A stretch of DNA of 64,000 nt from Aristaeella lactis (GTDB lineage Bacteria > Bacillota > Clostridia > Christensenellales > Aristaeellaceae): the NCBI RefSeq assembly GCF_018118585.1, contig NZ_CP069421.1, forward strand, positions 310,001 to 374,000. The letters run 5' to 3'. The translations under genes and the position numbers were made by a program. The notes beneath the pieces were generated by a model. That model was not told the DNA's origin and made no database searches. It saw nothing but the letters and a program-made list of their open reading frames with translations. Below, piece by piece: positions 1-64,000 of the stretch (the stretch's first letter is position 1; every line of letters starts with the position of its first letter).

Positions 1-680
1 CTGCCGGGTTCAGCTTCGCTGAGCACCCTGCCGGAAGCGTCGAACAGCGCGGTGGGCGCCGTCTGGTGAGGGCTTGAAGTGTTGACGGTGAAAACCGGAC
101 AGGCGTTTTCGACTGCCCGCGTCTGCACATGCCCCCGGATCAGGGCATAACGGTCCGGATCAGCGTGATCGGAAACGTCATGGAACAGGATGATGTTCAG
201 ATCGGTTTTTGCACGGTAAAGCTCCCGGAAATACTCGGGGAAACGGACTTCAAAGCAGATGCGGATGCCGACCTTCAGGGAACCGATCCGCACAATGCCG
301 TCCCGGCTGCCCGGATCAAAGTGATCCCTGTCCCAGCCCCAGAGGGCCCGCTTGTCATATTCCGTTACGGAGCCGTCCGGCGCGAAAAACAGGGCGGCGT
401 TAACAAACGACGCGTTCCGGGAGAGGATGGTACCGGCCAGGAGAAAGATGTGGTGCCGGACCGCGGCATCCCTGAGCTGCCGGTGCGCTTCCTCCGAAAG
501 GGCCTCATCAACAGCATCCGGGGAGGGGATTTCCAGCGGCGGATAACCCGTGACGGCGCACTCCGGAAAAACAAGCAGTTCAACGCCTTCCCGAACCGCC
601 TGATCCACAGCGGCCAGGATACGGGACGTGTTTTCCGTGATGTTTCCGGTTACCGGAAACTGATAAGCACCGATCTTCAT
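1..680 (-). CDS. Nitrilase/carbon-nitrogen hydrolase family protein (3' end cut off)
   Basis: The reverse strand from the ATG at 680 reads open to the window edge, about 226 codons, so the C-terminus is missing. The protein starts MKIGAYQFPV and carries the nitrilase triad: Glu40 in FPECAVTGY, Lys110 in EYDKRALWG, and nucleophile Cys142 in IRICFEVRFPE. The family hydrolyses C-N bonds of nitriles, amides or carbamoyl compounds in the cytoplasm; the substrate cannot be read from sequence. A GGAGCC-type ribosome site sits just before the ATG. The next upstream gene on the same strand is a membrane protein ending at 705, so the two may be cotranscribed. Family assignment is firm; function is generic. 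Confidence 0.85.
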   Translation of the reverse strand, partial: MKIGAYQFPVTGNITENTSRILAAVDQAVREGVELLVFPECAVTGYPPLEIPSPDAVDEALSEEAHRQLRDAAVRHHIFLLAGTILSRNASFVNAALFFAPDGSVTEYDKRALWGWDRDHFDPGSRDGIVRIGSLKVGIRICFEVRFPEYFRELYRAKTDLNIILFHDVSDHADPDRYALIRGHVQTRAVENACPVFTVNTSSPHQTAPTALFDASGRVLSEAEPG

Positions 681-704
681 CAGGGGCTCCTTTCCACAGG
701 CGTA

Positions 705-1379
705 TTACAGTACAAACATGAGATACAGGATCGGAAAAGCTTTCCTGATATCCCGGTTGAGCAGCAGCCAGGTGAGGCCGTAGAAAACGCTGACAATCAG
801 CAGGGCCAGACCGCCGGTCAGGCTGCCTTTGGTCAGTATGTGCGCCAGGCCCCAGGTCAGCCCGGCGACAATCCCGCCATAGGGAATGAGCACATTGCTG
901 CCGTGATGGAACCAGTTCTCAAAAGCCTTCTGGCCAAAGGAAATGATCAGGAGGACCAGACCGACTTCAAAGGCATAATAGATATACTGGAAAATGAATT
1001 TCAGCCAGCCGTTGTAGCGGAATTCCTTGATGACCTTGGAGCCGTTCCAGTCATACCAGGAGTAAACAAGCATCAGCACAAACAGAACGGCGACCACGGC
1101 CCACTGCCAGCCCTTCATCCGCGAACCGCGCGCGAGGACATCATAACCGAGCTCCGACTTCGCGGATCTGATCAGGAAGAAAATCATAAGGCCCCAGCAG
1201 ATGCAGGTAAGAACCCAGTGGCTGATGTTCTGCAGGTCGGACCACTCATTCATGGATCGTCCGTAGAGCAGCGGTTCAATAACGAACGCAAGCAGCAATT
1301 CTATTCCAAGGCAGGCAAAGGCCATCAGTGCATAGGACAGGAAAGGCCAGCCTTTGGTATTGTCAATACGTTTTTCCAT
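705..1379 (-). CDS. Polytopic membrane protein, possibly CPBP-like
   Basis: A 224-residue protein starting MEKRIDNTKG. The ATG at 1379 is chosen because AGGAGG lies about 8 bases upstream; the longer open frame has no ribosome site. I count about six hydrophobic segments. The C-terminal stretch with GLTWGLAH followed by two more helices resembles the last helices of CPBP (Abi) intramembrane proteases, but the EExxxR motif of that family is not visible, so it may be a non-catalytic relative or unrelated. It ends 24 bp before the nitrilase start on the same strand. No function is claimed. Confidence 0.7.
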   Translation of the reverse strand: MEKRIDNTKGWPFLSYALMAFACLGIELLLAFVIEPLLYGRSMNEWSDLQNISHWVLTCICWGLMIFFLIRSAKSELGYDVLARGSRMKGWQWAVVAVLFVLMLVYSWYDWNGSKVIKEFRYNGWLKFIFQYIYYAFEVGLVLLIISFGQKAFENWFHHGSNVLIPYGGIVAGLTWGLAHILTKGSLTGGLALLIVSVFYGLTWLLLNRDIRKAFPILYLMFVL

Positions 1380-1542
1380 TCGAAAAACCTCCTCCAGACC
1401 GGAAAATGATAAGGTAAACAATACCATTTTATTCCAGCCTGCGCAATGAGACGCGCTGTATGAAAAAAGCAATTATATCCAATACCGGCGGTATGGGACG
1501 GGATATGCTTTGCCTGTAAAAAACAAAAGGAGGAGGAACCCC

Positions 1543-1932
1543 ATGAACAACGAAACCTTTGAAGCCTTTAAAGCAGGGCGACTGTGCCTGGAGGACCGGA
1601 CGATCCCTTTTACGGACATTCCCTGGTCTGCCCATCCCGTATTTGAAGGAGTGGAGCTCAAGCACATCGTTACGGCCAGGGATACAGATGGCGCGTTCAG
1701 CTATCACCTGGTCCGTATTGCCCCCAACAAACGGATCGGGGACCACATCCATGAGACACAGCTGGAAACCCATGAGGTGATCGCGGGAGACGGAACCTGT
1801 ATCAACGGCGGGTTCAGCCAGCGGTATACCCCGGGCACGATTGCCATCCTGCCGGCAAAAGTGCACCATGAGGTGCAGGCGGGAGAACAGGGGCTTTACC
1901 TGTTTGCCAAGTTTTTTCCGGCACTTTGCTGA
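1543..1932 (+). CDS. Small cupin-domain protein
   Basis: A 129-residue single-domain protein starting MNNETFEAFK. The start at 1543 follows a strong GGAGGAGG site; the frame opens 11 codons earlier without a good site. The cupin core carries the metal-binding histidines in DHIHETQLETHE and a late HHEVQ motif, typical of a small jelly-roll barrel that binds a metal or small ligand. It overlaps tail to tail by 37 bp with the AraC regulator on the other strand, which also has an N-terminal cupin. That places a sensor-like barrel beside a cupin regulator, but a shared ligand is only inference. Confidence 0.82.
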   Translation: MNNETFEAFKAGRLCLEDRTIPFTDIPWSAHPVFEGVELKHIVTARDTDGAFSYHLVRIAPNKRIGDHIHETQLETHEVIAGDGTCINGGFSQRYTPGTIAILPAKVHHEVQAGEQGLYLFAKFFPALC

Positions 1933-2543
1933 TCTCCAGCCCGGATCGCGTCCCGGTACTGGGCGGGGGTAAGTCCCACGACTTTCTGAAAGCATCTGTC
2001 CAGGTGGCTCTGGTCGGCAAAGCCCGCATCATAGGTCACCCGGGAGATGCTTTTTTCTTCCTCCAGCAGTTTCTGGGCTTTGCGGACCCGGCACTGGATC
2101 TGGAACTGGTGGGGTGTCAGCCCGAAAGCCTTCCGGAAGCGCCGGATCATATAATACGGGCTGATATGGGCGTCTTTTGCCATTTCCCTGATGAGGTACA
2201 GGTTTTCAGGTTGTTCCAGGATGGCGCGGCGAAGCTGCTGCAGGTTCGGGTCCGAAGGTTCCGGCTCAGTCCGGACGCAGAGGACCATCATGGAATAAGA
2301 TTCTCCGTCAGCGGGCCCGATTTCATGGAGGACATCCGGCGGGATGCGGAAGGTGTCTCCTTTTCCGCAGAGAAGTTCCGCTCCGTTCAGTACAAGCCGG
2401 ATACGTCCTTCCTCCACATAACCCAGGGTCAGGTGGGAGGTGTGGGTGTGAGGCGCGTAGGTTTTTGTCCAGTTCCTGTAATGGACAATCTCAATCCGGT
2501 CGTTGGCTTTGCTGTAGGTGATCGCTTCCGTCTGGTTTTCCAT
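1896..2543 (-). CDS. AraC family transcriptional regulator with N-terminal cupin
   Basis: A 215-residue regulator. Residues about 1-95 form a cupin sensor domain (HTHTSHLTLGYVEEG, then PPDVLHEIGP), and residues about 105-205 hold two helix-turn-helix units: IREMAKDAHISPYYMIRRF and SRVTYDAGFADQSHLDRCF, followed by VGLTPAQYR, the AraC signature. It is the last gene of a minus-strand run after the TauE-like and EamA-like transporters, 15 bp behind the TauE gene. It may therefore control those transporters in response to a small molecule bound by the cupin; that link is inference from position. Its 3' end overlaps the 3' end of the plus-strand cupin gene. Confidence 0.9.
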   Translation of the reverse strand: MENQTEAITYSKANDRIEIVHYRNWTKTYAPHTHTSHLTLGYVEEGRIRLVLNGAELLCGKGDTFRIPPDVLHEIGPADGESYSMMVLCVRTEPEPSDPNLQQLRRAILEQPENLYLIREMAKDAHISPYYMIRRFRKAFGLTPHQFQIQCRVRKAQKLLEEEKSISRVTYDAGFADQSHLDRCFQKVVGLTPAQYRDAIRAGDQQSAGKNLANR

Positions 2544-2558
2544 TTTACTGCCTCCGTG

Positions 2559-3317
2559 TCAGAAACCGATGATGATCTTCAGGAAAAGAAGCAGCAGGAC
2601 AGCCAGGATGACCGGGCGAACAATCCTTGTTCCCCGGGACAGGGCCAGACCGGAGCCCAGGTAATTGCCGGCCATATTACAGAATGCTCCCGCCAGTCCG
2701 AGAAGAAACACCACCTGGCCGTTCAGCAGAAAGACAACGAGGGAAGTGATATTGGAAGTCAGGTTGATGACCTTGGCCTGAGCGTTGGCGGAGGAAACGG
2801 ACATTCTCGCGAAGACAGTAAAGGCTATGATCAGGAAGGTGCCGGTTCCCGGACCGTAAAAGCCGTCATAGGCGCCGATAAACAGGGCGGACAGGATGCA
2901 GATTACCATGGTTCGGCGGTTGGCTTCCGCTTCTCCGCCCCGGTCCCGGAACAGGTGCCGGTTCAGCACAAAGAAGGCGGCCACGGGAAGCACGGCAAAA
3001 AGGATGTACTTCATGACATCCTCGCTGACAAGCAGGGAAAGCCGAGCACCCAGGGTGGAACCGGCAAAGGCCGCCACGGCGGCAGGAAGGGCCAACTCCA
3101 GATTGATCAACCCGTGGCGCAGAAAACGGCCTGTGGACAGGGAGGTGCCGCAGGTGGAGGAAAGCTTGTTGGTAGCGATAGCCTGGTGTACGGGCAGGCC
3201 GGCCAGCAGATAGGCCGGAAGGGAAATAAGTCCGCCGCCCCCGCCGATGGAATCCACGAAACCGGCGAGAAACAGCAGGGGACAGACGATCAGAAAGGAT
3301 AAAGGTGTCAGAATCAT
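2559..3317 (-). CDS. TSUP (TauE/SafE) family transporter
   Basis: A 252-residue membrane protein with about eight helices. It shows the two inverted family repeats: GFVDSIGGGGGLISLP in the first half and GAYDGFYGPGTGTFL in the second. TSUP proteins export or import sulfite, sulfonates and other organic anions across the cytoplasmic membrane. It sits between an EamA-type exporter upstream and an AraC regulator downstream on the same strand, with short gaps (45 and 15 bp), so the three likely form an operon. The substrate is unknown. Confidence 0.9.
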   Translation of the reverse strand: MILTPLSFLIVCPLLFLAGFVDSIGGGGGLISLPAYLLAGLPVHQAIATNKLSSTCGTSLSTGRFLRHGLINLELALPAAVAAFAGSTLGARLSLLVSEDVMKYILFAVLPVAAFFVLNRHLFRDRGGEAEANRRTMVICILSALFIGAYDGFYGPGTGTFLIIAFTVFARMSVSSANAQAKVINLTSNITSLVVFLLNGQVVFLLGLAGAFCNMAGNYLGSGLALSRGTRIVRPVILAVLLLLFLKIIIGF

Positions 3318-3362
3318 AATGCACTCCCTGTTTTCAGGCAGATAATAAGATCATCCATACAG

Positions 3363-4217
3363 TTATCTTTTTTTTCGGGCCAGCCACACATTGTAGGCCA
3401 GAATGGAACAGACCACGATGACGGCGCCGGTGACAGCCAGGGCAGAGACCTGTTCACCATAGAAGACGGCCACCAGCAGCGGGTTCATGATGGGCTCCAT
3501 ACCGGTGATCAGGCTGGCAGTGACAGCCTGAGTGTGCCGGATGCCGATGGAAAAGAGAATATAAGCGCCGCCCACCTGCACAATACCCAGGGCGAGGACC
3601 GCTGCCATGACCGGAAGGGAAAAATCCGTTTCCCTGAAGCACAGGGGAGTCATGACCAGGCCGGCGGTCAGCTGGCCGAGAAAGCAGGAGGAAATGGCAT
3701 CCGCTCCTTTTCCGGTGTTCATCATGAATACACCGGCATAGCAGACGCCGGACAGGATTGCGACGATATTGCCGGTCAGATTGCCGGCCTGGATGCCGTC
3801 CACAAAGAACAGTACCACGCCCAGCAGAACCAGGAAGCAGGTGACAAGATCCACCCGGCCGGGCTTCTGGTGATAGAACAGGGACATAAACAGGATTACG
3901 AACACCGGCGCGGTAAACTGCAGCACAATGGTGTTGGCGGCGGTGGTCAGCTTGTTCGCGACTGCGAAAAGCGTGGTCACGCCGATCATGGACAGCGCGC
4001 CGATCAATACCCGCCGGTTGAAGACGATTTTGCGGCGGGTGATCAGCAGGTAGAGACCGATAACCGCAGCACCGATCAGGTTGCGGGCTCCGTTAATGGC
4101 CAGGGCAGACCACGGAACCAGTTTGATAAACAGACCGCCCGTGCTGAAACACACGGAGGCCAGAAATACAAACAGAACGGACCGGCGTTCTTTTACCGAT
4201 GAAACCTGATTCTTCAT
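3363..4217 (-). CDS. DMT superfamily (EamA) transporter
   Basis: A 284-residue protein with ten predicted helices in two EamA repeats (about residues 12-135 and 148-278). Typical motifs are SVCFSTGGLFIKLVPWS near the N-terminus and MEPIMNPLLVAVFYGE in the second repeat. The family exports metabolites such as amino acids or nucleobases. It is the first gene of the minus-strand EamA-TauE-AraC group. A GGGAG site precedes the ATG. The substrate cannot be inferred. Confidence 0.9.
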   Translation of the reverse strand: MKNQVSSVKERRSVLFVFLASVCFSTGGLFIKLVPWSALAINGARNLIGAAVIGLYLLITRRKIVFNRRVLIGALSMIGVTTLFAVANKLTTAANTIVLQFTAPVFVILFMSLFYHQKPGRVDLVTCFLVLLGVVLFFVDGIQAGNLTGNIVAILSGVCYAGVFMMNTGKGADAISSCFLGQLTAGLVMTPLCFRETDFSLPVMAAVLALGIVQVGGAYILFSIGIRHTQAVTASLITGMEPIMNPLLVAVFYGEQVSALAVTGAVIVVCSILAYNVWLARKKR

Positions 4218-4323
4218 AACAACTCCCGCGTACAGCCTGCGCTGATACTGAACCGTGAAAGGGCTCGCGTCAGTTTACTATACCGTGGTCGGAACAGCAA
4301 GAGGAAAAACGGAAAAGGCGCAT

Positions 4324-4354
4324 AAAAAAGGAGGCGCGCGTCAGGCGCACCTCC
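4324..4354 (-). terminator. Rho-independent terminator of the peptidoglycan-binding lipoprotein gene
   Basis: A GC-rich hairpin (GGAGGCGCGC / GCGCACCTCC, one mismatch, short loop) is followed on the minus strand by six T. It lies 19 bp past the stop of the minus-strand gene that ends at 4373. Confidence 0.85.
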
Positions 4355-4372
4355 TGTTCTGTGCATGGGATG

Positions 4373-5503
4373 TCAATCGGATGATTTGGATGCTCTTACC
4401 GCCTCATCGCTGTACAGCTTGTTCTGGGTCTTTGTGCCGGCTTTGCCGTCCGCTTCCAGGCCGTTGGCTTCCTGGAAGGCTTTCAGCGCGGTCTCAGTCA
4501 TTTCGCCGAACTTACCGTCGGCGGTGCCGCTGAGGTAGCCCAGATCGATCAGCCGCTTCTGCAGCTTTTTGACCTCGCTGCCCTCGCTGCCCAGTTCCAG
4601 CGTGGAACCGCTGGAGGCGGAGCCTGTGGGCGCCTTGGAGGAGAACAGGGCTTCAATGGTTTTGGGACCGGCCTTGCCATCCGCCCAGAGCTTGGCCTTC
4701 TTCTGGAAGGCGATGACGGCGGCCTCGGTGGCCTCGTCATAGGTGCCGGAGGCGGAGCCGGACAGCCAGCCCAGTTCGATCAGCCGGTTCTGCAGGGCCT
4801 TGACGTCCTTGCCCTTCTTGCCGGAATCCAGGTAGGTATCCTTGGAGATCTTGCCGGCGGAGGAAGAAGTGGAAGCGGAGCTGTCAGAAGAAGCGGACTT
4901 GGCGGTGACGGCGCTGGTGCCGTACAGCTTCTCCAGGGTCTTCGGACCGGCCTTGCCGTCCGCGGTGAGGCCGTTGGCCTTCTGGAAGGCGATTACGGCA
5001 TCCTCTGTTCCGGCACCGAAATCACCGTCCGCGGATCCCTTGTAATAACCAAGCTCTTTCAGCTTCTTCTGCATTTCGCGCACATCTTCACTGTCGGTGA
5101 AACCGCGCTGCAGGCTCTTGGGTGTCGGGGAAGGCTCGGCAGAGGGCATTTCTGTAACCGGCGCGGAGGTGACGGTCTCGATATCCGGATAATCCGGCTG
5201 GTATGTCTCCTCAGCGTCGGGAGTATCTGTTTCCAAACCGGAATCGTCTCCCCAGGGAATATTCCAGCCGCTTTCAGCAGGCTTGTCAGTTTCTGTTTCA
5301 TCCGGAAGGAATCCGGTGTCATCACCGAAGAGGTTCTGGGTTTCTGCCGGCTGCGGTTCAGGCGTAGAGGTCACAACCTGTTCCGGCGGAAGTGTATTGA
5401 AGTGCGGACTGTTTGTCTCGTCCGGAGACTGGTGGCATCCTGCCAGCAGCAGGCACAGCGCCAGCAGCGCGGCCAGTCCGATGATTTTCATGTATCTTTT
5501 CAT
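4373..5503 (-). CDS. Lipoprotein with three peptidoglycan-binding (PG_binding_1) domains
   Basis: A 376-residue exported lipoprotein. The signal peptide ends in lipobox LLAGC (Cys23). Residues about 24-130 are an acidic, Pro/Thr/Glu-rich linker. Three PG_binding_1 domains follow at about 131-196, 225-288 and 302-365, each with the pattern LQxxLxxLGYxxGxxDGxFGxxTxxAVxAFQ...DGKAGPKT. Domains 1 and 2 are separated by a Ser/Ala-rich linker. No catalytic domain is present, so it should act as a cell-wall anchor or scaffold on the outer face of the membrane. An AAGGG site precedes the ATG. It is transcribed away from the divergent marR gene. Confidence 0.9.
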   Translation of the reverse strand: MKRYMKIIGLAALLALCLLLAGCHQSPDETNSPHFNTLPPEQVVTSTPEPQPAETQNLFGDDTGFLPDETETDKPAESGWNIPWGDDSGLETDTPDAEETYQPDYPDIETVTSAPVTEMPSAEPSPTPKSLQRGFTDSEDVREMQKKLKELGYYKGSADGDFGAGTEDAVIAFQKANGLTADGKAGPKTLEKLYGTSAVTAKSASSDSSASTSSSAGKISKDTYLDSGKKGKDVKALQNRLIELGWLSGSASGTYDEATEAAVIAFQKKAKLWADGKAGPKTIEALFSSKAPTGSASSGSTLELGSEGSEVKKLQKRLIDLGYLSGTADGKFGEMTETALKAFQEANGLEADGKAGTKTQNKLYSDEAVRASKSSD

Positions 5504-5727
5504 GCTTATCCCTTCTCAGTTTCTCAGTATTTCAGGATCCGGGGAACACAGACAGTGTACCATATTTCCCGGTTTTGCCAAAGTGCGGCGCCTGCGATCC
5601 GCCTGCCGCGGATCAGGGGGAGGTGACGGTTCCTGTTGAATCCGTCCTGCTATATAAACGATTCAGCGGTGGAATTTGTTCCGCTTGAGTCATACATAAA
5701 AGGAAATGCAGGTTCGAAAAAATCATA

Positions 5728-5756
5728 TTGACATAAATAGTACTATATAGTAATAT
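5728..5756 (+). promoter_or_regulatory. marR promoter with embedded 20 bp operator
   Basis: TTGACA at 5728-5733 and TAATAT at 5751-5756 with a 17 bp spacer make a strong sigma-A promoter 23 bp before the marR start. A near-perfect 20 bp palindrome at 5737-5756 (nine of ten pairs, core TACTATATAGTA) fills the spacer and the -10 box. This is where an autoregulating MarR dimer would block RNA polymerase. The operator role is inferred. Confidence 0.8.
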
Positions 5757-5778
5757 CTCATATAGAAGGAGGGATGAC

Positions 5779-6234
5779 ATGAAAGCTTCCCGCAGCGGTG
5801 ATTATATCGCCCAGATCAGACTGATCGGCGGCCGGGTGTTTGAAAAGCTCCTGGCTGCTTCCGGAACGGACACCTTCAACGGACCCCAGGGCAAGATCAT
5901 GGACGCGCTCTGGCAGAAGGACGGTCTGTCCGCTCATGAAATCGGCCAGCGGACGGGTCTTGCCAACAGCACGCTGACCAGCATGCTGGACCGGATGGAA
6001 AGTGCCGGACTGGCGGAGCGGAGGAGATCCAAAGAGGACCGCCGGGTGATCCAGGTGTTTCCGGGGCCGAAGGCACTGGCCTGCCGGGAACAGTATGCCG
6101 CCCTTTCAGAAAAAATGACGGAGATCTACTTCCAGGGCTTCTCGGAAGAGGAGATTGAAGCATTTGAAGGTTACCTGCTGCGTGTACTGGATAACGTGCG
6201 CGCCGCGGACAGCAATGACAAAATGATCAAATAA
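5779..6234 (+). CDS. MarR family transcriptional regulator
   Basis: A 151-residue winged-helix protein. The recognition region is LSAHEIGQRTGLANSTLTSM and the wing is SKEDRRVIQVF, the standard MarR DRR signature. The frame begins MKASRSGDYI after an AAGGAGGG site. It is followed 18 bp later by a flavin reductase-like gene, and a palindromic site overlaps its own promoter, so it probably represses this two-gene operon until a ligand binds. MarR-flavin reductase pairs are often tied to redox or aromatic-compound stress, but the ligand here is unknown. Confidence 0.92.
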   Translation: MKASRSGDYIAQIRLIGGRVFEKLLAASGTDTFNGPQGKIMDALWQKDGLSAHEIGQRTGLANSTLTSMLDRMESAGLAERRRSKEDRRVIQVFPGPKALACREQYAALSEKMTEIYFQGFSEEEIEAFEGYLLRVLDNVRAADSNDKMIK

Positions 6235-6252
6235 AACCGGAGGAACAGACAA

Positions 6253-6840
6253 ATGAAGAAAATCAGCCTGAAGCCCACCAACGACTACTGCCCCCAGACC
6301 CTTTTCCTTTACGGAACCTATGATGAGAATGGCAAGCCGGATTTCGGCCTTTTCTGCTGGTTCAGCTATACCTGGGAAAAGGAACTGGGCGTGATGGCCT
6401 GTATCGGCGGAAGCAAGCGCACCAAGGACAATATTCATAAGAGCAGAGTATTCTCTGCCAACCTGGTGACGGAAAAGATCCTGCCCCTGGCGGACTATAT
6501 GGGAGTTGTCGACGGTAACAAGCCGGAGAAAATGGAAGGACTGGACCTGGAGATCGAAAAAGGACAGGTGCTGCCTGTGCCGGTGCTCATGGATTCTCCG
6601 GTTACCTTTGAACTGGAAGTGAAGGAGTTCCTGCCCAGGCAGGACGGTGAGGTTATGCTTTGCGCCATCCGCAACGTGCTGCAGGATGAAACCCTTGCCG
6701 ATAAAGCAAAAACGTCCACGGAGAAGCTGGTGGAGATCGCGCCGGTGCAGACCACCTGCAGCCGCTATTTCAGCTGGAAGGGTGAAAACCTGGGCGCCTG
6801 GGGCGAGCCGATGAAGACGTTCAGCAAGAAAAACGGATAA
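6253..6840 (+). CDS. Flavin reductase-like (FMN-binding split barrel) protein
   Basis: A 195-residue cytoplasmic protein of the flavin reductase domain family. The core matches the split-barrel fold: YDENGKPDFGLFCWFSYTW, then GVMACIGGSKRTKDNIHKS and FSANLVTE, which make the FMN phosphate pocket in relatives. Members bind FMN and reduce it or act as electron-transfer flavoproteins. It lies 18 bp after marR and ends at a terminator, so the pair is a closed operon. The redox partner is unknown. Confidence 0.88.
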   Translation: MKKISLKPTNDYCPQTLFLYGTYDENGKPDFGLFCWFSYTWEKELGVMACIGGSKRTKDNIHKSRVFSANLVTEKILPLADYMGVVDGNKPEKMEGLDLEIEKGQVLPVPVLMDSPVTFELEVKEFLPRQDGEVMLCAIRNVLQDETLADKAKTSTEKLVEIAPVQTTCSRYFSWKGENLGAWGEPMKTFSKKNG

Positions 6841-6852
6841 CTGTCATTCATG

Positions 6853-6887
6853 CACCCGCAGCCATATCAGGCCACGGGTGTTTTTTT
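6853..6887 (+). terminator. Terminator of the marR-flavin reductase operon
   Basis: Stem CACCCG (6853-6858) with CGGGTG (6875-6880), followed directly by seven T (6881-6887), 13 bp after the flavin reductase stop. Confidence 0.8.
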
Positions 6888-6935
6888 GCTTCGGAAGGGA
6901 ATACAACCGCTATACGGGACAAAGACGGAGAGACA

Positions 6936-6944
6936 TGATATAAT
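6936..6944 (+). promoter_or_regulatory. Extended -10 promoter of the exported lipocalin-like protein gene
   Basis: TGATATAAT gives an extended -10 (TGnTATAAT) with a perfect TATAAT at 6939-6944, 40 bp before the start at 6984. The -35 region (GGGACA, 17 bp upstream) is weak. Similar TGATA-type -10 boxes precede the SseB-like and coiled-coil protein genes. Confidence 0.7.
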
Positions 6945-6983
6945 ACGCTTTGATCATTTAACACAGTAAAGGAGCAGAAGAAC

Positions 6984-8090
6984 ATGAAGAAAAAACTGAC
7001 TGCGATGCTGCTGGCACTGTGCATGCTGCTGGCAACCCTTCCCGCGCTGGGAGAAGATGCTTCCGGAACCTGGTATTACGTTGTGGCGGATGTCAATATC
7101 GGAGTATTTGAACTCAGGGAAGACGGTACCGCCGACGCGACGGTAAACGGTGAGACAGTATTAACCGGAACCTGGACAACTGCGGGCACCTTCGTTACCA
7201 TTTCGATCGAAGGGGATACCTTGACCCTCGCCTATGACGGTTCCACCCTTACCGCGGAGGGATTTCCGATGACGCTTTCCCGGGAAGCAGGTAAAGTGGA
7301 TTTTGACACGATCCTGCTGATGAATGATCCGCGTTTCGTCACGCCGGAAGGGATGACAGCTGCTGAAATGGAAGGGATCGCAAAGGCTTTTAACGAGGAA
7401 ATGAAGAAACTGGGGTTGTCGATGGAGCCTCCGGCTGAGCGGCCGGAAACCGCCGCTGAGAGTGAGACGGCTGAGCTGGAGGTCCTGAACGAGAATTTTT
7501 TCGTGGTCAAAGGGTATCATGATGATTACCGTGCTGTTTATTTTGCCAAGGTTCGGAACAACAACCGTTTCCCCGTTTATATTTCCAATGGCAGCATGCA
7601 GGTGCTGAATACGGAAGGGGTGCAGGTCGGCGAGGCAAAATATCTGCTCCCGTCCGGATCGGCCTACCTGGATGCCGGTGAGGTCTCTTTTATCCACCTG
7701 ACCGCGGATATTCCTGAGGACGCTGAGGTTACCTACACCAGACAGTTTGAGGTACAGCCAAAATATATATATGCCCGCGATATCGCCATACCCACATCGG
7801 ATGACGGATTTACCACGGGCCAGACATGGCCGGGTGAAAATGCTATGTGGGTGACTGTAACCAATACCACAAAGGATCCTGTGCCTGATATCCATGTGGT
7901 TTTTGCCCTGGAGGATGATAACGGAACGATCTGGGATATTGAATACACAACGCTGTATAATGGCTCGCTGTGCTCCGGCAGTTCCATCATCATGAAGACA
8001 CAGGCGGATAATGATGTCATGGAATACTGTAAGGAACACGGTATTAAACTGACCGCCATGGAGGCTTCCGCCTGGGCATCGGTCCGGTAA
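6984..8090 (+). CDS. Exported protein with lipocalin-like and FxLYD-like domains
   Basis: A 368-residue protein with a clear signal peptide (KKKLTAMLLALCMLLATLPALG, cleavage near residue 24). Residues about 28-105 are a small beta domain (GTWYYVVADVNIG...VLTGTWTTAGTFVTI) like lipocalin-type domains of gut Clostridia. Residues about 165-270 resemble an immunoglobulin-like FxLYD fold, and the C-terminal part repeats a similar pattern (VTVTNTTKDPVPDIHVVF). No catalytic motif is visible. It is a single-gene unit with its own promoter and a bidirectional terminator. Role unknown; extracytoplasmic location is well supported. Confidence 0.8.
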   Translation: MKKKLTAMLLALCMLLATLPALGEDASGTWYYVVADVNIGVFELREDGTADATVNGETVLTGTWTTAGTFVTISIEGDTLTLAYDGSTLTAEGFPMTLSREAGKVDFDTILLMNDPRFVTPEGMTAAEMEGIAKAFNEEMKKLGLSMEPPAERPETAAESETAELEVLNENFFVVKGYHDDYRAVYFAKVRNNNRFPVYISNGSMQVLNTEGVQVGEAKYLLPSGSAYLDAGEVSFIHLTADIPEDAEVTYTRQFEVQPKYIYARDIAIPTSDDGFTTGQTWPGENAMWVTVTNTTKDPVPDIHVVFALEDDNGTIWDIEYTTLYNGSLCSGSSIIMKTQADNDVMEYCKEHGIKLTAMEASAWASVR

Positions 8091-8103
8091 AGACCTGTAA
8101 AAT

Positions 8104-8137
8104 CAAACGGCTGTGCGTGATACGCACAGCCGTTTTT
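8104..8137. terminator. Bidirectional terminator
   Basis: A strong hairpin with arms AAACGGCTGTGCGT and ACGCACAGCCGTTTT separates the plus-strand exported protein (stop 8090) from the minus-strand methyltransferase (stop 8141). Runs of A and T on both sides let it serve both strands. Confidence 0.9.
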
Positions 8138-8140
8138 TGA

Positions 8141-8767
8141 TCAATGTGTTTTCCGGTAATCCAGCCGGACGAGCTTTTTGCCGTTGGGCAGGGGAGTATC
8201 TTCCCGCAGGATTTCCTCATAGCCGATGGATTTCAGGACTTCCGTCAGGACATTTTCCTCCATCTGGTGATGCACCTCATCCAGCCGGTCAAAGGCGTGG
8301 AGGTACGGGGAGTCAGAAACCCATTCGGCTTCATCGGTGTTGATCTGGATGACGCAGGAAACCCATTCCGGATCCACCCGGCGGACCACCCGGCTGAAAG
8401 CGTCATAGCCGATGTATTCCACCAGCAGGTCAGCAATGACCAGTTCAGTCTGCGGCAGCTGATCAGCGTCCTTTACCAGGTCCAGGCAAAGGAATTCCAG
8501 GATGTCCCGCAGCAGGGCATGCCGTTCCGCGGCGGCCTTCAGGTAGGCTTCGTTGATATCGACCGCCCAGACGGTGTCATACTTTTCCTTCCGTATATGC
8601 TCCAGGCCGTTTCCGCCGGCGGCGCCGAGAACCATGGCGGTCCGGACGGGCCGGGCTTCAAACTGATCCTTCATGATCCGGTTCAGCGCCCGGAGCTGGC
8701 CGACGGAGTCCAGAGACATGTGGCTTTCATAGTCGTCCAGCGGAATCTCTTTCCAGGGATGGTTCAT
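8141..8767 (-). CDS. Class I SAM-dependent methyltransferase
   Basis: A 208-residue protein with a Rossmann-type SAM site: motif I is VLGAAGGNGLEHI (about residues 46-58), the acidic end of strand 2 is VWAVDINEAYL, and motif post II is FLCLDLVKDADQL. The substrate-binding part has no recognisable signature. It is the last gene of a minus-strand operon (regulator, ATPase, permease, methyltransferase), 23 bp after the permease start region ends, and closes at the bidirectional terminator. A GGAG site lies 10 bases before its ATG. Link to the transporter is by position only. Confidence 0.85.
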   Translation of the reverse strand: MNHPWKEIPLDDYESHMSLDSVGQLRALNRIMKDQFEARPVRTAMVLGAAGGNGLEHIRKEKYDTVWAVDINEAYLKAAAERHALLRDILEFLCLDLVKDADQLPQTELVIADLLVEYIGYDAFSRVVRRVDPEWVSCVIQINTDEAEWVSDSPYLHAFDRLDEVHHQMEENVLTEVLKSIGYEEILREDTPLPNGKKLVRLDYRKTH

Positions 8768-8790
8768 GAGGGATTTCTCCTGTCAATGTT

Positions 8791-9513
8791 TTATACGCTC
8801 AGGTAGCGGTCCATCAGGCGGGCAGTGATCACATACATGATACCGGCCAGGACCAGGGCCACAACACCCTGCAGCAGGAGCGACGCGATGACGCCGATGG
8901 AGGAGGGGATCAGGAGCATAAGCTTCCGGATCACATAGTTCAGGAGGATATAAAGCGCGAAAGTGATCAGCAGGTTGCCTTTCTTTCCGTTCAGGAGGGC
9001 GGAGGAGATCACGTCGGCAAAATAGGCGGTGATCACGCTGCACAGCAGGCCGCAGAGGAGATTGAACAGCATAGCGGAGATGTTCGAAAAGGAGGGAACC
9101 AGGTCCGGATTGAAACTCTTCAGGATCGAGGTAACGAACTGGATTTCCTTTTCAACCATGGAGAAGTCCAGCGTGCCGAGCCCCAGGCCCACTGCACCCA
9201 GAACCAGCAGGGTCAGGCCGCATTCCGCCACCTTGGCGCCCAGGATCTTATAGGTGCTGTTGGGGGTCATGAACAGCATGTATCCCTGGCGGGTGTTCAT
9301 ATCCTTGTGCAGGGTGACCAGGCTCAGAATGCCGACAAGGAGGAAACTGAACATGGTGGCCATCATGAAAAGGATGACGCCCAGTGTCTTTGTGTCGCCC
9401 TGATCAGTCAGGCATCCGTACAGGAAGACACATTCCATAATAAGGATAATCGCGAAAATAAGGAGTTTCGGGAAAGCGGTTTTCCTGAATTCGTATTTTA
9501 AAAGCTTCATCAT
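8791..9513 (-). CDS. ABC transporter permease
   Basis: A 240-residue protein with six hydrophobic segments in the arrangement of ABC-2 type permeases (short N-terminal MMKLLKYEFRKT, then a first helix near residue 18). It overlaps the ATPase stop by three bases (TAATG), a strong sign of coupled translation. Together with the ATPase it should form a homodimeric or heterotetrameric ABC exporter in the cytoplasmic membrane, the kind that YtrA-type regulators often control under cell-envelope stress. The cargo is unknown. Confidence 0.88.
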   Translation of the reverse strand: MMKLLKYEFRKTAFPKLLIFAIILIMECVFLYGCLTDQGDTKTLGVILFMMATMFSFLLVGILSLVTLHKDMNTRQGYMLFMTPNSTYKILGAKVAECGLTLLVLGAVGLGLGTLDFSMVEKEIQFVTSILKSFNPDLVPSFSNISAMLFNLLCGLLCSVITAYFADVISSALLNGKKGNLLITFALYILLNYVIRKLMLLIPSSIGVIASLLLQGVVALVLAGIMYVITARLMDRYLSV

Positions 9514-10217
9514 TATGCCTCTACCTCCCCGTGACCGAAGATCGCACGGTAACGGTCCGCCATGGAAACGCCGTCAACCTCGCGCATTTCTTCCAGGTCC
9601 CGTACTTCAATCAATACGCCTTTGCGGATGAACACTGCCCGGTCCGCGATTGCTTCCATCTCCTCCACCAGGTGGCTGGAAAGAAGCAGGAGCTTTTCAG
9701 GGGTTGCCGCTTTCAGAATGGCGGCGCGGATTTCATCCCGGGCAAGCAGGTCGATGCCGTTGAAGGGCTCGTCCAGCATGTAGACTTTGGCGTTCCGGGC
9801 CAGGGTGAGGGCAATCTTCATCTTGGCCACCATACCGCTGGACAGGGTACGGATCTTATCCTTCTCGTTCAGGTCCATTTCGCGGAGCATGATGAGAAAG
9901 TTCTCCATGGAGAAGTCCTCAAAGAAATCGCTGTAGTATTTCCCGGCAGCCTCAATGGTCATCCAGTCATAAAAATAGGGTTCGGTGGACATATAAGCCA
10001 CATCTTTGCGGCTTTCGATCCCCACAGGGTTTCCGTTGAAGAAGACTTCGCCGGAGGTGGGCTTGACCAGCCCCGCGGCCATCTTCATCCAGGTGGTTTT
10101 GCCGCTGCCGTTGGGCCCCAGCATAGCGTAGACATGCCCGGGTTCCATGGAGAGGGAGACATTGTCCACGGCAGTTTTCGCGCCGAATTTCTTAGTCAGT
10201 TCTCTGCTTTCAAGCAT
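9513..10217 (-). CDS. ABC transporter ATP-binding protein
   Basis: A 234-residue nucleotide-binding subunit. Walker A is GPNGSGKTTW, the signature motif is the variant LSSGMVAKMKIAL rather than LSGGQ, Walker B is KVYMLDEPFNGID and the H-loop is LLLSSHLVEE. The start at 10217 is chosen because GGAAGG lies about 10 bases upstream and because it overlaps the end of the GntR gene by 8 bp; a start seven codons earlier has no site. It works with the following permease. Confidence 0.92.
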   Translation of the reverse strand: MLESRELTKKFGAKTAVDNVSLSMEPGHVYAMLGPNGSGKTTWMKMAAGLVKPTSGEVFFNGNPVGIESRKDVAYMSTEPYFYDWMTIEAAGKYYSDFFEDFSMENFLIMLREMDLNEKDKIRTLSSGMVAKMKIALTLARNAKVYMLDEPFNGIDLLARDEIRAAILKAATPEKLLLLSSHLVEEMEAIADRAVFIRKGVLIEVRDLEEMREVDGVSMADRYRAIFGHGEVEA

Positions 10218-10575
10218 GATCTGTATCCTTCCTTTCATTCAGCAGGCGGACCGCGTCATCGCAGTCCAGACCGAGCGCCCGGAGATCCCGGAGAAAACGG
10301 TCTGCCGCTTCCGCAGCCATCTGTGTCCGCAGTGTCGAGATGGTTTCCCTGTTTTCTGTCACATAGGTTCCCATCCCCCGCCGGGTTTCGCAGAGGCCTT
10401 CGCGTTCCAGTTCCTGGTAGACTCTTGCCGCCGTGTTTGGATTGATGGAGAACTGCACAGCCAGGTCTCTTCCGCCGGGCAGCTTTTCCCCCGGGCCGAT
10501 CGCACCGGTAACGATCGAACCCTTGATCCGGTTGACAACCTGCAGCCAGATGGGGCTCATGGGATCATAATCCAT
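10210..10575 (-). CDS. GntR family regulator, YtrA subfamily
   Basis: A 121-residue protein: an N-terminal winged helix (LPGGRDLAVQFSINPNTAARVYQELEREG) and a short C-terminal helical tail, which is the YtrA subfamily layout. It is first in an operon with an ABC ATPase, permease and methyltransferase, the usual neighbourhood of YtrA repressors. A perfect 10 bp inverted repeat lies over its -10 box (10596-10625), which points to autorepression of the whole operon. The inducing signal is likely envelope or antimicrobial stress by analogy only. Confidence 0.93.
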   Translation of the reverse strand: MDYDPMSPIWLQVVNRIKGSIVTGAIGPGEKLPGGRDLAVQFSINPNTAARVYQELEREGLCETRRGMGTYVTENRETISTLRTQMAAEAADRFLRDLRALGLDCDDAVRLLNERKDTDHA

Positions 10576-10595
10576 AACATCCTCCTCAACGGTGT

Positions 10596-10641
10596 CATAG
10601 TGTACGAGATAGATAGTACACTATGAAACTGCATCTGTCAA
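10596..10641 (-). promoter_or_regulatory. YtrA-type operator and promoter
   Basis: CATAGTGTAC (10596-10605) and GTACACTATG (10616-10625) form a perfect inverted repeat with a 10 bp spacer; the AGTGTA/TACACT cores match the type of half site reported for YtrA proteins. On the minus strand TTGACA is at 10641-10636 and TACTAT at 10618-10613 with 17 bp between them, so the operator straddles the -10 box of the regulator operon. Confidence 0.85.
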
Positions 10642-10661
10642 CACCTTTTTGGATGTTTTTG

Positions 10662-10696
10662 GAAATAAGAACAGCATGGGCGGTGTTGCCCATGCT
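10662..10696 (-). terminator. Probable terminator of the M48 peptidase gene
   Basis: A perfect 9 bp stem AGCATGGGC (10673-10681) / GCCCATGCT (10688-10696) with a 6 base loop lies 32 bp past the stop at 10728. On the minus strand it is followed by the T-rich GTTCTTATTT. Confidence 0.7.
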
Positions 10697-10727
10697 GAAG
10701 AATTCGGATATTTCAGGAGGAAAACGC

Positions 10728-11951
10728 TTATTGTTCTGCCTTCCGGATGGCATCGATCCGCTGGCTCAGGGTGGGATGGGAGTATTCCAGCTTTACCAGC
10801 AGGGGAGAAGGAGCCAGGTCAGCCAGGTTGTTCTTTGACAGCTTCTTCAGACCGCTGATCAATTCTTCGCCGTAGCCTTCCTTAACAGCCTGCGCGTCCG
10901 CACGGTATTCCGCCCGGCGGGAGATCCAGTTGGTCAGCAGCCCGAAGAGGGGAGCGACCAGGGGGAATTCCACGGACATAATCAGGATAATGGCAAAGCC
11001 GTAGTTCATACCGCTGAAACCGAAGTCCAGGAACAGCTCCGTTGTCCGCAGGGTCAGCCAGGCAAGGAGACCCAGAATGAGCATCTGCCCGAAGGAAAGG
11101 AACTGGCGCTTCAGGGTATCTTTATGGAGGCCGTGGCCCATTTCATGGGCAAAGACGGCGCAGATCTCATCAGGGGTCATGGATTCGACCAGGGTGTCAT
11201 ACAGCACGATGGTCTTCATCTTTCCGAAGCCGGTGAAATAGGCGTTGGACTTGGTGGTCCTGCGGGAGGCGTCCATGACCTTGATGGCCCGCACCTTGTA
11301 ACCGTTCTTCTCCAGCAGGCCGGAAAGCTTGTCCTTCAGTTCGCCATCCTCCAGGGGAGTGAACTTATTGAAGATTTTGCTGAAAACGGGATACAGGAAG
11401 GTTATTCCCAGCAGGAGCAGTGTCATCAGCACCGCAAAGGCCAGGATCAGCCAGTCACCCAGGGCGGTATGCACTGCCATCAGGATGCCGCCGACGGCAA
11501 GCGTGATGATCAGGCTTATGATGAAGCTTTTAACCTGGTCAGCCCAGAAGGTTTTGGCGGTGGACTTGTTGAACCCGTATTTTTCCTCGATCACCATGGT
11601 CTCATGCCAGGAGAAGGGAATCAGGACCAGGGAGGACAGGGCGGACAGCAGAAATACCGCGAACATCTGCAGGAAGGGATCTTCCTTCGGGAAAAGTCCG
11701 GCGAAGGCGGCATAGACGTTGAACGCCAGCAGTGCCAGCTCCACCAGGAAGGTGACCGTGGACGTGACGATGGCAAAGCGGGATTTTTCCGCATGATAGG
11801 ACCGCCACTTCAGATAGGTTTCCCGGTCATACACATCGGCTACATTTTCGGGGATCGGGTTTTTCTCCGACCGCATGCGGATGACGTTCAGCAACAGGTT
11901 GTACAGCCAGATGACGGTAAAGATTACCAGTACCAGTACTTTCAGGTTCAT
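10728..11951 (-). CDS. M48 family (Ste24-like) membrane metallopeptidase
   Basis: A 407-residue integral membrane zinc protease. The HExxH motif is FAHEMGHGLHKD (His269, Glu270, His273) and the third ligand region is RRAEYRADAQAVKEG near residue 345. Seven or so helices surround the catalytic core, as in CAAX prenyl protease 1/Ste24 relatives. Bacterial members cut membrane or lipoprotein substrates in quality control. It is monocistronic: a possible terminator follows and the upstream gene is 115 bp away. Substrate unknown. Confidence 0.92.
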   Translation of the reverse strand: MNLKVLVLVIFTVIWLYNLLLNVIRMRSEKNPIPENVADVYDRETYLKWRSYHAEKSRFAIVTSTVTFLVELALLAFNVYAAFAGLFPKEDPFLQMFAVFLLSALSSLVLIPFSWHETMVIEEKYGFNKSTAKTFWADQVKSFIISLIITLAVGGILMAVHTALGDWLILAFAVLMTLLLLGITFLYPVFSKIFNKFTPLEDGELKDKLSGLLEKNGYKVRAIKVMDASRRTTKSNAYFTGFGKMKTIVLYDTLVESMTPDEICAVFAHEMGHGLHKDTLKRQFLSFGQMLILGLLAWLTLRTTELFLDFGFSGMNYGFAIILIMSVEFPLVAPLFGLLTNWISRRAEYRADAQAVKEGYGEELISGLKKLSKNNLADLAPSPLLVKLEYSHPTLSQRIDAIRKAEQ

Positions 11952-12066
11952 ATCGTATGATCCTCCTAAAGGTTTACCCTTATTACGGTGACATCATAAA
12001 CCGGGCAGGTCAGCAGTTCCACTGCTGATTCAGAGAAATAACAGGGGCTATTGTTCAGTTTTGCGC

Positions 12067-12729
12067 TTACCGGAGATACAGAAGACTCAGGGCGATCAGC
12101 AGCTGGCCCAGGTAGTACAGGCTGATGTTCATCACCCGGAGGCTCTGCCTGGTTTCTTTACCGAAGGTGTTCAGGATCAGGACGATATCGCTGAGCAGGA
12201 ACAGGACAGCGCCTGCGGCGAAGACTGCCGTGAACGCGGAAGGGGATACGATCAAGTTTCCGATGGCTACGCAGTTCAGGAGCATGATTGCGCCGATATA
12301 GACAATACCAAAGATCTTGAACGCTTTTTTCGCGGTGATCCGGGCAAAAATCCATTTCATCAGCAGGGCGGTCAGGATCACACCGATGATCACACAGATC
12401 CACAAGGGAGCCGCGCCTTTCAGGATGGCGATAAGATAAAGGATATGGCCGCTGAGGAACACAATGATCCCGACCAGGAAGATCAGCTGTCCCTTCTTCG
12501 GAAATACCATGCGGAGATTCAGAAGCACATCCGCGATACAGCCAAGCAGCAGGCCGGCGGTGATAAGCTTTGCCGTCGGGGAACCGCCGGAAAGCAGGAA
12601 ACCGAGGATCACAAAGCAGGCGGAGGCAAGCCCCTTCAGCACAACGGCAGGGACGTAGCGCTTTTTGCTCTCCTGAAGGAGAAAGACGGCAGCGAGGCAC
12701 AGGCAGAGGGGAACGAGCAGATAAGTCAT
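12067..12729 (-). CDS. YhhN family (lysoplasmalogenase-like) membrane protein
   Basis: A 220-residue protein with eight helices. Family motifs are visible: GCIADVLLNL near residue 83, GHILYLIA near 115, LFLLSDIVLIL near 180 and YYLGQLLIALS at the C-terminus. YhhN/TMEM86 proteins hydrolyse the vinyl ether bond of lysoplasmalogens; plasmalogens occur in anaerobic Clostridia, which would fit, but activity in this subgroup is inferred. It is 48 bp downstream of the small NTPase gene on the same strand. Confidence 0.85.
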   Translation of the reverse strand: MTYLLVPLCLCLAAVFLLQESKKRYVPAVVLKGLASACFVILGFLLSGGSPTAKLITAGLLLGCIADVLLNLRMVFPKKGQLIFLVGIIVFLSGHILYLIAILKGAAPLWICVIIGVILTALLMKWIFARITAKKAFKIFGIVYIGAIMLLNCVAIGNLIVSPSAFTAVFAAGAVLFLLSDIVLILNTFGKETRQSLRVMNISLYYLGQLLIALSLLYLR

Positions 12730-12755
12730 CAGTCACACATCCTTTCTCAGTCTTA

Positions 12756-12782
12756 TGACAGGAGAACCGTGCCGGGGTCACG
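12756..12782. repeat. Degenerate REP-like palindrome (GACAGGAGAACCGT type)
   Basis: TGACAGGAGAACCGTGCC followed by GGGGTCACG. It resembles the better copy at 16296-16322 (GTGTCAGGAGAACCGTCCCC...GTCAC) and the GGGACGGTCC family found at six other places in the window. It lies between the YhhN gene and the small NTPase gene and touches the stop of the latter. Confidence 0.55.
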
Positions 12783-13293
12783 TAAGCACGGACAGGAGGT
12801 ATTCCAGGTTCTGTTCAACGGGCAGGGTGCCGTCTATCCGGATGACGGGGCAGTCGGTTCCTTCCAGCCAGCTTGTCACATAGTCTTCCGGACGGCTGTC
12901 CGTCAGGGCGTACCAGCTTTGTTCCTTTTCATACAGATCGCCTCCGGGAAGCACCCGGTCTCCGAATTTCTGATAGGAACGATCTCTTACCCGGTGGCTC
13001 AGTACCTCCCTCGGTACTTCTATCAGCACGATATGATCCAGGAAGGACGGAAGCTTCTCTCCGTAATCTCCCTTAACCGCGGCAAACACAAACCGGTGGT
13101 CTTTCTCGATGAGTTCCTCCAGGTGCCGGACAACCTCTTCATGGCTTCTGGGCGCTGAAAAGAGGTAGGACGGATCATCCTTTGGAAAGTATAAATCTTC
13201 ATTGTCAATAAAACGGTATCCCAGCCGTTCGGCAAGAATCCGGCCCAGGGTGCTTTTTCCAGCACCGTTCAGTCCGCAGATCAGGATTCCCAT
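12778..13293 (-). CDS. Shikimate kinase/adenylate kinase-like P-loop protein
   Basis: A 171-residue P-loop protein. Walker A is CGLNGAGKSTLGRIL near the N-terminus, followed by the AGYRFIDNEDLYF-type acceptor region (here LGYRFIDNEDLYFPKDD). An Arg-rich lid (SHRVRDRSYQKFGDR) follows around residue 105. The small size and order resemble shikimate- or gluconate-kinase-like P-loop phosphotransferases. The ATG at 13293 is preferred over the TTG just before it because GAGGA is well placed. The substrate is unknown, and the gene is not in a biosynthetic cluster. Confidence 0.75.
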   Translation of the reverse strand: MGILICGLNGAGKSTLGRILAERLGYRFIDNEDLYFPKDDPSYLFSAPRSHEEVVRHLEELIEKDHRFVFAAVKGDYGEKLPSFLDHIVLIEVPREVLSHRVRDRSYQKFGDRVLPGGDLYEKEQSWYALTDSRPEDYVTSWLEGTDCPVIRIDGTLPVEQNLEYLLSVLT

Positions 13294-13332
13294 CAATTCT
13301 GTTCCTCTGTTTTCTCTGTTATTAATTGCAAA

Positions 13333-14481
13333 TCAGTCCAGGGAGGCATACATGGAAGCCATCAGCTTCGGAATGAAACGGTAATGCTCTCCGGGACGGT
13401 TTGTGGTCAGGTAAACGCAGGTCAGGTTTTCCTTCGGGTCAACGCAGAACCAGTTGCCAAAGGCACCGTCCCAGCCCCATTCGCCGACGGAACCGTTGAT
13501 GCCTGCCAGCTCCGGATTGGTCATGACGCGTACGCCCAGGCCGTAGCCGTAGCCCCGCTGGGTATCCCAGTTGTCGCTCCTGCGCTGTTCCGGGGTCAGG
13601 TGATCGGTGGAGATCAGGTCGATGGTTTTCCGGCCAAGGATCCGGACGCCATCCAGGGTGCCGCCGTGGAGCAGCATCTGGGCAAAACGGGAATAATCCC
13701 TTACGGTGGAGAACATGCCGCCTCCGCCGCTTTCAAATTCCGGCTTTGAGGTGGGCGCGCCCCTGTCGCTGGGCTTCATACCTTCGTTGATATTGTACAG
13801 CGTGGCGATCCGGTCCAGCTTGTCCGCCGGAACAAAGAATCCGGTATCAGTCATGCCGAGGGGATCAAAGACATTTTCCTTCAGGTATTCGCCCAGGGAT
13901 TTGCCGGTGAGCACCTCAATCACAGCACCCAGGACGTCAATGGAAAAGCCGTACATCCACCTTTCACCGGGCTCAAAGGCGAGGGGCAGCTGGCCGACGA
14001 GATTGACATATCCCACAGTACCCGGAAAGGAGAGAGGGTTTGACATCCATTCTTTTTCCTTTTCAATGCGGATCCGGCCCGCAGCGGTGTCCGCCCAGCC
14101 ATAGGGAACGCCGCTGGTCATGGTGAAGAGCTGGCGCATGGTTACTTCGCCTTTGGCATCGACAATCTCATAGGAGCCGTCCGGCTTTTCCTTCGCGATC
14201 TTCGGGTTTTTGAATCCTGGCAGGTACTTGCTGACAGGATCCCAGAGCTTGAACAGTCCCTGCTCATAAAGCTGCATGATGCCGGCTACGGTGATCACCT
14301 TGGACATGGACGCGATGGGAAAGATGGTATCAGCGGACATTTTGAGCTTGCTCTCTATATCCGCGTACCCGAAGCTTTCTTCAAAAAGGACTTCGTCATT
14401 GCGCATGATGCGGGCGGAGCAGCCGGCAATCTCGCCGGAGTCCACAAAGCGGCTGAGGGTATTGTGAATAAGCTGGGTCAT
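13333..14481 (-). CDS. Serine hydrolase of the beta-lactamase (class C) family
   Basis: A 382-residue protein with the SxxK motif IASMSKVITVAG (Ser58, Lys61), a Tyr motif YGFSIDVLG near residue 172 and a C-terminal GWDGAFGNWF in place of the usual KTG/HTG box. That pattern is typical of EstB-type esterases and D-aminopeptidase-like hydrolases rather than true beta-lactamases. There is no signal peptide, so it is probably cytoplasmic. It stands alone between a GNAT gene and a kinase-like gene on the same strand. Substrate unknown. Confidence 0.88.
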   Translation of the reverse strand: MTQLIHNTLSRFVDSGEIAGCSARIMRNDEVLFEESFGYADIESKLKMSADTIFPIASMSKVITVAGIMQLYEQGLFKLWDPVSKYLPGFKNPKIAKEKPDGSYEIVDAKGEVTMRQLFTMTSGVPYGWADTAAGRIRIEKEKEWMSNPLSFPGTVGYVNLVGQLPLAFEPGERWMYGFSIDVLGAVIEVLTGKSLGEYLKENVFDPLGMTDTGFFVPADKLDRIATLYNINEGMKPSDRGAPTSKPEFESGGGGMFSTVRDYSRFAQMLLHGGTLDGVRILGRKTIDLISTDHLTPEQRRSDNWDTQRGYGYGLGVRVMTNPELAGINGSVGEWGWDGAFGNWFCVDPKENLTCVYLTTNRPGEHYRFIPKLMASMYASLD

Positions 14482-14521
14482 ATATATTCCTCCTTCAGGG
14501 ACAGGGGAGACGGTCTCGCCG

Positions 14522-15073
14522 TCACATCCGGTCCTGTTTCAGTTTCGCGTAGAAGACCAGGTCAAACAGCCCCTGGTTGTTCCTGCCGGCCTGGCGGTGG
14601 ATGCCTTCCTTTTGCATGCCTGCCTTCTGCATGACCTTTCCGGAATTCGGATTCCGGATATCATGGCCGGCTTCGATCCGGTTGACGCCGACCCGGTCAA
14701 ACAGGAAATCCACCACCGCTGCCAAGGCTTCCGGCATATAGCCCTTGCCCCACCATGCGCTGCCGATGGCATAGGTAACCTCCACGCATTCCGTCAGTTC
14801 GTGGACGGTGGGGGCGGCGATGGTCCCGATGACATCATCCGTTTCCTTCAGGACGATCGCCCAGCAGTAACGGGCAGGGTTTTCGTACCGCCGGATAAAG
14901 TCTTCCAGCAGCGCTTCCGTTTCCGCGGGGCTTTCATGCAGTTTCCAGGTCAGGTAAATGTTGACCTTCGGATCGGAGCAGACGTTCCGGTAAAACGCGG
15001 GAGCGTCAGACAATTCAAATCTCCGAAGAATGAGCCGGTCTGTTTCCAGCGGCAATGTTCCGCAATGATTCAT
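14522..15073 (-). CDS. GNAT acetyltransferase, RimJ/RimL type
   Basis: A 183-residue protein. The N-terminus LETDRLILRRFELSDA is the RimJ/RimL-type opening, and the acetyl-CoA site is AIGSAWWGKGYMPEAL (about residues 103-118). It ends with the HDIRNPNSGKVMQKAGM motif of this subgroup. These enzymes acetylate protein N-termini, amino groups of small molecules or antibiotics; which one cannot be told. The ATG at 15073 has GGAGG six bases upstream; the frame opens six codons earlier without a site. Confidence 0.9.
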   Translation of the reverse strand: MNHCGTLPLETDRLILRRFELSDAPAFYRNVCSDPKVNIYLTWKLHESPAETEALLEDFIRRYENPARYCWAIVLKETDDVIGTIAAPTVHELTECVEVTYAIGSAWWGKGYMPEALAAVVDFLFDRVGVNRIEAGHDIRNPNSGKVMQKAGMQKEGIHRQAGRNNQGLFDLVFYAKLKQDRM

Positions 15074-15126
15074 GGCAGCCTCCGGCAGCAAATATGCTGT
15101 ATGATCAGGTTGGGCTTCAGAAGGTT

Positions 15127-16065
15127 TTACTGGCGTTTATAGTAGGGTTCACCGGTGGCAGCCTGCTGCCCGAGGGAGTCCTCATAGGGGATCATGTCAA
15201 GATAATACCCTTTCGGAAGGAACGGCTGAGCCGCATCAGCTATTCCGCTGACAGCAGTATTCCAATCCCCGGTACAATCAATGACAAGCAGGAAACTCTG
15301 CTCTTTTTCGGAAGTCATAAGCTTCAGCCAGAAAGCATTGATATCCGGATTGCCCTGAGCATATTTCGCGGCGGCTTCCGCCATTTCGGTCGGAAAATCA
15401 GCAGGGTCACCCAGGAAAACCGGGGTGTCCTCCTGGACAACATGCTGGACTCTGCCGGTGTTCAGGTATTCCTTATGCTCCTTCATGCTGAGCACATTCG
15501 CCGGTGTGATCACAAAGGGGTCGCCGTACGGATTGATCGTGATTCCCTTTGTGATGATGCCGTCATTGCCTCCGGCGATGGCGGCCAGATCATCAAAGGA
15601 AACAATGAGGGTTTTGGTTTGATCTCCTATATACTGAGGGCCCTTTTTGAGTTCTGTCCAGTCGGTGTAGGCAGGAATATACGCGTCTGCTCCGTCTGTT
15701 GCATCGAACATGGGGATGGACATGGTGCCGCCCTGCTTAAACTCGCCTTTTCCGTTGCCGTAATCCTCATAATCCGCGTCATCCATTTCGAAGACCAGGA
15801 GCAGATAAGCGTTCATTGCGATCTCTTCAGCAACCTGCTCCATCAGGACGGAAGCTTCCGCATCGTCTGCATCCCGGTATTTTGCCAGGAGTTCAGTGAG
15901 TCTGGGGTTTTCGACGGGGGTATTGACATCCGGATAGGTGTTTTGCGGTACCTGGGCGGGATCGGTGCTTTCTGCTTCCTGAGCGAATACTGAAAAGGGG
16001 AAAACGAGGATGGTGATAACCATCAGGATCAGCAGCACGCGGGAGAAGCGGGTGGTTCTTTTCAT
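15127..16065 (-). CDS. Exported SseB-like protein
   Basis: A 312-residue protein starting MKRTTRFSRVLL with a signal peptide ending near FSVFAQE (residue 25). The ATG at 16065 has GGAGG upstream. The mature part matches SseB: an N-terminal domain (NAYLLLVFEMD, then IPAYTDWTELKKG) and the region IITKGITINPYGDPFVITP, followed by an SseB C-terminal domain with ERSF-like EKEQSFLLVID. SseB proteins are normally cytoplasmic and linked to serine sensitivity, so an exported form is unusual. It is monocistronic with its own extended -10 promoter. Confidence 0.8.
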   Translation of the reverse strand: MKRTTRFSRVLLILMVITILVFPFSVFAQEAESTDPAQVPQNTYPDVNTPVENPRLTELLAKYRDADDAEASVLMEQVAEEIAMNAYLLLVFEMDDADYEDYGNGKGEFKQGGTMSIPMFDATDGADAYIPAYTDWTELKKGPQYIGDQTKTLIVSFDDLAAIAGGNDGIITKGITINPYGDPFVITPANVLSMKEHKEYLNTGRVQHVVQEDTPVFLGDPADFPTEMAEAAAKYAQGNPDINAFWLKLMTSEKEQSFLLVIDCTGDWNTAVSGIADAAQPFLPKGYYLDMIPYEDSLGQQAATGEPYYKRQ

Positions 16066-16103
16066 GTCGAATTCCTCCGTATTCATTTTCTGCAGCTGTT
16101 GAG

Positions 16104-16112
16104 AGTATATCA
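16104..16112 (-). promoter_or_regulatory. Extended -10 of the SseB-like gene
   Basis: On the minus strand TGATATACT (TGn plus TATACT, 16112-16104) lies 38 bp before the start at 16065. No good -35 box sits 17 bp upstream. It resembles the TGATATAAT box at 6936 and TGATAGAAT at 31375. Confidence 0.55.
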
Positions 16113-16295
16113 CATCAGCTGCAAATATGGTGTAACAACTGTGTAAAAACACAGCGGTGAGACAGGGCGCTGTTTCCTTGTCCGATATCCGCTGTATAAC
16201 AACTGTTACAAAAAGGTAGACGATATGACAGGAGGAATTGTTCCCGTGCAGCAAAAATGCGGCACTGCAGCCGTGACGGCCGGAAGAACGAAAGT

Positions 16296-16322
16296 GTGTC
16301 AGGAGAACCGTCCCCTTGTCAC
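16296..16322. repeat. REP-like palindrome copy
   Basis: GTGTCAGGAGAACCGTCCCC plus TTGTCAC: outer arms GTG-TC / GA-CAC type pairing and an inner AACCGTCCCC core shared with the GGGACGGTCC family. It lies in the 311 bp gap between the SseB-like gene and the XRE gene, which otherwise holds only promoters. Confidence 0.6.
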
Positions 16323-16357
16323 GGAGTCGTGTATAAAAGAAAATGTGTAATATATAC

Positions 16358-16386
16358 TTGACAGAAATTCCTGTATATGTTAATAT
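16358..16386 (+). promoter_or_regulatory. Promoter of the XRE-membrane protein operon
   Basis: TTGACA at 16358-16363 and TAATAT at 16381-16386 with a 17 bp spacer. Transcription should begin near 16393. That lies downstream of the first in-frame ATG (16377), which therefore cannot be used from this promoter. Confidence 0.8.
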
Positions 16387-16400
16387 GCGCTCAGAAGGGG

Positions 16401-16619
16401 GTGGTTCCGATAGGCAGGAATCTGAAAATCAAGGCAGCCAGGGCTGAAAAGGATATGACGCAGAAGGCTCTGGCGGAAACTGTCGGGATTTCCCGGCAAA
16501 CCATGAACGCTATTGAACAGGGAGAGTTCAATCCCACCATACGGCTCTGCAGGGCAATCTGTCGTGTGCTTGGGAAGAGCCTGGACGAATTATTCGGAGA
16601 GGAGAATGAGGATGAATAA
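16401..16619 (+). CDS. Small XRE family regulator
   Basis: About 72 residues, essentially one helix-turn-helix: DMTQKALAETVGISRQTMNAIEQGEFNPTIRLCRAICRVLG, followed by the acidic tail LDELFGEENEDE. This is the YozG-like subgroup of tiny regulators that sit before a small membrane protein gene. The start is uncertain. ATG 16377 lies before the expected transcription start. GTG 16401 directly abuts the AGAAGGGG site. The codon that aligns with the usual family start is ATA at 16410, with AGGGGG eight bases upstream. Its stop overlaps the next gene by 8 bp. Confidence 0.85.
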   Translation: MVPIGRNLKIKAARAEKDMTQKALAETVGISRQTMNAIEQGEFNPTIRLCRAICRVLGKSLDELFGEENEDE

Positions 16620-17082
16620 GAATGCAAAGAAAAACATCCTGGACGAGATGCAGGACCAGAAAATGCTGAAGCTGGAAGAATACGGTTTCTGGATTCTGTT
16701 CTGGGCACTGGCTGCGGCTATCCTGATCCAGCTGCTTATGGGCGGAACACTAAGGCAGATTGCCGGGGAAGCAATCGTCCTGTTGGTCGGAAGCGTATTT
16801 TATGTTTTCAGCAGTCTTCGGAACGGTCTGTGGACCCGGAACGTGACACCAACCCGGAAGGGAAACCTTTCTGCGGCAATCATTGCGGCTCTGTTGGTGG
16901 GCATGCTGAATGCGGTGAAGATTCTGAAAAAGCCGGAAGTCATTACTAATGATATCCTGCCTGCTATTGCATTCACGGCAGCGGCCTTTGTGGTGTGTTT
17001 TATCGTGCTGGAACTGTTCCGGGTTGTTTACAGGAACAGGCGGGCGAAACTGGACGATGTGGATGAGAAAACCGAAGAATAA
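16612..17082 (+). CDS. Small membrane protein, DUF6773-like, paired with XRE regulator
   Basis: A 156-residue protein with about four helices (near residues 20-40, 50-65, 85-105 and 120-145) and charged ends. The N-terminal part DEMQDQKMLKLEEYGFWILFW resembles membrane proteins that accompany tiny XRE regulators, which I place with DUF6773 tentatively. The start at 16612 is chosen because GGAGAGGAG sits seven bases upstream, and it gives an 8 bp overlap with the regulator. The pair is a two-gene operon closed by a strong terminator. Function unknown. Confidence 0.78.
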   Translation: MNKNAKKNILDEMQDQKMLKLEEYGFWILFWALAAAILIQLLMGGTLRQIAGEAIVLLVGSVFYVFSSLRNGLWTRNVTPTRKGNLSAAIIAALLVGMLNAVKILKKPEVITNDILPAIAFTAAAFVVCFIVLELFRVVYRNRRAKLDDVDEKTEE

Positions 17083-17102
17083 TAAGAAAATTCCATAACA
17101 AG

Positions 17103-17129
17103 AAAGAGGCAGGAGCTCCTGCCTCTTTT
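17103..17129. terminator. Bidirectional terminator
   Basis: A perfect 26 bp palindrome AAAGAGGCAGGAG / CTCCTGCCTCTTT followed by TTTT lies between the plus-strand membrane protein (stop 17082) and the minus-strand gene ending at 17145. It can serve both. Confidence 0.9.
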
Positions 17130-17144
17130 GGTTATACATGAAAA

Positions 17145-17516
17145 TCAATGGAATTTGTAATGGGTGGTTTCGATGATTTCTTCCTCTTCGGGAGCGGATT
17201 CCTTTGCTTCTTCGGCGGTCTCTTCTTCAGCGGTTTCTTCGGCATTCCTGTTCCTGAGACGGAAGAACATCAGCAGGCCGAGGATTGTGCCGATGAGCAG
17301 GCTTTTTCCGGAGAAGAAAGCAGTGAAGAAGAAGCTGATGTTCTGGAAGAACATGGACAGCGCGGCACCCAGTGAAATTTCCATAATGCTCATGATCATA
17401 CGGATGGAAGCGATAAAGCTCCAGCCGCCCCAGAACAGAAGGACAGAGAGGCAAAGCAGCGTAAAGCGGCGGATGCTCTTTTTCCTGCCGCGGGAAGCGT
17501 TCCGATTCATAAACAC
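17145..17516 (-). CDS. Small membrane protein with acidic C-terminal tail
   Basis: About 123 residues: a basic N-terminus (NRNASRGRKKSIRR), two hydrophobic segments near residues 18-40 and 55-90, then a Glu/Ala-rich tail (about 30 residues with more than ten Glu). The GTG at 17516 is preferred since AAAGGAGG is eight bases upstream; the ATG at 17510 would need 14. I do not recognise the family. The charge split suggests the N-terminus faces the cytoplasm. It is monocistronic and ends at the shared terminator. Confidence 0.65.
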   Translation of the reverse strand: MFMNRNASRGRKKSIRRFTLLCLSVLLFWGGWSFIASIRMIMSIMEISLGAALSMFFQNISFFFTAFFSGKSLLIGTILGLLMFFRLRNRNAEETAEEETAEEAKESAPEEEEIIETTHYKFH

Positions 17517-17658
17517 AGCAATTCCCTCCTTTCCGGGTACGGAAGGGATCAATTCCCTGCCGATGGGGGAATAATATCATTTCCGCTATAAAAATAAAAG
17601 GATGAAAGGGGAAAAATAAGGGTGGATATTTTCCTCCTGCCGGAGACAGGGCTTCTTC

Positions 17659-17687
17659 TTGAAGACATGCCGGGGATGTAATATAAT
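17659..17687 (+). promoter_or_regulatory. Promoter of the DUF5058-M20 operon
   Basis: TTGAAG (17659-17664) and TATAAT (17682-17687) with a 17 bp spacer, 46 bp before the first gene. A GGAGG site follows at about 17719. Confidence 0.75.
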
Positions 17688-17732
17688 CCTGCTGAAGCCG
17701 GGTTTTCCGGAGGAAACAGGAGGAATAATCAA

Positions 17733-18482
17733 ATGAGCGTTCTGGAGCAGCTGAACGGCGGCGGAGTGTATCTCATCTGCGGTTCTATTGTGGCGTTTAT
17801 CGCTGTGGTCTGCGTGATCTTTATGGTGCGTGCCTGGCGGGCCGGCAAAGCCCTGGGCATGGACGTGACCCGCATGAAGCGGGCCGTGACAGCCAGCGCG
17901 ACTTTCTCCGTGCTGCCCAGTGTGGGCATCCTGCTGGGGGTGCTGGCGCTGAGCGGAAGCCTTGGCGTGCCGTGGCCGTGGCTGCGGCTGTCGGTTATCG
18001 GTGCCCTGCACTATGAGACCCAGGTGGCGGACGCGGCAGCGGAGCAGCTGGGCGTTTCCCTGGGCTCCGGCCAGATGACGGCGCAGGCGTTCCCGACTAT
18101 TGCCCTGCTGATGAGCATCTGTATCATGTGGGGCATGATCCTCTCCACACTTTTCAATAAGAAATACCTGCACAGGCTGCAACAGGGCGGGAAACAGGAA
18201 ACTCGCACGGGCGGCGGCTTCGGCGACAAGGCGATGGCTGCCATGTTCATCGGCATGGTCAGCGCCTATATCGGCAGCTATGTCGGAGGCTGGATCTCCG
18301 GCGGCGGCCTCTTCTCCTTCTCCGGCAGCTGGACGCCGCTGGCGGTGGTAGCCGCGGCGGCGCTGGCAATGGCTGTGTTCACCTACTTCTCCGAGAAGAA
18401 GGGCATGGCCTGGCTGGACAACTTCTCCATCGCGGGCAGTATGCTGATCGGCATGCTGGCGGCGGTGCTGATCGGTCACTGA
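17733..18482 (+). CDS. DUF5058 family membrane protein
   Basis: A 249-residue protein with about six helices. The conserved part spans SATFSVLPSVGILLGVLALSG and the following PWPWLRLSVIGALHYE, which I recognise as DUF5058. The central loop holds QVADAAAEQLGVSLGSGQM. It is first of three tightly linked genes: a second membrane protein 16 bp on, and an M20 peptidase overlapping that by 4 bp. Together they look like a two-subunit transporter with a dedicated hydrolase, but no member has a role I can cite. The TATAAT promoter lies just upstream. Confidence 0.85.
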   Translation: MSVLEQLNGGGVYLICGSIVAFIAVVCVIFMVRAWRAGKALGMDVTRMKRAVTASATFSVLPSVGILLGVLALSGSLGVPWPWLRLSVIGALHYETQVADAAAEQLGVSLGSGQMTAQAFPTIALLMSICIMWGMILSTLFNKKYLHRLQQGGKQETRTGGGFGDKAMAAMFIGMVSAYIGSYVGGWISGGGLFSFSGSWTPLAVVAAAALAMAVFTYFSEKKGMAWLDNFSIAGSMLIGMLAAVLIGH

Positions 18483-18498
18483 GAGGAGGGGAAAGAAA

Positions 18499-19185
18499 AT
18501 GGATAAGCAGAACAATTATGAAGCCTACCTGAAGTCCACCCATCGCCTGGGCCGGATCGTTTCCGTCATTACGCTGGTGCTGCTGGTCGGCGCGCCGTTT
18601 ATGATCGGCACGCTGCTTGGCGCGGGCCCGGACCTTGGCGCGGTGGCACGGGGCTTCCTGTCTGTGGGCCTGGTGTGGACGGTTTCCAGCGTGGTGGAGT
18701 TCCTGGTCTATACGCCTATGCTGGGTGCCGGCGGCAGCTACCTGGCCTTTATTACCGGCAACCTGATCAACATGAAGATCCCCTGCGCCATGAACGCCAA
18801 GGAACTGGTGGATGCCAAGTCCGGCACGGCAGAGAACGAGGTCATCGCGACCCTGTCCATTGCCACTTCCTCCCTGGTGACGATCGTGGTGCTGGCCCTG
18901 GGCGTGGTGCTGCTGATCCCGCTGCAGCCTGTGCTGCAGAGCCCGGTGCTGGCTCCGGCTTTTGCCAACGTGGTGCCCGCATTGTTCGGCGCTATGGCCT
19001 ATAAGTATTACCGGAAGGATCCGCTGCTGGCGTTGATTCCGCTGACTGTGATGATCATCCTGTTCACGCTGGTGCCGTCCCTGACGTCTTCCACCAGCTT
19101 CATGATCATCCCCGCCGGCGCGCTGGCCATTGCCCTGGCATGGATCAAGTACCGGAAAGCCTCGAAGGGAGCGTCAGCTGAATGA
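18499..19185 (+). CDS. Membrane protein partner of DUF5058 protein
   Basis: A 228-residue protein with about six helices. It begins MDKQNNYEAYLKSTHRLGRI and has the central soluble stretch NMKIPCAMNAKELVDAKSGTAENEV, a conserved-looking loop between helices three and four. I do not recognise a named domain. A GGAGGGGAAAG site precedes the ATG. It is flanked by a DUF5058 gene upstream and an M20 peptidase whose ATG overlaps its stop (ATGA). The most economical reading is the second subunit of a membrane complex; that is inference. Confidence 0.8.
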   Translation: MDKQNNYEAYLKSTHRLGRIVSVITLVLLVGAPFMIGTLLGAGPDLGAVARGFLSVGLVWTVSSVVEFLVYTPMLGAGGSYLAFITGNLINMKIPCAMNAKELVDAKSGTAENEVIATLSIATSSLVTIVVLALGVVLLIPLQPVLQSPVLAPAFANVVPALFGAMAYKYYRKDPLLALIPLTVMIILFTLVPSLTSSTSFMIIPAGALAIALAWIKYRKASKGASAE

Positions 19186-20633
19186 TCGCGCTGTGGATCG
19201 TATTGGGACTGATCGGCCTGCTGCTTCTCCTGCTGCTGGCCGCGATGATCCGTACCCTGCTGATTCCGAATAAGCAGTCCACCTACCGGCCGGATCCGGA
19301 TCCGGAACAGGCGGAGGCTTATGCCGAAAAACTGTCCGCCATGGTCCGGTATGAGACGGTCTCCGTTCCGGGAGAGGACCTGCGGGAGAAGTTCCTGGGC
19401 TTCCATAAGGTGCTGGAGGAACTGTTCCCGTTGGTACACCGGGAACTGGAAAAGACGGAGATTGACGGAAACCTGCTGTATTACTGGAAGGGGCAGGACA
19501 GCAGCCGTCCGCTGCTGCTGATGAGCCACCAGGACGTTGTGCCCGCGGAGGGAACCTGGGAGCATGAACCCTTCTCAGGAGATATCGCGGACGGGAAGGT
19601 CTGGGGCCGGGGCGCCTCGGATACCAAGTGCTCGGTGATGGCCTTCTTCCAGGCGGTTGAGGAACTGCTGGCGGAAGGGGTTGTTCCGCCGCAGGATGTA
19701 TACCTGTCCTCCTCCTGCACGGAGGAATGGGGCGGAGACGGCTGCCCGAAGCTGGTGGCGGAGCTGGAACGGCGCGGTGTGAAGCCATACCTGGTCTGCG
19801 ATGAGGGCGGCGGGATCATCACTGATCCCATCGGCGGCATCCACGGCAACTTTGCCATGGTGGGTGTTTTTGAGAAGGGAAAGGCGGATGTGCGCTTCAC
19901 CGCGAAGTCCGGCGGGGGACATGCCAGCGCACCGCCTGCCCATTCCCCGGTGGCGCGGCTTGCGGCTTTTGTGAATGAGATCGAGACCCGAAGTGTCTTC
20001 AAACGGAAGATGCCGAAGGAAGTCGCGGCGATGTTTGAAACCCTGGCGCCTTACGCCGGATTTCCGCTGAAGCTGGTGCTGTCCAACCTGTGGCTGTTCC
20101 GGCCTGTGCTGCTGAAGGTGCTGCCGGCGATCAGCGCCCAGGCGGGAGCCATGATCCGCACCACCATCGCCTTTACGATGATGAGCGGATCAGATGCCTG
20201 CAACGTGCTGCCCCAGGAGGCAAGTATCTGCGCCAACATGCGGTTTATTCCGCACCAGGGCATGGAGGAAAGCCTCGGGATCGTGCGGAAGCTGGCGGAA
20301 AAGCACGGACTGGAGACGGAAGTGCTTGCGGCCAATGACTATACAGAACCGGTGAATATCCATGGGGACGCTTTCATGACCGTGCAGCGGGTGATCGCGG
20401 AGACTTTCCCGGGATGCGCGGGCAGCCCCTATGTGATGACCGGCGCCACGGACTCACGGTTCTACCATCGGATCTGTGACAACGTGGTGTGCTTTGCCCC
20501 GGTGATCTACGGACCGGAGCAGATGAAAGGCATGCACGGGGTGAATGAGAATATAGAGTATAGCTGCCTGCCAGGAGCAGTGCGGTTTTACCAAAATCTC
20601 ATACGAGAATTTGGTAAAACAATGAAATATTGA
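19182..20633 (+). CDS. Membrane-anchored M20 family peptidase (CPS1/PM20D1-like)
   Basis: A 483-residue zinc hydrolase with an N-terminal transmembrane helix (residues 4-28). Metal ligands and the general base are visible: His116 and Asp118 in MSHQDVVPA, Asp147 in GRGASDTKCS, Glu181-Glu182 in SSCTEEWGGDG, Asp in CDEGGG, and a late His in KGMHGVNEN. The order and the N-terminal anchor match carboxypeptidase S/PM20D1-type enzymes, which cut dipeptides or N-acyl amino acids. It is translationally coupled to the preceding membrane protein. The last 17 codons overlap a 16 bp hairpin that opens a repeat array, so the C-terminus may have been rewritten. Confidence 0.9.
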   Translation: MIALWIVLGLIGLLLLLLLAAMIRTLLIPNKQSTYRPDPDPEQAEAYAEKLSAMVRYETVSVPGEDLREKFLGFHKVLEELFPLVHRELEKTEIDGNLLYYWKGQDSSRPLLLMSHQDVVPAEGTWEHEPFSGDIADGKVWGRGASDTKCSVMAFFQAVEELLAEGVVPPQDVYLSSSCTEEWGGDGCPKLVAELERRGVKPYLVCDEGGGIITDPIGGIHGNFAMVGVFEKGKADVRFTAKSGGGHASAPPAHSPVARLAAFVNEIETRSVFKRKMPKEVAAMFETLAPYAGFPLKLVLSNLWLFRPVLLKVLPAISAQAGAMIRTTIAFTMMSGSDACNVLPQEASICANMRFIPHQGMEESLGIVRKLAEKHGLETEVLAANDYTEPVNIHGDAFMTVQRVIAETFPGCAGSPYVMTGATDSRFYHRICDNVVCFAPVIYGPEQMKGMHGVNENIEYSCLPGAVRFYQNLIREFGKTMKY

Positions 20634-20651
20634 ACGGCAGGGCCGTTCAAT
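20585..20651 (+). repeat. Hairpin array start over the M20 stop codon
   Basis: Hairpin 1: arms 20585-20600 and 20605-20620 (15 of 16 pairs, loop ATAC), inside the last codons of the M20 gene. Spacer ATGAAAT at 20622-20628. Hairpin 2: ATTGAACGGC (20629-20638), loop AGG, GCCGTTCAAT (20642-20651), containing the TGA stop at 20631-20633. The next unit follows after GTGAAAT. Confidence 0.8.
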
Positions 20652-20768
20652 GTGAAATATGCCCTTCGGGTATGTGATCCTTCGACTGCGCTCCCTTCGT
20701 ACCGCTTGCTCAGGATGACACTTTTAGCGGAATCCCAATGTGAAATATTCGCCTTGCGGCGAATGTGA
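20652..20768. repeat. GTGAAAT-spaced hairpins with an inserted GATGACA-family repeat
   Basis: Spacer GTGAAAT at 20652-20658, hairpin ATGCC-CTTCG-GGTAT (20659-20673), then GTGAT. The array is interrupted at about 20677-20722 by a copy of the ...CTTCGACTGCGCTC...GCTCAGGATGACA family. It resumes with GTGAAAT (20740-20746) and hairpin ATTCGCC-TTGC-GGCGAAT (20747-20764) and GTGA. The remaining stretch to 20835 has no gene that I can see. Confidence 0.75.
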
Positions 20769-20835
20769 TAGTAACTCTGTTTGGCTAAATACCAAGGCAA
20801 TTCGTTCGCTCATGGAAAATGGTGATGCGGCTTTC

Positions 20836-20877
20836 AGATCTCTCCGCGCGGCCTTATGGCCTTGGTCGGGATGACAA
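20836..20877. repeat. GATGACA-family intergenic repeat
   Basis: CAGATCTCTCCGCGCGGCC at the left, GGCCTTGGTCGGGATGACA at the right; the arms CGCGCGGCC and GGCCTTGG make a small hairpin around TTAT. Same family as copies at 25408, 43342, 53209 and 62958. Confidence 0.75.
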
Positions 20878-20880
20878 TAA

Positions 20881-20990
20881 CCAGCCTGGCGGCTGGAATG
20901 ATATGTCTGACAAGGTCAGACATGATATATTGGTCTATGGCCAATATGATATGTTGCTTCGCAACATAATATGTTCGTCTGCGACGAACG
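20881..20990. repeat. GAT-spaced hairpin array before the SH3 protein gene
   Basis: Five hairpins in a row: CCAGCC-TGGC-GGCTGG (20881-20896); ATGTCTGAC-AAG-GTCAGACAT (20903-20923); ATATTGG-TCTATG-GCCAATAT region (20927-20947); ATGTTGC-TTC-GCAACAT (20951-20967); GTTCGTC-TGC-GACGAAC (20973-20989). The units are separated by GAT or AAT, so each junction reads ATGATAT or ATAATAT. No two stems have the same sequence. Confidence 0.85.
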
Positions 20991-21020
20991 TTGAAGTTAC
21001 AGTATACAATATGGTATGAT
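20991..21020 (+). promoter_or_regulatory. Promoter of the SH3 protein gene
   Basis: TTGAAG (20991-20996) starts right where the hairpin array ends, and TATGAT is at 21015-21020 with an 18 bp spacer, 30 bp before the start. An AAGGAGG site lies at about 21034-21040. Confidence 0.65.
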
Positions 21021-21049
21021 AAGCAGAACAGGCAAGGAGGAATAGAAGA

Positions 21050-21955
21050 ATGAAGCATAACGGATTTTTCAAAAGGCTGACAGCTGTGGCGCTGGCACTG
21101 ATCCTGACCGTTTCCTGCGGTTGCGTGCTGGCTGAAGAAAAAACGTCCTCTTCTCCGGCGGCAGAGTCGCAGACCGTTGCGGAACTGCTGAATGTGCCGG
21201 ATTTCAAATTCTTCGTCCGGGACAAGGGAATCGGCAAGGGTGAATTCCCTGTATATACCGCCCCGTCCGAGGATTCCATCCGCCTGTCTGACGGCAAGCT
21301 GATGGTCAATGTGGGCTATGAGCTGGCTGTGGCCGGTTTTGATTCCGGCTGGCTTATGGTCCGCTTTGAAGTAAAGGATAAGAAGGCCCGGGTCGGTTAT
21401 ATCCCGCAGAAGTATGTCCGCGGCCTGACAACCGGTGTGGGACAGCTGAAGTTTGTCTCCATTCCCGTGGCGCTGGCAGAGGAAACGGAGATCACGGACA
21501 ACCCGCGTTCCAACTCCACGCCTTTCGGTACCCTGACCAAAGGAACGCAGGTAACGATCCTGGGCAAATATACCTACACCGGCAACTGGTGGTACGTGGA
21601 AACGGAGCTGGCCGGGCAGCGGACCCGCGGCTTCATTAACCGCACCAACGCGGACCTGCTGATCGACGGCAAAGTGTATACCGGCAATGAAGCACTGGGT
21701 TTCCCGGTCGCGGCACCTGACGGCAACACGCAGATCGGTACGATCACGGTGAACGGTGACGGAGACTACGCGATGATCGTGCGTAAGCATGCCAACGCGG
21801 ATTCCGCCATGGTGGCCCGTGCCTTCGGCGGAGACGTCTTCCCGTGCTACGGCAGCAAGACGGGTCCCCGGGACAGGGTCTGGTATTATATCTGGGTGGA
21901 CGGCGTATGGGGCTGGTTCTCTTCCGGCAATTCCACGCTGACCGAAAACGAGTGA
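21050..21955 (+). CDS. Exported bacterial SH3-domain protein
   Basis: A 301-residue protein with a signal peptide ([23 protein letters not shown], cleavage near residue 28; the SCGC could also be a weak lipobox). The mature part has three SH3-like units: about residues 60-128 ([18 protein letters not shown]), 140-205 ([20 protein letters not shown], then [19 protein letters not shown]) and 232-295 ([16 protein letters not shown], then [15 protein letters not shown]). Such domains bind peptidoglycan or cell-wall peptides outside the cell. There is no enzymatic domain. It is flanked by hairpin arrays on the left and fumC 34 bp to the right. Confidence 0.85.
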
Positions 21956-21989
21956 TTTTCATAACATTGTAAAAATACAGGAGCAAGGC

Positions 21990-23363
21990 ATGACTTACAG
22001 AACAGAACATGATTCCATGGGTGAGGTCCGTGTACCCGCGGACCGTTACTGGGGTGCCCAGACGGAACGGAGCCGGAACAATTTCCCCATTGGCGCGGGA
22101 CACGAAAATATGCCGGGGGAGATTATCCGGGCTTTTGCCGTGCTGAAAATGGCGGCAGCGCTGGCTAACAGGGAACTGAAACCGGAAAAGATGACCGCGA
22201 AAAAGTGCGGCGCGATCTGCCAGGCGGCGGAGGAAATCCTTGCCGGAAAGCTGGATGGACATTTCCCGCTTGTGGTCTGGCAGACGGGATCCGGCACCCA
22301 GAGCAATATGAACATGAACGAGGTCATCGCAAACCGGGGAAACGAAATTGCCGGGGAGAAGCTGCTGCATCCCAACGATGACGTGAATATGAGCCAGTCC
22401 TCCAATGACACTTTCCCCACGGCCATGCACATTGCCGCGGCGGAAGCTATGGAACGGACGATTGAGGCGGTTGTCCGGCTGAAGGACGAGCTGATCCGGC
22501 TGGAGAAGGAAAACGCGAATGTGCTCAAGTGCGGCCGCACCCACCTGCAGGACGCGACACCGATCCTGTTCTGCCAGGAGATCTCCGGCTGGCGTTCCAG
22601 CCTGGAAAAGGATGAGGAACTGCTGCGGCTGGCGGAGAAACCGCTGCTGTCCCTGGCCCTGGGCGGAACCGCCGTCGGGACCGGACTGAACGCTCCGGAA
22701 GGCTTTGATTCCCTTTCCGCGGCGAAGATTGCGGAGAAAACCGGCCTGCCTTTTGTAACAGCGGAGAACAAGTTCCATGCCCTGACGTCCAAAGATGAGA
22801 TGGTTTTTGCCCACGGCGCGCTGAAGGCGCTGGCGGCGGACCTGATGAAGATCGCCAACGATATCCGGTGGCTGGCCAGCGGCCCGCGGCTGGGCCTGGG
22901 CGAGATCACGATCCCGGAGAATGAGCCGGGTTCCTCCATCATGCCGGGCAAGGTCAACCCCACCCAGTGTGAGCAGGTGACCATGGTGGCGGCCCAGGTA
23001 ATGGGTAATGACGTAGCTGTCGGTATTGCCGCCAGCCAGGGCAACTTTGAGCTGAATGTGTTCATGCCGGTGTGCGCCTACAACTTCCTGCAGAGCGCAC
23101 GGCTGCTGGCGGAGAGCATGGATTCCTTCCGGGAACGCTGCGTGAGCGGCATCCAGGCCAACCGGGCGAAGATGCAGGAGAATGTGGAGCGCTCCCTGAT
23201 GCTGGTGACCGCGCTGTCGCCGATCATCGGCTATGAGAACGCAGCGAAGACCGCCCAGAAGGCACACCGGGACGGCAGCAGCCTGAAGGAGGCGTGCGTG
23301 GCGCTGGGATTCCTGACGGAAGAAGAATTTGACGCGAACTACCACCCTGAAGCAATGGTATAA
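21990..23363 (+). CDS. fumC: Class II fumarate hydratase
   Basis: A 457-residue enzyme that interconverts fumarate and malate in the cytoplasm; normal length for class II fumarase. Signature regions are [14 protein letters not shown] (about residues 98-111), [15 protein letters not shown] (about 132-146) and the mobile-loop box [17 protein letters not shown] (about 316-332). It is related to aspartase, but the N-terminal [20 protein letters not shown] and the loop match fumarase. Its stop codon lies in the loop of a perfect 12 bp hairpin that starts a repeat array. The gene is probably independent of alaX, which begins 135 bp later. Confidence 0.95.
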
Positions 23364-23467
23364 ACCATTGCTTCAATGATATGTTATCTTCGACAACATG
23401 ATATATTTGCCGTTGGCAAATATGATATGTCGCTTTGCGACATGATATATTCGGCTTCGCCGAATGT
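23348..23467. repeat. GAT-spaced hairpin array over the fumC stop codon
   Basis: Five hairpins: TGAAGCAATGGT-ATAA-ACCATTGCTTCA (23348-23375, loop holds the TAA stop); ATGTTATC-TTC-GACAACAT (23381-23399, one mismatch); ATATTTGCC-GTT-GGCAAATAT (23403-23423); ATGTCGC-TTT-GCGACAT (23427-23443); ATTCGGC-TTC-GCCGAAT (23449-23465). The spacers are GAT each time, so the junction always reads ATGATAT. The alaX start follows 32 bp later. Confidence 0.9.
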
Positions 23468-23498
23468 TATTAGTTAGTTATAAACCAAAGGGGAAAAT

Positions 23499-24695
23499 AT
23501 GACTGAGAGACTGTATTATGATGACGCATATCTGTGGCAGTTTGATGCCACGGTCACGTCTGTGCGGAACGGAACGCGGCCGGGAGAGTGGGAGATCACC
23601 CTGGATCGGAGCGCGTTTTACCCGACCTCGGGCGGACAGCCCTTTGACACCGGTACGCTGACCTTTGGCAAAGTGAAGGCGAAGGTCACGGACGTGGAAG
23701 TGGCTGCAGACGGAGACGTTATTCATACAGTTGACAAAGAGATCCCTGTGGGAACGGCGGTGCGCGGCGAGATTGACGGCGCGCGGCGGACGGACCACAT
23801 GGAGCAGCACGGCGGGGAACACATGCTGGCGGGCGCCATCTGGGAAAAACTGGGCGGCACGACCATCGGCCTGCACCTGGGACAGACAGAATCCACCATT
23901 GACGTATCCATGCCGGAAGGCCGGACCCACCTGACAGAGGAAGAGATCCTCCTGCTGGAGAACACGGTGAACGAGCGGATCCGCCTGGATGCGCCGATCC
24001 GCTGCTGGTTCCCCGAAGAAGAGGAACTGAAGAAGCTTCCCCTGCGCAAGGCGCCTACGGTGACGGAGCATGTACGTATTGTGGCCATGGGCGACTTTGA
24101 GATGGTTGCCTGCGGCGGAACGCATCCGTCCTCCACGGGCCGGATCGGGCTGATCAAGATTATTTCCGCCATTCCCGCCAAGGGAAAGGTGCGGGTTTCC
24201 TTTGTCTGCGGCGGACGGGCAGTGGGCCTTTTTCAGACCTATATGCGGTATGCGGACAAGGCCGGCGCGGCGCTGAGCTGTCCGGTGGAGAAGCTGTCTT
24301 CCGCGGCAAGCGACCTGAAGTACAGGCTGTCGGAGGCGGAGAAGAAAGCGAACCGGCTGGAAAGCCGGGAACTGCTGGACAGGATGGCGCAGGCGGAAAG
24401 CGGGGAGGATGTTCCCGGGATCACGCTGTGCGTGCTGACGATGCCGGAAACGGACAGCCGGGCAGTGTCGGCAGCGGTTTCGGAATATATCGCGGCAAAG
24501 GGCAGGGCCCTGCTGTTGTGCGCGGGGGAAAGGCTGACCTTTGCCCGGTCCGCGGATGTAAAGATTGACATGAATGACCTGATCAAGCGGGTGGGCCGGG
24601 GCGGCGGCAGGCCGGATATGGCCAGCGGCGCCGGAATTCCGGAATGCGTATCCGTGGCCCGGAAGATCCTGATGACGGAGGGAATCAGCAAATGA
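23499..24695 (+). CDS. Alanyl-tRNA editing protein (AlaX type) with DHHA1 domain
   Basis: A 398-residue stand-alone editing factor that would remove serine or glycine from mischarged tRNA-Ala. The N-terminal barrel has SAFYPTSGGQPFDTG, the zinc site is DHMEQHGGEHML plus ACGGTH (His, His, Cys, His), and the C-terminal part carries a DHHA1 domain ending in RVGRGGGRPDMASGAG. No aminoacylation domain is present. This is the long AlaX form, close in layout to the C-terminal half of AlaRS. Its stop overlaps the start of a small gene (ATGA). It follows a hairpin array. Confidence 0.9.
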   Translation: MTERLYYDDAYLWQFDATVTSVRNGTRPGEWEITLDRSAFYPTSGGQPFDTGTLTFGKVKAKVTDVEVAADGDVIHTVDKEIPVGTAVRGEIDGARRTDHMEQHGGEHMLAGAIWEKLGGTTIGLHLGQTESTIDVSMPEGRTHLTEEEILLLENTVNERIRLDAPIRCWFPEEEELKKLPLRKAPTVTEHVRIVAMGDFEMVACGGTHPSSTGRIGLIKIISAIPAKGKVRVSFVCGGRAVGLFQTYMRYADKAGAALSCPVEKLSSAASDLKYRLSEAEKKANRLESRELLDRMAQAESGEDVPGITLCVLTMPETDSRAVSAAVSEYIAAKGRALLLCAGERLTFARSADVKIDMNDLIKRVGRGGGRPDMASGAGIPECVSVARKILMTEGISK

Positions 24696-24934
24696 CGGAA
24701 GAAAAAGACCTGATCCGGATTCGCTGGCATGTGGACCGTACCCAGGATCCGGCGATGTATATGCTGATCTGCCTTCATCCTGAGTACCAGGACCTGCAGG
24801 TGAGTGTCTCTTCGGGAGAAGTGACCGAACGCGTGGCCAAGGCCAAGCTGATGCAGGAGATGTATGAGCTGGGGGAAAAGCGGGGCATTGAACCGAAACG
24901 CCTCCGGTTCAAGATCAACGGCATAGAAGAGTAA
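24692..24934 (+). CDS. Small conserved-looking cytoplasmic protein coupled to alaX
   Basis: An 80-residue soluble protein starting MTEEKDLIRIRWHVDRTQDP. The ATG overlaps the alaX stop by 4 bp, which argues for coupled translation and against an earlier start. It is charged, with predicted beta strands (LIRIRWHV, LQVSVSSG) and a helix (ERVAKAKLMQEMYELGEKRG). No family is recognised. The overlap suggests a role with the editing factor, but only by position. A strong terminator follows. Confidence 0.75.
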   Translation: MTEEKDLIRIRWHVDRTQDPAMYMLICLHPEYQDLQVSVSSGEVTERVAKAKLMQEMYELGEKRGIEPKRLRFKINGIEE

Positions 24935-24938
24935 CAAA

Positions 24939-24970
24939 AAACAGGCTGCTTCAAAAGAAGCAGCCTGTTT
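24939..24970. terminator. Bidirectional terminator
   Basis: Stem AAACAGGCTGCTT (24939-24951) / AAGCAGCCTGTTT (24958-24970), loop CAAAAG, between the small alaX partner and the minus-strand secG gene. A and T runs flank both arms. Confidence 0.92.
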
Positions 24971-24987
24971 GATTGCTATAGGATCAA

Positions 24988-25218
24988 TTACTTGATGATC
25001 AGCATGACCAGAGACAGCACAACAAAGATAACGGCGGCGATCTTGGTGCCCAGCGCGAGCTTGGCTTCAAAGGTCTTGGCCTTGGACTTGCTGAAGTAGC
25101 TGTTGGAAGACTGGCCGGAGATGGCGCTGATGCCGCCTTCTTCAGAAGACTGCAGGAGCACGGTAACGATCATAAAAAGCGCTGCGATGATCAGCACGAT
25201 AGAAACAACAGTAGCCAT
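24988..25218 (-). CDS. secG: Preprotein translocase subunit SecG
   Basis: A 76-residue protein with two helices (residues about 3-23 and 55-74) and the connecting loop VLLQSSEEGGISAISGQSSN, the SecG signature around the LLQ and GG motif. SecG is the small non-essential subunit of the SecYEG channel and eases protein translocation. The ATG at 25218 is preferred because GAGGAGG lies eight bases upstream. It is a single gene, reading toward the shared terminator. Confidence 0.93.
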   Translation of the reverse strand: MATVVSIVLIIAALFMIVTVLLQSSEEGGISAISGQSSNSYFSKSKAKTFEAKLALGTKIAAVIFVVLSLVMLIIK

Positions 25219-25503
25219 AGGAACATACCTCCTCGATAAATCAGCCCGCATATCATATCATACGCAGGATACGATGTCAATTGAAAAACTGAATTCCGTC
25301 GGAATTCAGTTTATAAAATTCATAATTCACAATTCATAATTCATAATTATGAACGTGAGTCACCTGTGTGTGTGCCAGTTTGGTGTACAATCTGAACCCG
25401 TGGGAGATCTCTCCACTTCACTTCGTTCCGGTCGAGATGACACGGGGGCGTGACTTCGTCTCAGCCATGAAACAGGTCAGACTACATATAATTCTGAATT
25501 ACT
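25219..25503. repeat. Repeat-filled gap between secG and the GntR gene
   Basis: About 285 bp with no gene. It holds a tract of short direct repeats at 25317-25348 (ATTCATAATTCACAATTCAT type, 8-9 bp units) and one GATGACA-family repeat at 25408-25447 (GGGAGATCTCTCCACTTCAC ... GTCGAGATGACA). The first 50 bp carry the secG ribosome site and presumably its promoter. Confidence 0.75.
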
Positions 25504-26190
25504 TTAGATGTCGCGGTTCTGCTTCTTCGCGGCGAGGGCAGCCAGGCAGCATTCCTTGCTGCGCTCAATGTGGTGCTTCATCAGCTTCTCGAAGGCGGGG
25601 AGGTCCTTCTGCTCCACCAGGTCGACCAGCTTGTGATGCTCGGCGTTGGCGTCGGAGCGGCGGTCTTCCTGCTTGATGGCCATGGCGGAGAAGCGGCGGA
25701 TATATTCATCCTGTCCCTCGATGACACGGAGGATCCGGTTCTTGCCGGAGATGGAGGTCAGCCTGCTGTGGAAGTCACGGGCCAGGGGAGAAAGGGCTTC
25801 CACATCGTTCTTCTTGTCCAGCTCATCCATCCGGACCAGCATTTCCCGCAGGGCGGCAATGTCTTCCGGGGTGGCGTTGGCAATGATGTCCGGCAGGGTC
25901 AGCATTTCCAGGCAGTTACGGATGGTATAGATCTGTTCCACGTCCTCGGCAGTGAAGGAGTGCACGATCACGCCGCGGCGCATGACATATTCCACAAGGC
26001 CGTCCCGTTCCAGCTTGCGCAGCGCCTCTCTCAGGGGCGTACGGGAAATGTGAAGACGATCGGCATAATCGGTTTCCACGATGCGTTCGCCGGCGGGGAT
26101 TTCTCCCGTGATGATGGCCTTCTTCAGGACTTCGTAAGCGATTTCACGAATGGGGCGGCTCTCCATCATTGGCTGGAATGTCAGGGACAT
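25504..26190 (-). CDS. GntR family regulator with FCD domain
   Basis: A 228-residue FadR-type regulator. The N-terminal winged helix is AGERIVETDYADRLHISRTPLREAL, and the C-terminal FCD domain shows the metal-site pattern (LARDFHSRL near residue 135, EHHKLVDLV near 185, MKHHIERS near 208). FCD proteins sense small carboxylic acids. The ATG at 26190 has GGAGGAGG upstream. TTGTATACAA, a typical operator for this subfamily, lies 44 bp before it, so it probably represses itself. No catabolic gene stands next to it; its targets are elsewhere or include the divergent murB operon. Confidence 0.92.
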   Translation of the reverse strand: MSLTFQPMMESRPIREIAYEVLKKAIITGEIPAGERIVETDYADRLHISRTPLREALRKLERDGLVEYVMRRGVIVHSFTAEDVEQIYTIRNCLEMLTLPDIIANATPEDIAALREMLVRMDELDKKNDVEALSPLARDFHSRLTSISGKNRILRVIEGQDEYIRRFSAMAIKQEDRRSDANAEHHKLVDLVEQKDLPAFEKLMKHHIERSKECCLAALAAKKQNRDI

Positions 26191-26233
26191 GGTCTGGTCC
26201 TCCTCCTCGTCCACTTGGGACTTCTTCTGCACT

Positions 26234-26270
26234 TTGTATACAAGTTACATCAAAAAAACAATTTTGTCAA
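26234..26270 (-). promoter_or_regulatory. Operator TTGTATACAA and promoter of the FCD-GntR gene
   Basis: A perfect 10 bp palindrome TTGTATACAA at 26234-26243. On the minus strand TTGACA is at 26270-26265, and the likely -10 (TAACTT) is at 26247-26242, so the operator covers the -10 end and transcription start. Typical site for FadR/VanR-type GntR proteins; binding is inferred. Confidence 0.75.
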
Positions 26271-26274
26271 TAAG

Positions 26275-26304
26275 TTGCAGAGAAAGGAAGAAAAACAGTA
26301 TAAT
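26275..26304 (+). promoter_or_regulatory. Promoter of the murB-rapZ-whiA operon
   Basis: TTGCAG (26275-26280) and TATAAT (26299-26304) with an 18 bp spacer. It lies 218 bp before murB, so the operon has a long structured leader. Confidence 0.7.
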
Positions 26305-26313
26305 AGGTTGTTT

Positions 26314-26352
26314 AATTCTGAACACATCATTGCCAATGATGTGTTCAGAATT
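26314..26352 (+). promoter_or_regulatory. Perfect 19 bp hairpin at the 5' end of the murB leader
   Basis: Arms 26314-26332 and 26334-26352 are perfect reverse complements around one C. Transcription from the TATAAT at 26299 would start about 26311, so the RNA begins with this hairpin. Possible roles are 5' end protection or a protein binding site; it also resembles the repeat families here, since it contains AATTCTGAA/TTCAGAATT. Confidence 0.7.
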
Positions 26353-26379
26353 AGGTAGAAGGCAGGAAGTAGGAGGTAA

Positions 26380-26506
26380 GGGAACGAAAAGGACCGTCCC
26401 TATCATTCCTCCCCTTGGGATCATATTTCCATATGAACAGTAAAGAATTGTTCATTGTTCATTGTTAATTGTTCATTGCAACCGCGAATTGGAAATTCGC
26501 GGTTGC
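26380..26506. repeat. REP-like element, direct-repeat tract and hairpin in the murB leader
   Basis: 26380-26409: copy of the GGGAACGAAAAGGACCGTCC palindrome family (one base off at the right arm). 26449-26478: ATTGTTCATT-type direct repeats. 26478-26506: perfect 13 bp hairpin GCAACCGCGAATT-GGA-AATTCGCGGTTGC, ending two bases before the AAAGGAG ribosome site of murB. The last hairpin could limit ribosome access. Confidence 0.7.
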
Positions 26507-26521
26507 CAAAGGAGTATCTGC

Positions 26522-27400
26522 ATGTTCGAATCTTTCAACGCGCTGGTGAATGAGCCGATGAGCGCGCACACGACGCTGAAGCTGGGCGGACCGGCGGACT
26601 ACATGGTCTTTCCCCGGGACGGGGAGGAAATTGCCGCTATGTTCCGGGAAGCGGCGGAAAACAGCGTGCCTGTGACCGTGATCGGCCACGGGAGCAACCT
26701 GCTGGTGCTGGATGGCGGTATCCGGGGATTGGTGATCTGCATCGGAAAGAACATGCGGAAGATTACCCGGGAGGGGAATATCCTGAAGGCACAGGCCGGC
26801 GCCATGCTGGGCAGTGTTGCCCTGGAAGCGGCGGAAGCGGGTCTGACCGGCCTGGAATTTGCTTCCGGCATTCCCGGAACCGTGGGCGGCGGTGTTACGA
26901 TGAACGCCGGTGCCTATGACGGGGAAATGGCCCAGGTGGTGACAGAGGTCCGGGGAATCCGGCCGGACGGAACCGCGGTGTGCCTGTCCCGGGAGGAAAT
27001 GGATTTCAGCTACCGTCACTCCGTTGTGCAGGAGAAGGACTTCATTGTGACGGAAGTCACCTTTGAACTTCAGCCCGGTGATCCCGCGGCGATCCGCGCG
27101 CGGATGTCCGAACTGAACGCGAAGCGGTCTGAAAAGCAGCCGCTGGACCTGCCCAGTGCCGGCAGTACCTTTAAGCGGCCGGAAGGGTATTACGCGGCGG
27201 CGCTGATCGACCAGTGCGGCCTGAAGGGTTACAGTATCGGGGGTGCCCGGGTGAGTGAGAAGCACGCGGGTTTCCTGGTGAACACGGGAACAAGCAGCCG
27301 GGATTTCCTGAACCTGATGAAAAAGGTACAGGCGATCGTGGAGGAAAGGGCTGGTGTCCGGCTGGAGCCGGAGATCAGGATAGTAGGTACGGAAGAATGA
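26522..27400 (+). CDS. murB: UDP-N-acetylenolpyruvoylglucosamine reductase
   Basis: A 292-residue FAD enzyme that makes UDP-MurNAc, the second committed step of peptidoglycan synthesis. FAD-binding motifs are THTTLKLGGPA-like (HTTLKLGGPADYMVFP) and GHGSNLLVLDGGIRG; the substrate and catalytic parts are FSYRHSVVQ, SAGSTFKRPEG (catalytic Ser) and the C-terminal LEPEIRIVG. This is the short type IIa/B form without the type I C-terminal extension. The ATG at 26522 has AAAGGAG eight bases upstream. Its stop overlaps rapZ by 4 bp. Confidence 0.95.
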   Translation: MFESFNALVNEPMSAHTTLKLGGPADYMVFPRDGEEIAAMFREAAENSVPVTVIGHGSNLLVLDGGIRGLVICIGKNMRKITREGNILKAQAGAMLGSVALEAAEAGLTGLEFASGIPGTVGGGVTMNAGAYDGEMAQVVTEVRGIRPDGTAVCLSREEMDFSYRHSVVQEKDFIVTEVTFELQPGDPAAIRARMSELNAKRSEKQPLDLPSAGSTFKRPEGYYAAALIDQCGLKGYSIGGARVSEKHAGFLVNTGTSSRDFLNLMKKVQAIVEERAGVRLEPEIRIVGTEE

Positions 27401-28299
27401 GGTATTTGATCGTTACGGGACAGAGCGGCGCGGGCAAGACCGCCTGTGTCCGTTACCTGGAGGATAAGGGAAGCTTCTGCATGGATAACATGCCCCCGAT
27501 GATGCTTCCGAAGCTGATCGAGGCGTTTGACACCACGCCCGTAAAGCACCAGACGGTAACCATCGCCGTGGACGTGCGCAGCGGTGAGTTTTTTGACGCA
27601 AACGCTGTGGCCAAGATGATCCGGGAACTGCGGGTGATGGGTCACCAGATCGAGGTTATCTTTATGGAGGCCAGCGATGAAACATTGCTGGACCGCTATA
27701 AGGAAACCCGCCGGGAGCATCCCCTGTGCCAGGAAGGCCTGACGCTGACCGAGGCGATCGTGGAGGAACGCACCCGCCTGCAGCCGCTGCGGGAAACAGC
27801 CGGCTATGTGATCGACACCACCAACATGACCGCCCGGGCCATGAAGAAGACCCTGGACAAGGCGCTGGGCGACCTTTCGGATACAGAACCGCCGCTCCGG
27901 GCGGAAGTACTGAGCTTCGGCTTCAAAAGAGGACTGCCGCGGCAGGCGGACCTGGTGGCGGACGTGCGCTTCCTGCCCAATCCCTTCTATATTGACACCC
28001 TGTGCCGTCACAGCGGACTGGACGAGGATGTCCGGAGCTTTGTGATGGATCATCCCACAACAAAGGAATTCATGCAGCGGTATACGGAACTGCTGGACTT
28101 CCTGATCCCCCACTATAAGGAGGAAGGAAAACGCCGGCTGGTGATCGCCATCGGCTGCACCGGTGGTGCCCACCGTTCCGTTGCCATTGCGGAAGCTATC
28201 GCGCAGTACCTGCGGGACAAGGGACTCCCGACGGAGATCGTCCACCGGGATCTGCTGCTGGAACAGGCACGCTGGACCACGCCGGTTGAGGAGGCATAA
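27397..28299 (+). CDS. rapZ: RNase adapter protein RapZ
   Basis: A 300-residue P-loop protein. Walker A is TGQSGAGKTACVRYLED at the N-terminus, and the C-terminal domain has the hallmark GCTGGAHRSVAIAE near residue 252. In enteric bacteria RapZ controls amino-sugar supply through small RNAs; in Firmicutes (YvcJ) it binds UDP-GlcNAc-type ligands and nucleotides. Its place right after murB, with an ATGA overlap, fits a link to cell-wall precursor supply. The usual yvcK gene between rapZ and whiA is absent here. Confidence 0.95.
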   Translation: MRYLIVTGQSGAGKTACVRYLEDKGSFCMDNMPPMMLPKLIEAFDTTPVKHQTVTIAVDVRSGEFFDANAVAKMIRELRVMGHQIEVIFMEASDETLLDRYKETRREHPLCQEGLTLTEAIVEERTRLQPLRETAGYVIDTTNMTARAMKKTLDKALGDLSDTEPPLRAEVLSFGFKRGLPRQADLVADVRFLPNPFYIDTLCRHSGLDEDVRSFVMDHPTTKEFMQRYTELLDFLIPHYKEEGKRRLVIAIGCTGGAHRSVAIAEAIAQYLRDKGLPTEIVHRDLLLEQARWTTPVEEA

Positions 28300-29285
28300 T
28301 GCGCACAACGGATACGCGGAGCTTTTCCGCCGGGGTGAAGGAGGAACTGATCCGCCTCCCCATGGGGAAAGCCTGCTGCATGCTGAGTGAGATCTCGGCC
28401 CTGACCCAGACCTCGGGACATCTGTCCTTCCGGGGCGGCGGCTGGATCTCTGTCAGTTACAGACTGGATAACGCCGGCACGGCCAGGCGCTTGTTTCAGC
28501 TGCTGAAAAAGCGGCTCGGCGCGGCGCCGAAGCTGCACTTTGTCCAGACCCGGCAGCTGGGAGGCCGCCGGAGCTGTGTGCTGACCCTCGGCACGGAGGA
28601 TACCCGTGTGCTGCTGAACGCCCTGCATATGGCGGAAGAAGACGAGAACGGCATGCTTCACCTGAAACATACCGTTCCGCGGCATCCTATGACCCGGCAG
28701 TGCTGCCGCCGCGCTTTCCTGCGCGGGGCCTTCCTGGGCGCGGGCACGATGACCAACCCGGAAAAGGGATATCACTTTGAGTGGAAGGCGGATGACCGCC
28801 TGGCGGAAACCCTGGAAAAACTGCTGGAGAAATGTGAACTGCCCTACCACAGCTACGTGCGCAAAGGGCAGAAGATCATTTACCTGAAGGATGCCCAGCA
28901 GGTATCCGATATGCTGGCCATCATGGGTGCGGGAAGCAGCGTGCTGGAGATGGAGAACATCCGGATCCACAAACAGCTGCGGGCCGCCGCGACCCGGGCC
29001 GCCAACTGCGACGAACATAACAGTGAAAAAATGCTGGACGCGGGCCAGAAACAGGCGGAGGCGATCCGCCGCATTTCCCTTGCCCGCGGCCTGTTTACCC
29101 TGCCACCCGCCCTGCGGGAAGTGGCAAGGCTTCGGGTGGAGAACCCGGATATGAGCCTGCAGGAACTGGGAGAGATGATGGATCCCCCGGTGGGCAAGAG
29201 CGGTGTGAACCACCGGCTCCGCCGCCTGATGGAGATTGCCCGGCAGGTTGAGGAAGAATACGGGGAAGGAGGACGGGAAGAATGA
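28299..29285 (+). CDS. whiA: Sporulation/cell-division regulator WhiA
   Basis: A 328-residue DNA-binding protein. The N-terminal two-thirds are the LAGLIDADG-like domain (CCRRAFLRGAFLGAGTMTNPEKGYHFEW), and the C-terminus is a helix-turn-helix (LREVARLRVENPDMSLQELGEMMDPPVGKSGVNHRLRRL). WhiA is found in Gram-positive bacteria and tunes cell division or chromosome segregation. It overlaps rapZ by one base (TAATG) and the next gene by 4 bp (ATGA), so all four genes are coupled. Length is normal. Confidence 0.95.
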   Translation: MRTTDTRSFSAGVKEELIRLPMGKACCMLSEISALTQTSGHLSFRGGGWISVSYRLDNAGTARRLFQLLKKRLGAAPKLHFVQTRQLGGRRSCVLTLGTEDTRVLLNALHMAEEDENGMLHLKHTVPRHPMTRQCCRRAFLRGAFLGAGTMTNPEKGYHFEWKADDRLAETLEKLLEKCELPYHSYVRKGQKIIYLKDAQQVSDMLAIMGAGSSVLEMENIRIHKQLRAAATRAANCDEHNSEKMLDAGQKQAEAIRRISLARGLFTLPPALREVARLRVENPDMSLQELGEMMDPPVGKSGVNHRLRRLMEIARQVEEEYGEGGREE

Positions 29286-31327
29286 TCGCGTCCCTGGCTT
29301 ATACGTTTATGTTCCTGTTCTTCGGCGTGATGTCCGTGCGCTTCCTGCTGCCCAGACACCGTCCGCTGAACCGTCTCTGGCTGGGCCTTAGCCTGGGCCT
29401 GCTGGAGGAAATGTGGCTGCCTGCCATCGGTGCTTTCCTGTTTTCATTTGACGTGGAAGCGCATGTTTTTGCGGCAGGGGTTGTATTTATCCTGACGATT
29501 CTGTGCTGGTTCCTGCGGGACAGGCGTATGCCCGCGGAATGGGATGAAAAGGAAACCGCGCTGCTCCGGCAGCTGCTGGTGATCGGCCTGCCGCTGACGA
29601 TCCTGGGGATCTGGCTGCAGTACACCCATGTGATGCGCGTCGCCGCGGACGGCAGCTGGCACGTGGGCCAGAGCACCTACGGCGACCTGCCGATGCACCT
29701 GAGCTTTATTACCGGCCTGGTGGGCAAAAAGTTCCCGGCGGATTATCCCTTCTATCCCGGAAACCGGCTGAGTTATCCCTTCCTGATGGACAGCCTGAGC
29801 TCCACCTTCTATCTGCTTGGCTGCAGCCTGCAGGCGGCAACCATCCTGCCCGCCTCGCTGATGATGGCCCTGTGCTATATGGGCGTGCTGGTGCTGGCGC
29901 GGGATATGACCAGCGGAAAGAAAACCGCGCTGCTGGCAGCGGCCCTGTTCTTCCTGAACGGCGGCCTTGGCTTCCTGTATGATTTCGACCTGGCCGGAAG
30001 CGGTGTATGGACGGCGGATCCGGATGCTCCCTTCCTTACAAGGGTGGGACAGACTGTTTCCGACTGGTTCTCCACCGTTTCCCAGCGGGTGGAGTTTATC
30101 CTTACCGGCTATTACAAAACACCCACCAACCAGCCGGATCCCAACAACCTGCGGTGGAGCAACGTCATCTGCGATATGATGGTACCCCAGCGGACACTGC
30201 TGGGCGGCTGGTGCATGGTGATCCCCTGTTTCTACCTGCTGAATTCGGAGCTCCGCGCGCGGATGCGTGATCCGGAAAACCACAACCGGGGTCTGGTGCT
30301 GCTGGGCACCTGGGCCGGGGCGCTGCCGCTGATCCACACCCACAGCTTCCTGGCACTGGGACTGGCGTCCTTCGGAGCCATGTGCTATGACCTGATCCAC
30401 GGGGATCCGAAGGCCATGGTGGTCCGCAAACCCCGGGGACGGATCCTGCTCCGGTACCTGGCTTACGCGGCCATTGCAGCGGTGCTGGCTGTGCCGCAGC
30501 TGGTCCTGTTTACCTTTGCGCAGACTTTCCAGGAGGGCTCCCGTTCCTTCCTGACCCTTCAGTTTAACTGGGTCAACAATCCGGGCGGATACGGCATGCG
30601 GGACCTGTACCTCTGGTTCTATATCAAGAATATCGGCCTGCCGTTCCTGGCACTGATCGCGGCACTGTTTGAAAAGAACCCGCGGAACCGCCGGATCTTC
30701 TGTATGGCGCTGCCCATTATCCTGGCGGCGGAGTTTGTCCGCTTCCAGCCCAATGAATATGACAACAACAAACTGCTCTACCTGGCATGGCTCCTGTGCT
30801 GCATGATCATCGCGGACTGGGGCTCCCGGCTGTGGAAAAAGCTGGAGGGCTTCGGCGGACGGCGCTTCCTGGCGGCCATTGTCGCTGTGGTGACCTTCCT
30901 GAGCGCGGGACTGACCATCTGGCGCGAATGCGTGTCGGATTATACAGCCTTCGGCCAGCCGGCGGTGGAAGCCGGGGAGTATGTGAAGGAGAATACGCCG
31001 GAGGATGCGGTGTTCATCACCGGAACCCAGCACCTGAATCCCGTTCTTTCCATCGCGGGAAGGACCATTGTCTGCGGTCCGGATCTGTGGCTGTACTGGC
31101 ATGGCTTTGACACGGCGGAACGGAATGAGGAACTGGCGGAGTTCTACGGGGATCCGGAGAGCTATCCGGAGATCCCGGAGAAATACGGAGCGGAATATGT
31201 ATACGTTTCTTCCTATGAGCGTCAGGACTATGACGTGGACGAGGAAGGACTCGCTAAAATCGGCGAAAAAGTTTTTGAAAACCGGGAGGCGAGTATCTAC
31301 AGACTTACCCGGGAAAAGGCCGAATAA
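29282..31327 (+). CDS. Large polytopic membrane protein, GT-C glycosyltransferase-like
   Basis: A 681-residue protein with about 13 hydrophobic segments followed by a soluble C-terminal domain from about residue 560. The first extracellular loop contains SWHVGQSTYGDLPMHLSFI, with an acidic Asp in the position expected for a lipid-linked sugar transferase of the GT-C fold. The C-terminal part GEYVKENTPEDAVFITGTQHL ... YVYVSSYE resembles the globular tail of DUF2298-like or mannosyltransferase-like proteins. It is coupled to whiA by ATGA. A role in cell-surface glycan assembly is plausible, not shown. Confidence 0.75.
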   Translation: MIASLAYTFMFLFFGVMSVRFLLPRHRPLNRLWLGLSLGLLEEMWLPAIGAFLFSFDVEAHVFAAGVVFILTILCWFLRDRRMPAEWDEKETALLRQLLVIGLPLTILGIWLQYTHVMRVAADGSWHVGQSTYGDLPMHLSFITGLVGKKFPADYPFYPGNRLSYPFLMDSLSSTFYLLGCSLQAATILPASLMMALCYMGVLVLARDMTSGKKTALLAAALFFLNGGLGFLYDFDLAGSGVWTADPDAPFLTRVGQTVSDWFSTVSQRVEFILTGYYKTPTNQPDPNNLRWSNVICDMMVPQRTLLGGWCMVIPCFYLLNSELRARMRDPENHNRGLVLLGTWAGALPLIHTHSFLALGLASFGAMCYDLIHGDPKAMVVRKPRGRILLRYLAYAAIAAVLAVPQLVLFTFAQTFQEGSRSFLTLQFNWVNNPGGYGMRDLYLWFYIKNIGLPFLALIAALFEKNPRNRRIFCMALPIILAAEFVRFQPNEYDNNKLLYLAWLLCCMIIADWGSRLWKKLEGFGGRRFLAAIVAVVTFLSAGLTIWRECVSDYTAFGQPAVEAGEYVKENTPEDAVFITGTQHLNPVLSIAGRTIVCGPDLWLYWHGFDTAERNEELAEFYGDPESYPEIPEKYGAEYVYVSSYERQDYDVDEEGLAKIGEKVFENREASIYRLTREKAE

Positions 31328-31374
31328 AAGGTCAGGAAAAAACACATAAAGTCCTGTTCAAAAAGGTAGGATTG

Positions 31375-31383
31375 TGATAGAAT
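31375..31383 (+). promoter_or_regulatory. Extended -10 of the coiled-coil protein gene
   Basis: TGATAGAAT (TGn plus TAGAAT at 31378-31383), 68 bp before the start at 31451. No clear -35. It matches the TGATA-type -10 of two other exported protein genes. Confidence 0.6.
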
Positions 31384-31450
31384 AAGCACAAATCACGCCG
31401 GCGGAAGGCCGAAGACACAATTTTATCAACTGAACAGGAGGATCTATCTC

Positions 31451-32323
31451 ATGAAGAAGTCCGGAATCATTGTCATCGCGATTCTTGCCATCGTTGCCAT
31501 TGCCTTTGCCTCATTGTATTTCACGAACAGCGGCGACCTGACCAAGACCAAGAATGATCTGACCGCCAAGGTGAACGAACTGACCGACAGCGCGGCCAAG
31601 GCTGCTGACGATGCCGCCGCCTCCCTGAAGGCCGTGACCGATGAAAAGGATGCCCTGGCTGCGCAGGTTGAAACCCTGACCGCTGATGCCCAGAAGGCCG
31701 CTGATGAAGCTGCTGCCAACCTGAAGGCCGTGACGGACGAAAAAGACGCCCTGGCTGCCCAGGTTGAAACCCTGACGGCTGATGCCGCCAAGGCCAAGGA
31801 AGATGCCGACAGCGCTCTGCAGACCCTGAAGGACGAAGCCGCCAAGGCTGCTGATGATGCTGCCGCCGCGCTGAAGACCGCCAAGGACGATGCCGCTGCC
31901 GCCCTGAAGAAAGCCCAGGATGACGCCGCTGCTGCCCTGAAGGTCGTGACCGATGAGAAGGACGAGCTGGCCGCGAAGGTAAAGACCCTGACCGACGAAG
32001 CCGCTGCCGCTGCCGGCAACGTTGCTGAAGATGTGAAGACCCAGCTGGATGCGCTGCAGGGTGAGAAGGACGAGCTGCTCAAGCAGGTCGAAAACCTGAA
32101 GGGCGAAGCCACCAAGGCTGCCGATGACGCCGCTGCCGCCCTGAAGGCCGTGACCGATGAGAAGGACGCCCTGGTGACGAAGGTTGACGAACTGACCAAG
32201 AAGATCGAAGAAGCGACCGATTTCGCCAACATGGACGAGAAGGGCCTGAAGGACATCATCAAGAAGCTGACCGATCCGCTGAAGAAGATCGGCTACGAGA
32301 TCACCAAGAGCGCGGGAAACTAA
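31451..32323 (+). CDS. Membrane-anchored Ala-rich coiled-coil repeat protein
   Basis: A 290-residue protein with one N-terminal helix (residues 5-25) and then almost uninterrupted coiled coil. About 33-residue units recur, built from KAADDAAAALKAVTDEKDAL and AAQVETLTAD; at least five copies are visible, with the strongest identity at residues about 47-115. The last 50 residues break the pattern (FANMDEKGLKDIIKKLTDPLKKIGYEITK). Codon choice is very even and GC-rich across the repeats, as expected for recent tandem duplication. It may span the envelope as a rod. No known family. Confidence 0.8.
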   Translation: MKKSGIIVIAILAIVAIAFASLYFTNSGDLTKTKNDLTAKVNELTDSAAKAADDAAASLKAVTDEKDALAAQVETLTADAQKAADEAAANLKAVTDEKDALAAQVETLTADAAKAKEDADSALQTLKDEAAKAADDAAAALKTAKDDAAAALKKAQDDAAAALKVVTDEKDELAAKVKTLTDEAAAAAGNVAEDVKTQLDALQGEKDELLKQVENLKGEATKAADDAAAALKAVTDEKDALVTKVDELTKKIEEATDFANMDEKGLKDIIKKLTDPLKKIGYEITKSAGN

Positions 32324-32332
32324 AAAGAGATG

Positions 32333-32372
32333 ACGGGACCGATAGGGAAGAGACCTATCGGTCCCGTTCTTA
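32333..32372 (+). terminator. Terminator of the coiled-coil protein gene
   Basis: Perfect 13 bp stem CGGGACCGATAGG (32334-32346) / CCTATCGGTCCCG (32354-32366), loop GAAGAGA, then TTCTT. Ten bp past the stop. Confidence 0.88.
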
Positions 32373-32450
32373 AGAATGAAAAATGAAGAATGAAAAATGA
32401 ATAATGGTGGAAGAAATCGCACCCAGATGGGTGCGATTTCTTTGATTGAA
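32373..32450. repeat. Composite element copy 1: direct-repeat tract plus GGTGGA-hairpin-TTTGA
   Basis: AAGAATGAAAAATGAAGAAT-type repeats at 32373-32404, GGTGGA at 32406-32411, a perfect 12 bp stem GAAATCGCACCC (32413-32424) / GGGTGCGATTTC (32429-32440), then TTTGATT. Same order as copies at 43130, 51151 and 60748. Confidence 0.85.
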
Positions 32451-32466
32451 TGCGACTTCGTCGTAG

Positions 32467-32560
32467 GGGAACGATAGGGACGGTCCTTTTCGTTCCCTTT
32501 TTTGTCAGACAAGCAAATAAGAGATGGACGGGGAACGAAAAGGACCGTCCCTATCGTTCC
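32467..32560. repeat. Head-to-head pair of REP-like palindromes
   Basis: One copy at 32467-32497 (GGGAACGATAGGGACGGTCC and so on) and its reverse complement at 32531-32560, with 33 bp between. The pair forms a giant inverted repeat of about 30 bp arms. An identical arrangement is at 43209-43302. Confidence 0.88.
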
Positions 32561-33240
32561 GGAAGTATGAAGTAAGAGCTTTTTCTGGCTGCAGCCGGGT
32601 CAGATCTCTCCGCAACCTCAATCGGCGCACTGCTCGTTTGGAGCACTTCGCATTGCTTGTTTCGGTAAGGAAACGCACACGCACCGCGGACGGGATCCCC
32701 GTCCCGCGCACCGCGCGCGTCAGGACTCCACCTCATTTTCGCCTTTGGCGAATGACCCACCGGGTCACCACTCGGATCGTTCCCCACGCAGCCGTAAACG
32801 GCTTTGGTCGAGATGACAATTTTGGGTTTCCCTTTGGTCTGACTAATTGCGGTAAGGCCCCGGAGGAGATCCTTCGACGCGCTCATTTCATTCGCTTGCT
32901 CAGGATGACACGGGGCGAAGGAGATTGGTTCCCATGGCTGTTGTCATAATCTGAATCCGGGGAGATTCTTCGACGCGCTCATTTCATTCGCTTGCTCAGG
33001 ATGACACAGGGCGGAGGAGTCGGGTTCCCTTAATGCTGCTCCGTCTAAATCATGAAACGATTTGACTACCGATGCCAATTATAGTAAGGGATTCCTCCAC
33101 TCGCTGACGCTTGGTCGGAATGACACCGGGGATGCTTTTCCGTCCGGGCGATGATACGGGCTGGAGAAAGAATCATTCTGAATTCTGAATTCTGAATTCT
33201 GCATTGTCCATAGCTGCTCCTTATCGTGCTGAAACGGGCG
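32561..33240. repeat. Intergenic repeat island before rplI
   Basis: About 680 bp without a credible gene. It holds a long composite at 32598-32817 (CAGATCTCTCC ... GTCGAGATGACA, with small inverted repeats inside), two almost identical copies at 32866-32912 and 32959-33007 (GATCCTTCGACGCGCTCATT ... GCTCAGGATGACAC), a shorter copy at 33090-33127, and a tract of ATTCTGAATTCTGAATTCTG at 33174-33204. Open frames across it are low quality and unsupported by ribosome sites. Confidence 0.8.
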
Positions 33241-33246
33241 TTTTTC

Positions 33247-33275
33247 TTGATTTTTACACAAAAATGAGATAAAAT
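33247..33275 (+). promoter_or_regulatory. rplI-dnaB promoter
   Basis: TTGATT (33247-33252) and TAAAAT (33270-33275) with a 17 bp spacer, 30 bp before rplI. A GCAGGAGG site follows. Confidence 0.75.
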
Positions 33276-33304
33276 ATTCATAATTTGCAGGAGGTAGATT
33301 TACC

Positions 33305-33757
33305 ATGAAGGTTGTATTGCTGAAGGATGTCAAGAACGTCGGGAAAAGGGATGATATCCTGACGGTCAGCGACGGTTATGCCCGGAACTTCCTGTTCCCC
33401 CAGAAACTGGCCGCGGAGGCCACATCCGGAGCGCTGAAAGAGATCCAGCGCAAGCGCGCGGCTCAGGACGCCCGTGACGCGGAAATCCTGGCTGAAGCGA
33501 AGGCAAAGGCTGAATCCCTGAAGAACAAGGTGATTACGCTGGAAGTCAAGTGCGGAGACAAGGGCCGTCTTTACGGTTCCGTGACCAACGCCGAAGTGGC
33601 GGAAGCCCTGGAAAAGCAGCACGGCGTGAAGGTCGACAAGCGCAAGATCGACATCGGGGACGCGATCCGCGAAGTCGGTGTGCGGGAGATCTCCGTATGG
33701 CTCCATTCCGGAGTGACCACGCCCATGAAGCTGGATGTCCAGCCGATGAAGAAGTAA
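33305..33757 (+). CDS. rplI: 50S ribosomal protein L9
   Basis: A 150-residue protein of normal length. The N-terminal domain has [19 protein letters not shown] and [15 protein letters not shown]; the long central helix and the C-terminal domain ([15 protein letters not shown], then [16 protein letters not shown]-like) follow. L9 binds 23S rRNA at the base of the L1 stalk. It starts an operon with dnaB 29 bp later, a common Firmicutes order; the gdpP gene often found before rplI is not here, where a repeat island lies instead. Confidence 0.97.
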
Positions 33758-33786
33758 AAAACTAAACCAGGGGATTATGACGGAAG

Positions 33787-35148
33787 ATGGATAACAGGGA
33801 AGAATCAGTTGGCCTGGTACTGCCCAACAGTACCGAGGCGGAGATCAGTGTCCTGGGCGCGATGCTGCAGGACAGCTCTGCTGTGCTCCGCGCCGCTGAA
33901 CAGCTGTCTCCGGATGACTTTTACCATCCGGAACACAAGGAGATCTTCCAGGTGATGGCGGATATGAACCGCCAGCACATGCCCATCGACCTGGTCACCC
34001 TGCAGGCGGAGCTTTCCCGCCGCGGCACGCTTGAGGGAATCGGCGGTAACCGTTACCTGCTGAAGATCCTTTCGGACGTGCCCACCGCGGCGAATGTTCG
34101 CGCCTATATCGAGATCGTCCAGGAAAAGAGCACCCTGCGGAAGATGATCGCGGCCTGCCGCACCATCACCAAGGACTGCTACAGCCAGGACAAGGAAGTC
34201 CAGGATATCCTGACGAACGCGGAAAAGTCCATTTTCGATATCGTGATGAACCGCCAGGGCGGGGAAGAACTCAAGCCCCTGAGCGAAGTGCTGGTCAACA
34301 CCTATTCCATCATTGAGGAACTGGCAAGGCAGAAGGGACAGATTGCCGGTGTGCCCACCGGGTTCATCGACCTGGACTCCATGCTGACCGGCCTGCATCC
34401 GGGCGAGCTGATCATCATCGGCGCCCGTCCTGCCATGGGTAAAACATCCTTCGCCATGAACATCGCGGAGCATGCAGCCCTGTGCAACAAGACAACTGCC
34501 GTGTTTACCCTGGAAATGCCGCGGGAACAGATCGCCATGCGTCTGCTGTGCTCGGATGCCCGGGTGGATATGCAGCGGGTCCGGAAGGGAACCCTGGAGG
34601 ATTCCGACTGGCTGCGGCTTGCCCAGTCCCTCGCGCCGCTTTCCGCGGCTCCCATGTATATCGATGATACATCCGCCCTTTCGCCGACGCAGCTGCGTTC
34701 CAGGTGCCGTCGGCTGATGATGGACCGGGGCCTGGATTTGGTTGTGGTTGACTACCTGGGCCTGATGAAGTCGGACGGAAAGGCCGAAAGCCGCCAGCTG
34801 GAAGTCAGTGAGATCAGCCGCCGGCTGAAAGCTATTGCCCTGGAACTGAAGATTCCGATTATCGCCTGTGCGCAGCTGAGCCGTGCCAACAAGGACCGTG
34901 TGGACAAGCGGCCCATGCTGAGCGACCTGCGTGATTCCGGCTCTATTGAACAGGACGCGGACGTTGTTATGTTCCTTCACCGGGAGGAATACTACAACAA
35001 GGAAACAGAGGATAAGAACATCGGTGAGGTCATCATCTCCAAGCAGCGCAGCGGTCCCCTGGGAACGGTAAAGCTTGCCTGGCTGAGTGAGTTCACCACC
35101 TTCGCAAACCTAGCGAAAGACCAGGGCGGGAGTGACGCGCCGTTCTGA
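33787..35148 (+). CDS. dnaB: Replicative DNA helicase DnaB
   Basis: A 453-residue hexameric helicase of normal length. The N-terminal domain has LPNSTEAEISVLGAMLQD; the RecA-like motor shows Walker A ARPAMGKTSFAMN (about residues 214-226), Walker B LDLVVVDYLGLM and the arginine-finger region RSGPLGTVKLAWL near the end. It unwinds DNA ahead of the fork and recruits primase. It ends in a hairpin that covers its own stop codon (35138-35166). Confidence 0.97.
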   Translation: MDNREESVGLVLPNSTEAEISVLGAMLQDSSAVLRAAEQLSPDDFYHPEHKEIFQVMADMNRQHMPIDLVTLQAELSRRGTLEGIGGNRYLLKILSDVPTAANVRAYIEIVQEKSTLRKMIAACRTITKDCYSQDKEVQDILTNAEKSIFDIVMNRQGGEELKPLSEVLVNTYSIIEELARQKGQIAGVPTGFIDLDSMLTGLHPGELIIIGARPAMGKTSFAMNIAEHAALCNKTTAVFTLEMPREQIAMRLLCSDARVDMQRVRKGTLEDSDWLRLAQSLAPLSAAPMYIDDTSALSPTQLRSRCRRLMMDRGLDLVVVDYLGLMKSDGKAESRQLEVSEISRRLKAIALELKIPIIACAQLSRANKDRVDKRPMLSDLRDSGSIEQDADVVMFLHREEYYNKETEDKNIGEVIISKQRSGPLGTVKLAWLSEFTTFANLAKDQGGSDAPF

Positions 35149-35297
35149 TCGGGATCAGAACGACGCGTAATGAACAATTAACAATGAACAATGAACAATG
35201 ATTTTGAGAACGAGTGCTTCAGTGGTCAGTGATCAGTGAAGAGTGACCAGTGAAGAGTGAAGAGTGAAGAGTTTAGAGCTTAGAGCTTAGAGATAGG
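35138..35297. repeat. Stop-codon hairpin of dnaB and two low-complexity direct-repeat tracts
   Basis: Hairpin CGTTCTGATC (35141-35150) / GATCAGAACG (35153-35162), extendable by three pairs, with the TGA stop in the left arm. Then AATGAACAATTAACAATGAA-type repeats (35169-35199), and a second tract of 8-10 bp units based on GTGATCAGTG, AGAGTGAAGA and TTAGAGC (35221-35292). They end at the yhaM ribosome site. Confidence 0.75.
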
Positions 35298-35301
35298 AGC
35301 A

Positions 35302-36264
35302 ATGATGGACCAGTACTCAGTATGCACGCTGCAGCGGGACATGCGGTTTGAAGGATTCCTGCTGATCCGCTCCGCCGAAAAGCGGAAAGACAGCAAAGGC
35401 AGCGACTATGTGGATATGAACCTGACGGACAGGACCGGCGAGATCAACTGCAAGATCTGGAACTGGGATCCGCTGGCGGAAACACCGGAAGCGGGACAGC
35501 CGATCAAGGTTCGCGGAACGATTCAGGAATATAACGGACGGCTTCAGCTGCGGGTGGAAAAATGGCGGCTGAGCACGGACGAGGATCCGGTGGACATGAA
35601 CGTGCTGGTGCCCTGTGCGCCGCGGAAGCCGGAGGATATGCTGGCAGATATCAACGAGACGGTCGAAAGCTTTAAAAGTGAGGACCTGAAGAAACTGACG
35701 CGCGGTATGCTGGGTATTGCCGGAGACCGGCTGAACTGGTTCCCGGCGGCACAGCGGATGCACCACGCGGAACGCAGCGGCCTGCTGCACCATACCACGG
35801 ATATGCTCCGCCTGGCCAAGGCGCTGCTGGAGATCTATCCCTGGCTGAACCGGGACCTGCTGCTGGCAGGCGTCATTATCCACGACCTGGGCAAGATCGA
35901 CGAAATGAAGAGCGACCAGACCGGCAACGTGACGGACTATACCCGGGACGGACAACTGCTGGGCCACCTGGTCCGGGGAATCACGAACCTGAACCGTGTG
36001 GCGGAGGAAACCGGCGTGACCGGCGAGTGCCTGATCCTGCTGGAACATATGCTGCTCAGCCATCACGGGGAAAGCGAATACGGCAGCCCCAAGCCGCCGA
36101 TGTTCGCGGAGGCGGAAGCGCTTCACTGGATCGACATGATGGACGCGCGGATGAACACCATGAAGACCGTTACGGACAAGACACCTCCGGGAGCCTTCAG
36201 TGAAAAGATCTTCAGCCTGGACCGGAGAGTGTATCATCCCCTGTACGAAGAAGAGAGTATTTAA
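35302..36264 (+). CDS. yhaM: 3'-5' exoribonuclease YhaM family protein (OB fold plus HD domain)
   Basis: A 320-residue protein. Residues about 12-100 are an OB-fold nucleic-acid binding domain (GSDYVDMNLTDRTGEINCKIW), and residues about 160-290 an HD phosphohydrolase domain with HHAERSGLLHHTTDMLRLA, IIHDLGKIDEM (the HD pair) and LLEHMLLSHHGESEYG. This is the layout of Firmicutes YhaM, a 3'-5' exoribonuclease for RNA and DNA ends. The start is one of two adjacent ATGs at 35302 and 35305, after a TAGGAG site. A direct-repeat tract begins at its stop. Confidence 0.92.
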   Translation: MMDQYSVCTLQRDMRFEGFLLIRSAEKRKDSKGSDYVDMNLTDRTGEINCKIWNWDPLAETPEAGQPIKVRGTIQEYNGRLQLRVEKWRLSTDEDPVDMNVLVPCAPRKPEDMLADINETVESFKSEDLKKLTRGMLGIAGDRLNWFPAAQRMHHAERSGLLHHTTDMLRLAKALLEIYPWLNRDLLLAGVIIHDLGKIDEMKSDQTGNVTDYTRDGQLLGHLVRGITNLNRVAEETGVTGECLILLEHMLLSHHGESEYGSPKPPMFAEAEALHWIDMMDARMNTMKTVTDKTPPGAFSEKIFSLDRRVYHPLYEEESI

Positions 36265-36406
36265 TTCAGAATTCAGAATTCAGAATTATTATTTGCCAAG
36301 CAGTCTTGTTGGAAGCAAAGCTGACAGATAAACGTTAGTATGAATGTGAGAGAGTGAACCGTGAAAAATGCCGAAAGAGTGTTTCGGCAGATGGAGGGAA
36401 AAGACC
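36262..36406. repeat. Direct-repeat tract and leader hairpin before the lipoprotein gene
   Basis: TTAATTCAGAATTCAGAATT-type repeats start at the yhaM stop (36262-36289). Then a perfect hairpin TGCCGAAA-GAGTG-TTTCGGCA (36369-36389) sits just before the GGAGGG ribosome site of the next gene. Nothing else is recognised in this gap. Confidence 0.65.
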
Positions 36407-37270
36407 ATGAAGAAACGGATTCTCTGTCTGGTACTGGTCCTGTGCGCCGCGATGGTTATGACGGCCTGCAAGCAGAAGGAAGTATATCCGACGGAACCGG
36501 CCGCCGCGTCCCAATCGCAGCAGCAGGGGACTGTTGAACAGCAGGACCCGCAGCAGATCTTCTCTGAAGGGGAGAAGAACGACGACGTTGACTGGGACAG
36601 CATAGACTATAATCCCGCGTCGGAAGAGGACGAAGATTATGAAGAGCTGATCGACAATTCCGCTTCTGCCGGAGACGTCATCACGCCGATCCCCGCTGTG
36701 AAGGGACAGTATGCCGGCGCGACACCCGTGATCATTGATCCCGTGGACGCACCGACAGCCACTCCGCTGCCGCCGCTGAACTTCACGTATGAGACGTACA
36801 CCGCGGAAAAGCTTCGCCTGTCCTTTAAGGGACCGTCCTACTGGATCCCGGATGATTCCTCCGCGGATACCTATACCCTGACCAACCCGGATACCAGCAT
36901 GGACTACGAGGCGCAGCTGTCCATCCACCTGGAACCGGTGGACAAAAACCTGAGCAAGGACGAACTGAAGAAGGAACTCATCAACCGGCTGACCAAGCTG
37001 GGCGGTGAAGGCTTCTCCAAGTTCGAGCGCTCCAATACCGCGGGCCGCAAGTTCATGAATGCTGACGGTGTCTATGCCAACTACACCGCGACGATCCAGA
37101 AGGACAGGCAGACCATCAAGGTTGCCGGCCGGATGATCATCGCCTGTGTGAACAAGACGCTGTATATCCTTCATGTGACTTATCCCCGCGGATACGCCAA
37201 GCCCTATATTGAGGATGACAGCAGCGTTTACAACACGTTCCGTCATTCGGTGAAGACGATCAGCAACTGA
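36407..37270 (+). CDS. Lipoprotein with acidic linker and C-terminal globular domain
   Basis: A 287-residue exported lipoprotein: signal MKKRILCLVLVLCAAMVMTAC with lipobox MTAC (Cys21). Residues about 25-130 are Gln/Glu/Asp-rich and then Pro/Thr-rich, as in a linker. Residues about 135-285 form an alpha/beta domain (LRLSFKGPSYWIPDD ... TLYILHVTYPRGYAKPY) similar in outline to PsbP/MOG1-like or DUF-type domains that are seen in Gram-positive lipoproteins; the match is loose. The ATG at 36407 has GGAGGG upstream. It precedes the SdrD-B protein on the same strand. Role unknown. Confidence 0.75.
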   Translation: MKKRILCLVLVLCAAMVMTACKQKEVYPTEPAAASQSQQQGTVEQQDPQQIFSEGEKNDDVDWDSIDYNPASEEDEDYEELIDNSASAGDVITPIPAVKGQYAGATPVIIDPVDAPTATPLPPLNFTYETYTAEKLRLSFKGPSYWIPDDSSADTYTLTNPDTSMDYEAQLSIHLEPVDKNLSKDELKKELINRLTKLGGEGFSKFERSNTAGRKFMNADGVYANYTATIQKDRQTIKVAGRMIIACVNKTLYILHVTYPRGYAKPYIEDDSSVYNTFRHSVKTISN

Positions 37271-37310
37271 CCGCCGCACCTGGTTCCAAACTGATTCATC
37301 TACATTTCCA

Positions 37311-37350
37311 GCCGCAGAGCGCTTCCGCCTGGCGGAGAGCGCGCTGCGGC
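37311..37350 (+). terminator. Large GC-rich hairpin between lipoprotein and SdrD-B genes
   Basis: GCCGCAG ... CTGCGGC outer arms with inner AGCGC/GCGCG and TCCGCC/GGCGGA pairing, 37311-37350. There is no T run, so it may be a terminator, a 3' stabiliser or a leader structure 20 bp before the TTG start of the next gene. Confidence 0.55.
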
Positions 37351-37369
37351 ATACTTTCGGGAGGCTGTT

Positions 37370-40300
37370 TTGAAGAAATTAAAGGCAAGCCGTCTGGCTG
37401 CTCTGATGCTTATACTGGTTCTGCTGTGCGGACTCACGGCCGCTGCCCGCGCGGATGTGGCTACCCTGGGCATTTACTTCTGCGGGAAAAGGGTCGCGGA
37501 GGACGGCACTGAAACGATCGTCCGGCTGGACGGCAAGTTCAGCGTGACGCAGAACGGAGAAGAGGTCGGTACGATCCAGGCAGGGAAGGAAACGATCACC
37601 CTGCCGGGCACCGAACGTGTACGGATCGCTCCGCTGCCGGAGACTGTTTCACCGGACTGGGACCTGACCAAGGCGTACTGCGAGGTTTATCCTGAAGCGG
37701 GCGGAACGACCACGGTTTCCGTGGTTGTGGACCTGCTGCAGGAGGGAACCAGCGCGCCTGCACCCACGGCTGAACCTGCCGCGGTATCCGTACAGGATGA
37801 AGACGATACCGAAGAAGGATACGCGGAAGACGAAGACGGGGAAGAGACCGGTGCGGAAACCGGGGACGAGGAAGAGGAGTCCTACGCGGCTGTTCCTTCC
37901 GGCCCTGTGACTACGCCGACCCTGCCGCCTTTTGACGCGTCTGTGCTGGCTCCGACTCCGGAACCTGAATGGCACGCGCTTTCCGCCGGAAACGGAAGCA
38001 TCAGCGTTTATGCCTATCATGACCAGAACAGCAACGGCCTTGCGGGCGATAAAGAAAAACCTGTATCCGGCGTAACCGTGTGCCTGCTGACCGAAAGCGG
38101 AGAAGCTGTGACTGCCGTGACCACAGACGGAAACGGTCTTGCGCAGTTCGCGGGCCTGCCCCAGGGCAATTATCGGATCAAGGCGATGCTGCCGACGGGC
38201 TGGGCCTTCAGCAAGAAGGGTTCCGGCGAACCCTATGCCAGCCTGTTTGCTTTTACCGTGGACAGCGAGGCGGTCAGTGATGCCTTTACAGTCAACGACG
38301 GTGAGATCGCCACTCCCGGCATCGGCCTGAGCAAGCTGCTGCACGTCAGCGGTACCTGCTGGTTTGAATCCTCCAAAGTGGACGGCCTGTTTGACAAGGA
38401 CGAGCCCGGCCTGGGCGGCGTCCGCATTGAGCTGAAGGGCGAGAAGAACGGCTTGGTCTATGAAACCATGTCCGATGAGAACGGTAACTTCTATATTGAC
38501 CGGGTGCAGCCTGCTGCCTATAAGCTGGTGGTGCATGCCCCGGACGGCATGATGTTCACCCGCGCTCCCAGCAAGAACGGCCGGAAGACCGTTATTTCCA
38601 AGGACGGAGCCGTGACCGGCGCCCGCCGTCTGGACCTGAACGACAATGAGAGCAAAGAGAAGCAGTATGTGGGCTTTACCTGGGCAGGCCAGGTGACCGG
38701 TATCTGCTTCCAGGATGCCAACTATAACGGTATTTATGACGAAGGCGACCTGCCGATGCCCGGTGTGAAGATCACCGCCATCAAGCAGGCCAAGGATGAG
38801 GAATGCGCCGTGACGTATTCCGCCGAGGACGGCACCTACACGCTGCCCTGCCTGCGCGGAAATACCTATAAGATGCGCGCGGTCCTGCCGGATGACGGCA
38901 GCGACTTTACCTGCACCGTCAGCGATCCGCTGGGCAACCATTTCAAGGCAAGGCCCGGCCGGAGGGAAAACTTCTGGAACGACTTCGTTCTGGCCAATTC
39001 CGAAACCCGCGTGATGAACGTCGGCGCCATCTATCCTGCCAGCGTGGTGGGCTATGTATACATGGACAATGACTTCTCCGGCACCCGGGACAAAAAGGAA
39101 AAGACCGTTTCCGGCTACCTGGTGAAGCTGCTGGACGAAGCAGGCAACACGGTGGCTACAGACAAGACCAGCGTGAAGGGTAAATATGAACTGACTGAAG
39201 TTCCGCCCGGAAAATACTCCCTGAGCGTGACAGCCCTGAAGGATTATGCCTTTACCCGCCTGGGCGAAGGAAACGTCATCCTGAATAAGACCCTGGGTGA
39301 GGGATACTCCGAGACATTCTCCCTGGGACTGGGCGAAAACAAGACCGGCATGGATATCGGTATGATCCGGCCCGGCACCGTCAGGGGTTCCGTCTTTGCG
39401 GACCGGAACGACAACGGTATCCGGGATGACGGGGAAAACGGCCTGACTGGAGTTACGGTCCGCCTGATGGGCGAGGAGGGCGAAGCCTTCAGCGCCGAGA
39501 TCGGCGAGGACGGCAATTACCTGTTTGATGCGGTGATGCCCGGTACCTATACACTGGAATACACCCTGCCGGATAACGCGGTATTCGCCCGGAACACGAG
39601 CGGCGGAAACACCATCAGCGGTGAGAAGACCGGCAGCAGCGCTCCCTTTGAAATGAAATCCGGTATCGAGGTGGACGGCCCCGTCTGCGGCGCGCTGACC
39701 CTCGGACGGATCGAGGGTATCGCCTGGATGGACCACAACGGTGACGGTATCCGCACCGAAGATGAGGAAGAAGCAGAAGGCATGACCGTGACGCTGACTC
39801 CCTCCCGCGACGTGCTGGAAGAGATTACCGTGACCACCGGCGCGGACGGCACTTTCGCCCTGGAAGCGCTCCGTCCGGATGATTACACCCTGACCGTTTC
39901 CTGCCCGACCAACTATGTGATGAGCCGTACGGATAACCTGAAGCTCCCGCTGACTGCCGGCAAGACGGAACAGTCTGTACAGCTGCCTGTGGCCATGGGT
40001 GCCGAATGGACAAGCCAGGAGGTCGGCACGGTGATCCCTGCCGGCGTGAGCGGACAGCTCTGGCTGGATGAAAACAACAACGGCCTGTTTGACACCGGTG
40101 AGCAGACGCCTGCCGGATACGAAGTGGTTGTGACCGATGACCGGACCGGACGCGTATTCGATACGCTCTATACGGACGAAAGCGGCCGCTTTGCCACCGC
40201 CGGCATGATCCCCGGCAAATTCACCCTGTCCTTCGCCATGGATGAAAACACCATCGCCCCGAAGGACGGCAGCAGCGACTTCACCGAACAGAACGGCAAA

Positions 40301-41137
40301 CTGGTTCTCCCGGGCATTGAGCTGGGCGAGGATGAGGATAAGGCCGGACTGCTTCTGGGTATTGTGCGCTATACCGCCATCGGCGGCAATGTGTGGATCG
40401 ACCGCGGAAACAGCGTGGAGACCCTGGGCGGAACCCAGGTCAGCCTGAAGGATGACAGCGGTACTGTGCTGCGTACCATTACCACCGGTGAGAACGGCGC
40501 GTTCAGGTTTGACAAGCTGATGCCCGGTACCTACCAGCTGGATGCTGTGGTGCCGGAAGGCTGCGTGATCATTGAGCCCGGTGACCGCCGGCTGAACGGT
40601 GACCAGGTTTCCGTGATGACGGATACCGTGAACCGGGAAGGCAGCTCGGATCCGATCAACCTGAAGATGGCGCAGGACCAGCTGAAAATGAATATCGGCT
40701 GCGTGCTGCCCGGACGGATGGGCGACTTCTGCTGGCTGGATTCTGACGGAGACGGCCTGCAGGGCATGGATGAACCCGGCATCCCGGGCGTGAAGATCAC
40801 CCTGATGCGGGACGGAAACGTTGTGGCGGAAACCGTTACTGACCAGTATGGCTTCTACCGCTTCAACGACCTGTATCCTGCGGTTTATACCCTTACCGTG
40901 ACCCCGCCCGGACAGGTGAAGCCCACGAAGCAGCGGAGTGATATCCGCCTGATCGCTTCCGTGCTGGAGGAAACCAACGAGGCGGTCTGCGAATCCATCG
41001 AGATCCAGGTGGAAAGCGACAAGGCGAACTACAACGCGGACCTGGGCTTTGTATGCCGCAGGGCCGGAGAACTTCCTCCCGGAATCGGCGAGGGCAAGAA
41101 GCAGAAGTGGACTGACAGCTCCAACTCTGAGGACTGA
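37370..41137 (+). CDS. Giant secreted SdrD-B/Cna-B repeat protein
   Basis: A 1255-residue exported protein. The start is TTG at 37370 with CGGGAGG five bases upstream. The signal peptide ends near ARADV (residue 29). A non-repeat N-terminal domain (about 30-125) and an acidic Pro/Glu linker (130-200) precede nine SdrD-B-like domains of about 100 residues each (about 209 to 1230). Each opens like GxVWxDxNxNGxxDxGExxxxGVxVxL, a calcium-binding loop, and closes like GxYxFxxLxPGxYxL. There is no LPXTG motif or C-terminal helix; the tail is PPGIGEGKKQKWTDSSNSED. It may be released or held by other wall proteins. Confidence 0.88.
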   Translation: MKKLKASRLAALMLILVLLCGLTAAARADVATLGIYFCGKRVAEDGTETIVRLDGKFSVTQNGEEVGTIQAGKETITLPGTERVRIAPLPETVSPDWDLTKAYCEVYPEAGGTTTVSVVVDLLQEGTSAPAPTAEPAAVSVQDEDDTEEGYAEDEDGEETGAETGDEEEESYAAVPSGPVTTPTLPPFDASVLAPTPEPEWHALSAGNGSISVYAYHDQNSNGLAGDKEKPVSGVTVCLLTESGEAVTAVTTDGNGLAQFAGLPQGNYRIKAMLPTGWAFSKKGSGEPYASLFAFTVDSEAVSDAFTVNDGEIATPGIGLSKLLHVSGTCWFESSKVDGLFDKDEPGLGGVRIELKGEKNGLVYETMSDENGNFYIDRVQPAAYKLVVHAPDGMMFTRAPSKNGRKTVISKDGAVTGARRLDLNDNESKEKQYVGFTWAGQVTGICFQDANYNGIYDEGDLPMPGVKITAIKQAKDEECAVTYSAEDGTYTLPCLRGNTYKMRAVLPDDGSDFTCTVSDPLGNHFKARPGRRENFWNDFVLANSETRVMNVGAIYPASVVGYVYMDNDFSGTRDKKEKTVSGYLVKLLDEAGNTVATDKTSVKGKYELTEVPPGKYSLSVTALKDYAFTRLGEGNVILNKTLGEGYSETFSLGLGENKTGMDIGMIRPGTVRGSVFADRNDNGIRDDGENGLTGVTVRLMGEEGEAFSAEIGEDGNYLFDAVMPGTYTLEYTLPDNAVFARNTSGGNTISGEKTGSSAPFEMKSGIEVDGPVCGALTLGRIEGIAWMDHNGDGIRTEDEEEAEGMTVTLTPSRDVLEEITVTTGADGTFALEALRPDDYTLTVSCPTNYVMSRTDNLKLPLTAGKTEQSVQLPVAMGAEWTSQEVGTVIPAGVSGQLWLDENNNGLFDTGEQTPAGYEVVVTDDRTGRVFDTLYTDESGRFATAGMIPGKFTLSFAMDENTIAPKDGSSDFTEQNGKLVLPGIELGEDEDKAGLLLGIVRYTAIGGNVWIDRGNSVETLGGTQVSLKDDSGTVLRTITTGENGAFRFDKLMPGTYQLDAVVPEGCVIIEPGDRRLNGDQVSVMTDTVNREGSSDPINLKMAQDQLKMNIGCVLPGRMGDFCWLDSDGDGLQGMDEPGIPGVKITLMRDGNVVAETVTDQYGFYRFNDLYPAVYTLTVTPPGQVKPTKQRSDIRLIASVLEETNEAVCESIEIQVESDKANYNADLGFVCRRAGELPPGIGEGKKQKWTDSSNSED

Positions 41138-41151
41138 TAAACAAGATACAG

Positions 41152-41178
41152 GCGGCCGCCCTGCGGGACGGCCGCTTT
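41152..41178 (+). terminator. Terminator of the SdrD-B gene
   Basis: GCGGCCGCCC / GGACGGCCGC hairpin (one mismatch) followed by TTTTG, 15 bp after the stop. Confidence 0.85.
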
Positions 41179-41290
41179 TGTATGGAGATGAAAGAAAAAG
41201 CTTGCGCAAAAGTTACGAAAGTATTAAAATAATTATGATATGCCGCAATAAAAAACGGCATTCAACCAAGATTTCCGAGGTGGTTTTTGG

Positions 41291-43093
41291 ATGAAACGGC
41301 TGCTTGCCTTCCTGGCGGTTCTGGTGATGGCGTTTTCCGTATACGCTTTTGCGGAAACGGATGACGGGGATGATTCCAATCCCGAACCGATCATGGCCGA
41401 AGAAGGAGACGATTCCGAACCCGTTCCGCTGGAGGCTGAGGACGAGGGAGACGACTCCAATCCTCTTCCCGTGGATATGATGGAGGATGAAGAACCGGTT
41501 GAGCAGGTGGAAGTCATGGAATTCCGCGTCCTTCAGTTCGGGGACGAGGGAGATGACGTCCTGGCGCTGCAGACACGGCTTCAGGACCTGCAGTACTACA
41601 CGGGCAACCTGTCCGGCCGTTTCCGGGAGGGAACCCGCAAGGCAGTGGAAACCTTCCAGGAGGACTTTGACCTGGAAGTGACCGGCGTCGCGGATCTGCG
41701 TACACTTTCCATCCTCTTTTCCCTGAACCACCGGCCCTTGCGCTACGGCTCCTCCGGCGATGACGTGAAGGAACTGCAGAAGAGCCTGTCAGAGCTGGGA
41801 TACTATAAGGGAAAGATCAGCGGCAACTACCTGGAAGCAACCCGCAAGGCCGTGGAAACCCTCCAGAAGAAGAACAACCTGGAAGTGACAGGTGTGGCGG
41901 ACGCTGACCTGCAGGATATGATTCTGGAAGGCCGGATCCTGGGCAAGAGCGAGAAGCCGGATGACACGAACACCCCGGCACCGAATCTTTCCAACTACCT
42001 GGTGGATGATAACGACAACGGCGTCATGGTGGCTGAGGAACCCGTTGCTTTCGAAAAGAAGCTGAAGAACGGCTCTTCCGGCAAACTGGTCAAGCAGATG
42101 CAGGAGCGGCTGGCTGAACTGGGTTACTACGAAGGGCCTATCAGCGGCAACTTCCAGAAATACACCACCCGGGCCGTAAAGGCCGTGCAGACCCAGAACG
42201 GTCTTGAATCCAACGGCGTGGTGGATGAAGAAACCTGGAACATCATCTTCAACGATTCCCATATCGTGCTGCCTGACGCGACGCCGAAGCCCACGCCGGA
42301 ACCGACACCGGTGCCCTTCCACATCGTGGTGGACGTGGCGAATCAGGTGACTTCCGTTTACGGAAGGGACGAGAACGGCGAATATACCGTTCCGGTACGC
42401 CAGATGCTCTGCTCCACCGGCATGAAGGCCACCCCCAGCGACGTGGGTGACTGGGTGCTGAACGGACGGCATTCCACCTGGTGTATCTTCCCCAAGTGGG
42501 GCAACAGCTACGCCCGTTACTGGACCCGCATCAACAGCAGCATCGCTTTCCATTCCCCGATCTATACGGCGGTCAGCAACTCCGCCATGAAGATCTCCAG
42601 CTACAACAAGCTGGGCCAGCGGGCCAGCCACGGCTGCATCCGCCTGGCGGTATGGGACGCGAAGTGGATTTATGACAACATCGGTGCCGGAACGGTGGTT
42701 TCCATCGTGGAAGGTATGGCACCCGACCCGGAACTGCGCGACGCGCTGAAACTGCCGCCGCTGGACAAGAAGTACTGCACGCCCATTTCCACGCCGGTTC
42801 CCACGGCGGAGCCGGACTACAGCCTGCTGAACAAGCCGGACCTGGGCAAGAAGACGCTGCATGAGAAGAGCGACTGCCCCGAAGTGTACTGGCTGCAGCG
42901 GACCCTGAAGGACATGGGATACTATGATACCAAGTGCACCGGCAAGATGCTGAAGAAGACGGTGAACGCCGTGAAGGCCTTCCAGAAGGATCATGGCCTG
43001 TATGCCAGCGGCACCGTGGACCAGAAGCTGATTGATCTGATTGTGGAGACAGCGCTGGGAACACCGGTACCGGAAACGACGCCGGCGCCGTGA
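41291..43093 (+). CDS. L,D-transpeptidase (YkuD) with four peptidoglycan-binding domains
   Basis: A 600-residue exported protein with a signal peptide (residues 1-21). Residues 23-64 contain three acidic DDSNPEP-like repeats. PG_binding_1 domains lie at about 80-145, 150-214, 256-322 and, after the catalytic part, 523-588. The YkuD domain (342-476) carries the SHGCIRL motif (446-452, catalytic Cys449). It would form 3-3 cross-links in peptidoglycan or attach proteins to it outside the cell. The wall-binding domains on both sides are unusual in number. It follows the SdrD-B protein, so both may act at the wall. Confidence 0.93.
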   Translation: MKRLLAFLAVLVMAFSVYAFAETDDGDDSNPEPIMAEEGDDSEPVPLEAEDEGDDSNPLPVDMMEDEEPVEQVEVMEFRVLQFGDEGDDVLALQTRLQDLQYYTGNLSGRFREGTRKAVETFQEDFDLEVTGVADLRTLSILFSLNHRPLRYGSSGDDVKELQKSLSELGYYKGKISGNYLEATRKAVETLQKKNNLEVTGVADADLQDMILEGRILGKSEKPDDTNTPAPNLSNYLVDDNDNGVMVAEEPVAFEKKLKNGSSGKLVKQMQERLAELGYYEGPISGNFQKYTTRAVKAVQTQNGLESNGVVDEETWNIIFNDSHIVLPDATPKPTPEPTPVPFHIVVDVANQVTSVYGRDENGEYTVPVRQMLCSTGMKATPSDVGDWVLNGRHSTWCIFPKWGNSYARYWTRINSSIAFHSPIYTAVSNSAMKISSYNKLGQRASHGCIRLAVWDAKWIYDNIGAGTVVSIVEGMAPDPELRDALKLPPLDKKYCTPISTPVPTAEPDYSLLNKPDLGKKTLHEKSDCPEVYWLQRTLKDMGYYDTKCTGKMLKKTVNAVKAFQKDHGLYASGTVDQKLIDLIVETALGTPVPETTPAP

Positions 43094-43094
43094 G

Positions 43095-43129
43095 AAAAAA
43101 GTGGAATCCGATATGGATTCCACTTTTTT
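43095..43129 (+). terminator. Terminator of the L,D-transpeptidase gene
   Basis: AAAAAAGTGGAATCC / GGATTCCACTTTTTT with loop GATAT: a perfect 15 bp stem with T run, directly after the stop. Confidence 0.95.
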
Positions 43130-43205
43130 CAATTCAGAATTCAGAATTCAGAATGCAGAATGGTGGAGGAAATCGCACCCTGGTGGGTGCGATTCCTTTG
43201 AATTG
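43130..43205. repeat. Composite element copy 2: direct-repeat tract plus GGTGGA-hairpin-TTTGA
   Basis: AATTCAGAATTCAGAATTCA tract at 43130-43160, GGTGGA at 43162-43167, stem GGAAATCGCACCC (43168-43180, one bulged A) / GGGTGCGATTCC (43185-43196), then TTTGAAT. Confidence 0.85.
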
Positions 43206-43208
43206 ATG

Positions 43209-43302
43209 GGGAACGATAGGGACGGTCCTTTTCGTTCCCTGTACCTTCCTTATTGCTATTCTGACTGTAATGGGAACGAAAAGGACCGTCCCTATCGTTC
43301 CC
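43209..43302. repeat. Head-to-head pair of REP-like palindromes
   Basis: Copy at 43209-43239 and its reverse complement at 43272-43302, each 31 bp (GGGAACGATAGGGACGGTCC core), with 32 bp between. Same arrangement as 32467-32560. Confidence 0.9.
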
Positions 43303-43341
43303 TTTTGTGTGCCTGCGGACATAGTTGTTTCGCTCTGAAAT

Positions 43342-43511
43342 CGTGGTCAGATCTCTCCACGCGGCCGCAAACGGCCTTGGTCGAGATGACAATTGGAGTG
43401 CCGGTACACTATCAATTCTGCATTCTGCATTCTGAATTCTGCATTGGACCAGGGAACCGTCCCTCCGGTCCACACTATCAATTCTGCATTCTGCATTCTG
43501 AATTCTGCATT
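43342..43511. repeat. GATGACA-family repeat, CCGTCCC variant and nested direct repeats
   Basis: 43342-43391: GATGACA-family copy. 43411-43446 and 43476-43511: two nearly identical 36 bp tracts (ATCAATTCTGCATTCTGCAT then TCTGAATTCTGCATTG) that flank 43446-43471, a GGACCAGGGAACCG / TCCCTCCGGTCC variant palindrome. So one repeat family is sandwiched by direct repeats of another. Confidence 0.8.
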
Positions 43512-43554
43512 GAAATAAACAAAAGCGCCGGTGTCCGGCGCTTCTGTTTATTTC
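43512..43554 (-). terminator. Long hairpin over the stop codon of the Sel1 protein gene
   Basis: GAAATAAACA + AAGCGCCGG, loop TGT, CCGGCGCTT + TGTTTATTTC: two stacked stems of 9 and 10 bp separated by one mismatch. The minus-strand stop codon (43548-43550) lies in the outer stem. It could act as terminator; it also fits the pattern of stop-codon hairpins beside repeat tracts. Confidence 0.75.
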
Positions 43555-44540
43555 CTGTATGCTTTCCACACGAGATACGCGTTTTTGTGTCCCGCAAGGG
43601 CGGCTTTTTCGTACCACTTCAGGGCTTCGTCCATGCTGATGTCCACGCCCTGGCCACACTGGTAGGCATAGCCCAGGGCGTACATGCTGCGGGCATTGCC
43701 GAGCTCGGCGGCTTTCTCATACCATTCAATACCTTTGGCGGTGTCCCGGGTGACCAGGGTGCCGGTCATATACAGGTAGCCCAGGTAGTCGCAGGCCAGG
43801 CTGCTGCCCAGGGAAGCGGCTTTCTCGTAATACTCCAGGGCTTTCTGCTGGTCCGCTTCCACCCCTTTGCCCTGCAGCCACATATAGGCCAGGCTCATCC
43901 AGCTGTCCGCGTCTCCGCGGTCGGCAGCCATCTGGTAATAGTCCATAGCCATGCCGTAGTTCTGCTCCACGGCAGTGCCTTCCTCATAGAAGGAACCCAG
44001 GTACCAGTAGGCCTGGGCATTACCCATTTCGGAGGCTTTCCGGTAGCAGTCCAGGGCAAAGGCGGCATCGGGCTTCACCATCACACCGGCGTCATACAGC
44101 CGGCCCAGGTATACCCACGCGGGAGCATAGCCCGCTTCCGCGGCATCGCGGTAGCAGCGCAGCGCCTGCTCATCGTCCTGGGTCACAAACAGGCCCTTCT
44201 CATAGTACTTGCCCAGATTGAACAGGGCTTCCGCGTCCCCGGAGGCCGCAAGCACCCGAAGGGCCGGGAAGGCGGTCAGGGGATAGGGACTGGAAGCGCG
44301 AACGGCCAGGGAAACCTTCTTTTCCTTCCCGCATTTGGTGCAGGTGTCGGAAAGGTTCCGGGTGCCGCAGTCGGCACAGGTCCAGACGTCCCGGGTTTCA
44401 CCGCAGTAGGCGCAGGTGTCGCCGGTAGCGTCCTGACCGCAGGTCAGGCAGATCCAGGTGTCCTCTTCCGCGGCGCAGGCCGCGGAGAAGAGCAGGAGCA
44501 GGGCAAGCAGCAGGGAAAGGAAACGTTTTGTATCAATCAT
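43548..44540 (-). CDS. Exported Sel1-repeat protein with two zinc ribbons
   Basis: A 330-residue protein. A signal peptide (residues 1-23, FSAACAAEE) is followed by two CxxC...CxxC zinc ribbons (CLTCGQDATGDTCAYC and CADCGTRNLSDTCTKC, residues about 31-70). Six Sel1/TPR-like repeats of 36 residues follow (about 100-320), each of the form AxxxLGxxYxxGxxVxxDxxxALxxYxxAAxxG. Zinc ribbons are rare outside the membrane, so either the export signal or the metal binding is unusual. Such repeats serve as protein scaffolds. It starts 41 bp before trpS ends, on the same strand. Confidence 0.85.
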   Translation of the reverse strand: MIDTKRFLSLLLALLLLFSAACAAEEDTWICLTCGQDATGDTCAYCGETRDVWTCADCGTRNLSDTCTKCGKEKKVSLAVRASSPYPLTAFPALRVLAASGDAEALFNLGKYYEKGLFVTQDDEQALRCYRDAAEAGYAPAWVYLGRLYDAGVMVKPDAAFALDCYRKASEMGNAQAYWYLGSFYEEGTAVEQNYGMAMDYYQMAADRGDADSWMSLAYMWLQGKGVEADQQKALEYYEKAASLGSSLACDYLGYLYMTGTLVTRDTAKGIEWYEKAAELGNARSMYALGYAYQCGQGVDISMDEALKWYEKAALAGHKNAYLVWKAYRK

Positions 44541-44587
44541 AATCTTCCATTCACAATTCCAGTTGATGATACCGGCCGGGAAAGGCG

Positions 44588-45595
44588 TCAGGGACGGGCG
44601 GCAAAGCCGACCTTCTTCTGCACCTTCCGGAGGGTCTTGGTGGCCAGGTAAGCGGCCTTCTGGGCGCTTTCAGCCTGGACCTTCATCAGATAGTCCTTGT
44701 CACCCATCAGACGCTTAAACTCGGCCTGGAGGGGCTCCAGGGCGGCAATGGCGCAGTCCGCCGCGCGGGCTTTCAGCGCGCCGTAGCCCTGGCCGTCCAG
44801 TTCGGCGCAGACGCTGTCGATGCTCTCGCCGGTCAGGGCGGAGATGATGGTCAGCAGGTTGCTGACGCCGGGCTTGTTTTCCGGATCAAAGCGGATCTCG
44901 GTTTCGGAGTCTGTTACCGCGCGCTTGATCTTCCGGCGGATGACGTCAGGATCGTCCAGGAGGAAGACGGAGCCTTCACCCAGGTCGCTCTTACTCATCT
45001 TCTTGTCCGGCTCCTGCAGGCTCATGATGCGGGCACCGGTCTTGCTGATCAGGGGTTCCGGAATGGTGAAGACATCGCCGTAGACGCCGTTGAAGCGCTG
45101 GGCGATATCCCGGCACAGTTCCAGGTGCTGTTTCTGGTCAGCACCGATGGGCACATAGTTCGTCTGGTACAGCAGGATATCGGCGGCCATCAGCACAGGA
45201 TAGGTGAACAGGCCTGCATTGATATTCTCGGCGTGCTTGGCGGACTTGTCCTTGAACTGGGTCATCCGGTTCAGTTCACCCATGTAGGTGAAGCAGTTCA
45301 GGATCCAGGCCAGTTCGGCGTGACCGCTGACATGGCTCTGGCAGTAAAGGATCGACTTTTCGGGGTCGAGGCCGCTGGCGATATACAGGGCCGTCAGCTC
45401 CAGGCAGCGGCGGCGGAGATCCGCCGGGTTCTGGCGCACGGTGATGGCGTGTTCGTCCACCACGCAGTAGATGCAGTCATAGTCATCCTGCAGCTGGGAA
45501 AAACGGCTCAGGGCGCCGATATAGTTGCCCAGGGTCAGCATGCCGCTGGGCTGAATGCCGGAGAAGATCACCGGCTTTTTCGTCTGTGCTTCCAT
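44588..45595 (-). CDS. trpS: Tryptophan--tRNA ligase
   Basis: A 335-residue class I aminoacyl-tRNA synthetase of the normal bacterial length. The nucleotide-binding region is [19 protein letters not shown] (the HIGH equivalent), with [12 protein letters not shown] as the KMSKS loop and [15 protein letters not shown] between them. It charges tRNA-Trp. The ATG at 45595 has GGAGG eight bases upstream. It follows potD by 30 bp on the same strand and may be read from the pot promoter as well as its own. Confidence 0.97.
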
Positions 45596-45625
45596 CAGGG
45601 AATCCTCCAAACAGTAAGTAATGTA

Positions 45626-46672
45626 TTATTGCATCTGTACCTTGATCAGCAGTTCGGGCGTTTCAGCCTGGAGCAGCTTCACGTACTGATAGATCTCATC
45701 CTTTTCGTAGCCCATGCGGGGCAGGTAGCCTTCCACGCCGTCGAACTCACCGCCGGGAGCGGTTACGTCCTCCAGCACCTTCGCGTTGGGAGAGGTGTAG
45801 CAGGTTTCCAGGGTGATCATCATGCTGTTGTCATAATCCAGCACGTAGTTGATGAACTGGTTGGCCATTTCCGGATTGGTGGCGTTGGAGGGAATGAACA
45901 TGCAGTCGATGGCGATGTTGGTGCCCTGGGTGGGAGCCCAGACAGCCAGCTTTTCATTTTCCATGCTGGCGTAGGCAGCGTCACCGCTGTACATCATGGC
46001 GATCCACTTTTCGCCCTGGGCCATGCCATCGATCATTTCATCCGTCACAAAGGAGGGATGGATGGTCTGCTTCATTTTGACCAGCCAGTCATAGGCTTCC
46101 TGCAGCTCATCGGGGTTGTCGGTGTTCATGGAGTAGCCCAGCGCCTTGAAGGCCATCATGAAGACGTCACGGGGAGAGTCATAGATGAAGGCGTGGCCGT
46201 CCAGTTCCGGATCCAGGAGGATCTCCCAGCCCTTTTCCTCCACCTTTGCGGGGGCGATCTTCGTGGTGTCATAGCACAGCACCACGTTCTGCCACAGGTA
46301 GGGAGCACTGTAGGTGTTGTCCGGGTCGAAGTACAGGCCCTTCATGCTGTCATCCAGCTGATCCAGATTGGTAACGATCTCCTTGTCCAGGGGCAGGATC
46401 CGCTCTTCCTTGATCAGGCGGTCGATCATGTAGTCGCTGGTGACCACCACGTCATAGGAGACGCCGGTCTGCAGCTTGGTATACATTTCTTCCGGGTTGC
46501 TGTTCAGGGAATAGTTGACGCGGACGCCGAATTCCTTTTCGAAGTTATAGATGACTTCATCATCGATATATTCGCCGTAGTTGAACACGTTCAGTGTTCC
46601 GTCCGCGAGGGAGCACAGCGGCGCGCACAGCAGGCAGATGAGAAGCAGGGCAGAAATCAGTTTCTTAGGCAT
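45626..46672 (-). CDS. potD: Spermidine/putrescine-type ABC transporter substrate-binding protein
   Basis: A 348-residue exported protein. The signal peptide MPKKLISALLLICLLCAPLCSLADG may be of type I (a Cys pair is present but no canonical lipobox position). The mature part is the PotD/PotF fold: LNVFNYGEYIDDEVIYNFEKEFG, VVTSDYMIDRLIKEERILPLD, APYLWQNVVLCYDTTKI. Aspartate and tryptophan residues of the polyamine pocket (NYGEYID, LWQNV) are kept. Its start overlaps the potC stop by 8 bp. Last of four pot genes. Confidence 0.92.
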   Translation of the reverse strand: MPKKLISALLLICLLCAPLCSLADGTLNVFNYGEYIDDEVIYNFEKEFGVRVNYSLNSNPEEMYTKLQTGVSYDVVVTSDYMIDRLIKEERILPLDKEIVTNLDQLDDSMKGLYFDPDNTYSAPYLWQNVVLCYDTTKIAPAKVEEKGWEILLDPELDGHAFIYDSPRDVFMMAFKALGYSMNTDNPDELQEAYDWLVKMKQTIHPSFVTDEMIDGMAQGEKWIAMMYSGDAAYASMENEKLAVWAPTQGTNIAIDCMFIPSNATNPEMANQFINYVLDYDNSMMITLETCYTSPNAKVLEDVTAPGGEFDGVEGYLPRMGYEKDEIYQYVKLLQAETPELLIKVQMQ

Positions 46673-47588
46673 TTTTGGGTTCCTCCTTTTGGGCTTTTTT
46701 ATCTTTAATGATGGGCACCAGGTTCGCAAGGAGCAGGATCAGGGCAACGACCACAACAAAGAGGGTAGCCATGGCGTTAACACTGAGATTATACCGCTTC
46801 ATGGACTCAACGTACATGGAAATCGTGTTGGTTCCGGGGCCGGCGTTGAAGTAGGAGACCACGAAGTCATCCAGGGACATGCTGAAGGCAAGCAGCGCGC
46901 CGGTGAGGATCGCGGGGGCGATCTGGGGGATGATGACCCGGGTCAGGGCCTTGAAAGGCGTTGCTCCCAGGTCCAGCGCCGCTTCTGCCACGTTGTCATC
47001 CAGCTGCCGCAGCTTCGGCATAACGGAAAGGATCACAAAGGGAATACAGAAGGAGATATGGCTGAGGATCAGGGTGAGCATACCGGGCTGGATCTTGATG
47101 GACATGAACAGGAGCATCAGGCCGATGGCGGTAACGATGTCAGGGTTCAGCACCGGCAGGTTGTTGACCTCCAGGACCACGGTGCGGATCAGGCGCTTCG
47201 CCTTGGAAAGGCCGATAGCGGCAACCGTGCCGACAACAGTGGAAACTACGGTGGAGATCACCGCGACGATCAGGGTGACATAGATACTCTCCAGCATCGT
47301 CCGGTCCCTGAACAGGGCTTCATACCAGCGCATGGAGAAACCATCAAAGCTGCTGGGGGATTTCCCGCTGTTGAAGGAGAAAAGCACCAGGTAGACGATG
47401 GGCAGGTAAACGAACAGAAGAATCAGGATCAGGTAGGAAGAGGAGAAAATACGGGTAAGATGCTTCGCGGGCTTTTTCTGCATGGGTTCTCCGGAATTAT
47501 CCGCGGGGCGTTTCTTTTTGGTGGTTTCCAGCTCGGAATTCTGTACCATGGAAATACCGGCCAGCCTGTTGGTGCTTACATTTCCCAT
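46665..47588 (-). CDS. potC: Spermidine/putrescine-type ABC permease PotC
   Basis: A 307-residue permease with six helices and the EAA loop EAALDLGATPFKALTRVIIPQIAP. The N-terminus has an extra hydrophilic stretch of about 45 residues (NSELETTKKKRPADNSGEP) before the first helix, longer than usual. The ATG at 47588 is two bases past the potB stop with GGAGG upstream. Works with PotB as the transmembrane pore. Confidence 0.92.
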   Translation of the reverse strand: MGNVSTNRLAGISMVQNSELETTKKKRPADNSGEPMQKKPAKHLTRIFSSSYLILILLFVYLPIVYLVLFSFNSGKSPSSFDGFSMRWYEALFRDRTMLESIYVTLIVAVISTVVSTVVGTVAAIGLSKAKRLIRTVVLEVNNLPVLNPDIVTAIGLMLLFMSIKIQPGMLTLILSHISFCIPFVILSVMPKLRQLDDNVAEAALDLGATPFKALTRVIIPQIAPAILTGALLAFSMSLDDFVVSYFNAGPGTNTISMYVESMKRYNLSVNAMATLFVVVVALILLLANLVPIIKDKKAQKEEPKNA

Positions 47589-47590
47589 AA

Positions 47591-48370
47591 TCAGTCCTCC
47601 TGTGCGCTGCGGTCCAGCTTCTTGGTCGCCCACATGGAAGTGATGATAATCAGAGCCATGATCAGGGAGATAGCGCTGCCGAAGTTCCAGTCACCGGTTT
47701 TCTTGAAACACATCTCGATCAGGTTGCCGATCAGGACAACATTGCCGTTACCCAGCATTTTCGGGATAAAGAAGCTGGACACAGCGGGCAGGAACACCAG
47801 GGTGATGCCGGAGATGATGCCGGGTACGCTCAGAGGCAGGGTGACCTTCAGGAAGGATTTCACCTTGTTTGCTCCCAGGTCATGGGCGGCAACCAGCAGA
47901 TTGGGATCCAGCTTGGCGATGGCGGTATGGATCTGGATGATCATAAAGGGCAGGAAGTCATAGACCATACCGATGAAAACCTTGAATTCACTGGCGAAGT
48001 CAAAGTTCATCAGGATGCCGCGCCAGGCATAGGTTTTCAGAACCATGTTGATCCACATGGGCAGGGTCATCAGCAGGATCATGAAGGTCTGCTTCCGGTC
48101 CGACAGGTTGGCGATGAACAGGGCGGCCGGATAGCCGATCAGCAGGCAGACGATCGTGGTCAGCAGCGCAATGCGCAGGCTGGTGATCAGGATGCGGACA
48201 AAGTCCGGATCCCGGAAGAAGCGGGCGAAATTATCCGCGGTAAACTGGAAGGTAAGGGTTTCGTTGCCCGTGTTGGTGATTGAATAAAGGAAGATCATGA
48301 GCATGGGGGCAACGATGAAGATCCCGATCCAGAGGATATAGGGATAGCTCATCCGGAAGAAGGATTTCAT
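47591..48370 (-). CDS. potB: Spermidine/putrescine-type ABC permease PotB
   Basis: A 259-residue permease with six helices and the EAA-type loop [25 protein letters not shown]. The first helix segment [23 protein letters not shown] is typical of PotB. Its ATG overlaps the potA stop by 4 bp (ATGA). It forms the heterodimeric channel with PotC. Confidence 0.93.
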
Positions 48371-49944
48371 TCCACCACCGCCTTATGCATCACATGGATA
48401 TCATCCGGCCCGAAGAGCAGGCCGACCTTGTCACCGGCTTCGTGGCGGGAAGTGGTTTCCACCTTGTATTCCCGGCCCTGGGTGGCGAAGGTGATATCGT
48501 AGGAGCCTTCTTTGATGTCCGCGGGGTCAAAGTCAAACTTGACGTCCGTGATGTCGATGGGGGAGTCGTCCTGCAGGTTCCAGGCTTCAGCGCTGGCCCA
48601 GGTCTTCAGGTCTGTGGAGATGGCCATGGATTCCATGATCTCATCCGGGGTGATGAAGAAGTCCAGGGCGCTGATACCGATGTTATGACGGGCGTCCTCC
48701 ACGTATTCGGGGTGAACCACGTAGACTTTGACGGTCACTTCAGTATGCTTCTCGGTGCCGAAGGTGATGTTGTAGACGCCGGGTTTGTTTTCAATGTTGT
48801 GGCTGACATGGGTCAGGGAGATGTCGCGGTTCTCGTCATCCCAGGCCTGGGCGTTGGCGATGGAGATGAAGTCCGCGTCGGTCATCTCCTTGTTCACCAG
48901 GTCATCGGAGTCAACATAGAAGTCGTTGGCGCTGATCTTTTCGCCGGCTTCCTCGTTCACGATGTCGTGCTGGGTGACAACGTGCATTTTGACAGTCTTG
49001 CTGGTACCGGTCTTGGTTTCCACCATCAGTTCATAGTGGACGCCCTTGAACAGCACGCTCTTGACCTCGCCGCGCATAACGCCCTCCCGGGGCTTCACGA
49101 TGGCAATGTCTTCCGGACGGATCAGCACGTCCACGGGTTCGTTGGACCGGAAACCGAAGTCCGTGCACTCAAAGGTCTTATCATCGAAACGGACCTTGTA
49201 GTCTGCCAGCATGGTGCCTTCCATGATGTTGCTCTCGCCGATGAAGCGGGCAACGTAGGAGTTGGCCGGCTCGTTGTAGATCTCCAGCGGGGTGCCGATC
49301 TGCTCGATGGCACCGGCGTTCATGACCACGATCTTGTCGCTCATGGTCAGGGCTTCTTCCTGATCATGGGTGACGAAGATGAAGGTAATGCCGACCTCCT
49401 GCTGGATGCGCTTCAGTTCACGCTGCATCTCCTTGCGCAGTTTCAGGTCCAGGGCACCCAGGGGCTCGTCCAGCAGCAGGACGTTCGGCTCGTTGACCAG
49501 GGCGCGGGCGATGGCAACGCGCTGCTGCTGACCGCCGGAGAGCTTGGTGACGTTGCGCTTTTCGTAGCCTTCCAGGTTCACCAGGGAAAGCATACGGTTG
49601 ACCTTCTGGGTGATGATATCGTTCGGCAGCTTTTTGATGCGCAGGCCGAAAGCAATGTTCTCAAAAACGTTCAGGTGGGGGAACAGGGCGTAGCGCTGGA
49701 AGACCGTGTTGATCTCCCGCTTGTAGGCAGGCACGTTGTCGATGCACTGGCCGTCGAAGATGACCGTGCCTTCGTCCTGCTCCAGGAAACCGCCCAGGAT
49801 ACGCAGCAATGTGGTCTTGCCGCAGCCGGAGGGACCCAGCAGCGTCACAAATTCATTTTCATAGATATTCAGATTGACACCCTTGAGTACGATCTGGCCG
49901 TCAAAATTCTTGACGATATTCCTGAATTCGATCAGTTTCCGCAT
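48367..49944 (-). CDS. potA: Polyamine-type ABC ATPase PotA with TOBE domain split by two Ig-like repeats
   Basis: A 525-residue ATPase, about 150 longer than usual. The ATPase core is normal: Walker A GPSGCGKT (37-44), Q-loop at FQRYALFPH, signature LSGGQQQ (135-141), Walker B LLLDEP (156-161), His193. The TOBE domain begins at about 270 ([15 protein letters not shown]) and breaks after about 315; its end reappears at 497-521 ([19 protein letters not shown]). The insert holds two homologous units of about 90 residues (317-410 and 411-496), sharing ISAxDFxxxxDxxxxxMxxxxD and GxYxITFxT. The frame is intact and the ATG has AAGGAGAG upstream. First gene of potABCD. Confidence 0.93.
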
Positions 49945-49988
49945 GCCGCATCTCTCCTTTGAATTGTTCCCATAAAAGTACATTTTAA

Positions 49989-50016
49989 ATCATACACAAA
50001 ATAGGAAAGAATACAA
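49989..50016 (-). promoter_or_regulatory. Probable pot operon promoter
   Basis: On the minus strand TTGTAT (50016-50011) and TATGAT (49994-49989), 16 bp apart, about 45 bp before potA. Flanking DNA is A/T-rich. The rest of the 209 bp gap shows no other feature. Confidence 0.5.
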
Positions 50017-50153
50017 CAGAATTACACGAAAAAATACAAATAATATGTGGAGAATCATCACGCAAAATTCACAATAAGGCATTATTGTTACCCCTGTGAC
50101 TTCCGCGGGCCCGGGAATACCGCGGAGAAATAAAAAGAGAAGGACATTATGAC

Positions 50154-51152
50154 ATGAGAAAACTGACAACCCTGATGATGACCATTGTGATGCTGCTGTG
50201 CAGCTTGTGCCTGCCGGCCCTGGGAGAGCCGGCTGTGGAGGAAGATACTTCCGCGATTATCCCGTATCGTTTCGCGACGGCTGAAGAAGGCCGGGAACTG
50301 ATGCTTTCCAATGAGGAATACTTTGAGGGAATCAATGCCAACAAGATCGCGTACATTATGAAGAACGATTCTTCCACCCTGGAAGACTACAAGGCGTTCT
50401 GCGCGGAACAGGTGCTGGACTGGACAGACGCGGAGAAGGAAATGATCAGCCGCTGCATGGAAAAGGTGGAGCAGGCTTTCATCCGGAACGGCTGGACAGT
50501 GCCGCCGCTGGAGACCATTGTGTTTATCAGGACAACCATGAAGGAGGAAGGTGATGCCGCCGGGTACACCCACGGCACGCAGATTTACCTGACAGAGCTG
50601 CTGAAACATCTTGCCGAGATGCCGCCGGAAATTGTGGACACACAGATCACGACCATCCTGGCCCATGAACTGTTCCACTGCCTGACCCGGTGCAATCCTG
50701 ACTTCAGGAAGGATATGTATTCCATTATCCACTTCACTGTGGAGGAGGATGATTACAAGCTGCCGGACTCCGTGTGGGAATACTACATTGCCAATCCGGA
50801 TGTGGAACACCATAACGCCCATGCCACCTTTATGATCGATGGCAAGGAAACGGAATGCTACGCCGCCTATGTGACCACGAAGCATCTGGAGAATGAAGAA
50901 GACAACTTTATGGTTTTCGGTACGACAGCACTGGTGCCGGTGGACGGAACGGACATCTGGTACACGCCAGACAAGGCTTCCAATTTTGATGAGGTGTTCG
51001 GAACCAATACGGGCTATGTGATCGACCCGGAAGAATGCCTGGCGGACAATTTCTGCTACGCGGTTGTCTTCGGGGACAAGGGCCCGGAAGGAAACGGATA
51101 TCCGAATCCGGAGATCATAGAAGCGATAGGAGAATACCTGAAGGGAAACTGA
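50154..51152 (+). CDS. Exported zinc metallopeptidase-like protein
   Basis: A 332-residue protein with a signal peptide (MRKLTTLMMTIVMLLCSLCL, cleavage near LPALGEP, residue 25). The zinc motif ILAHELFHCLTR (His171, Glu172, His175) and a later DPEECLADNFCYAV (about 295-308), where Glu could be the third ligand, make a gluzincin-like site. Residues 52-100 are helical. No family name is certain; the pattern resembles uncharacterised Firmicutes peptidases. It is monocistronic and ends at a composite repeat element. Confidence 0.75.
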   Translation: MRKLTTLMMTIVMLLCSLCLPALGEPAVEEDTSAIIPYRFATAEEGRELMLSNEEYFEGINANKIAYIMKNDSSTLEDYKAFCAEQVLDWTDAEKEMISRCMEKVEQAFIRNGWTVPPLETIVFIRTTMKEEGDAAGYTHGTQIYLTELLKHLAEMPPEIVDTQITTILAHELFHCLTRCNPDFRKDMYSIIHFTVEEDDYKLPDSVWEYYIANPDVEHHNAHATFMIDGKETECYAAYVTTKHLENEEDNFMVFGTTALVPVDGTDIWYTPDKASNFDEVFGTNTGYVIDPEECLADNFCYAVVFGDKGPEGNGYPNPEIIEAIGEYLKGN

Positions 51153-51309
51153 ATTCAATTCAGAATTCAGAATTCAGAATTCAGAATGGTGGAAGGAATC
51201 GGACCCTGCGGGTCCGATTCCTTTGATTATATGGACCTCCGGTCTGCCGATGAAATGCTTTTGTTGAATCGTGCGGGCGATTTGGACCGGGGAACCGTCC
51301 CTCCGGTCC
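51151..51309. repeat. Composite element copy 3 and CCGTCCC variant palindrome
   Basis: AATTCAATTCAGAATTCAGA tract (51152-51186), GGTGGA (51188-51193), perfect stem GGAATCGGACCC (51195-51206) / GGGTCCGATTCC (51210-51221), then TTTGATT. A GGACCGGGGAACCG / TCCCTCCGGTCC variant follows at 51284-51309. The rest of the gap to 51456 holds the glgA promoter. Confidence 0.85.
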
Positions 51310-51378
51310 GCGTCCCTATCGTTCCAAAGAATTCGGAATAGTCTGTTACGGATTCTTTTATTCCGGCTGTAATTCTGT

Positions 51379-51384
51379 TATAAT
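51379..51384 (+). promoter_or_regulatory. glgA -10 box and leader
   Basis: TATAAT at 51379-51384; the -35 region is weak (TTTTAT). The 60 base leader contains a small hairpin CGGGT-CAGGCAGA-ACCCG and then AAAAAGGAGG before the glgA start. Confidence 0.6.
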
Positions 51385-51456
51385 ATCATCAAAGAGCCTC
51401 GGGTCAGGCAGAACCCGGGCAGCAACTGTGATCTCTGAAAAAGGAGGAAAAGGACC

Positions 51457-52917
51457 ATGGCTGAGAAACGCAGAATAGCCTTTGTCGGATCAGAGTGTTA
51501 TCCTTTTGTGAAGACGGGCGGTCTGGGTGACGTAATGTACGCGCTTCCCCGTGCCCTTGTCAGCGAAGGATGCGAAGTACGGGTCATTCTTCCGCTGTAT
51601 GCCTGTATCCACCAGAAATACAAAGAGAATATGGAATACAAAGGCTCCTTTATGATGGACCAGACCGCGGACGGCAGGAGCTTCTTCGTGGGCATCATGG
51701 AGCTGGAAATGGACGGCGTGATCTACGACTTTGTCGAGAACCGGGAGTTCTTCGACTGGGGCAATCCCTATACGGGCCTGTGGGAAGATATTCCGAAGTA
51801 CTGCTTCTTCTCCAAGGCGTCCCTGGCGATCCTGAACTACCTGGACTGGGCGCCGGACGTGATCCACTGCCATGACTGGCAGGCAAGCCTTGTACCCCTG
51901 TACCTGCGGACCAAGTTCTGGGCCACAGCGGTGGGCAAGGCAAAGACAGTGCTGACCATCCACAATCTCCGGTTCCAGGGGATCTGCTCCATTGAGCACC
52001 TGAAATACTGGTCCGGCCTGCGGGACGATCTGTTTGACTATCCGGTCCTCAAGCACAACGAGGCGGAAGCCAATATGTTCAAGGGCGGCCTGGCCTTCGC
52101 GACCCGGATCACCACGGTGAGCGAAACCTACGCGAAGGAAATCCAGACCCCGGCCTTCGGCGAGGGACTGGACGCGCACCTGCGCTATCACAGCCCGAAG
52201 CTGAGCGGCATTGTCAACGGCATCGACGTGGAGCAGTGGGATCCGGCGAAGGATACCCTGCTGGCGGCGCAGTATGACGTGGACAGCGCGGTGGAACAGA
52301 AGAAGGAAAACAAGCGCGCCTTGCAGGAACGCCTGGGCCTTGACCAGGACGGCCGCAAGATGCTGATCGGCCTGGTTTCCCGCCTGACGGACCAGAAGGG
52401 CCTGGATCTGGTGGATGCCATCTTCCCGAAGGTCATTGACGGGAACACCCAGGTGGTTGTCCTGGGCACCGGCGATCCCCGGTATGAGAATGCCTTCCGC
52501 TGGTTTGAAAGCCAGTATAAGGGAACTGTTTGTTCCTATATCAGCTATGACGAGCCCCTGGCTCACCTGATCTACAGCGGCGCGGATGCCTTCCTGGTTC
52601 CCAGCCTGTTCGAGCCCTGCGGCCTGACACAGCTGATCGCCATGCGCTACGGCACGGCGCCCATCGTCCGGGAGACCGGCGGCCTGAAGGATACGGTGCA
52701 GCCCTTCCGCGGAGACGCGAACGAGGGGAACGGATTCACCTTTGACAAGTATGACGCGAACCTGCTGCTGGATGCCATCAACCAGGCCAAGACGGTATTC
52801 TTCACGAACCGGGGCGCCTGGGATGAGATGGTCCGGCGGAACATGCGGAAGGACGTGTCGTGGGAACAGTCGGCGAAGAAGTATATGAGTGTTTATGATG
52901 AGACCATAAACGGGTAA
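51457..52917 (+). CDS. glgA: Glycogen synthase
   Basis: A 486-residue GT5 enzyme that adds glucose from ADP-glucose to glycogen. The N-terminal KTGGLGDVMYALP binds ADP-glucose; VIHCHDWQASLVPLYL and LTIHNLRFQG follow; the C-terminal half has SRLTDQKGLDLVDAI and the catalytic FEPCGLTQLIAMRYGT (E-x7-E type). Length is normal. It starts after a GGAGG site with its own promoter. No other glg gene is in the window, so the pathway is scattered. Confidence 0.96.
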   Translation: MAEKRRIAFVGSECYPFVKTGGLGDVMYALPRALVSEGCEVRVILPLYACIHQKYKENMEYKGSFMMDQTADGRSFFVGIMELEMDGVIYDFVENREFFDWGNPYTGLWEDIPKYCFFSKASLAILNYLDWAPDVIHCHDWQASLVPLYLRTKFWATAVGKAKTVLTIHNLRFQGICSIEHLKYWSGLRDDLFDYPVLKHNEAEANMFKGGLAFATRITTVSETYAKEIQTPAFGEGLDAHLRYHSPKLSGIVNGIDVEQWDPAKDTLLAAQYDVDSAVEQKKENKRALQERLGLDQDGRKMLIGLVSRLTDQKGLDLVDAIFPKVIDGNTQVVVLGTGDPRYENAFRWFESQYKGTVCSYISYDEPLAHLIYSGADAFLVPSLFEPCGLTQLIAMRYGTAPIVRETGGLKDTVQPFRGDANEGNGFTFDKYDANLLLDAINQAKTVFFTNRGAWDEMVRRNMRKDVSWEQSAKKYMSVYDETING

Positions 52918-53312
52918 TTCATAATTCACAATTCATAATTCATAATTATGGGCTGTGAAGCAAGGTTGCCTTCAGACAGGGTTGTTTCACTCTGAATCCG
53001 TGGGAGATCTCCCCGCAACCTCAATCAATACACTGCTCCCTTGGAGCGGTCGCATTGCTCGTTTCGGTTGACTCGTTCGTCTCATTTCGGCTTCGCCGAC
53101 AGCCCACTGGGCTGACATTCGGCTCGCTCCCCACTTCGCCTGCGGCTCCGGTCGAGATGACAATGGGAGGGGCGTGTGCCTGCGGACAATGATGTCCTAA
53201 TTAGACCCCGGAAGAGATCTCTCCACGCGGCCGCAGGCGGCCTTGGTCGAGATGACATCTGAGGTTTTGGTATACTAATAATTCTGAATTCTTAATTCTG
53301 AATTCTGAATTG
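52918..53312. repeat. Repeat-filled gap between glgA and rnz
   Basis: ATTCATAATTCACAATTCAT-type repeats directly at the glgA stop (52916-52947), a long composite GATGACA-family element (about 52997-53164, with internal small inverted repeats such as TTGGAGCG/CGCTCC types), a second copy (53209-53260, GAGATCTCTCCACGCGGCC ... GTCGAGATGACA) and an AATTCTGAATTCTTAATTCT tract (53276-53311). No gene or terminator is apparent. Confidence 0.75.
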
Positions 53313-53332
53313 GATTTTTGGGAGGAAAGGAC

Positions 53333-54274
53333 ATGATGGAATTCTGCACCCTCGGGACCGGGGGAACGCTTCCTATTCCGGAGCGGGCACTTTCCTCCCT
53401 GTATGTACGGGTGAACGGACGCAGTCTCCTGATCGACTGCGGGGAAGGCACCCAGGTGGGGATCCGCAAGTTAGGCTGGGGATTCCGCTGCCTGGACGGC
53501 ATGCTGCTAACCCATTATCACGGAGATCACTGCACGGGCATTGCGGGACTCCTGCTGAGCCTGGAGAAGGCAGGACGGGATGAACCCTTCCACATCTGGG
53601 GACCGCGGGGTCTCAAGCGCGTGGTGGAGGGACTGTGTGTCATTGTGCCGCCGCTTTCCTTTGCGGTGCACCTGCATGAGATGCCCGCAGAGGGCGGGGA
53701 GATCGAACTGATCGGCCTGAAAATCCGGGCTTTCCCGGTGAACCACGGCGGCATTCCCTGCTTCGGCTACCGGATGTTCCTGCCCCGGGGCGCGGTCTTC
53801 GATCCTGAAAAGGCAAAGGCCCTGGAGGTTCCCATGGCGGACTGGAAACGCCTGCAGCAGGGCGAAACCGTACGGATAGGCGGCAGGCGGGTTACCCCGT
53901 CGGATGTGACCGGCGCGGAACGGAAGGGGATCACGCTGGTGTTCTCCACGGACACCCGTCCCTGCGAAACGCTGGACAAGTACTGCGCGGACGCGGATCT
54001 GCTGATCCTGGAGGGCATGTACGGCACCGAGGAAAAGATGCCGCAGGCCCTTAAAAACCATCATATGCTTTACAGGGAAGCGGCGGAGATTGCCCGGAAA
54101 ACACAGCCGGGCGGCCTGCTGCTGACCCATTTCAGCACCAGTATTGAGGATCCGGAGGAATATATTCCGGAGACCCGGACAATCTTTGAAAGGACCTGGG
54201 CAGCGAAGGACGGGGAAACCGTCACCCTGCGCTACCCGGAAGGCAGCGAAAAAGCATGGACCAGTTTGTCCTGA
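53333..54274 (+). CDS. rnz: Ribonuclease Z (MBL fold)
   Basis: A 313-residue metallo-beta-lactamase fold protein. The zinc motif is [13 protein letters not shown] (HxHxDH), with [11 protein letters not shown] and LLLTHFSTS further on, which match the tRNA 3'-processing RNase Z group. The enzyme cuts tRNA precursors after the discriminator base. The ATG at 53333 has GGAGG seven bases upstream; a second ATG follows directly. Its last 19 bp overlap uvrB, so the two are coupled. Confidence 0.9.
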
Positions 54275-56277
54275 AGGCGCCCTATGCGCCTTCCGGAGAC
54301 CAGCCCCAGGCCATAGAGGCCCTGGCGGCAGGCATCAAGGCGGGACTGAAGGATCAGATCCTGCTGGGCGTCACAGGAAGCGGCAAGACCTTCACCATGG
54401 CCTCCGTCATTGAGAAGGTACAGAAGCCCACCCTTGTCATAGCCCACAACAAGACCCTCGCCGCACAGCTGTGCAGCGAGCTGAAGGCATTTTTCCCGGA
54501 CAGCCGGGTGGAATACTTCGTCAGCTATTATGATTATTACCAGCCGGAAGCGTACATCGCTTCCTCGGATACCTATATCGAAAAAGACGCCTCTATCAAC
54601 GATGAGATCGACCGCCTGCGCCATTCCGCCACGGCGGCGCTGCGGGAACGGAAAGACGTTATCATTGTTGCTTCCGTGAGCTGCATTTACTCCATGGGCG
54701 ATCCCAGCGAGTATGAAGGACAGATGATCTCCCTGCGCCCGGGCATGGAATACAGCCGGGCAAAGCTGATCCGGGACCTGATCGATATCCAGTATGAACG
54801 GAATGACGTGGAATTTGACCGGGGCACCTTCCGGGTTCGCGGGGACGTGATCGAGATCATCCCTGCCGGTGAAAACCAGAAGGCCTTGCGGGTGGAACTG
54901 TTCGGGGACGAGATTGAGCGCATTTCCGTGATTGAGGCGGTCAGCGGCCACGCCCTGGCCACGCTGGAGCATGCCGCGCTTTTCCCGGCCACCCACTACG
55001 CCACGGACCCGGCCCATATGGAGGAGCACATCGGGGAGATCGAGCAGGACCTGGCGAAACGGATTGAGGAATTCGAGTCCGCCGGAAAGCTGCTGGAGGC
55101 CCAGCGGATCGCCCAGCGTACCCGCTATGATATTGAGATGATGCGGGAGATCGGCTACTGCCAGGGAATTGAGAACTACTCCCGATACTTTGACGGCCGG
55201 AAACCCGGGGACGCGCCCTATACGCTGCTGGATTACTTCACCGGGGACTTCCTGGTGATGATCGACGAAAGCCACGTGACCGTGCCCCAGATCCGTGCCA
55301 TGTACAACGGTGACCGGGCCCGGAAGAACACGCTGGTGGACTACGGCTTCCGCCTTCCTTCCGCCTTTGACAACCGGCCGCTGCTCTTTGAGGAGTTTGA
55401 GAAGCGGATCGGCCAGACCATCTTTGTTTCCGCCACGCCCGGCCCTTACGAGCGGGAGCGGGCACAGCAGGTGGTGGAGCAGATCATCCGGCCCACGGGC
55501 CTGCTGGATCCGGAGGTGATCCTGCGTCCGGCCACCGGCCAGGTGGATGACCTGGTGGGCGAGATCCGCAAGGTGACGGAGAAGGGCGAGCGGGTGCTGG
55601 TGACCACGCTTACCAAGCGCATGGCGGAAAGCCTGACCGAGTACCTGAAGGAACTGGACATCAAGGTACGCTACCTGCACAGCGATATCCAGACCATGGA
55701 ACGGATGGAACTGCTGCGGGACCTGCGGCTGGGCGAGTTTGACGTACTGGTGGGTATTAACCTGCTGCGGGAAGGCCTGGACCTGCCGGAGGTCGCCCTG
55801 GTGGCGATCCTGGACGCGGACAAGGAAGGCTTCCTGCGCAGTGAAACCTCCCTGATCCAGACCATCGGCCGGGCAGCCCGGAACGTGGACGGACGGGTGA
55901 TCCTGTACGGCGACCAGCTGACGGAGAGCATGGCGAAGGCTATGTCGGAAACCAACCGCCGCCGGGCCCTGCAGGAGGAATACAACCGGGTGAACGGGAT
56001 TACGCCGGAGAGCGTGCGCAACGCGATCCGCAGCGTGCTTGAGATCACACGCAAGGTGGAGGAAACTGCCCCCGCCGCGTTGAATGAAGAAGAACGGGCC
56101 GCGCTGATGCGCCAGATTGAGGAAGAGATGCTGTCCGCGGCCAAGGAACTGGAATTCGAACGGGCCGCGAAGCTGCGTGACAGGCTGCTGGAGCTCCGGG
56201 GCGAAGCCCCCATGAAGGATGACAACCAGAGCCGGCGGCACAGACGAAGGGAGAGGACAAGAAAGAGTGAACACTGA
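54256..56277 (+). CDS. uvrB: Excinuclease ABC subunit B
   Basis: A 673-residue DNA repair helicase-like protein of standard length. Walker A is [13 protein letters not shown] near residue 36, the beta-hairpin is [14 protein letters not shown]-like ([15 protein letters not shown]), and [15 protein letters not shown], together with the C-terminal UVR coiled coil ([25 protein letters not shown]), completes the set. It loads onto damaged DNA from UvrA and recruits UvrC. It starts inside the rnz end and its stop overlaps the next small gene by 11 bp. No uvrA or uvrC is in the window. Confidence 0.97.
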
Positions 56278-56425
56278 AACGAAGAAAAGCGGAAAAAGGA
56301 TCTGGTTTGCGCCGCTGCTGCTTTCTCTGCCGTTCCTGGCGGTGATTATTCTCGCTGCGGTCCGCTTCGGGCCGACGGTGATCAAGCTGATCAGCGTTGC
56401 GATCAAGGCGGCGGTGGTATCATGA
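56267..56425 (+). CDS. Tiny single-pass membrane protein in the uvrB operon
   Basis: A 52-residue protein from a GTG start at 56267, ten bases after [27 protein letters not shown] and one long helix, ending IKAAVVS. It overlaps uvrB by 11 bp and the next gene by 4 bp (ATGA), which supports real translation. Basic N-terminus suggests an inside orientation. No family recognised; likely partner of the following membrane protein. Confidence 0.65.
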
Positions 56426-57270
56426 AGAAAGTGATTCTTTGGATCCTGGCGTTTGCGCTGACAGGTACGCTGCTGCTCTCCTGTGTCTGCCTGATCGGCC
56501 GCCAGGTAATCGCTCCCGGCCTGCAGGAGGACGGAGCGCAGGTTTCGGACGAGGTGATCCGGGAGGAAAAGGAACTGGCCCGGCAGCGTATTACGGAACT
56601 GGCGGACCTCTACGGGTTTACCGCGGAGCCGGTGATCGAGTTTGTGGATGAGGAGACCCTGCGGGGGCTGCATAAAGAAGCATCCCAATGGTACAGCAGG
56701 ATCCTGACCAGCGGAAAAGCCGGTGAGGACGTTGAGTGGAACCCGGAAGGCCTGGAGGAGATCTTCGCGAAGGATCCGGCCATTACGGCGCTGGAACGGG
56801 ATGAAGCGGAATCCATGGTGATCAACTGCACGGCGGAAGTGCGCAGGAGCATGCTCCGTATGGTTCTGCCCATGCGGCAGCAGGTGATCGGCATCGGCCT
56901 GCAGATGGCGGCCAAAAAGGTGGACATCGCGAACCTGCTGGAGTTCTTTGCCGGAACGCCCTGGGCCCTGCTCGCGGTCAGCGCCTTTATTGCCGGCCTG
57001 ATCGCCCTGATAGCCGGAAGGGTCCGCGCTTCCCTGAAGTATATCGGTTCCGCACTGGGCGCCGCGGCTATCGTGCTGGCGGCACTGGTAATCCTGTACC
57101 TGACCGCGGGAATTCAGTCCATGATCCGGGAGGCGTCCGCAGGACTGACCATCCAGTATCAGGACGTGGCTTCCGGCTCGTTTATGCTGACCGGTGTGCT
57201 GGCGGCTGTGCTGCTGGCGGGCTGCGCTGTGTGCCTTGTGCTGGGCCGGAAGTATGAGGCAAAGGCATGA
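56422..57270 (+). CDS. Membrane protein with an extracellular helical domain
   Basis: A 282-residue protein: one N-terminal helix (residues 4-27), a charged soluble helical region (about 40-165) and three C-terminal helices (about 180-200, 210-235 and 248-272). The soluble part has no catalytic motif (QRITELADLYGFTAEPVIEF). I do not recognise the family. It is linked by ATGA overlaps both to the tiny gene before and to the phosphoesterase after, so the three probably act together. Confidence 0.75.
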   Translation: MKKVILWILAFALTGTLLLSCVCLIGRQVIAPGLQEDGAQVSDEVIREEKELARQRITELADLYGFTAEPVIEFVDEETLRGLHKEASQWYSRILTSGKAGEDVEWNPEGLEEIFAKDPAITALERDEAESMVINCTAEVRRSMLRMVLPMRQQVIGIGLQMAAKKVDIANLLEFFAGTPWALLAVSAFIAGLIALIAGRVRASLKYIGSALGAAAIVLAALVILYLTAGIQSMIREASAGLTIQYQDVASGSFMLTGVLAAVLLAGCAVCLVLGRKYEAKA

Positions 57271-57983
57271 AAAGACAACTGACGGAATACACCTTCCGCT
57301 CGGAAAAGATAGAACGCCCGCTACGGCTGGCAGTGGCGGCGGATATTCACAGCTCGCCCTTTGAAGACGTGCTGGAGGAGTTTGCCCGCTGCGACGCGGT
57401 GCTGATTCCCGGTGACCTGGTGGACCGCCACCGCCGGAACAACGAGAACGCGTATCGCTTCCTGGAAGCCGCTCCGGAGTGTGCCCCGGTGTTTTATTCC
57501 ATCGGCAATCACGAAAGGAAATTCCGGGACAGGGCAGCGTACCTGGAAAAGGTGAAGGCCAGCAAGGTGACCCTGCTGGACAATGAGAGCATCTCCTTTA
57601 TGGGGATCCGCATCGGCGGCCTTTCCAGCGTAAAGGAAAAGCAGCCGGACCTGGCTTTCCTGGACCGGTTTGAGAAGGAGGAGGGCTACAGACTCCTGCT
57701 GTGCCACCACCCGGAGGTATACCGGGATTTCGTGTCCGGACGGGATATTGACCTGACCCTTGCCGGTCATGCCCACGGCGGGCAGATCCAGATCGCGGGC
57801 CACGGACTGTATGCCCCCGGCCAGGGGCTTTTTCCGAAACTGACCCATGGCCTGTATGACGGCGGGAAACTGCTGGTTTCACGGGGAATGACCAACGGGG
57901 CGAAACCGCGGATTCCGCGGATCGGAAATCCCTGCGAGCTGATCATACTGAATCTTGTTAACACTTCCGGGTCTGGTAAGTGA
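57267..57983 (+). CDS. Metallophosphoesterase (calcineurin-like)
   Basis: A 238-residue phosphoesterase. Metal ligands are in VAADIHSS (Asp, His), VLIPGDLVDRH (GD), SIGNHERK (GNH), LLCHHPEVY and LAGHAHGGQIQI (GHxHGGQ). The absence of a signal peptide suggests a cytoplasmic or membrane-associated role; YkuE/LpxH-like relatives act on lipids or nucleotides. The stop TGA falls inside the first GTGAAAT spacer of a hairpin array. It is the last gene of the rnz-uvrB run. Confidence 0.88.
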   Translation: MKRQLTEYTFRSEKIERPLRLAVAADIHSSPFEDVLEEFARCDAVLIPGDLVDRHRRNNENAYRFLEAAPECAPVFYSIGNHERKFRDRAAYLEKVKASKVTLLDNESISFMGIRIGGLSSVKEKQPDLAFLDRFEKEEGYRLLLCHHPEVYRDFVSGRDIDLTLAGHAHGGQIQIAGHGLYAPGQGLFPKLTHGLYDGGKLLVSRGMTNGAKPRIPRIGNPCELIILNLVNTSGSGK

Positions 57984-58068
57984 AATATGCCCTCCGGGCA
58001 TGTGAAATACTGGCTTCGCCAGTGTGAAATATCGCTTCGCGATGTGAAATGTTGGCTTCGCCAATGTG
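57980..58068. repeat. GTGAAAT-spaced hairpin array over the phosphoesterase stop codon
   Basis: Four hairpins with constant spacer GTGAAAT (57980, 58002, 58024, 58044): ATGCC-CTCCG-GGCAT (57987-58001), ACTGG-CTTCG-CCAGT (58009-58023), ATCGC-TTC-GCGAT (58031-58043), ATTGG-type GTTGG-CTTCG-CCAAT (58051-58065). Loops are mostly CUUCG, a very stable RNA loop. The phosphoesterase stop is at 57981-57983. The next small gene starts 27 bp later. Confidence 0.92.
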
Positions 58069-58094
58069 TTAAAGACTGAAAAGGAGTAAGGAAA

Positions 58095-58253
58095 ATGGAA
58101 CAGGAAGATCTGAAACTGCTTTTGGACTGGTTTGAGGAACATAAGGAAGACAAACTGAACTTTATCGCCAAGGAAGCGATCAAGCTGGAGGTCAAGCGGG
58201 CCAATACCGTCGGCGACCTGCTGGCTACGGCCCTGAAACTGCTGAAGAAATAA
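58095..58253 (+). CDS. Small helical protein, 52 residues
   Basis: ATG at 58095, with AAAGGAG ten bases upstream, reads 52 codons: MEQEDLKLLLDWFEEHKEDK then LNFIAKEAIKLEVKRANTVG and a final helix DLLATALKLLKK. It is strongly charged and amphipathic, likely two or three helices. The good ribosome site and normal codon use support it as a real gene. No family recognised. It lies between a hairpin array and the greA promoter and may be cotranscribed with the phosphoesterase. Confidence 0.6.
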   Translation: MEQEDLKLLLDWFEEHKEDKLNFIAKEAIKLEVKRANTVGDLLATALKLLKK

Positions 58254-58345
58254 GGGGTGAAGGGCCTTCCGCCGGTAACAGCCGGAGGAAGGGAGAGACG
58301 GATCGCCGGACACACAACGGGACACGGCTTTATCCCCGCAAAGCG

Positions 58346-58374
58346 TTGACAATTATAGAGGAAAAAGGTATAAT
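58346..58374 (+). promoter_or_regulatory. Perfect consensus promoter of greA
   Basis: TTGACA (58346-58351), 17 bp spacer, TATAAT (58369-58374): both boxes perfect, 86 bp before greA. Confidence 0.93.
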
Positions 58375-58397
58375 GCACTTCATCCTCAGAAGATCCT

Positions 58398-58434
58398 GAA
58401 ACACCTTGTACCGGGAGCGGAAGCAGGGTGTTTC
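58398..58434 (+). promoter_or_regulatory. greA leader hairpin, possible attenuator
   Basis: GAAACACC (58398-58405) pairs with GGTGTTTC (58427-58434) around a 21 base loop, and the 3' arm is followed by TCTTACT. It lies between the promoter and the ribosome site AAAGGAG. A terminator-like leader in front of a transcript-cleavage factor could give feedback; this is inference. Confidence 0.6.
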
Positions 58435-58459
58435 TCTTACTATGAAAGGAGTCCCCATC

Positions 58460-58936
58460 ATGGCTGAAGGAACGATCCTGACCGAAAGCGGTCTGAAGAA
58501 ACTCGAAGAAGAACTGGACTATCTCATTTCCGTTCGCCGGAACGAGATCAGCGAACAGATCGCCGTGGCCCGCGGTTTCGGTGACCTGAGTGAAAATGCC
58601 GAATACGACGAGGCCAAAAAGGAACAGGCCAAGGTGGAGGAGCAGATTACCCGCCTGCAGGCGACCATCCGCACCGCTACTGTTGTCGCGGATGACGAAA
58701 TCACCACTGAAAAGGTGTCCATCGGCACTGTCGTGAAGGTGAAGGACCTGGACGACGGCGAGACCTATGAGTATTCCATCGTGGGCGCGAATGAAGCGGA
58801 TCCCATGGAGAACAAGATCTCCAACGAGAGCCCTGTGGGTGCCGGACTGATCGGTATGAAGAAGAACCAGACCGCCACCATCGTGATCCCTGCCGGCACG
58901 CTCCGCTACAAGATCGTGTCTATCAAGAAGAACTAA
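58460..58936 (+). CDS. greA: Transcription elongation factor GreA
   Basis: A 158-residue protein of normal length. The N-terminal coiled coil is [16 protein letters not shown] then [31 protein letters not shown], including the acidic tip ([13 protein letters not shown]) that reaches into RNA polymerase. The C-terminal domain ends [21 protein letters not shown]. It rescues backtracked polymerase by transcript cleavage. The ATG at 58460 has AAAGGAG upstream. lysS follows 31 bp later, a common order in Firmicutes. Confidence 0.97.
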
Positions 58937-58967
58937 ACTGAACGAAACAGAGAAGGATGAAACCGAT

Positions 58968-60491
58968 ATGGCAGACTATCCCGTAACGCCCCTCACACCG
59001 CCGCTGAGCGAACAGGAGATCATCCGCCGCCAGAAGCTGCAGAAGCTGCTGGACGCCGGCCAGAACCCCTATGAGATCACGAGCTGGGGCGTCACTCACC
59101 GCAGCCAGCAGATCCTGAACAGCTTTGACGAGCTGGAAGGAAAGGAAGTTACCATCGCCGGCCGTATGACGAGCCGCCGCGTTATGGGTAAAGCCTCCTT
59201 CGCCCACCTGCTGGACGGAGAGGGAGATATCCAGATCTACGTCCGCCGGGACGATGTGGGAGAAGAACCCTACATGGCCTTCAAACAGGACGATATCGGT
59301 GACATCCTGGGCGTTAAGGGCACGGTTTTCCGCACCCAGACCGGTGAGATTTCCGTTCATGCCACAGAAGTGAAGCTCCTCTGCAAGAGCCTGAAGGTGC
59401 TGCCGGAGAAGTTCCACGGCCTGACGGACACCGACCTGCGTTACCGCCAGCGCTATGTTGATATGATCGTCAATCCCGAGGTTCGGGACACCTTCCGCAA
59501 GCGGAGCAAGATCATTGCCGCCGTCCGGGAGTTCCTGGATTCCCGCGGATTCATCGAAGTGGATACCCCCGTGCTCCACACCCTGGAGATCGGCGCCAGC
59601 GCGCGTCCCTTCCGTACGCACCACAATGCCCTGGACCTGGATATGTTCCTGCGCATTGAGACCGAGCTGTACCTGAAGCGCCTGATCGTCGGCGGCTTTG
59701 AGAAAGTCTATGAAGTGGGCCGGATCTTCCGCAACGAGGGCATGGACGCCACCCACAACCCTGAATTCACTTCCGTGGAAACCTACCAGGCTTATGTGGA
59801 TTACAAGGAAGTCATGGAGATGGTCGAACAGCTCTATGAATTCGTTGCCATGAAGGCCCTGGGCACCACCGACGTGACCTACCAGGGTGAAGTGATCCAC
59901 CTGAAGGCCCCGTGGAAGCGCATCACCATGGCGGATGCCGTGAAGGAAGCCTGCGGCGAGGATTACAACGCCTGGCAGAGCGATGAGGAAGCCCGTGCCA
60001 TCTGCGATAAGCGCGATGTGCACGTGGAAAAGGACGCCACCAAGGGCGACTGCCTGGCAGCCCTCTTTGATGAGTATGTCGAAGCTTCCCTGGTGCAGCC
60101 CACCTTTATCATTGACTATCCCGTGGAGATCTCTCCGCTGGCCAAGCGCAAGCCCGAGAATCCCGCGCTGACCGAACGCTTTGAGTTCTTCATCACCGGC
60201 CATGAGATGGGCAACGCCTTCAGCGAGCTGAACGATCCCATCGATCAGCGGAAGCGTTTCGAAGACCAGGTGGCACTCCGTGCCTCCCAGGGCATCCACG
60301 CCGAAGTGGACGAAGACTTCGTCAACGCGCTGGAATACGGCATGCCGCCCACCGGCGGCCTGGGCTTCGGCCTGGACCGGCTGATCATGCTGCTGACCGA
60401 TTCCTCCACCATCCGCGACGTTCTGCTCTTCCCGACGATGAAGCCGCAGGGAGAGAAGACGGCGGAAGCAGCCGCAGAGACGGAGAAGTGA
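58968..60491 (+). CDS. lysS: Lysine--tRNA ligase (class II)
   Basis: A 507-residue class II synthetase. The N-terminal OB domain has [25 protein letters not shown]; motif 2 is [18 protein letters not shown] and motif 3 is [17 protein letters not shown]. It charges tRNA-Lys. It follows greA and ends at a strong terminator. Length is normal. Confidence 0.97.
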
Positions 60492-60496
60492 GTTAT

Positions 60497-60525
60497 AAAA
60501 AGCACCGCAGATGCGGTGCTTTTTT
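60497..60525 (+). terminator. Terminator of greA-lysS
   Basis: AAAAAGCACCGC-AGAT-GCGGTGCTTTTTT, perfect 12 bp stem with T run, six bp after the lysS stop. Confidence 0.95.
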
Positions 60526-60917
60526 ACTGAAAACTTTGCGATCGCTGTTACCAAAGATCCGTTCATTATCACTCCGGATCTTTGACAGCTGTAGCATGGC
60601 AGTTGTATTCCGCAATCTCAATGGTCGTAACTCCACACTGTGGAGCTTACTCCCTTTCGCTTGACCTCAGATCCGATGAGATTTCCGCCACTGGCGGTCA
60701 TCGGCTCTTCGCCCAAATCAAAGATTTGGACAACTGCTCAATAACTGAAAAATGAATAATGGTGGATAAAACAGCGCCATCTGGCGCTGTTTTTTGAATG
60801 GAGAGGTTTTTCCGGCCCCGGACAAAACTCCGCAAGAAATTTCGGGCAGGCTATTCCCGCAGGAACTATACTTTCTGTACAAAACGTCGCGACCGATATT
60901 ATGGAGGTTTACAGAAA
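60526..60917. repeat. Degenerate repeat region and composite element copy 4
   Basis: 60542-60735: several short inverted repeats in a row (AAAGATCCG/CGGATCTTT at about 60555-60583, CCACA/TGTGG near 60635, CCGATGA/TCATCGG at 60671-60706, AAATC/GATTT near 60717), which look like a worn GATGACA-family island. 60748-60797: AAAAATGAATAATGGTGGA, then perfect stem AAAACAGCGCCA (60768-60779) / TGGCGCTGTTTT (60782-60793) and TTGAATGG. The rest to 60917 holds the ribosome site GGAGG for the next gene. Confidence 0.7.
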
Positions 60918-61859
60918 ATGAAAATTGCGGTTTTAGGTACAGGTTTTGGAAAAGAACACGCTAAAATTTTTCGCCGGGAAAAAGTGGTTGATGAAATCAT
61001 CGTATGGGGACGCAAGCCGGAGAAGCTTAAGGAAGTTGAAACAGAGCTGGGTGTAAAAACGACGATGAATCTTGATGATATATTGAACGACTCGGATATC
61101 GCTCTTGTTGACGTATGTCTTCCGACTAAGGTTCACGCTGAGTATGCCATAAAAGCACTGCGTGCGGGAAAGCATGTTTTTGTAGAAATGCCCCTTGCCG
61201 ACACAACGGAAAACGGACAAAAAATCCTTGAAACCGCAAAGGAATGCAACCGCCGTGTATTTGTCGATTTATTCCTGCAGTTTGAATATCCGTATCAGCT
61301 TTTGAAACAGATGAAAGAAGAGAACCGATACGGTGAATGCATCGACTTTTATATCAGACGACAAACACCGCACTGGTGGGGCAATCTTGATCTGGACAAC
61401 ATTGCATTAAGTTTAATGCATCATGACATCGATTATGTGCTACAATTGCTGGGTAAACCGGATTCGATTCGGGTTGCGGGCAGAAACGTCCGCCCTGAAT
61501 GTTCTGCGGTAACTGCGCTGATGAGCTTCAAAAATGCGACGGCAACGATTCACGCAGACTCATCACTGGTTGACACATGCCCTTTCAGCGTAGGATTTGA
61601 GGCTACATTTGAAAAGGCTTTTATCCGCTATTTTGAGGACGGCTATCAGGACGGAAGAACAGAAACAAAGCTTGAAATCTTTACCGATGAAAAGCTGGAA
61701 GAAGTTAAACTTGTTCAGCAGAACTGCTATGAGCTGGTATGCCATGATGTTGTGGAATCCATTCTGGAAAACAAACCGTCACGGCTTGATATTGAACATG
61801 CTTTGCTCACTTTGAAGACGATCGTGCAGATGAACGGGATGATGTGCGGCGGACAGTGA
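60918..61859 (+). CDS. Gfo/Idh/MocA family oxidoreductase
   Basis: A 313-residue NAD(P)-dependent dehydrogenase. The Rossmann motif is KIAVLGTGFGKEHAKIF; EMPLADTTENGQKIL is the usual EKPxA region (here EMPLA, Lys replaced by Met), so catalysis or specificity may differ. The C-terminal half is the MocA-type beta sheet. The ATG at 60918 has GGAGG ten bases upstream; earlier codons are repeat-derived. Codon use is AT-richer than neighbours (many TTT, AAA, GAT), as is the AraC gene that follows by 10 bp, so the two may have come in together. Confidence 0.88.
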   Translation: MKIAVLGTGFGKEHAKIFRREKVVDEIIVWGRKPEKLKEVETELGVKTTMNLDDILNDSDIALVDVCLPTKVHAEYAIKALRAGKHVFVEMPLADTTENGQKILETAKECNRRVFVDLFLQFEYPYQLLKQMKEENRYGECIDFYIRRQTPHWWGNLDLDNIALSLMHHDIDYVLQLLGKPDSIRVAGRNVRPECSAVTALMSFKNATATIHADSSLVDTCPFSVGFEATFEKAFIRYFEDGYQDGRTETKLEIFTDEKLEEVKLVQQNCYELVCHDVVESILENKPSRLDIEHALLTLKTIVQMNGMMCGGQ

Positions 61860-61869
61860 AAGGAATACA

Positions 61870-62742
61870 ATGACAGGCTACGAAACACTGCAAAGAGCTG
61901 TGGAATACATTGAAGCGCATATGCTCGACAACATCACTTATGTTGATGCCGCAAATCACGTCAATATGTCGCCGTACGAATTTCACAGGACATTCCGCTT
62001 TATTTCAGGCATAACTCCCGGCACGTACATCAGGAACAGAAGGCTTTCGCTTGCCGGACAGGAGCTTTTGTACACAGACGTAAAAGTAACAGATCTCGCG
62101 ATGAAATACTGGTTCGACAGCGTGGATGGATTTACAAAAGCATTTTCGCGCTTTCATGGCATTACGCCAAGCGCGGTAAAGGCCGGCGGCAGAAGCCTTG
62201 CAATGTACAATCCGCTTTCAATCAGAGTCACGATGGAAGGCGCAACACCCATCAGATACAGGATGACAGAGCAGAAAACGGTGACTTTTCTCGCAATTCC
62301 ACGTTCCTTTTCAGTCGATATCATTGAAGATGATGATGACCACAGCATTTCTGATTTCTGGGGTGAATGCATATCAAATAATAAACTCGATCTGCTGAAA
62401 TCCTTCCGCGAAAAAAATGATGACAGAGTTTTCGGGCTGTGCTCTGAACTGAAAGAGAACTCCACATCATTTGTTTACGCACTTGCAGTTGCTGTCCCAG
62501 ATGACTTTGATTTTAGGCAGGCACCGGAGGGCTTTACAAAATGGGAAGTAGGGAAAAGCCGCTATGTAGTATTCAACTGCTATGGCAAAGATGGAGACTG
62601 CATCTCAAAAGCGTGGGAAAACTATTACCAAAATTTTCTGCCGCAGAGCGGACTTGAATCAAAGGTGTCACCGGATTTTGAGGTTTATTTTGATAACGGA
62701 AATCCGGACCTGATGTGTGAGCTTTGGATTCCAGTGGTTTAA
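61870..62742 (+). CDS. AraC family regulator with GyrI-like effector domain
   Basis: A 290-residue protein. Residues about 8-105 are two AraC helix-turn-helix units (YVDAANHVNMSPYEFHRTFRF and VTDLAMKYWFDSVDGFTKAF, then HGITPSAVK), and residues about 125-290 form a GyrI-like small-molecule binding domain ending YFDNGNPDLMCELWIPVV. This layout resembles Rob/SoxS-type regulators with a drug-binding tail. Ten bp after the oxidoreductase and equally AT-rich; probably controls it. A terminator lies 83 bp downstream. Confidence 0.9.
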   Translation: MTGYETLQRAVEYIEAHMLDNITYVDAANHVNMSPYEFHRTFRFISGITPGTYIRNRRLSLAGQELLYTDVKVTDLAMKYWFDSVDGFTKAFSRFHGITPSAVKAGGRSLAMYNPLSIRVTMEGATPIRYRMTEQKTVTFLAIPRSFSVDIIEDDDDHSISDFWGECISNNKLDLLKSFREKNDDRVFGLCSELKENSTSFVYALAVAVPDDFDFRQAPEGFTKWEVGKSRYVVFNCYGKDGDCISKAWENYYQNFLPQSGLESKVSPDFEVYFDNGNPDLMCELWIPVV

Positions 62743-62786
62743 TGGCCGTTTGACCTGAGACAATGAGTAAAGCACCGCAAAGGCGC

Positions 62787-62860
62787 AATGTCATTTAGAT
62801 AATGACATTAACCAAGGGGCAAAGGAAACTGACCGCCAGAGAAAGGTGGTCAGTTTTCTT
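62787..62860 (+). terminator. Two hairpins after the AraC gene, the second a terminator
   Basis: AATGTCATT-TAGAT-AATGACATT (62787-62809), then AAACTGACC (62826-62834) / GGTCAGTTT (62848-62856) followed by TCTT. The second looks like a terminator for the oxidoreductase-AraC pair. Confidence 0.75.
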
Positions 62861-63200
62861 CTGAGCAGAGAAATCTCTACAAACAGGTATACGAAAGAGG
62901 CAGATGCTTTCATCTACTTCAGAAAAGGGAACGATAGGGACGGTCCTTTTCGTTCCCACAGATCTCTCCACTGCGCCTGCGGCTTCGGTCGAGATGACAC
63001 GAAGGCCAAGACTCCGTATCAACCATGGGACAGGCTGCAGAAACAATAATTCTGCATTTTGAATTCTGCTTAGTCTGCGGCTGTTCCTATTGTTCCTGAT
63101 TGTTTGCCCTGGAATGAAGGAAAAAGGAAAGGAAAACGGGAATAATAATACACAGAGTTTATAAAACAGAAGATATTTCAGGTGAGGATTGTTTTGCTGG
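62861..63200. repeat. REP-like copy, GATGACA-family copy and direct repeats
   Basis: 62927-62957: full 31 bp REP-like palindrome (GGGAACGATAGGGACGGTCC). 62958-63000: GATGACA-family copy joined to it without a gap (CAGATCTCTCCACTGCGCC ... GTCGAGATGACAC). 63048-63070: AATTCTGCATTTTGAATTCTGC tract (written here as 8 bp units). No gene is seen in the 480 bp gap. Confidence 0.75.
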
Positions 63201-63224
63201 CATAAAACGCGGAGGAGGATGATC

Positions 63225-64000
63225 ATGAAAAAGTTGACCGCGGTGGTCATGGCGCTGATGATGATCACAATGATGTTATTTGCCGTGCCGGTACTGGCGG
63301 AGGAAAGCGAAGAGCTTTTTGCGGAATGGAATCCGGAGGCGCCGGCGCTGAAGGCACTGATCGAATACGTGGAAACTGTGACGAATGAGGAGTCGCCGGA
63401 CTATATTCCGCCGGTGGACCGGATCGCTGTCTTTGATATGGACGGTACGCTCTGCGCGGAACTGAATCCGACTTATCTGGAGTATTATCTGCTTGCCTGG
63501 AGAATCCTGAAGGACCGTTCCTGGCAGCCGGATGAGGAGATGCTGGAGTTTGGGCGTATGCTCCGGGATCACGCACTGGACGGATCTTTCCCGGAAGATA
63601 TGCCTATGCAGCACGCGCTGCACGCTGCAAAGGCCTATTCCGGTATGACGCTGTCAGAGTTTGCGGATTTCGTGACCAACTGCCTGGTGCGTGACGCGGA
63701 CGGGTTTGAAGGCATGACCTATGCAAACACCTTTTACGTTCCGATGATCGAAGTGGTGGAATACCTGCAGGACAATGACTTTAAGGTCTTTATCTGCAGC
63801 GGAAGCGACCGTTTCATCTGCCGGACCTTTATTGAAGGAATACTGGATATCCCTTATGAGCAGATCATCGGCATGGATGTGGCGGTGGAGGCTGTTAACC
63901 AGGGAGACACTGACGGTCTGGATTATGTCTTTACCAGTGATGACTGCATTGTTCGTACGGATAACCTGCTGATCAAGAACCTGAAGATGAACAAGGTGCT
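63225..64000 (+). CDS. Exported HAD superfamily phosphatase (3' end cut off)
   Basis: The ATG at 63225, with GGAGGAGG upstream, opens at least 258 codons to the window end. The signal peptide MKKLTAVVMALMMITMMLFA runs to about PVLAEE (residue 26). HAD motif I is IAVFDMDGTLCAEL (catalytic DxD at about residues 69-71) and motif II is FICSGSDRFICR. The Lys motif and motif IV lie beyond the window. Exported HAD enzymes of this sort are acid phosphatase-like and release phosphate from organic compounds. Family firm; substrate unknown. Confidence 0.85.
   Translation, partial: MKKLTAVVMALMMITMMLFAVPVLAEESEELFAEWNPEAPALKALIEYVETVTNEESPDYIPPVDRIAVFDMDGTLCAELNPTYLEYYLLAWRILKDRSWQPDEEMLEFGRMLRDHALDGSFPEDMPMQHALHAAKAYSGMTLSEFADFVTNCLVRDADGFEGMTYANTFYVPMIEVVEYLQDNDFKVFICSGSDRFICRTFIEGILDIPYEQIIGMDVAVEAVNQGDTDGLDYVFTSDDCIVRTDNLLIKNLKMNKV

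Follow-up and report, generated by a model that had tools for sequence, protein, structure and literature searches.

The Gut-1 motif was reportedly first shown in a 2009 Nature paper. The available part of PMC2864571 presents Gut-1 as a noncoding RNA unaffiliated with mRNAs and found only in the human gut, with three hairpins joined by GUGAAAU linkers. REP/BIME sequences with RAYT are short intergenic palindromes that are dispersed and in some cases clustered (PMC3733652, in excerpt; see also PMC8266576); for REP families the excerpt gives family-specific stems, an end tag such as GTAG and often observed GT pairing in the stem (PMC3733652). Perfect inverted copies of adjacent DNA, with a strand bias, are also the mark of quasipalindrome or template-switch mutation (PMC7202029, PMC8794818, both in excerpt). 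Template switching is stated there to perfect quasipalindromes in E. coli (PMC7202029), and it has been proposed for the origin of RNA hairpins (PMC8794818, same excerpt), where the origin and upkeep of long perfect hairpins is named as an open question in RNA evolution.

In the window, i.e. the whole stretch of 64,000 nt of Aristaeella lactis DNA that was analysed, a first-pass annotation had drawn attention to two clusters of small hairpins, and re-reading of the sequence confirmed that both are real and lie where they had been placed. The arrays and genes of the window described here are on the + strand. Array 1 (20881..20991) begins with a leading hairpin, CCAGCC/GGCTGG (20881-20896), followed by four units (20899-20991) separated by the linker ATGATAT, which once reads ATAATAT; a gene for an SH3_3-domain protein (21050..21955) lies downstream. 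Array 2 (23377..23467) has four units with linker ATGATAT and is led by the gene-end palindrome TGAAGCAATGGT/ataa/ACCATTGCTTCA (23348..23375), which carries a stop codon in its loop. The left arm of this first hairpin is made of the last codons of a fumarase-type lyase gene (21990..23363), and the array is followed by a gene whose protein has alanyl-tRNA-synthetase-type domains (23499..24695; tRNA-synt_2c, tRNA_SAD and DHHA1). As had been noted, the spacer is nearly constant and the stems are variable yet complementary, which simple tandem duplication is insufficient to explain. The statement that every unit starts and ends with AT holds generally, with the exception of the first hairpin of each cluster and of the last unit of each, which ends in GT. 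The stems are mostly perfect, as claimed, apart from one A·C mismatch (GTTATC/GACAAC) and one T·G pair (TTGGTC/GGCCAA).

Two related arrays in the window (20585-20770 and 57981-58067) had been omitted from that finding. The first of them is preceded by the gene-end palindrome GTTTTACCAAAATCTC/atac/GAGAATTTGGTAAAAC (20585..20620), both arms of which lie within an M20 peptidase ORF (19182-20633); in three array-free loci of relatives (L150-L152) no comparable palindrome was seen by eye at the end of this ORF. The array itself (20623..20770, linker GTGAAAT) is split: two units were parsed (20623-20675) and a third was recognised by eye (about 20741-20766). The interruption at 20676-20719, GATCCTTCGACTGCGC...GGATGAC, is another dispersed repeat. 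The other array (57981..58067) has four units with linker GTGAAAT, and the stop codon of the phosphoesterase ORF upstream of it (57267-57983) is the TGA of its first linker. The parser found four arrays of at least two units on the + strand of the window and none on the minus strand, in the reversed sequence or in the complement. The folding z scores of arrays 1 and 2 as RNA were -6.94 and -7.25, respectively, and for each of them none of 200 dinucleotide shuffles folded as well. The pattern is therefore above chance, which the annotation had made a point to be checked.

Membership in Gut-1 (Rfam RF01706) was judged by whether the covariance-model score reached the gathering score of 50 bits. 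The stretch 57978-58055 (75.8 bits) and array 2 (23374-23453, 52.0 bits) were above this cut-off, array 1 (20896-20977, 42.3 bits) was below it. Because the window arrays belong to, or resemble, Gut-1, the repeat class counts as described, though thinly, and the contrary opinion of the annotation had to be abandoned. With the Gut-1 of the excerpted description (PMC2864571) the arrays share hairpins on GUGAAAU linkers, and two window arrays pass the curated cut-off. They differ from it in being dispersed by the dozen in a genome, in having usually four hairpins and a place at gene 3' ends, and also in their variant linkers, gene-end palindromes, replichore orientation and distribution over 39 of 121 genera of one order. 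Gut-1 is a known but barely described family, and the properties reported here are new and testable; in particular, the gene-end palindromes that lead arrays and the orientation that follows the replichore are beyond the known family. Taking the claims of the first-pass annotation together, its interpretation was partly supported.

The genome from which the window was taken contains 73 Gut-1 matches at E values up to 10, of which 22 are over the cut-off, whereas the same permissive search of 14 control genomes gave weak matches in nine and none over the cut-off. When 45 genomes of the genus were scanned with a pattern of linker types A and B, 32 had no match, five had 1 or 2, two had 5 or 6 and six had 31 to 143. 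With the pattern reversed, three genomes had a single match each. An order-wide Rfam scan detected Gut-1 at E 1e-4 in 69 of 297 genomes, which belong to the 39 genera mentioned above, and 42 genomes had a match over the cut-off; the counts per genome are lower bounds because 15 candidates were scored in each. Among 80 named loci around fumC-like genes, one (L104, from the Eubacterium sp. MAG RUI100) had a parsed array, of two units. Gut-1 extends to other families of the order, for example those of G032, G118, G276 and G285, and in G032 arrays with about eight hairpins, joined by GTGATAT and GTTATAT, were seen by eye at loci L042 and L058. Carriage by phages was considered and rejected; three of the 120 viral loci among the matches listed gave parsed arrays, two of which look real. 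These two viral contigs (L273 and L282) hold short arrays of Gut-1-like hairpins.

The anatomy of the arrays was determined in stretches of 417 kb, 215 kb and 169 kb from three genomes, G000, G041 and G022, respectively. The stretches were picked around array matches, therefore the array counts are no estimate of density. The parser recognised 76, 49 and 49 arrays (174 in total) with 269, 168 and 176 units (613 hairpins) and none in reversed or complemented controls of the same stretches. Four was the modal unit number (50 of 76, 32 of 49 and 38 of 49 arrays). The string between units (n = 439) was GTGAAAT in 291 cases, ATGAAAT in 60, TATGAATTA in 34 and ATGATAT in 29, and was 7 nt long in 388. 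Linker type was mostly uniform within an array; G000 had 48 arrays of type A, 9 of type B, 8 of type C and 11 mixed. The stems, called unrelated in the annotation, do differ in many cases, but the 269 units of G000 have 150 distinct left arms, the commonest of which was seen 16 times, so the stems were not all newly made, nor do they all repeat a single master copy. In one genome the flanks of several arrays were similar to each other.

Gene positions around the arrays were taken from a codon-model gene caller. The upstream gene was on the strand of the array in 58 of 75, 31 of 48 and 34 of 49 cases (G000, G041, G022; 123 of 172, two arrays with no upstream gene in the stretch being left out). 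In 104 of these 123 same-strand arrays the first linker started between -11 and 60 nt from the stop codon, and in 16, including the window array at 57981, the TGA of the linker was the stop codon itself. Arrays at the 3' ends of genes would form part of the 3' region of the mRNAs, and the position of most arrays beside stop codons in sense does not, as far as sequence can tell, suggest a free RNA. This location, together with the folding z scores of arrays 1 and 2, is in keeping with selection at the RNA level, according to which the arrays would be structured 3' UTRs that shield the ends of mRNAs or offer a protein a binding site in the single-stranded linker, with stems drifting by compensatory changes. 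We regard this explanation as rather improbable, for reasons that emerge from the pairing and the orientation of the arrays.

A strong leading hairpin at the gene end was found in 42 of the 123 same-strand arrays (26, 7 and 9 in G000, G041 and G022), and in none of 870 shuffled controls. It often consists of the 3' end of the gene itself plus an inverted copy: in 24 of the 42 the left arm is wholly coding and the stop codon comes later, within the loop or right arm or beyond the hairpin, in 11 the stop codon is inside the left arm, and in 7 it precedes the hairpin. Ten of the 50 upstream hairpins scoring at least 8 had four or more T in the last six bases, thus some leading hairpins are terminator-like. 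The array units themselves do not look like intrinsic terminators (hairpin followed by a T tract), since the linker comes next instead.

The association between gene-end palindromes and arrays was examined in orthologs of fumC, guaB and a gene that, from the start of its protein, we take to be of the FAD-dependent type. A palindrome was required to straddle the stop codon and to score at least 6.5, orthologs counted as array-free if the parser recognised no array of at least two units there (G004 was classed by eye), and three loci were skipped. On this basis 9 of 13 array-bearing orthologs had such a palindrome (fumC 1 of 3, guaB 5 of 5, FAD-dependent-type gene 3 of 5), as against 1 of 74 array-free orthologs (Fisher 1.3e-8), including 0 of 27 for fumC. 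The palindrome at fumC of G007 begins nearer the stop codon and so fails the straddling rule, and guaB of G007 has neither array nor stop-straddling palindrome. A looser test that dispensed with the stop-codon rule, and that included hairpins away from the stop, gave palindromes in 9 of 11 loci with an array and in 17 of 79 without, G004 being placed in the latter group. The left arm at guaB contains AGAAGCAAT in G000 and G004 and CGTTCAAAT in G041, G022 and G001, and the right arms match the left arm of their own lineage, one or two mismatches aside. In a gene of G000, G041 and G022, presumably PspC-like, the right arm likewise tracks the left arm. The first-pass annotation had proposed that either the fold is selected or some copying mechanism generates new palindromes, and gene-end palindromes whose right arm tracks the left arm of each lineage fit this alternative.

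Pairing was evaluated from the fourth pair inward (n = 3,895 pairs), where 3,839 Watson-Crick pairs, 16 G·T, 23 A·C and 17 other combinations were counted. If selection acted on RNA of the array strand, G·U should be commoner than A·C, and inside the stems G·U is not in excess; the missing excess is no artefact of the parser, whose penalty was lower for G·T than for A·C. The second outermost pair, which is part of the linker, is different. On the array strand 431 of 613 units have T·G there, a combination that pairs only as sense RNA, and it is the best sign of an RNA role. It is also the main reason why the array strand folds better than the other strand as RNA in 440 of 613 units; shuffling of the loops altered this strand comparison little, with RNA or DNA energies.

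The loops are asymmetric between the strands. On the array strand 276 of 402 triloops were TNC and 6 were GNA, and 77 of 172 tetraloops were TNNC and 3 were GNNA. Wherever C-G closes the loop, the opposite strand therefore has c(GNA)g or c(GNNA)g, and these are, in the excerpt of PMC4686876, the turns of very stable mini-hairpin DNA. With the DNA energy parameters used, the GNA strand had no advantage. No TNC excess was found in the gene-end and other upstream hairpins, whose 15 triloops included 2 TNC and 6 GNA. The RNA tetraloop C(UNCG)G, which would suit RNA selection, was tried as an explanation and rejected: the next pair beside TNC was GC in 94, CG in 91, AT in 50 and TA in 41 cases, i.e. 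the required register is unfavoured.

The orientation of the arrays was compared with the replichores as delimited by the GC skew of the stretches sampled, which for G041 and G022 were coarse samples, a few arrays there lying close to a skew switch. Of the 174 arrays, some of which are orthologous between G041 and G022 and hence not independent, 157 were co-oriented with the positive-skew strand and 17 ran counter to it. The genes of the same stretches gave 182 to 104, 91 to 66 and 69 to 56. Arrays between convergent or divergent genes are informative, because gene direction cannot decide there, and of these 69 were co-oriented and 2 were not (44 to 1 and 25 to 1, respectively; 30 to 1 for both kinds of site in G000 alone). 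Arrays between divergent genes lie in the 3' UTR of neither neighbour and still follow replication, which argues against selection on mRNA ends, as do the 23 arrays that are antisense between co-directional genes (13 to 10; sense arrays 71 to 4). Genome-wide, 67 of 73 Rfam matches in G000 follow the replichore. That orientation follows replication and not genes hints that the hairpins are produced or repaired by copying at the fork; it is a property beyond the reach of a single-window reading.

The GC skew of G000 changes sign, noisily, near 0.86-0.97 and 2.6 Mb, and the sole match to the DnaA C-terminal domain is far from the skew switches in each genome (G000:C1 1306370, G041:C1 1423326, G022:C1 3136510). 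As dnaA is not at a skew switch, the leading strand was taken from its usual richness in G and from gene direction. KOPS and Chi are polar signals that organise chromosomes, and the linker might be thought to carry a signal of this kind: the orientation is polar, and 41 of 62 merged Rfam matches of G000 lie within 0.6 Mb of the skew switch near 0.8 Mb, where 21.8 were expected. None of the 62, however, falls in the interval 0.62-1.00 Mb around that switch itself. Outside arrays GTGAAAT was on the leading strand in 69, 68 and 74% of its occurrences, and 6 to 12% of heptamers were at least as skewed. Isolated heptamers are thus not specially polar, and a KOPS- or Chi-like role of the linker was rejected as very improbable.

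Transposition by way of single strands is targeted to the lagging-strand template in the IS200/IS605 family. If the arrays were non-autonomous elements moved by an enzyme of this preference, with stems drifting afterwards, then their strict replichore orientation, the modal four units, the patchy spread in genus and order and the frequent position right after a gene-end hairpin would be accounted for. No mobilising enzyme was identified for the arrays. In five array-rich genomes 16 RAYT-like Y1_Tnp domains were found, for which the nearest parsed array in the stretch was at least 936 bp away; two had one closer than 2.5 kb, at 936 bp in G001 and 2,415 bp in G022, and no Gut-1-type array was parsed nearer than 900 bp to any of the 16; one of the stretches ended 188 bp past the domain. 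The flanks of 15 of these domains contained, by eye, mostly palindromes with other words, and Y1_Tnp was also present in array-free genomes. RAYT-type Y1 transposases were therefore rejected as mobilisers, other palindromes flanking most such genes. Reverse transcriptases were rejected as well, as RVT_1 was not found at E 1e-10 in the array-rich genomes G000, G041, G001, G007 and G022; among other array-bearing genomes, G004 has three and G003 one. Moreover, stems are only partly shared between arrays, as the left arms of G000 show. A lost or unseen single-strand transposase is possible, but RAYT genes and reverse transcriptases fit poorly, and we consider this origin unlikely, somewhat more so than RNA selection.

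Unlike what is described for REP families in the excerpt cited above, stems vary here within one array, the linker is the constant part and inner G·T pairs are rare. A conserved stem with an end tag such as GTAG was not found, the 269 units of G000 having 150 different left arms, and other palindromes accompany the RAYT-like genes of these genomes. At the RAYT loci (L438-L451, L355) the palindrome words differed between lineages, several being built round a GGGACGG or GGGGACGG core (by eye). Two inverted repeats of the window, GGGAACGATAGGGACGG... at 32467-32561 and 43204-43308, matched animal miRNA families in a permissive Rfam search. They belong in kind with the palindromes found on either side of one RAYT-like gene (L440) in this genome.

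Changes over a short time were followed between G041 and G022, where 31 orthologous array pairs were found and the 19 that were at least 80% alike were compared. Differences amounted to 28 of 1364 sites in arms, 13 of 253 in loops and 13 of 426 in linkers, and to 58 of 1269 in downstream DNA and 464 of 11772 in upstream flanks. The lower rate of change in arms compared with loops (p 0.008) and with downstream DNA is a further point in favour of RNA selection. The 22 changed stem pairs comprised 10 Watson-Crick pairs facing a mismatch, 6 cases involving G·T and 6 double Watson-Crick changes. The latter were found among 682 pairs, where the square of the arm rate predicts about 0.3, and five of the six are in fourth units that look replaced as a block. 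The fourth unit and the DNA downstream of it differ in at least three arrays, and at one orthologous site (G041 3030618, G022 1453610) exactly one unit was lost or gained, a comparison that the annotation had called for. Units are thus lost, gained or replaced. Uncompensated changes in related strains, which the annotation had named as evidence against its reading, were in part encountered, as 16 of the 22 changed pairs were single and uncompensated and the other 6 were double Watson-Crick changes. Between G000 and G041 the sequence difference is about 9% for guaB and 15% for the FAD-type gene; stems at shared sites were, by eye, mostly unrelated, with a few clear compensated relatives.

The orientation with replication, the rarity of G·U and A·C, the copies of coding ends and the block-wise change together speak for copying at the fork, with template switching as the simplest form, and we favour such a replication-coupled DNA process over selection on RNA only. 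The arrays would be Gut-1 DNA elements, i.e. dispersed DNA arrays of usually four palindromes with a short constant linker, mostly right after stop codons. A process tied to the fork would insert them, or maintain them, in one orientation, and short-range template switching, in which the nascent strand briefly copies itself or its sister, would leave a perfect inverted copy, so that stems can vary freely and yet stay Watson-Crick perfect and the coding end can gain an inverted copy. That template switching is the agent, that the arrays fold as single-stranded DNA and what role they have in the cell are inferences. This whole reading, which covers both placement or upkeep at the fork and the making and mending of stems, has in our estimate an equal chance of being right or wrong. 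No template-switch event was caught in the act, and none was dated as a single event. Template-switch mutations are known as sporadic mutations and hotspots, whereas here the process would operate at dozens of arrays per genome with a constant linker.

Several observations speak against template switching. Sixteen of 22 changed pairs are uncompensated and five of six double changes lie in units that look replaced as a block; upstream hairpins have no TNC excess and DNA energies show no advantage of the GNA strand; and 8 of the 49 arrays with an upstream gene on the opposite strand also have a strong leading hairpin. A single, simple strand model fails to account for both features, because the GNA turn is opposite to the strand whose snap-back would make the new right arm of a gene-end palindrome. 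The constant linker and the modal four units are unexplained by template switching alone. In a bolder form of replication-driven copying, only linker and layout would be inherited, and each stem, including that at the coding end of the host gene, would be rewritten at fork passage as an inverted copy of adjacent DNA, by strand-specific snap-back at stable turns; this we put forward tentatively, as rather doubtful.

The replichore orientation suggests that Gut-1, held by Rfam as an sRNA, is first a DNA element. This bears on how covariation is read, because compensated stems usually count as proof of a functional RNA. One bacterial clade offers here dozens of natural replicates per genome, some of them orthologous across species, with a built-in control in their orientation. 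Downstream of the FAD-type gene of G000 and G004 (L405, L406), unrelated terminator-like hairpins are enclosed in array hairpins (TTGAAC...GTTCAA) and look as if units had closed around them.
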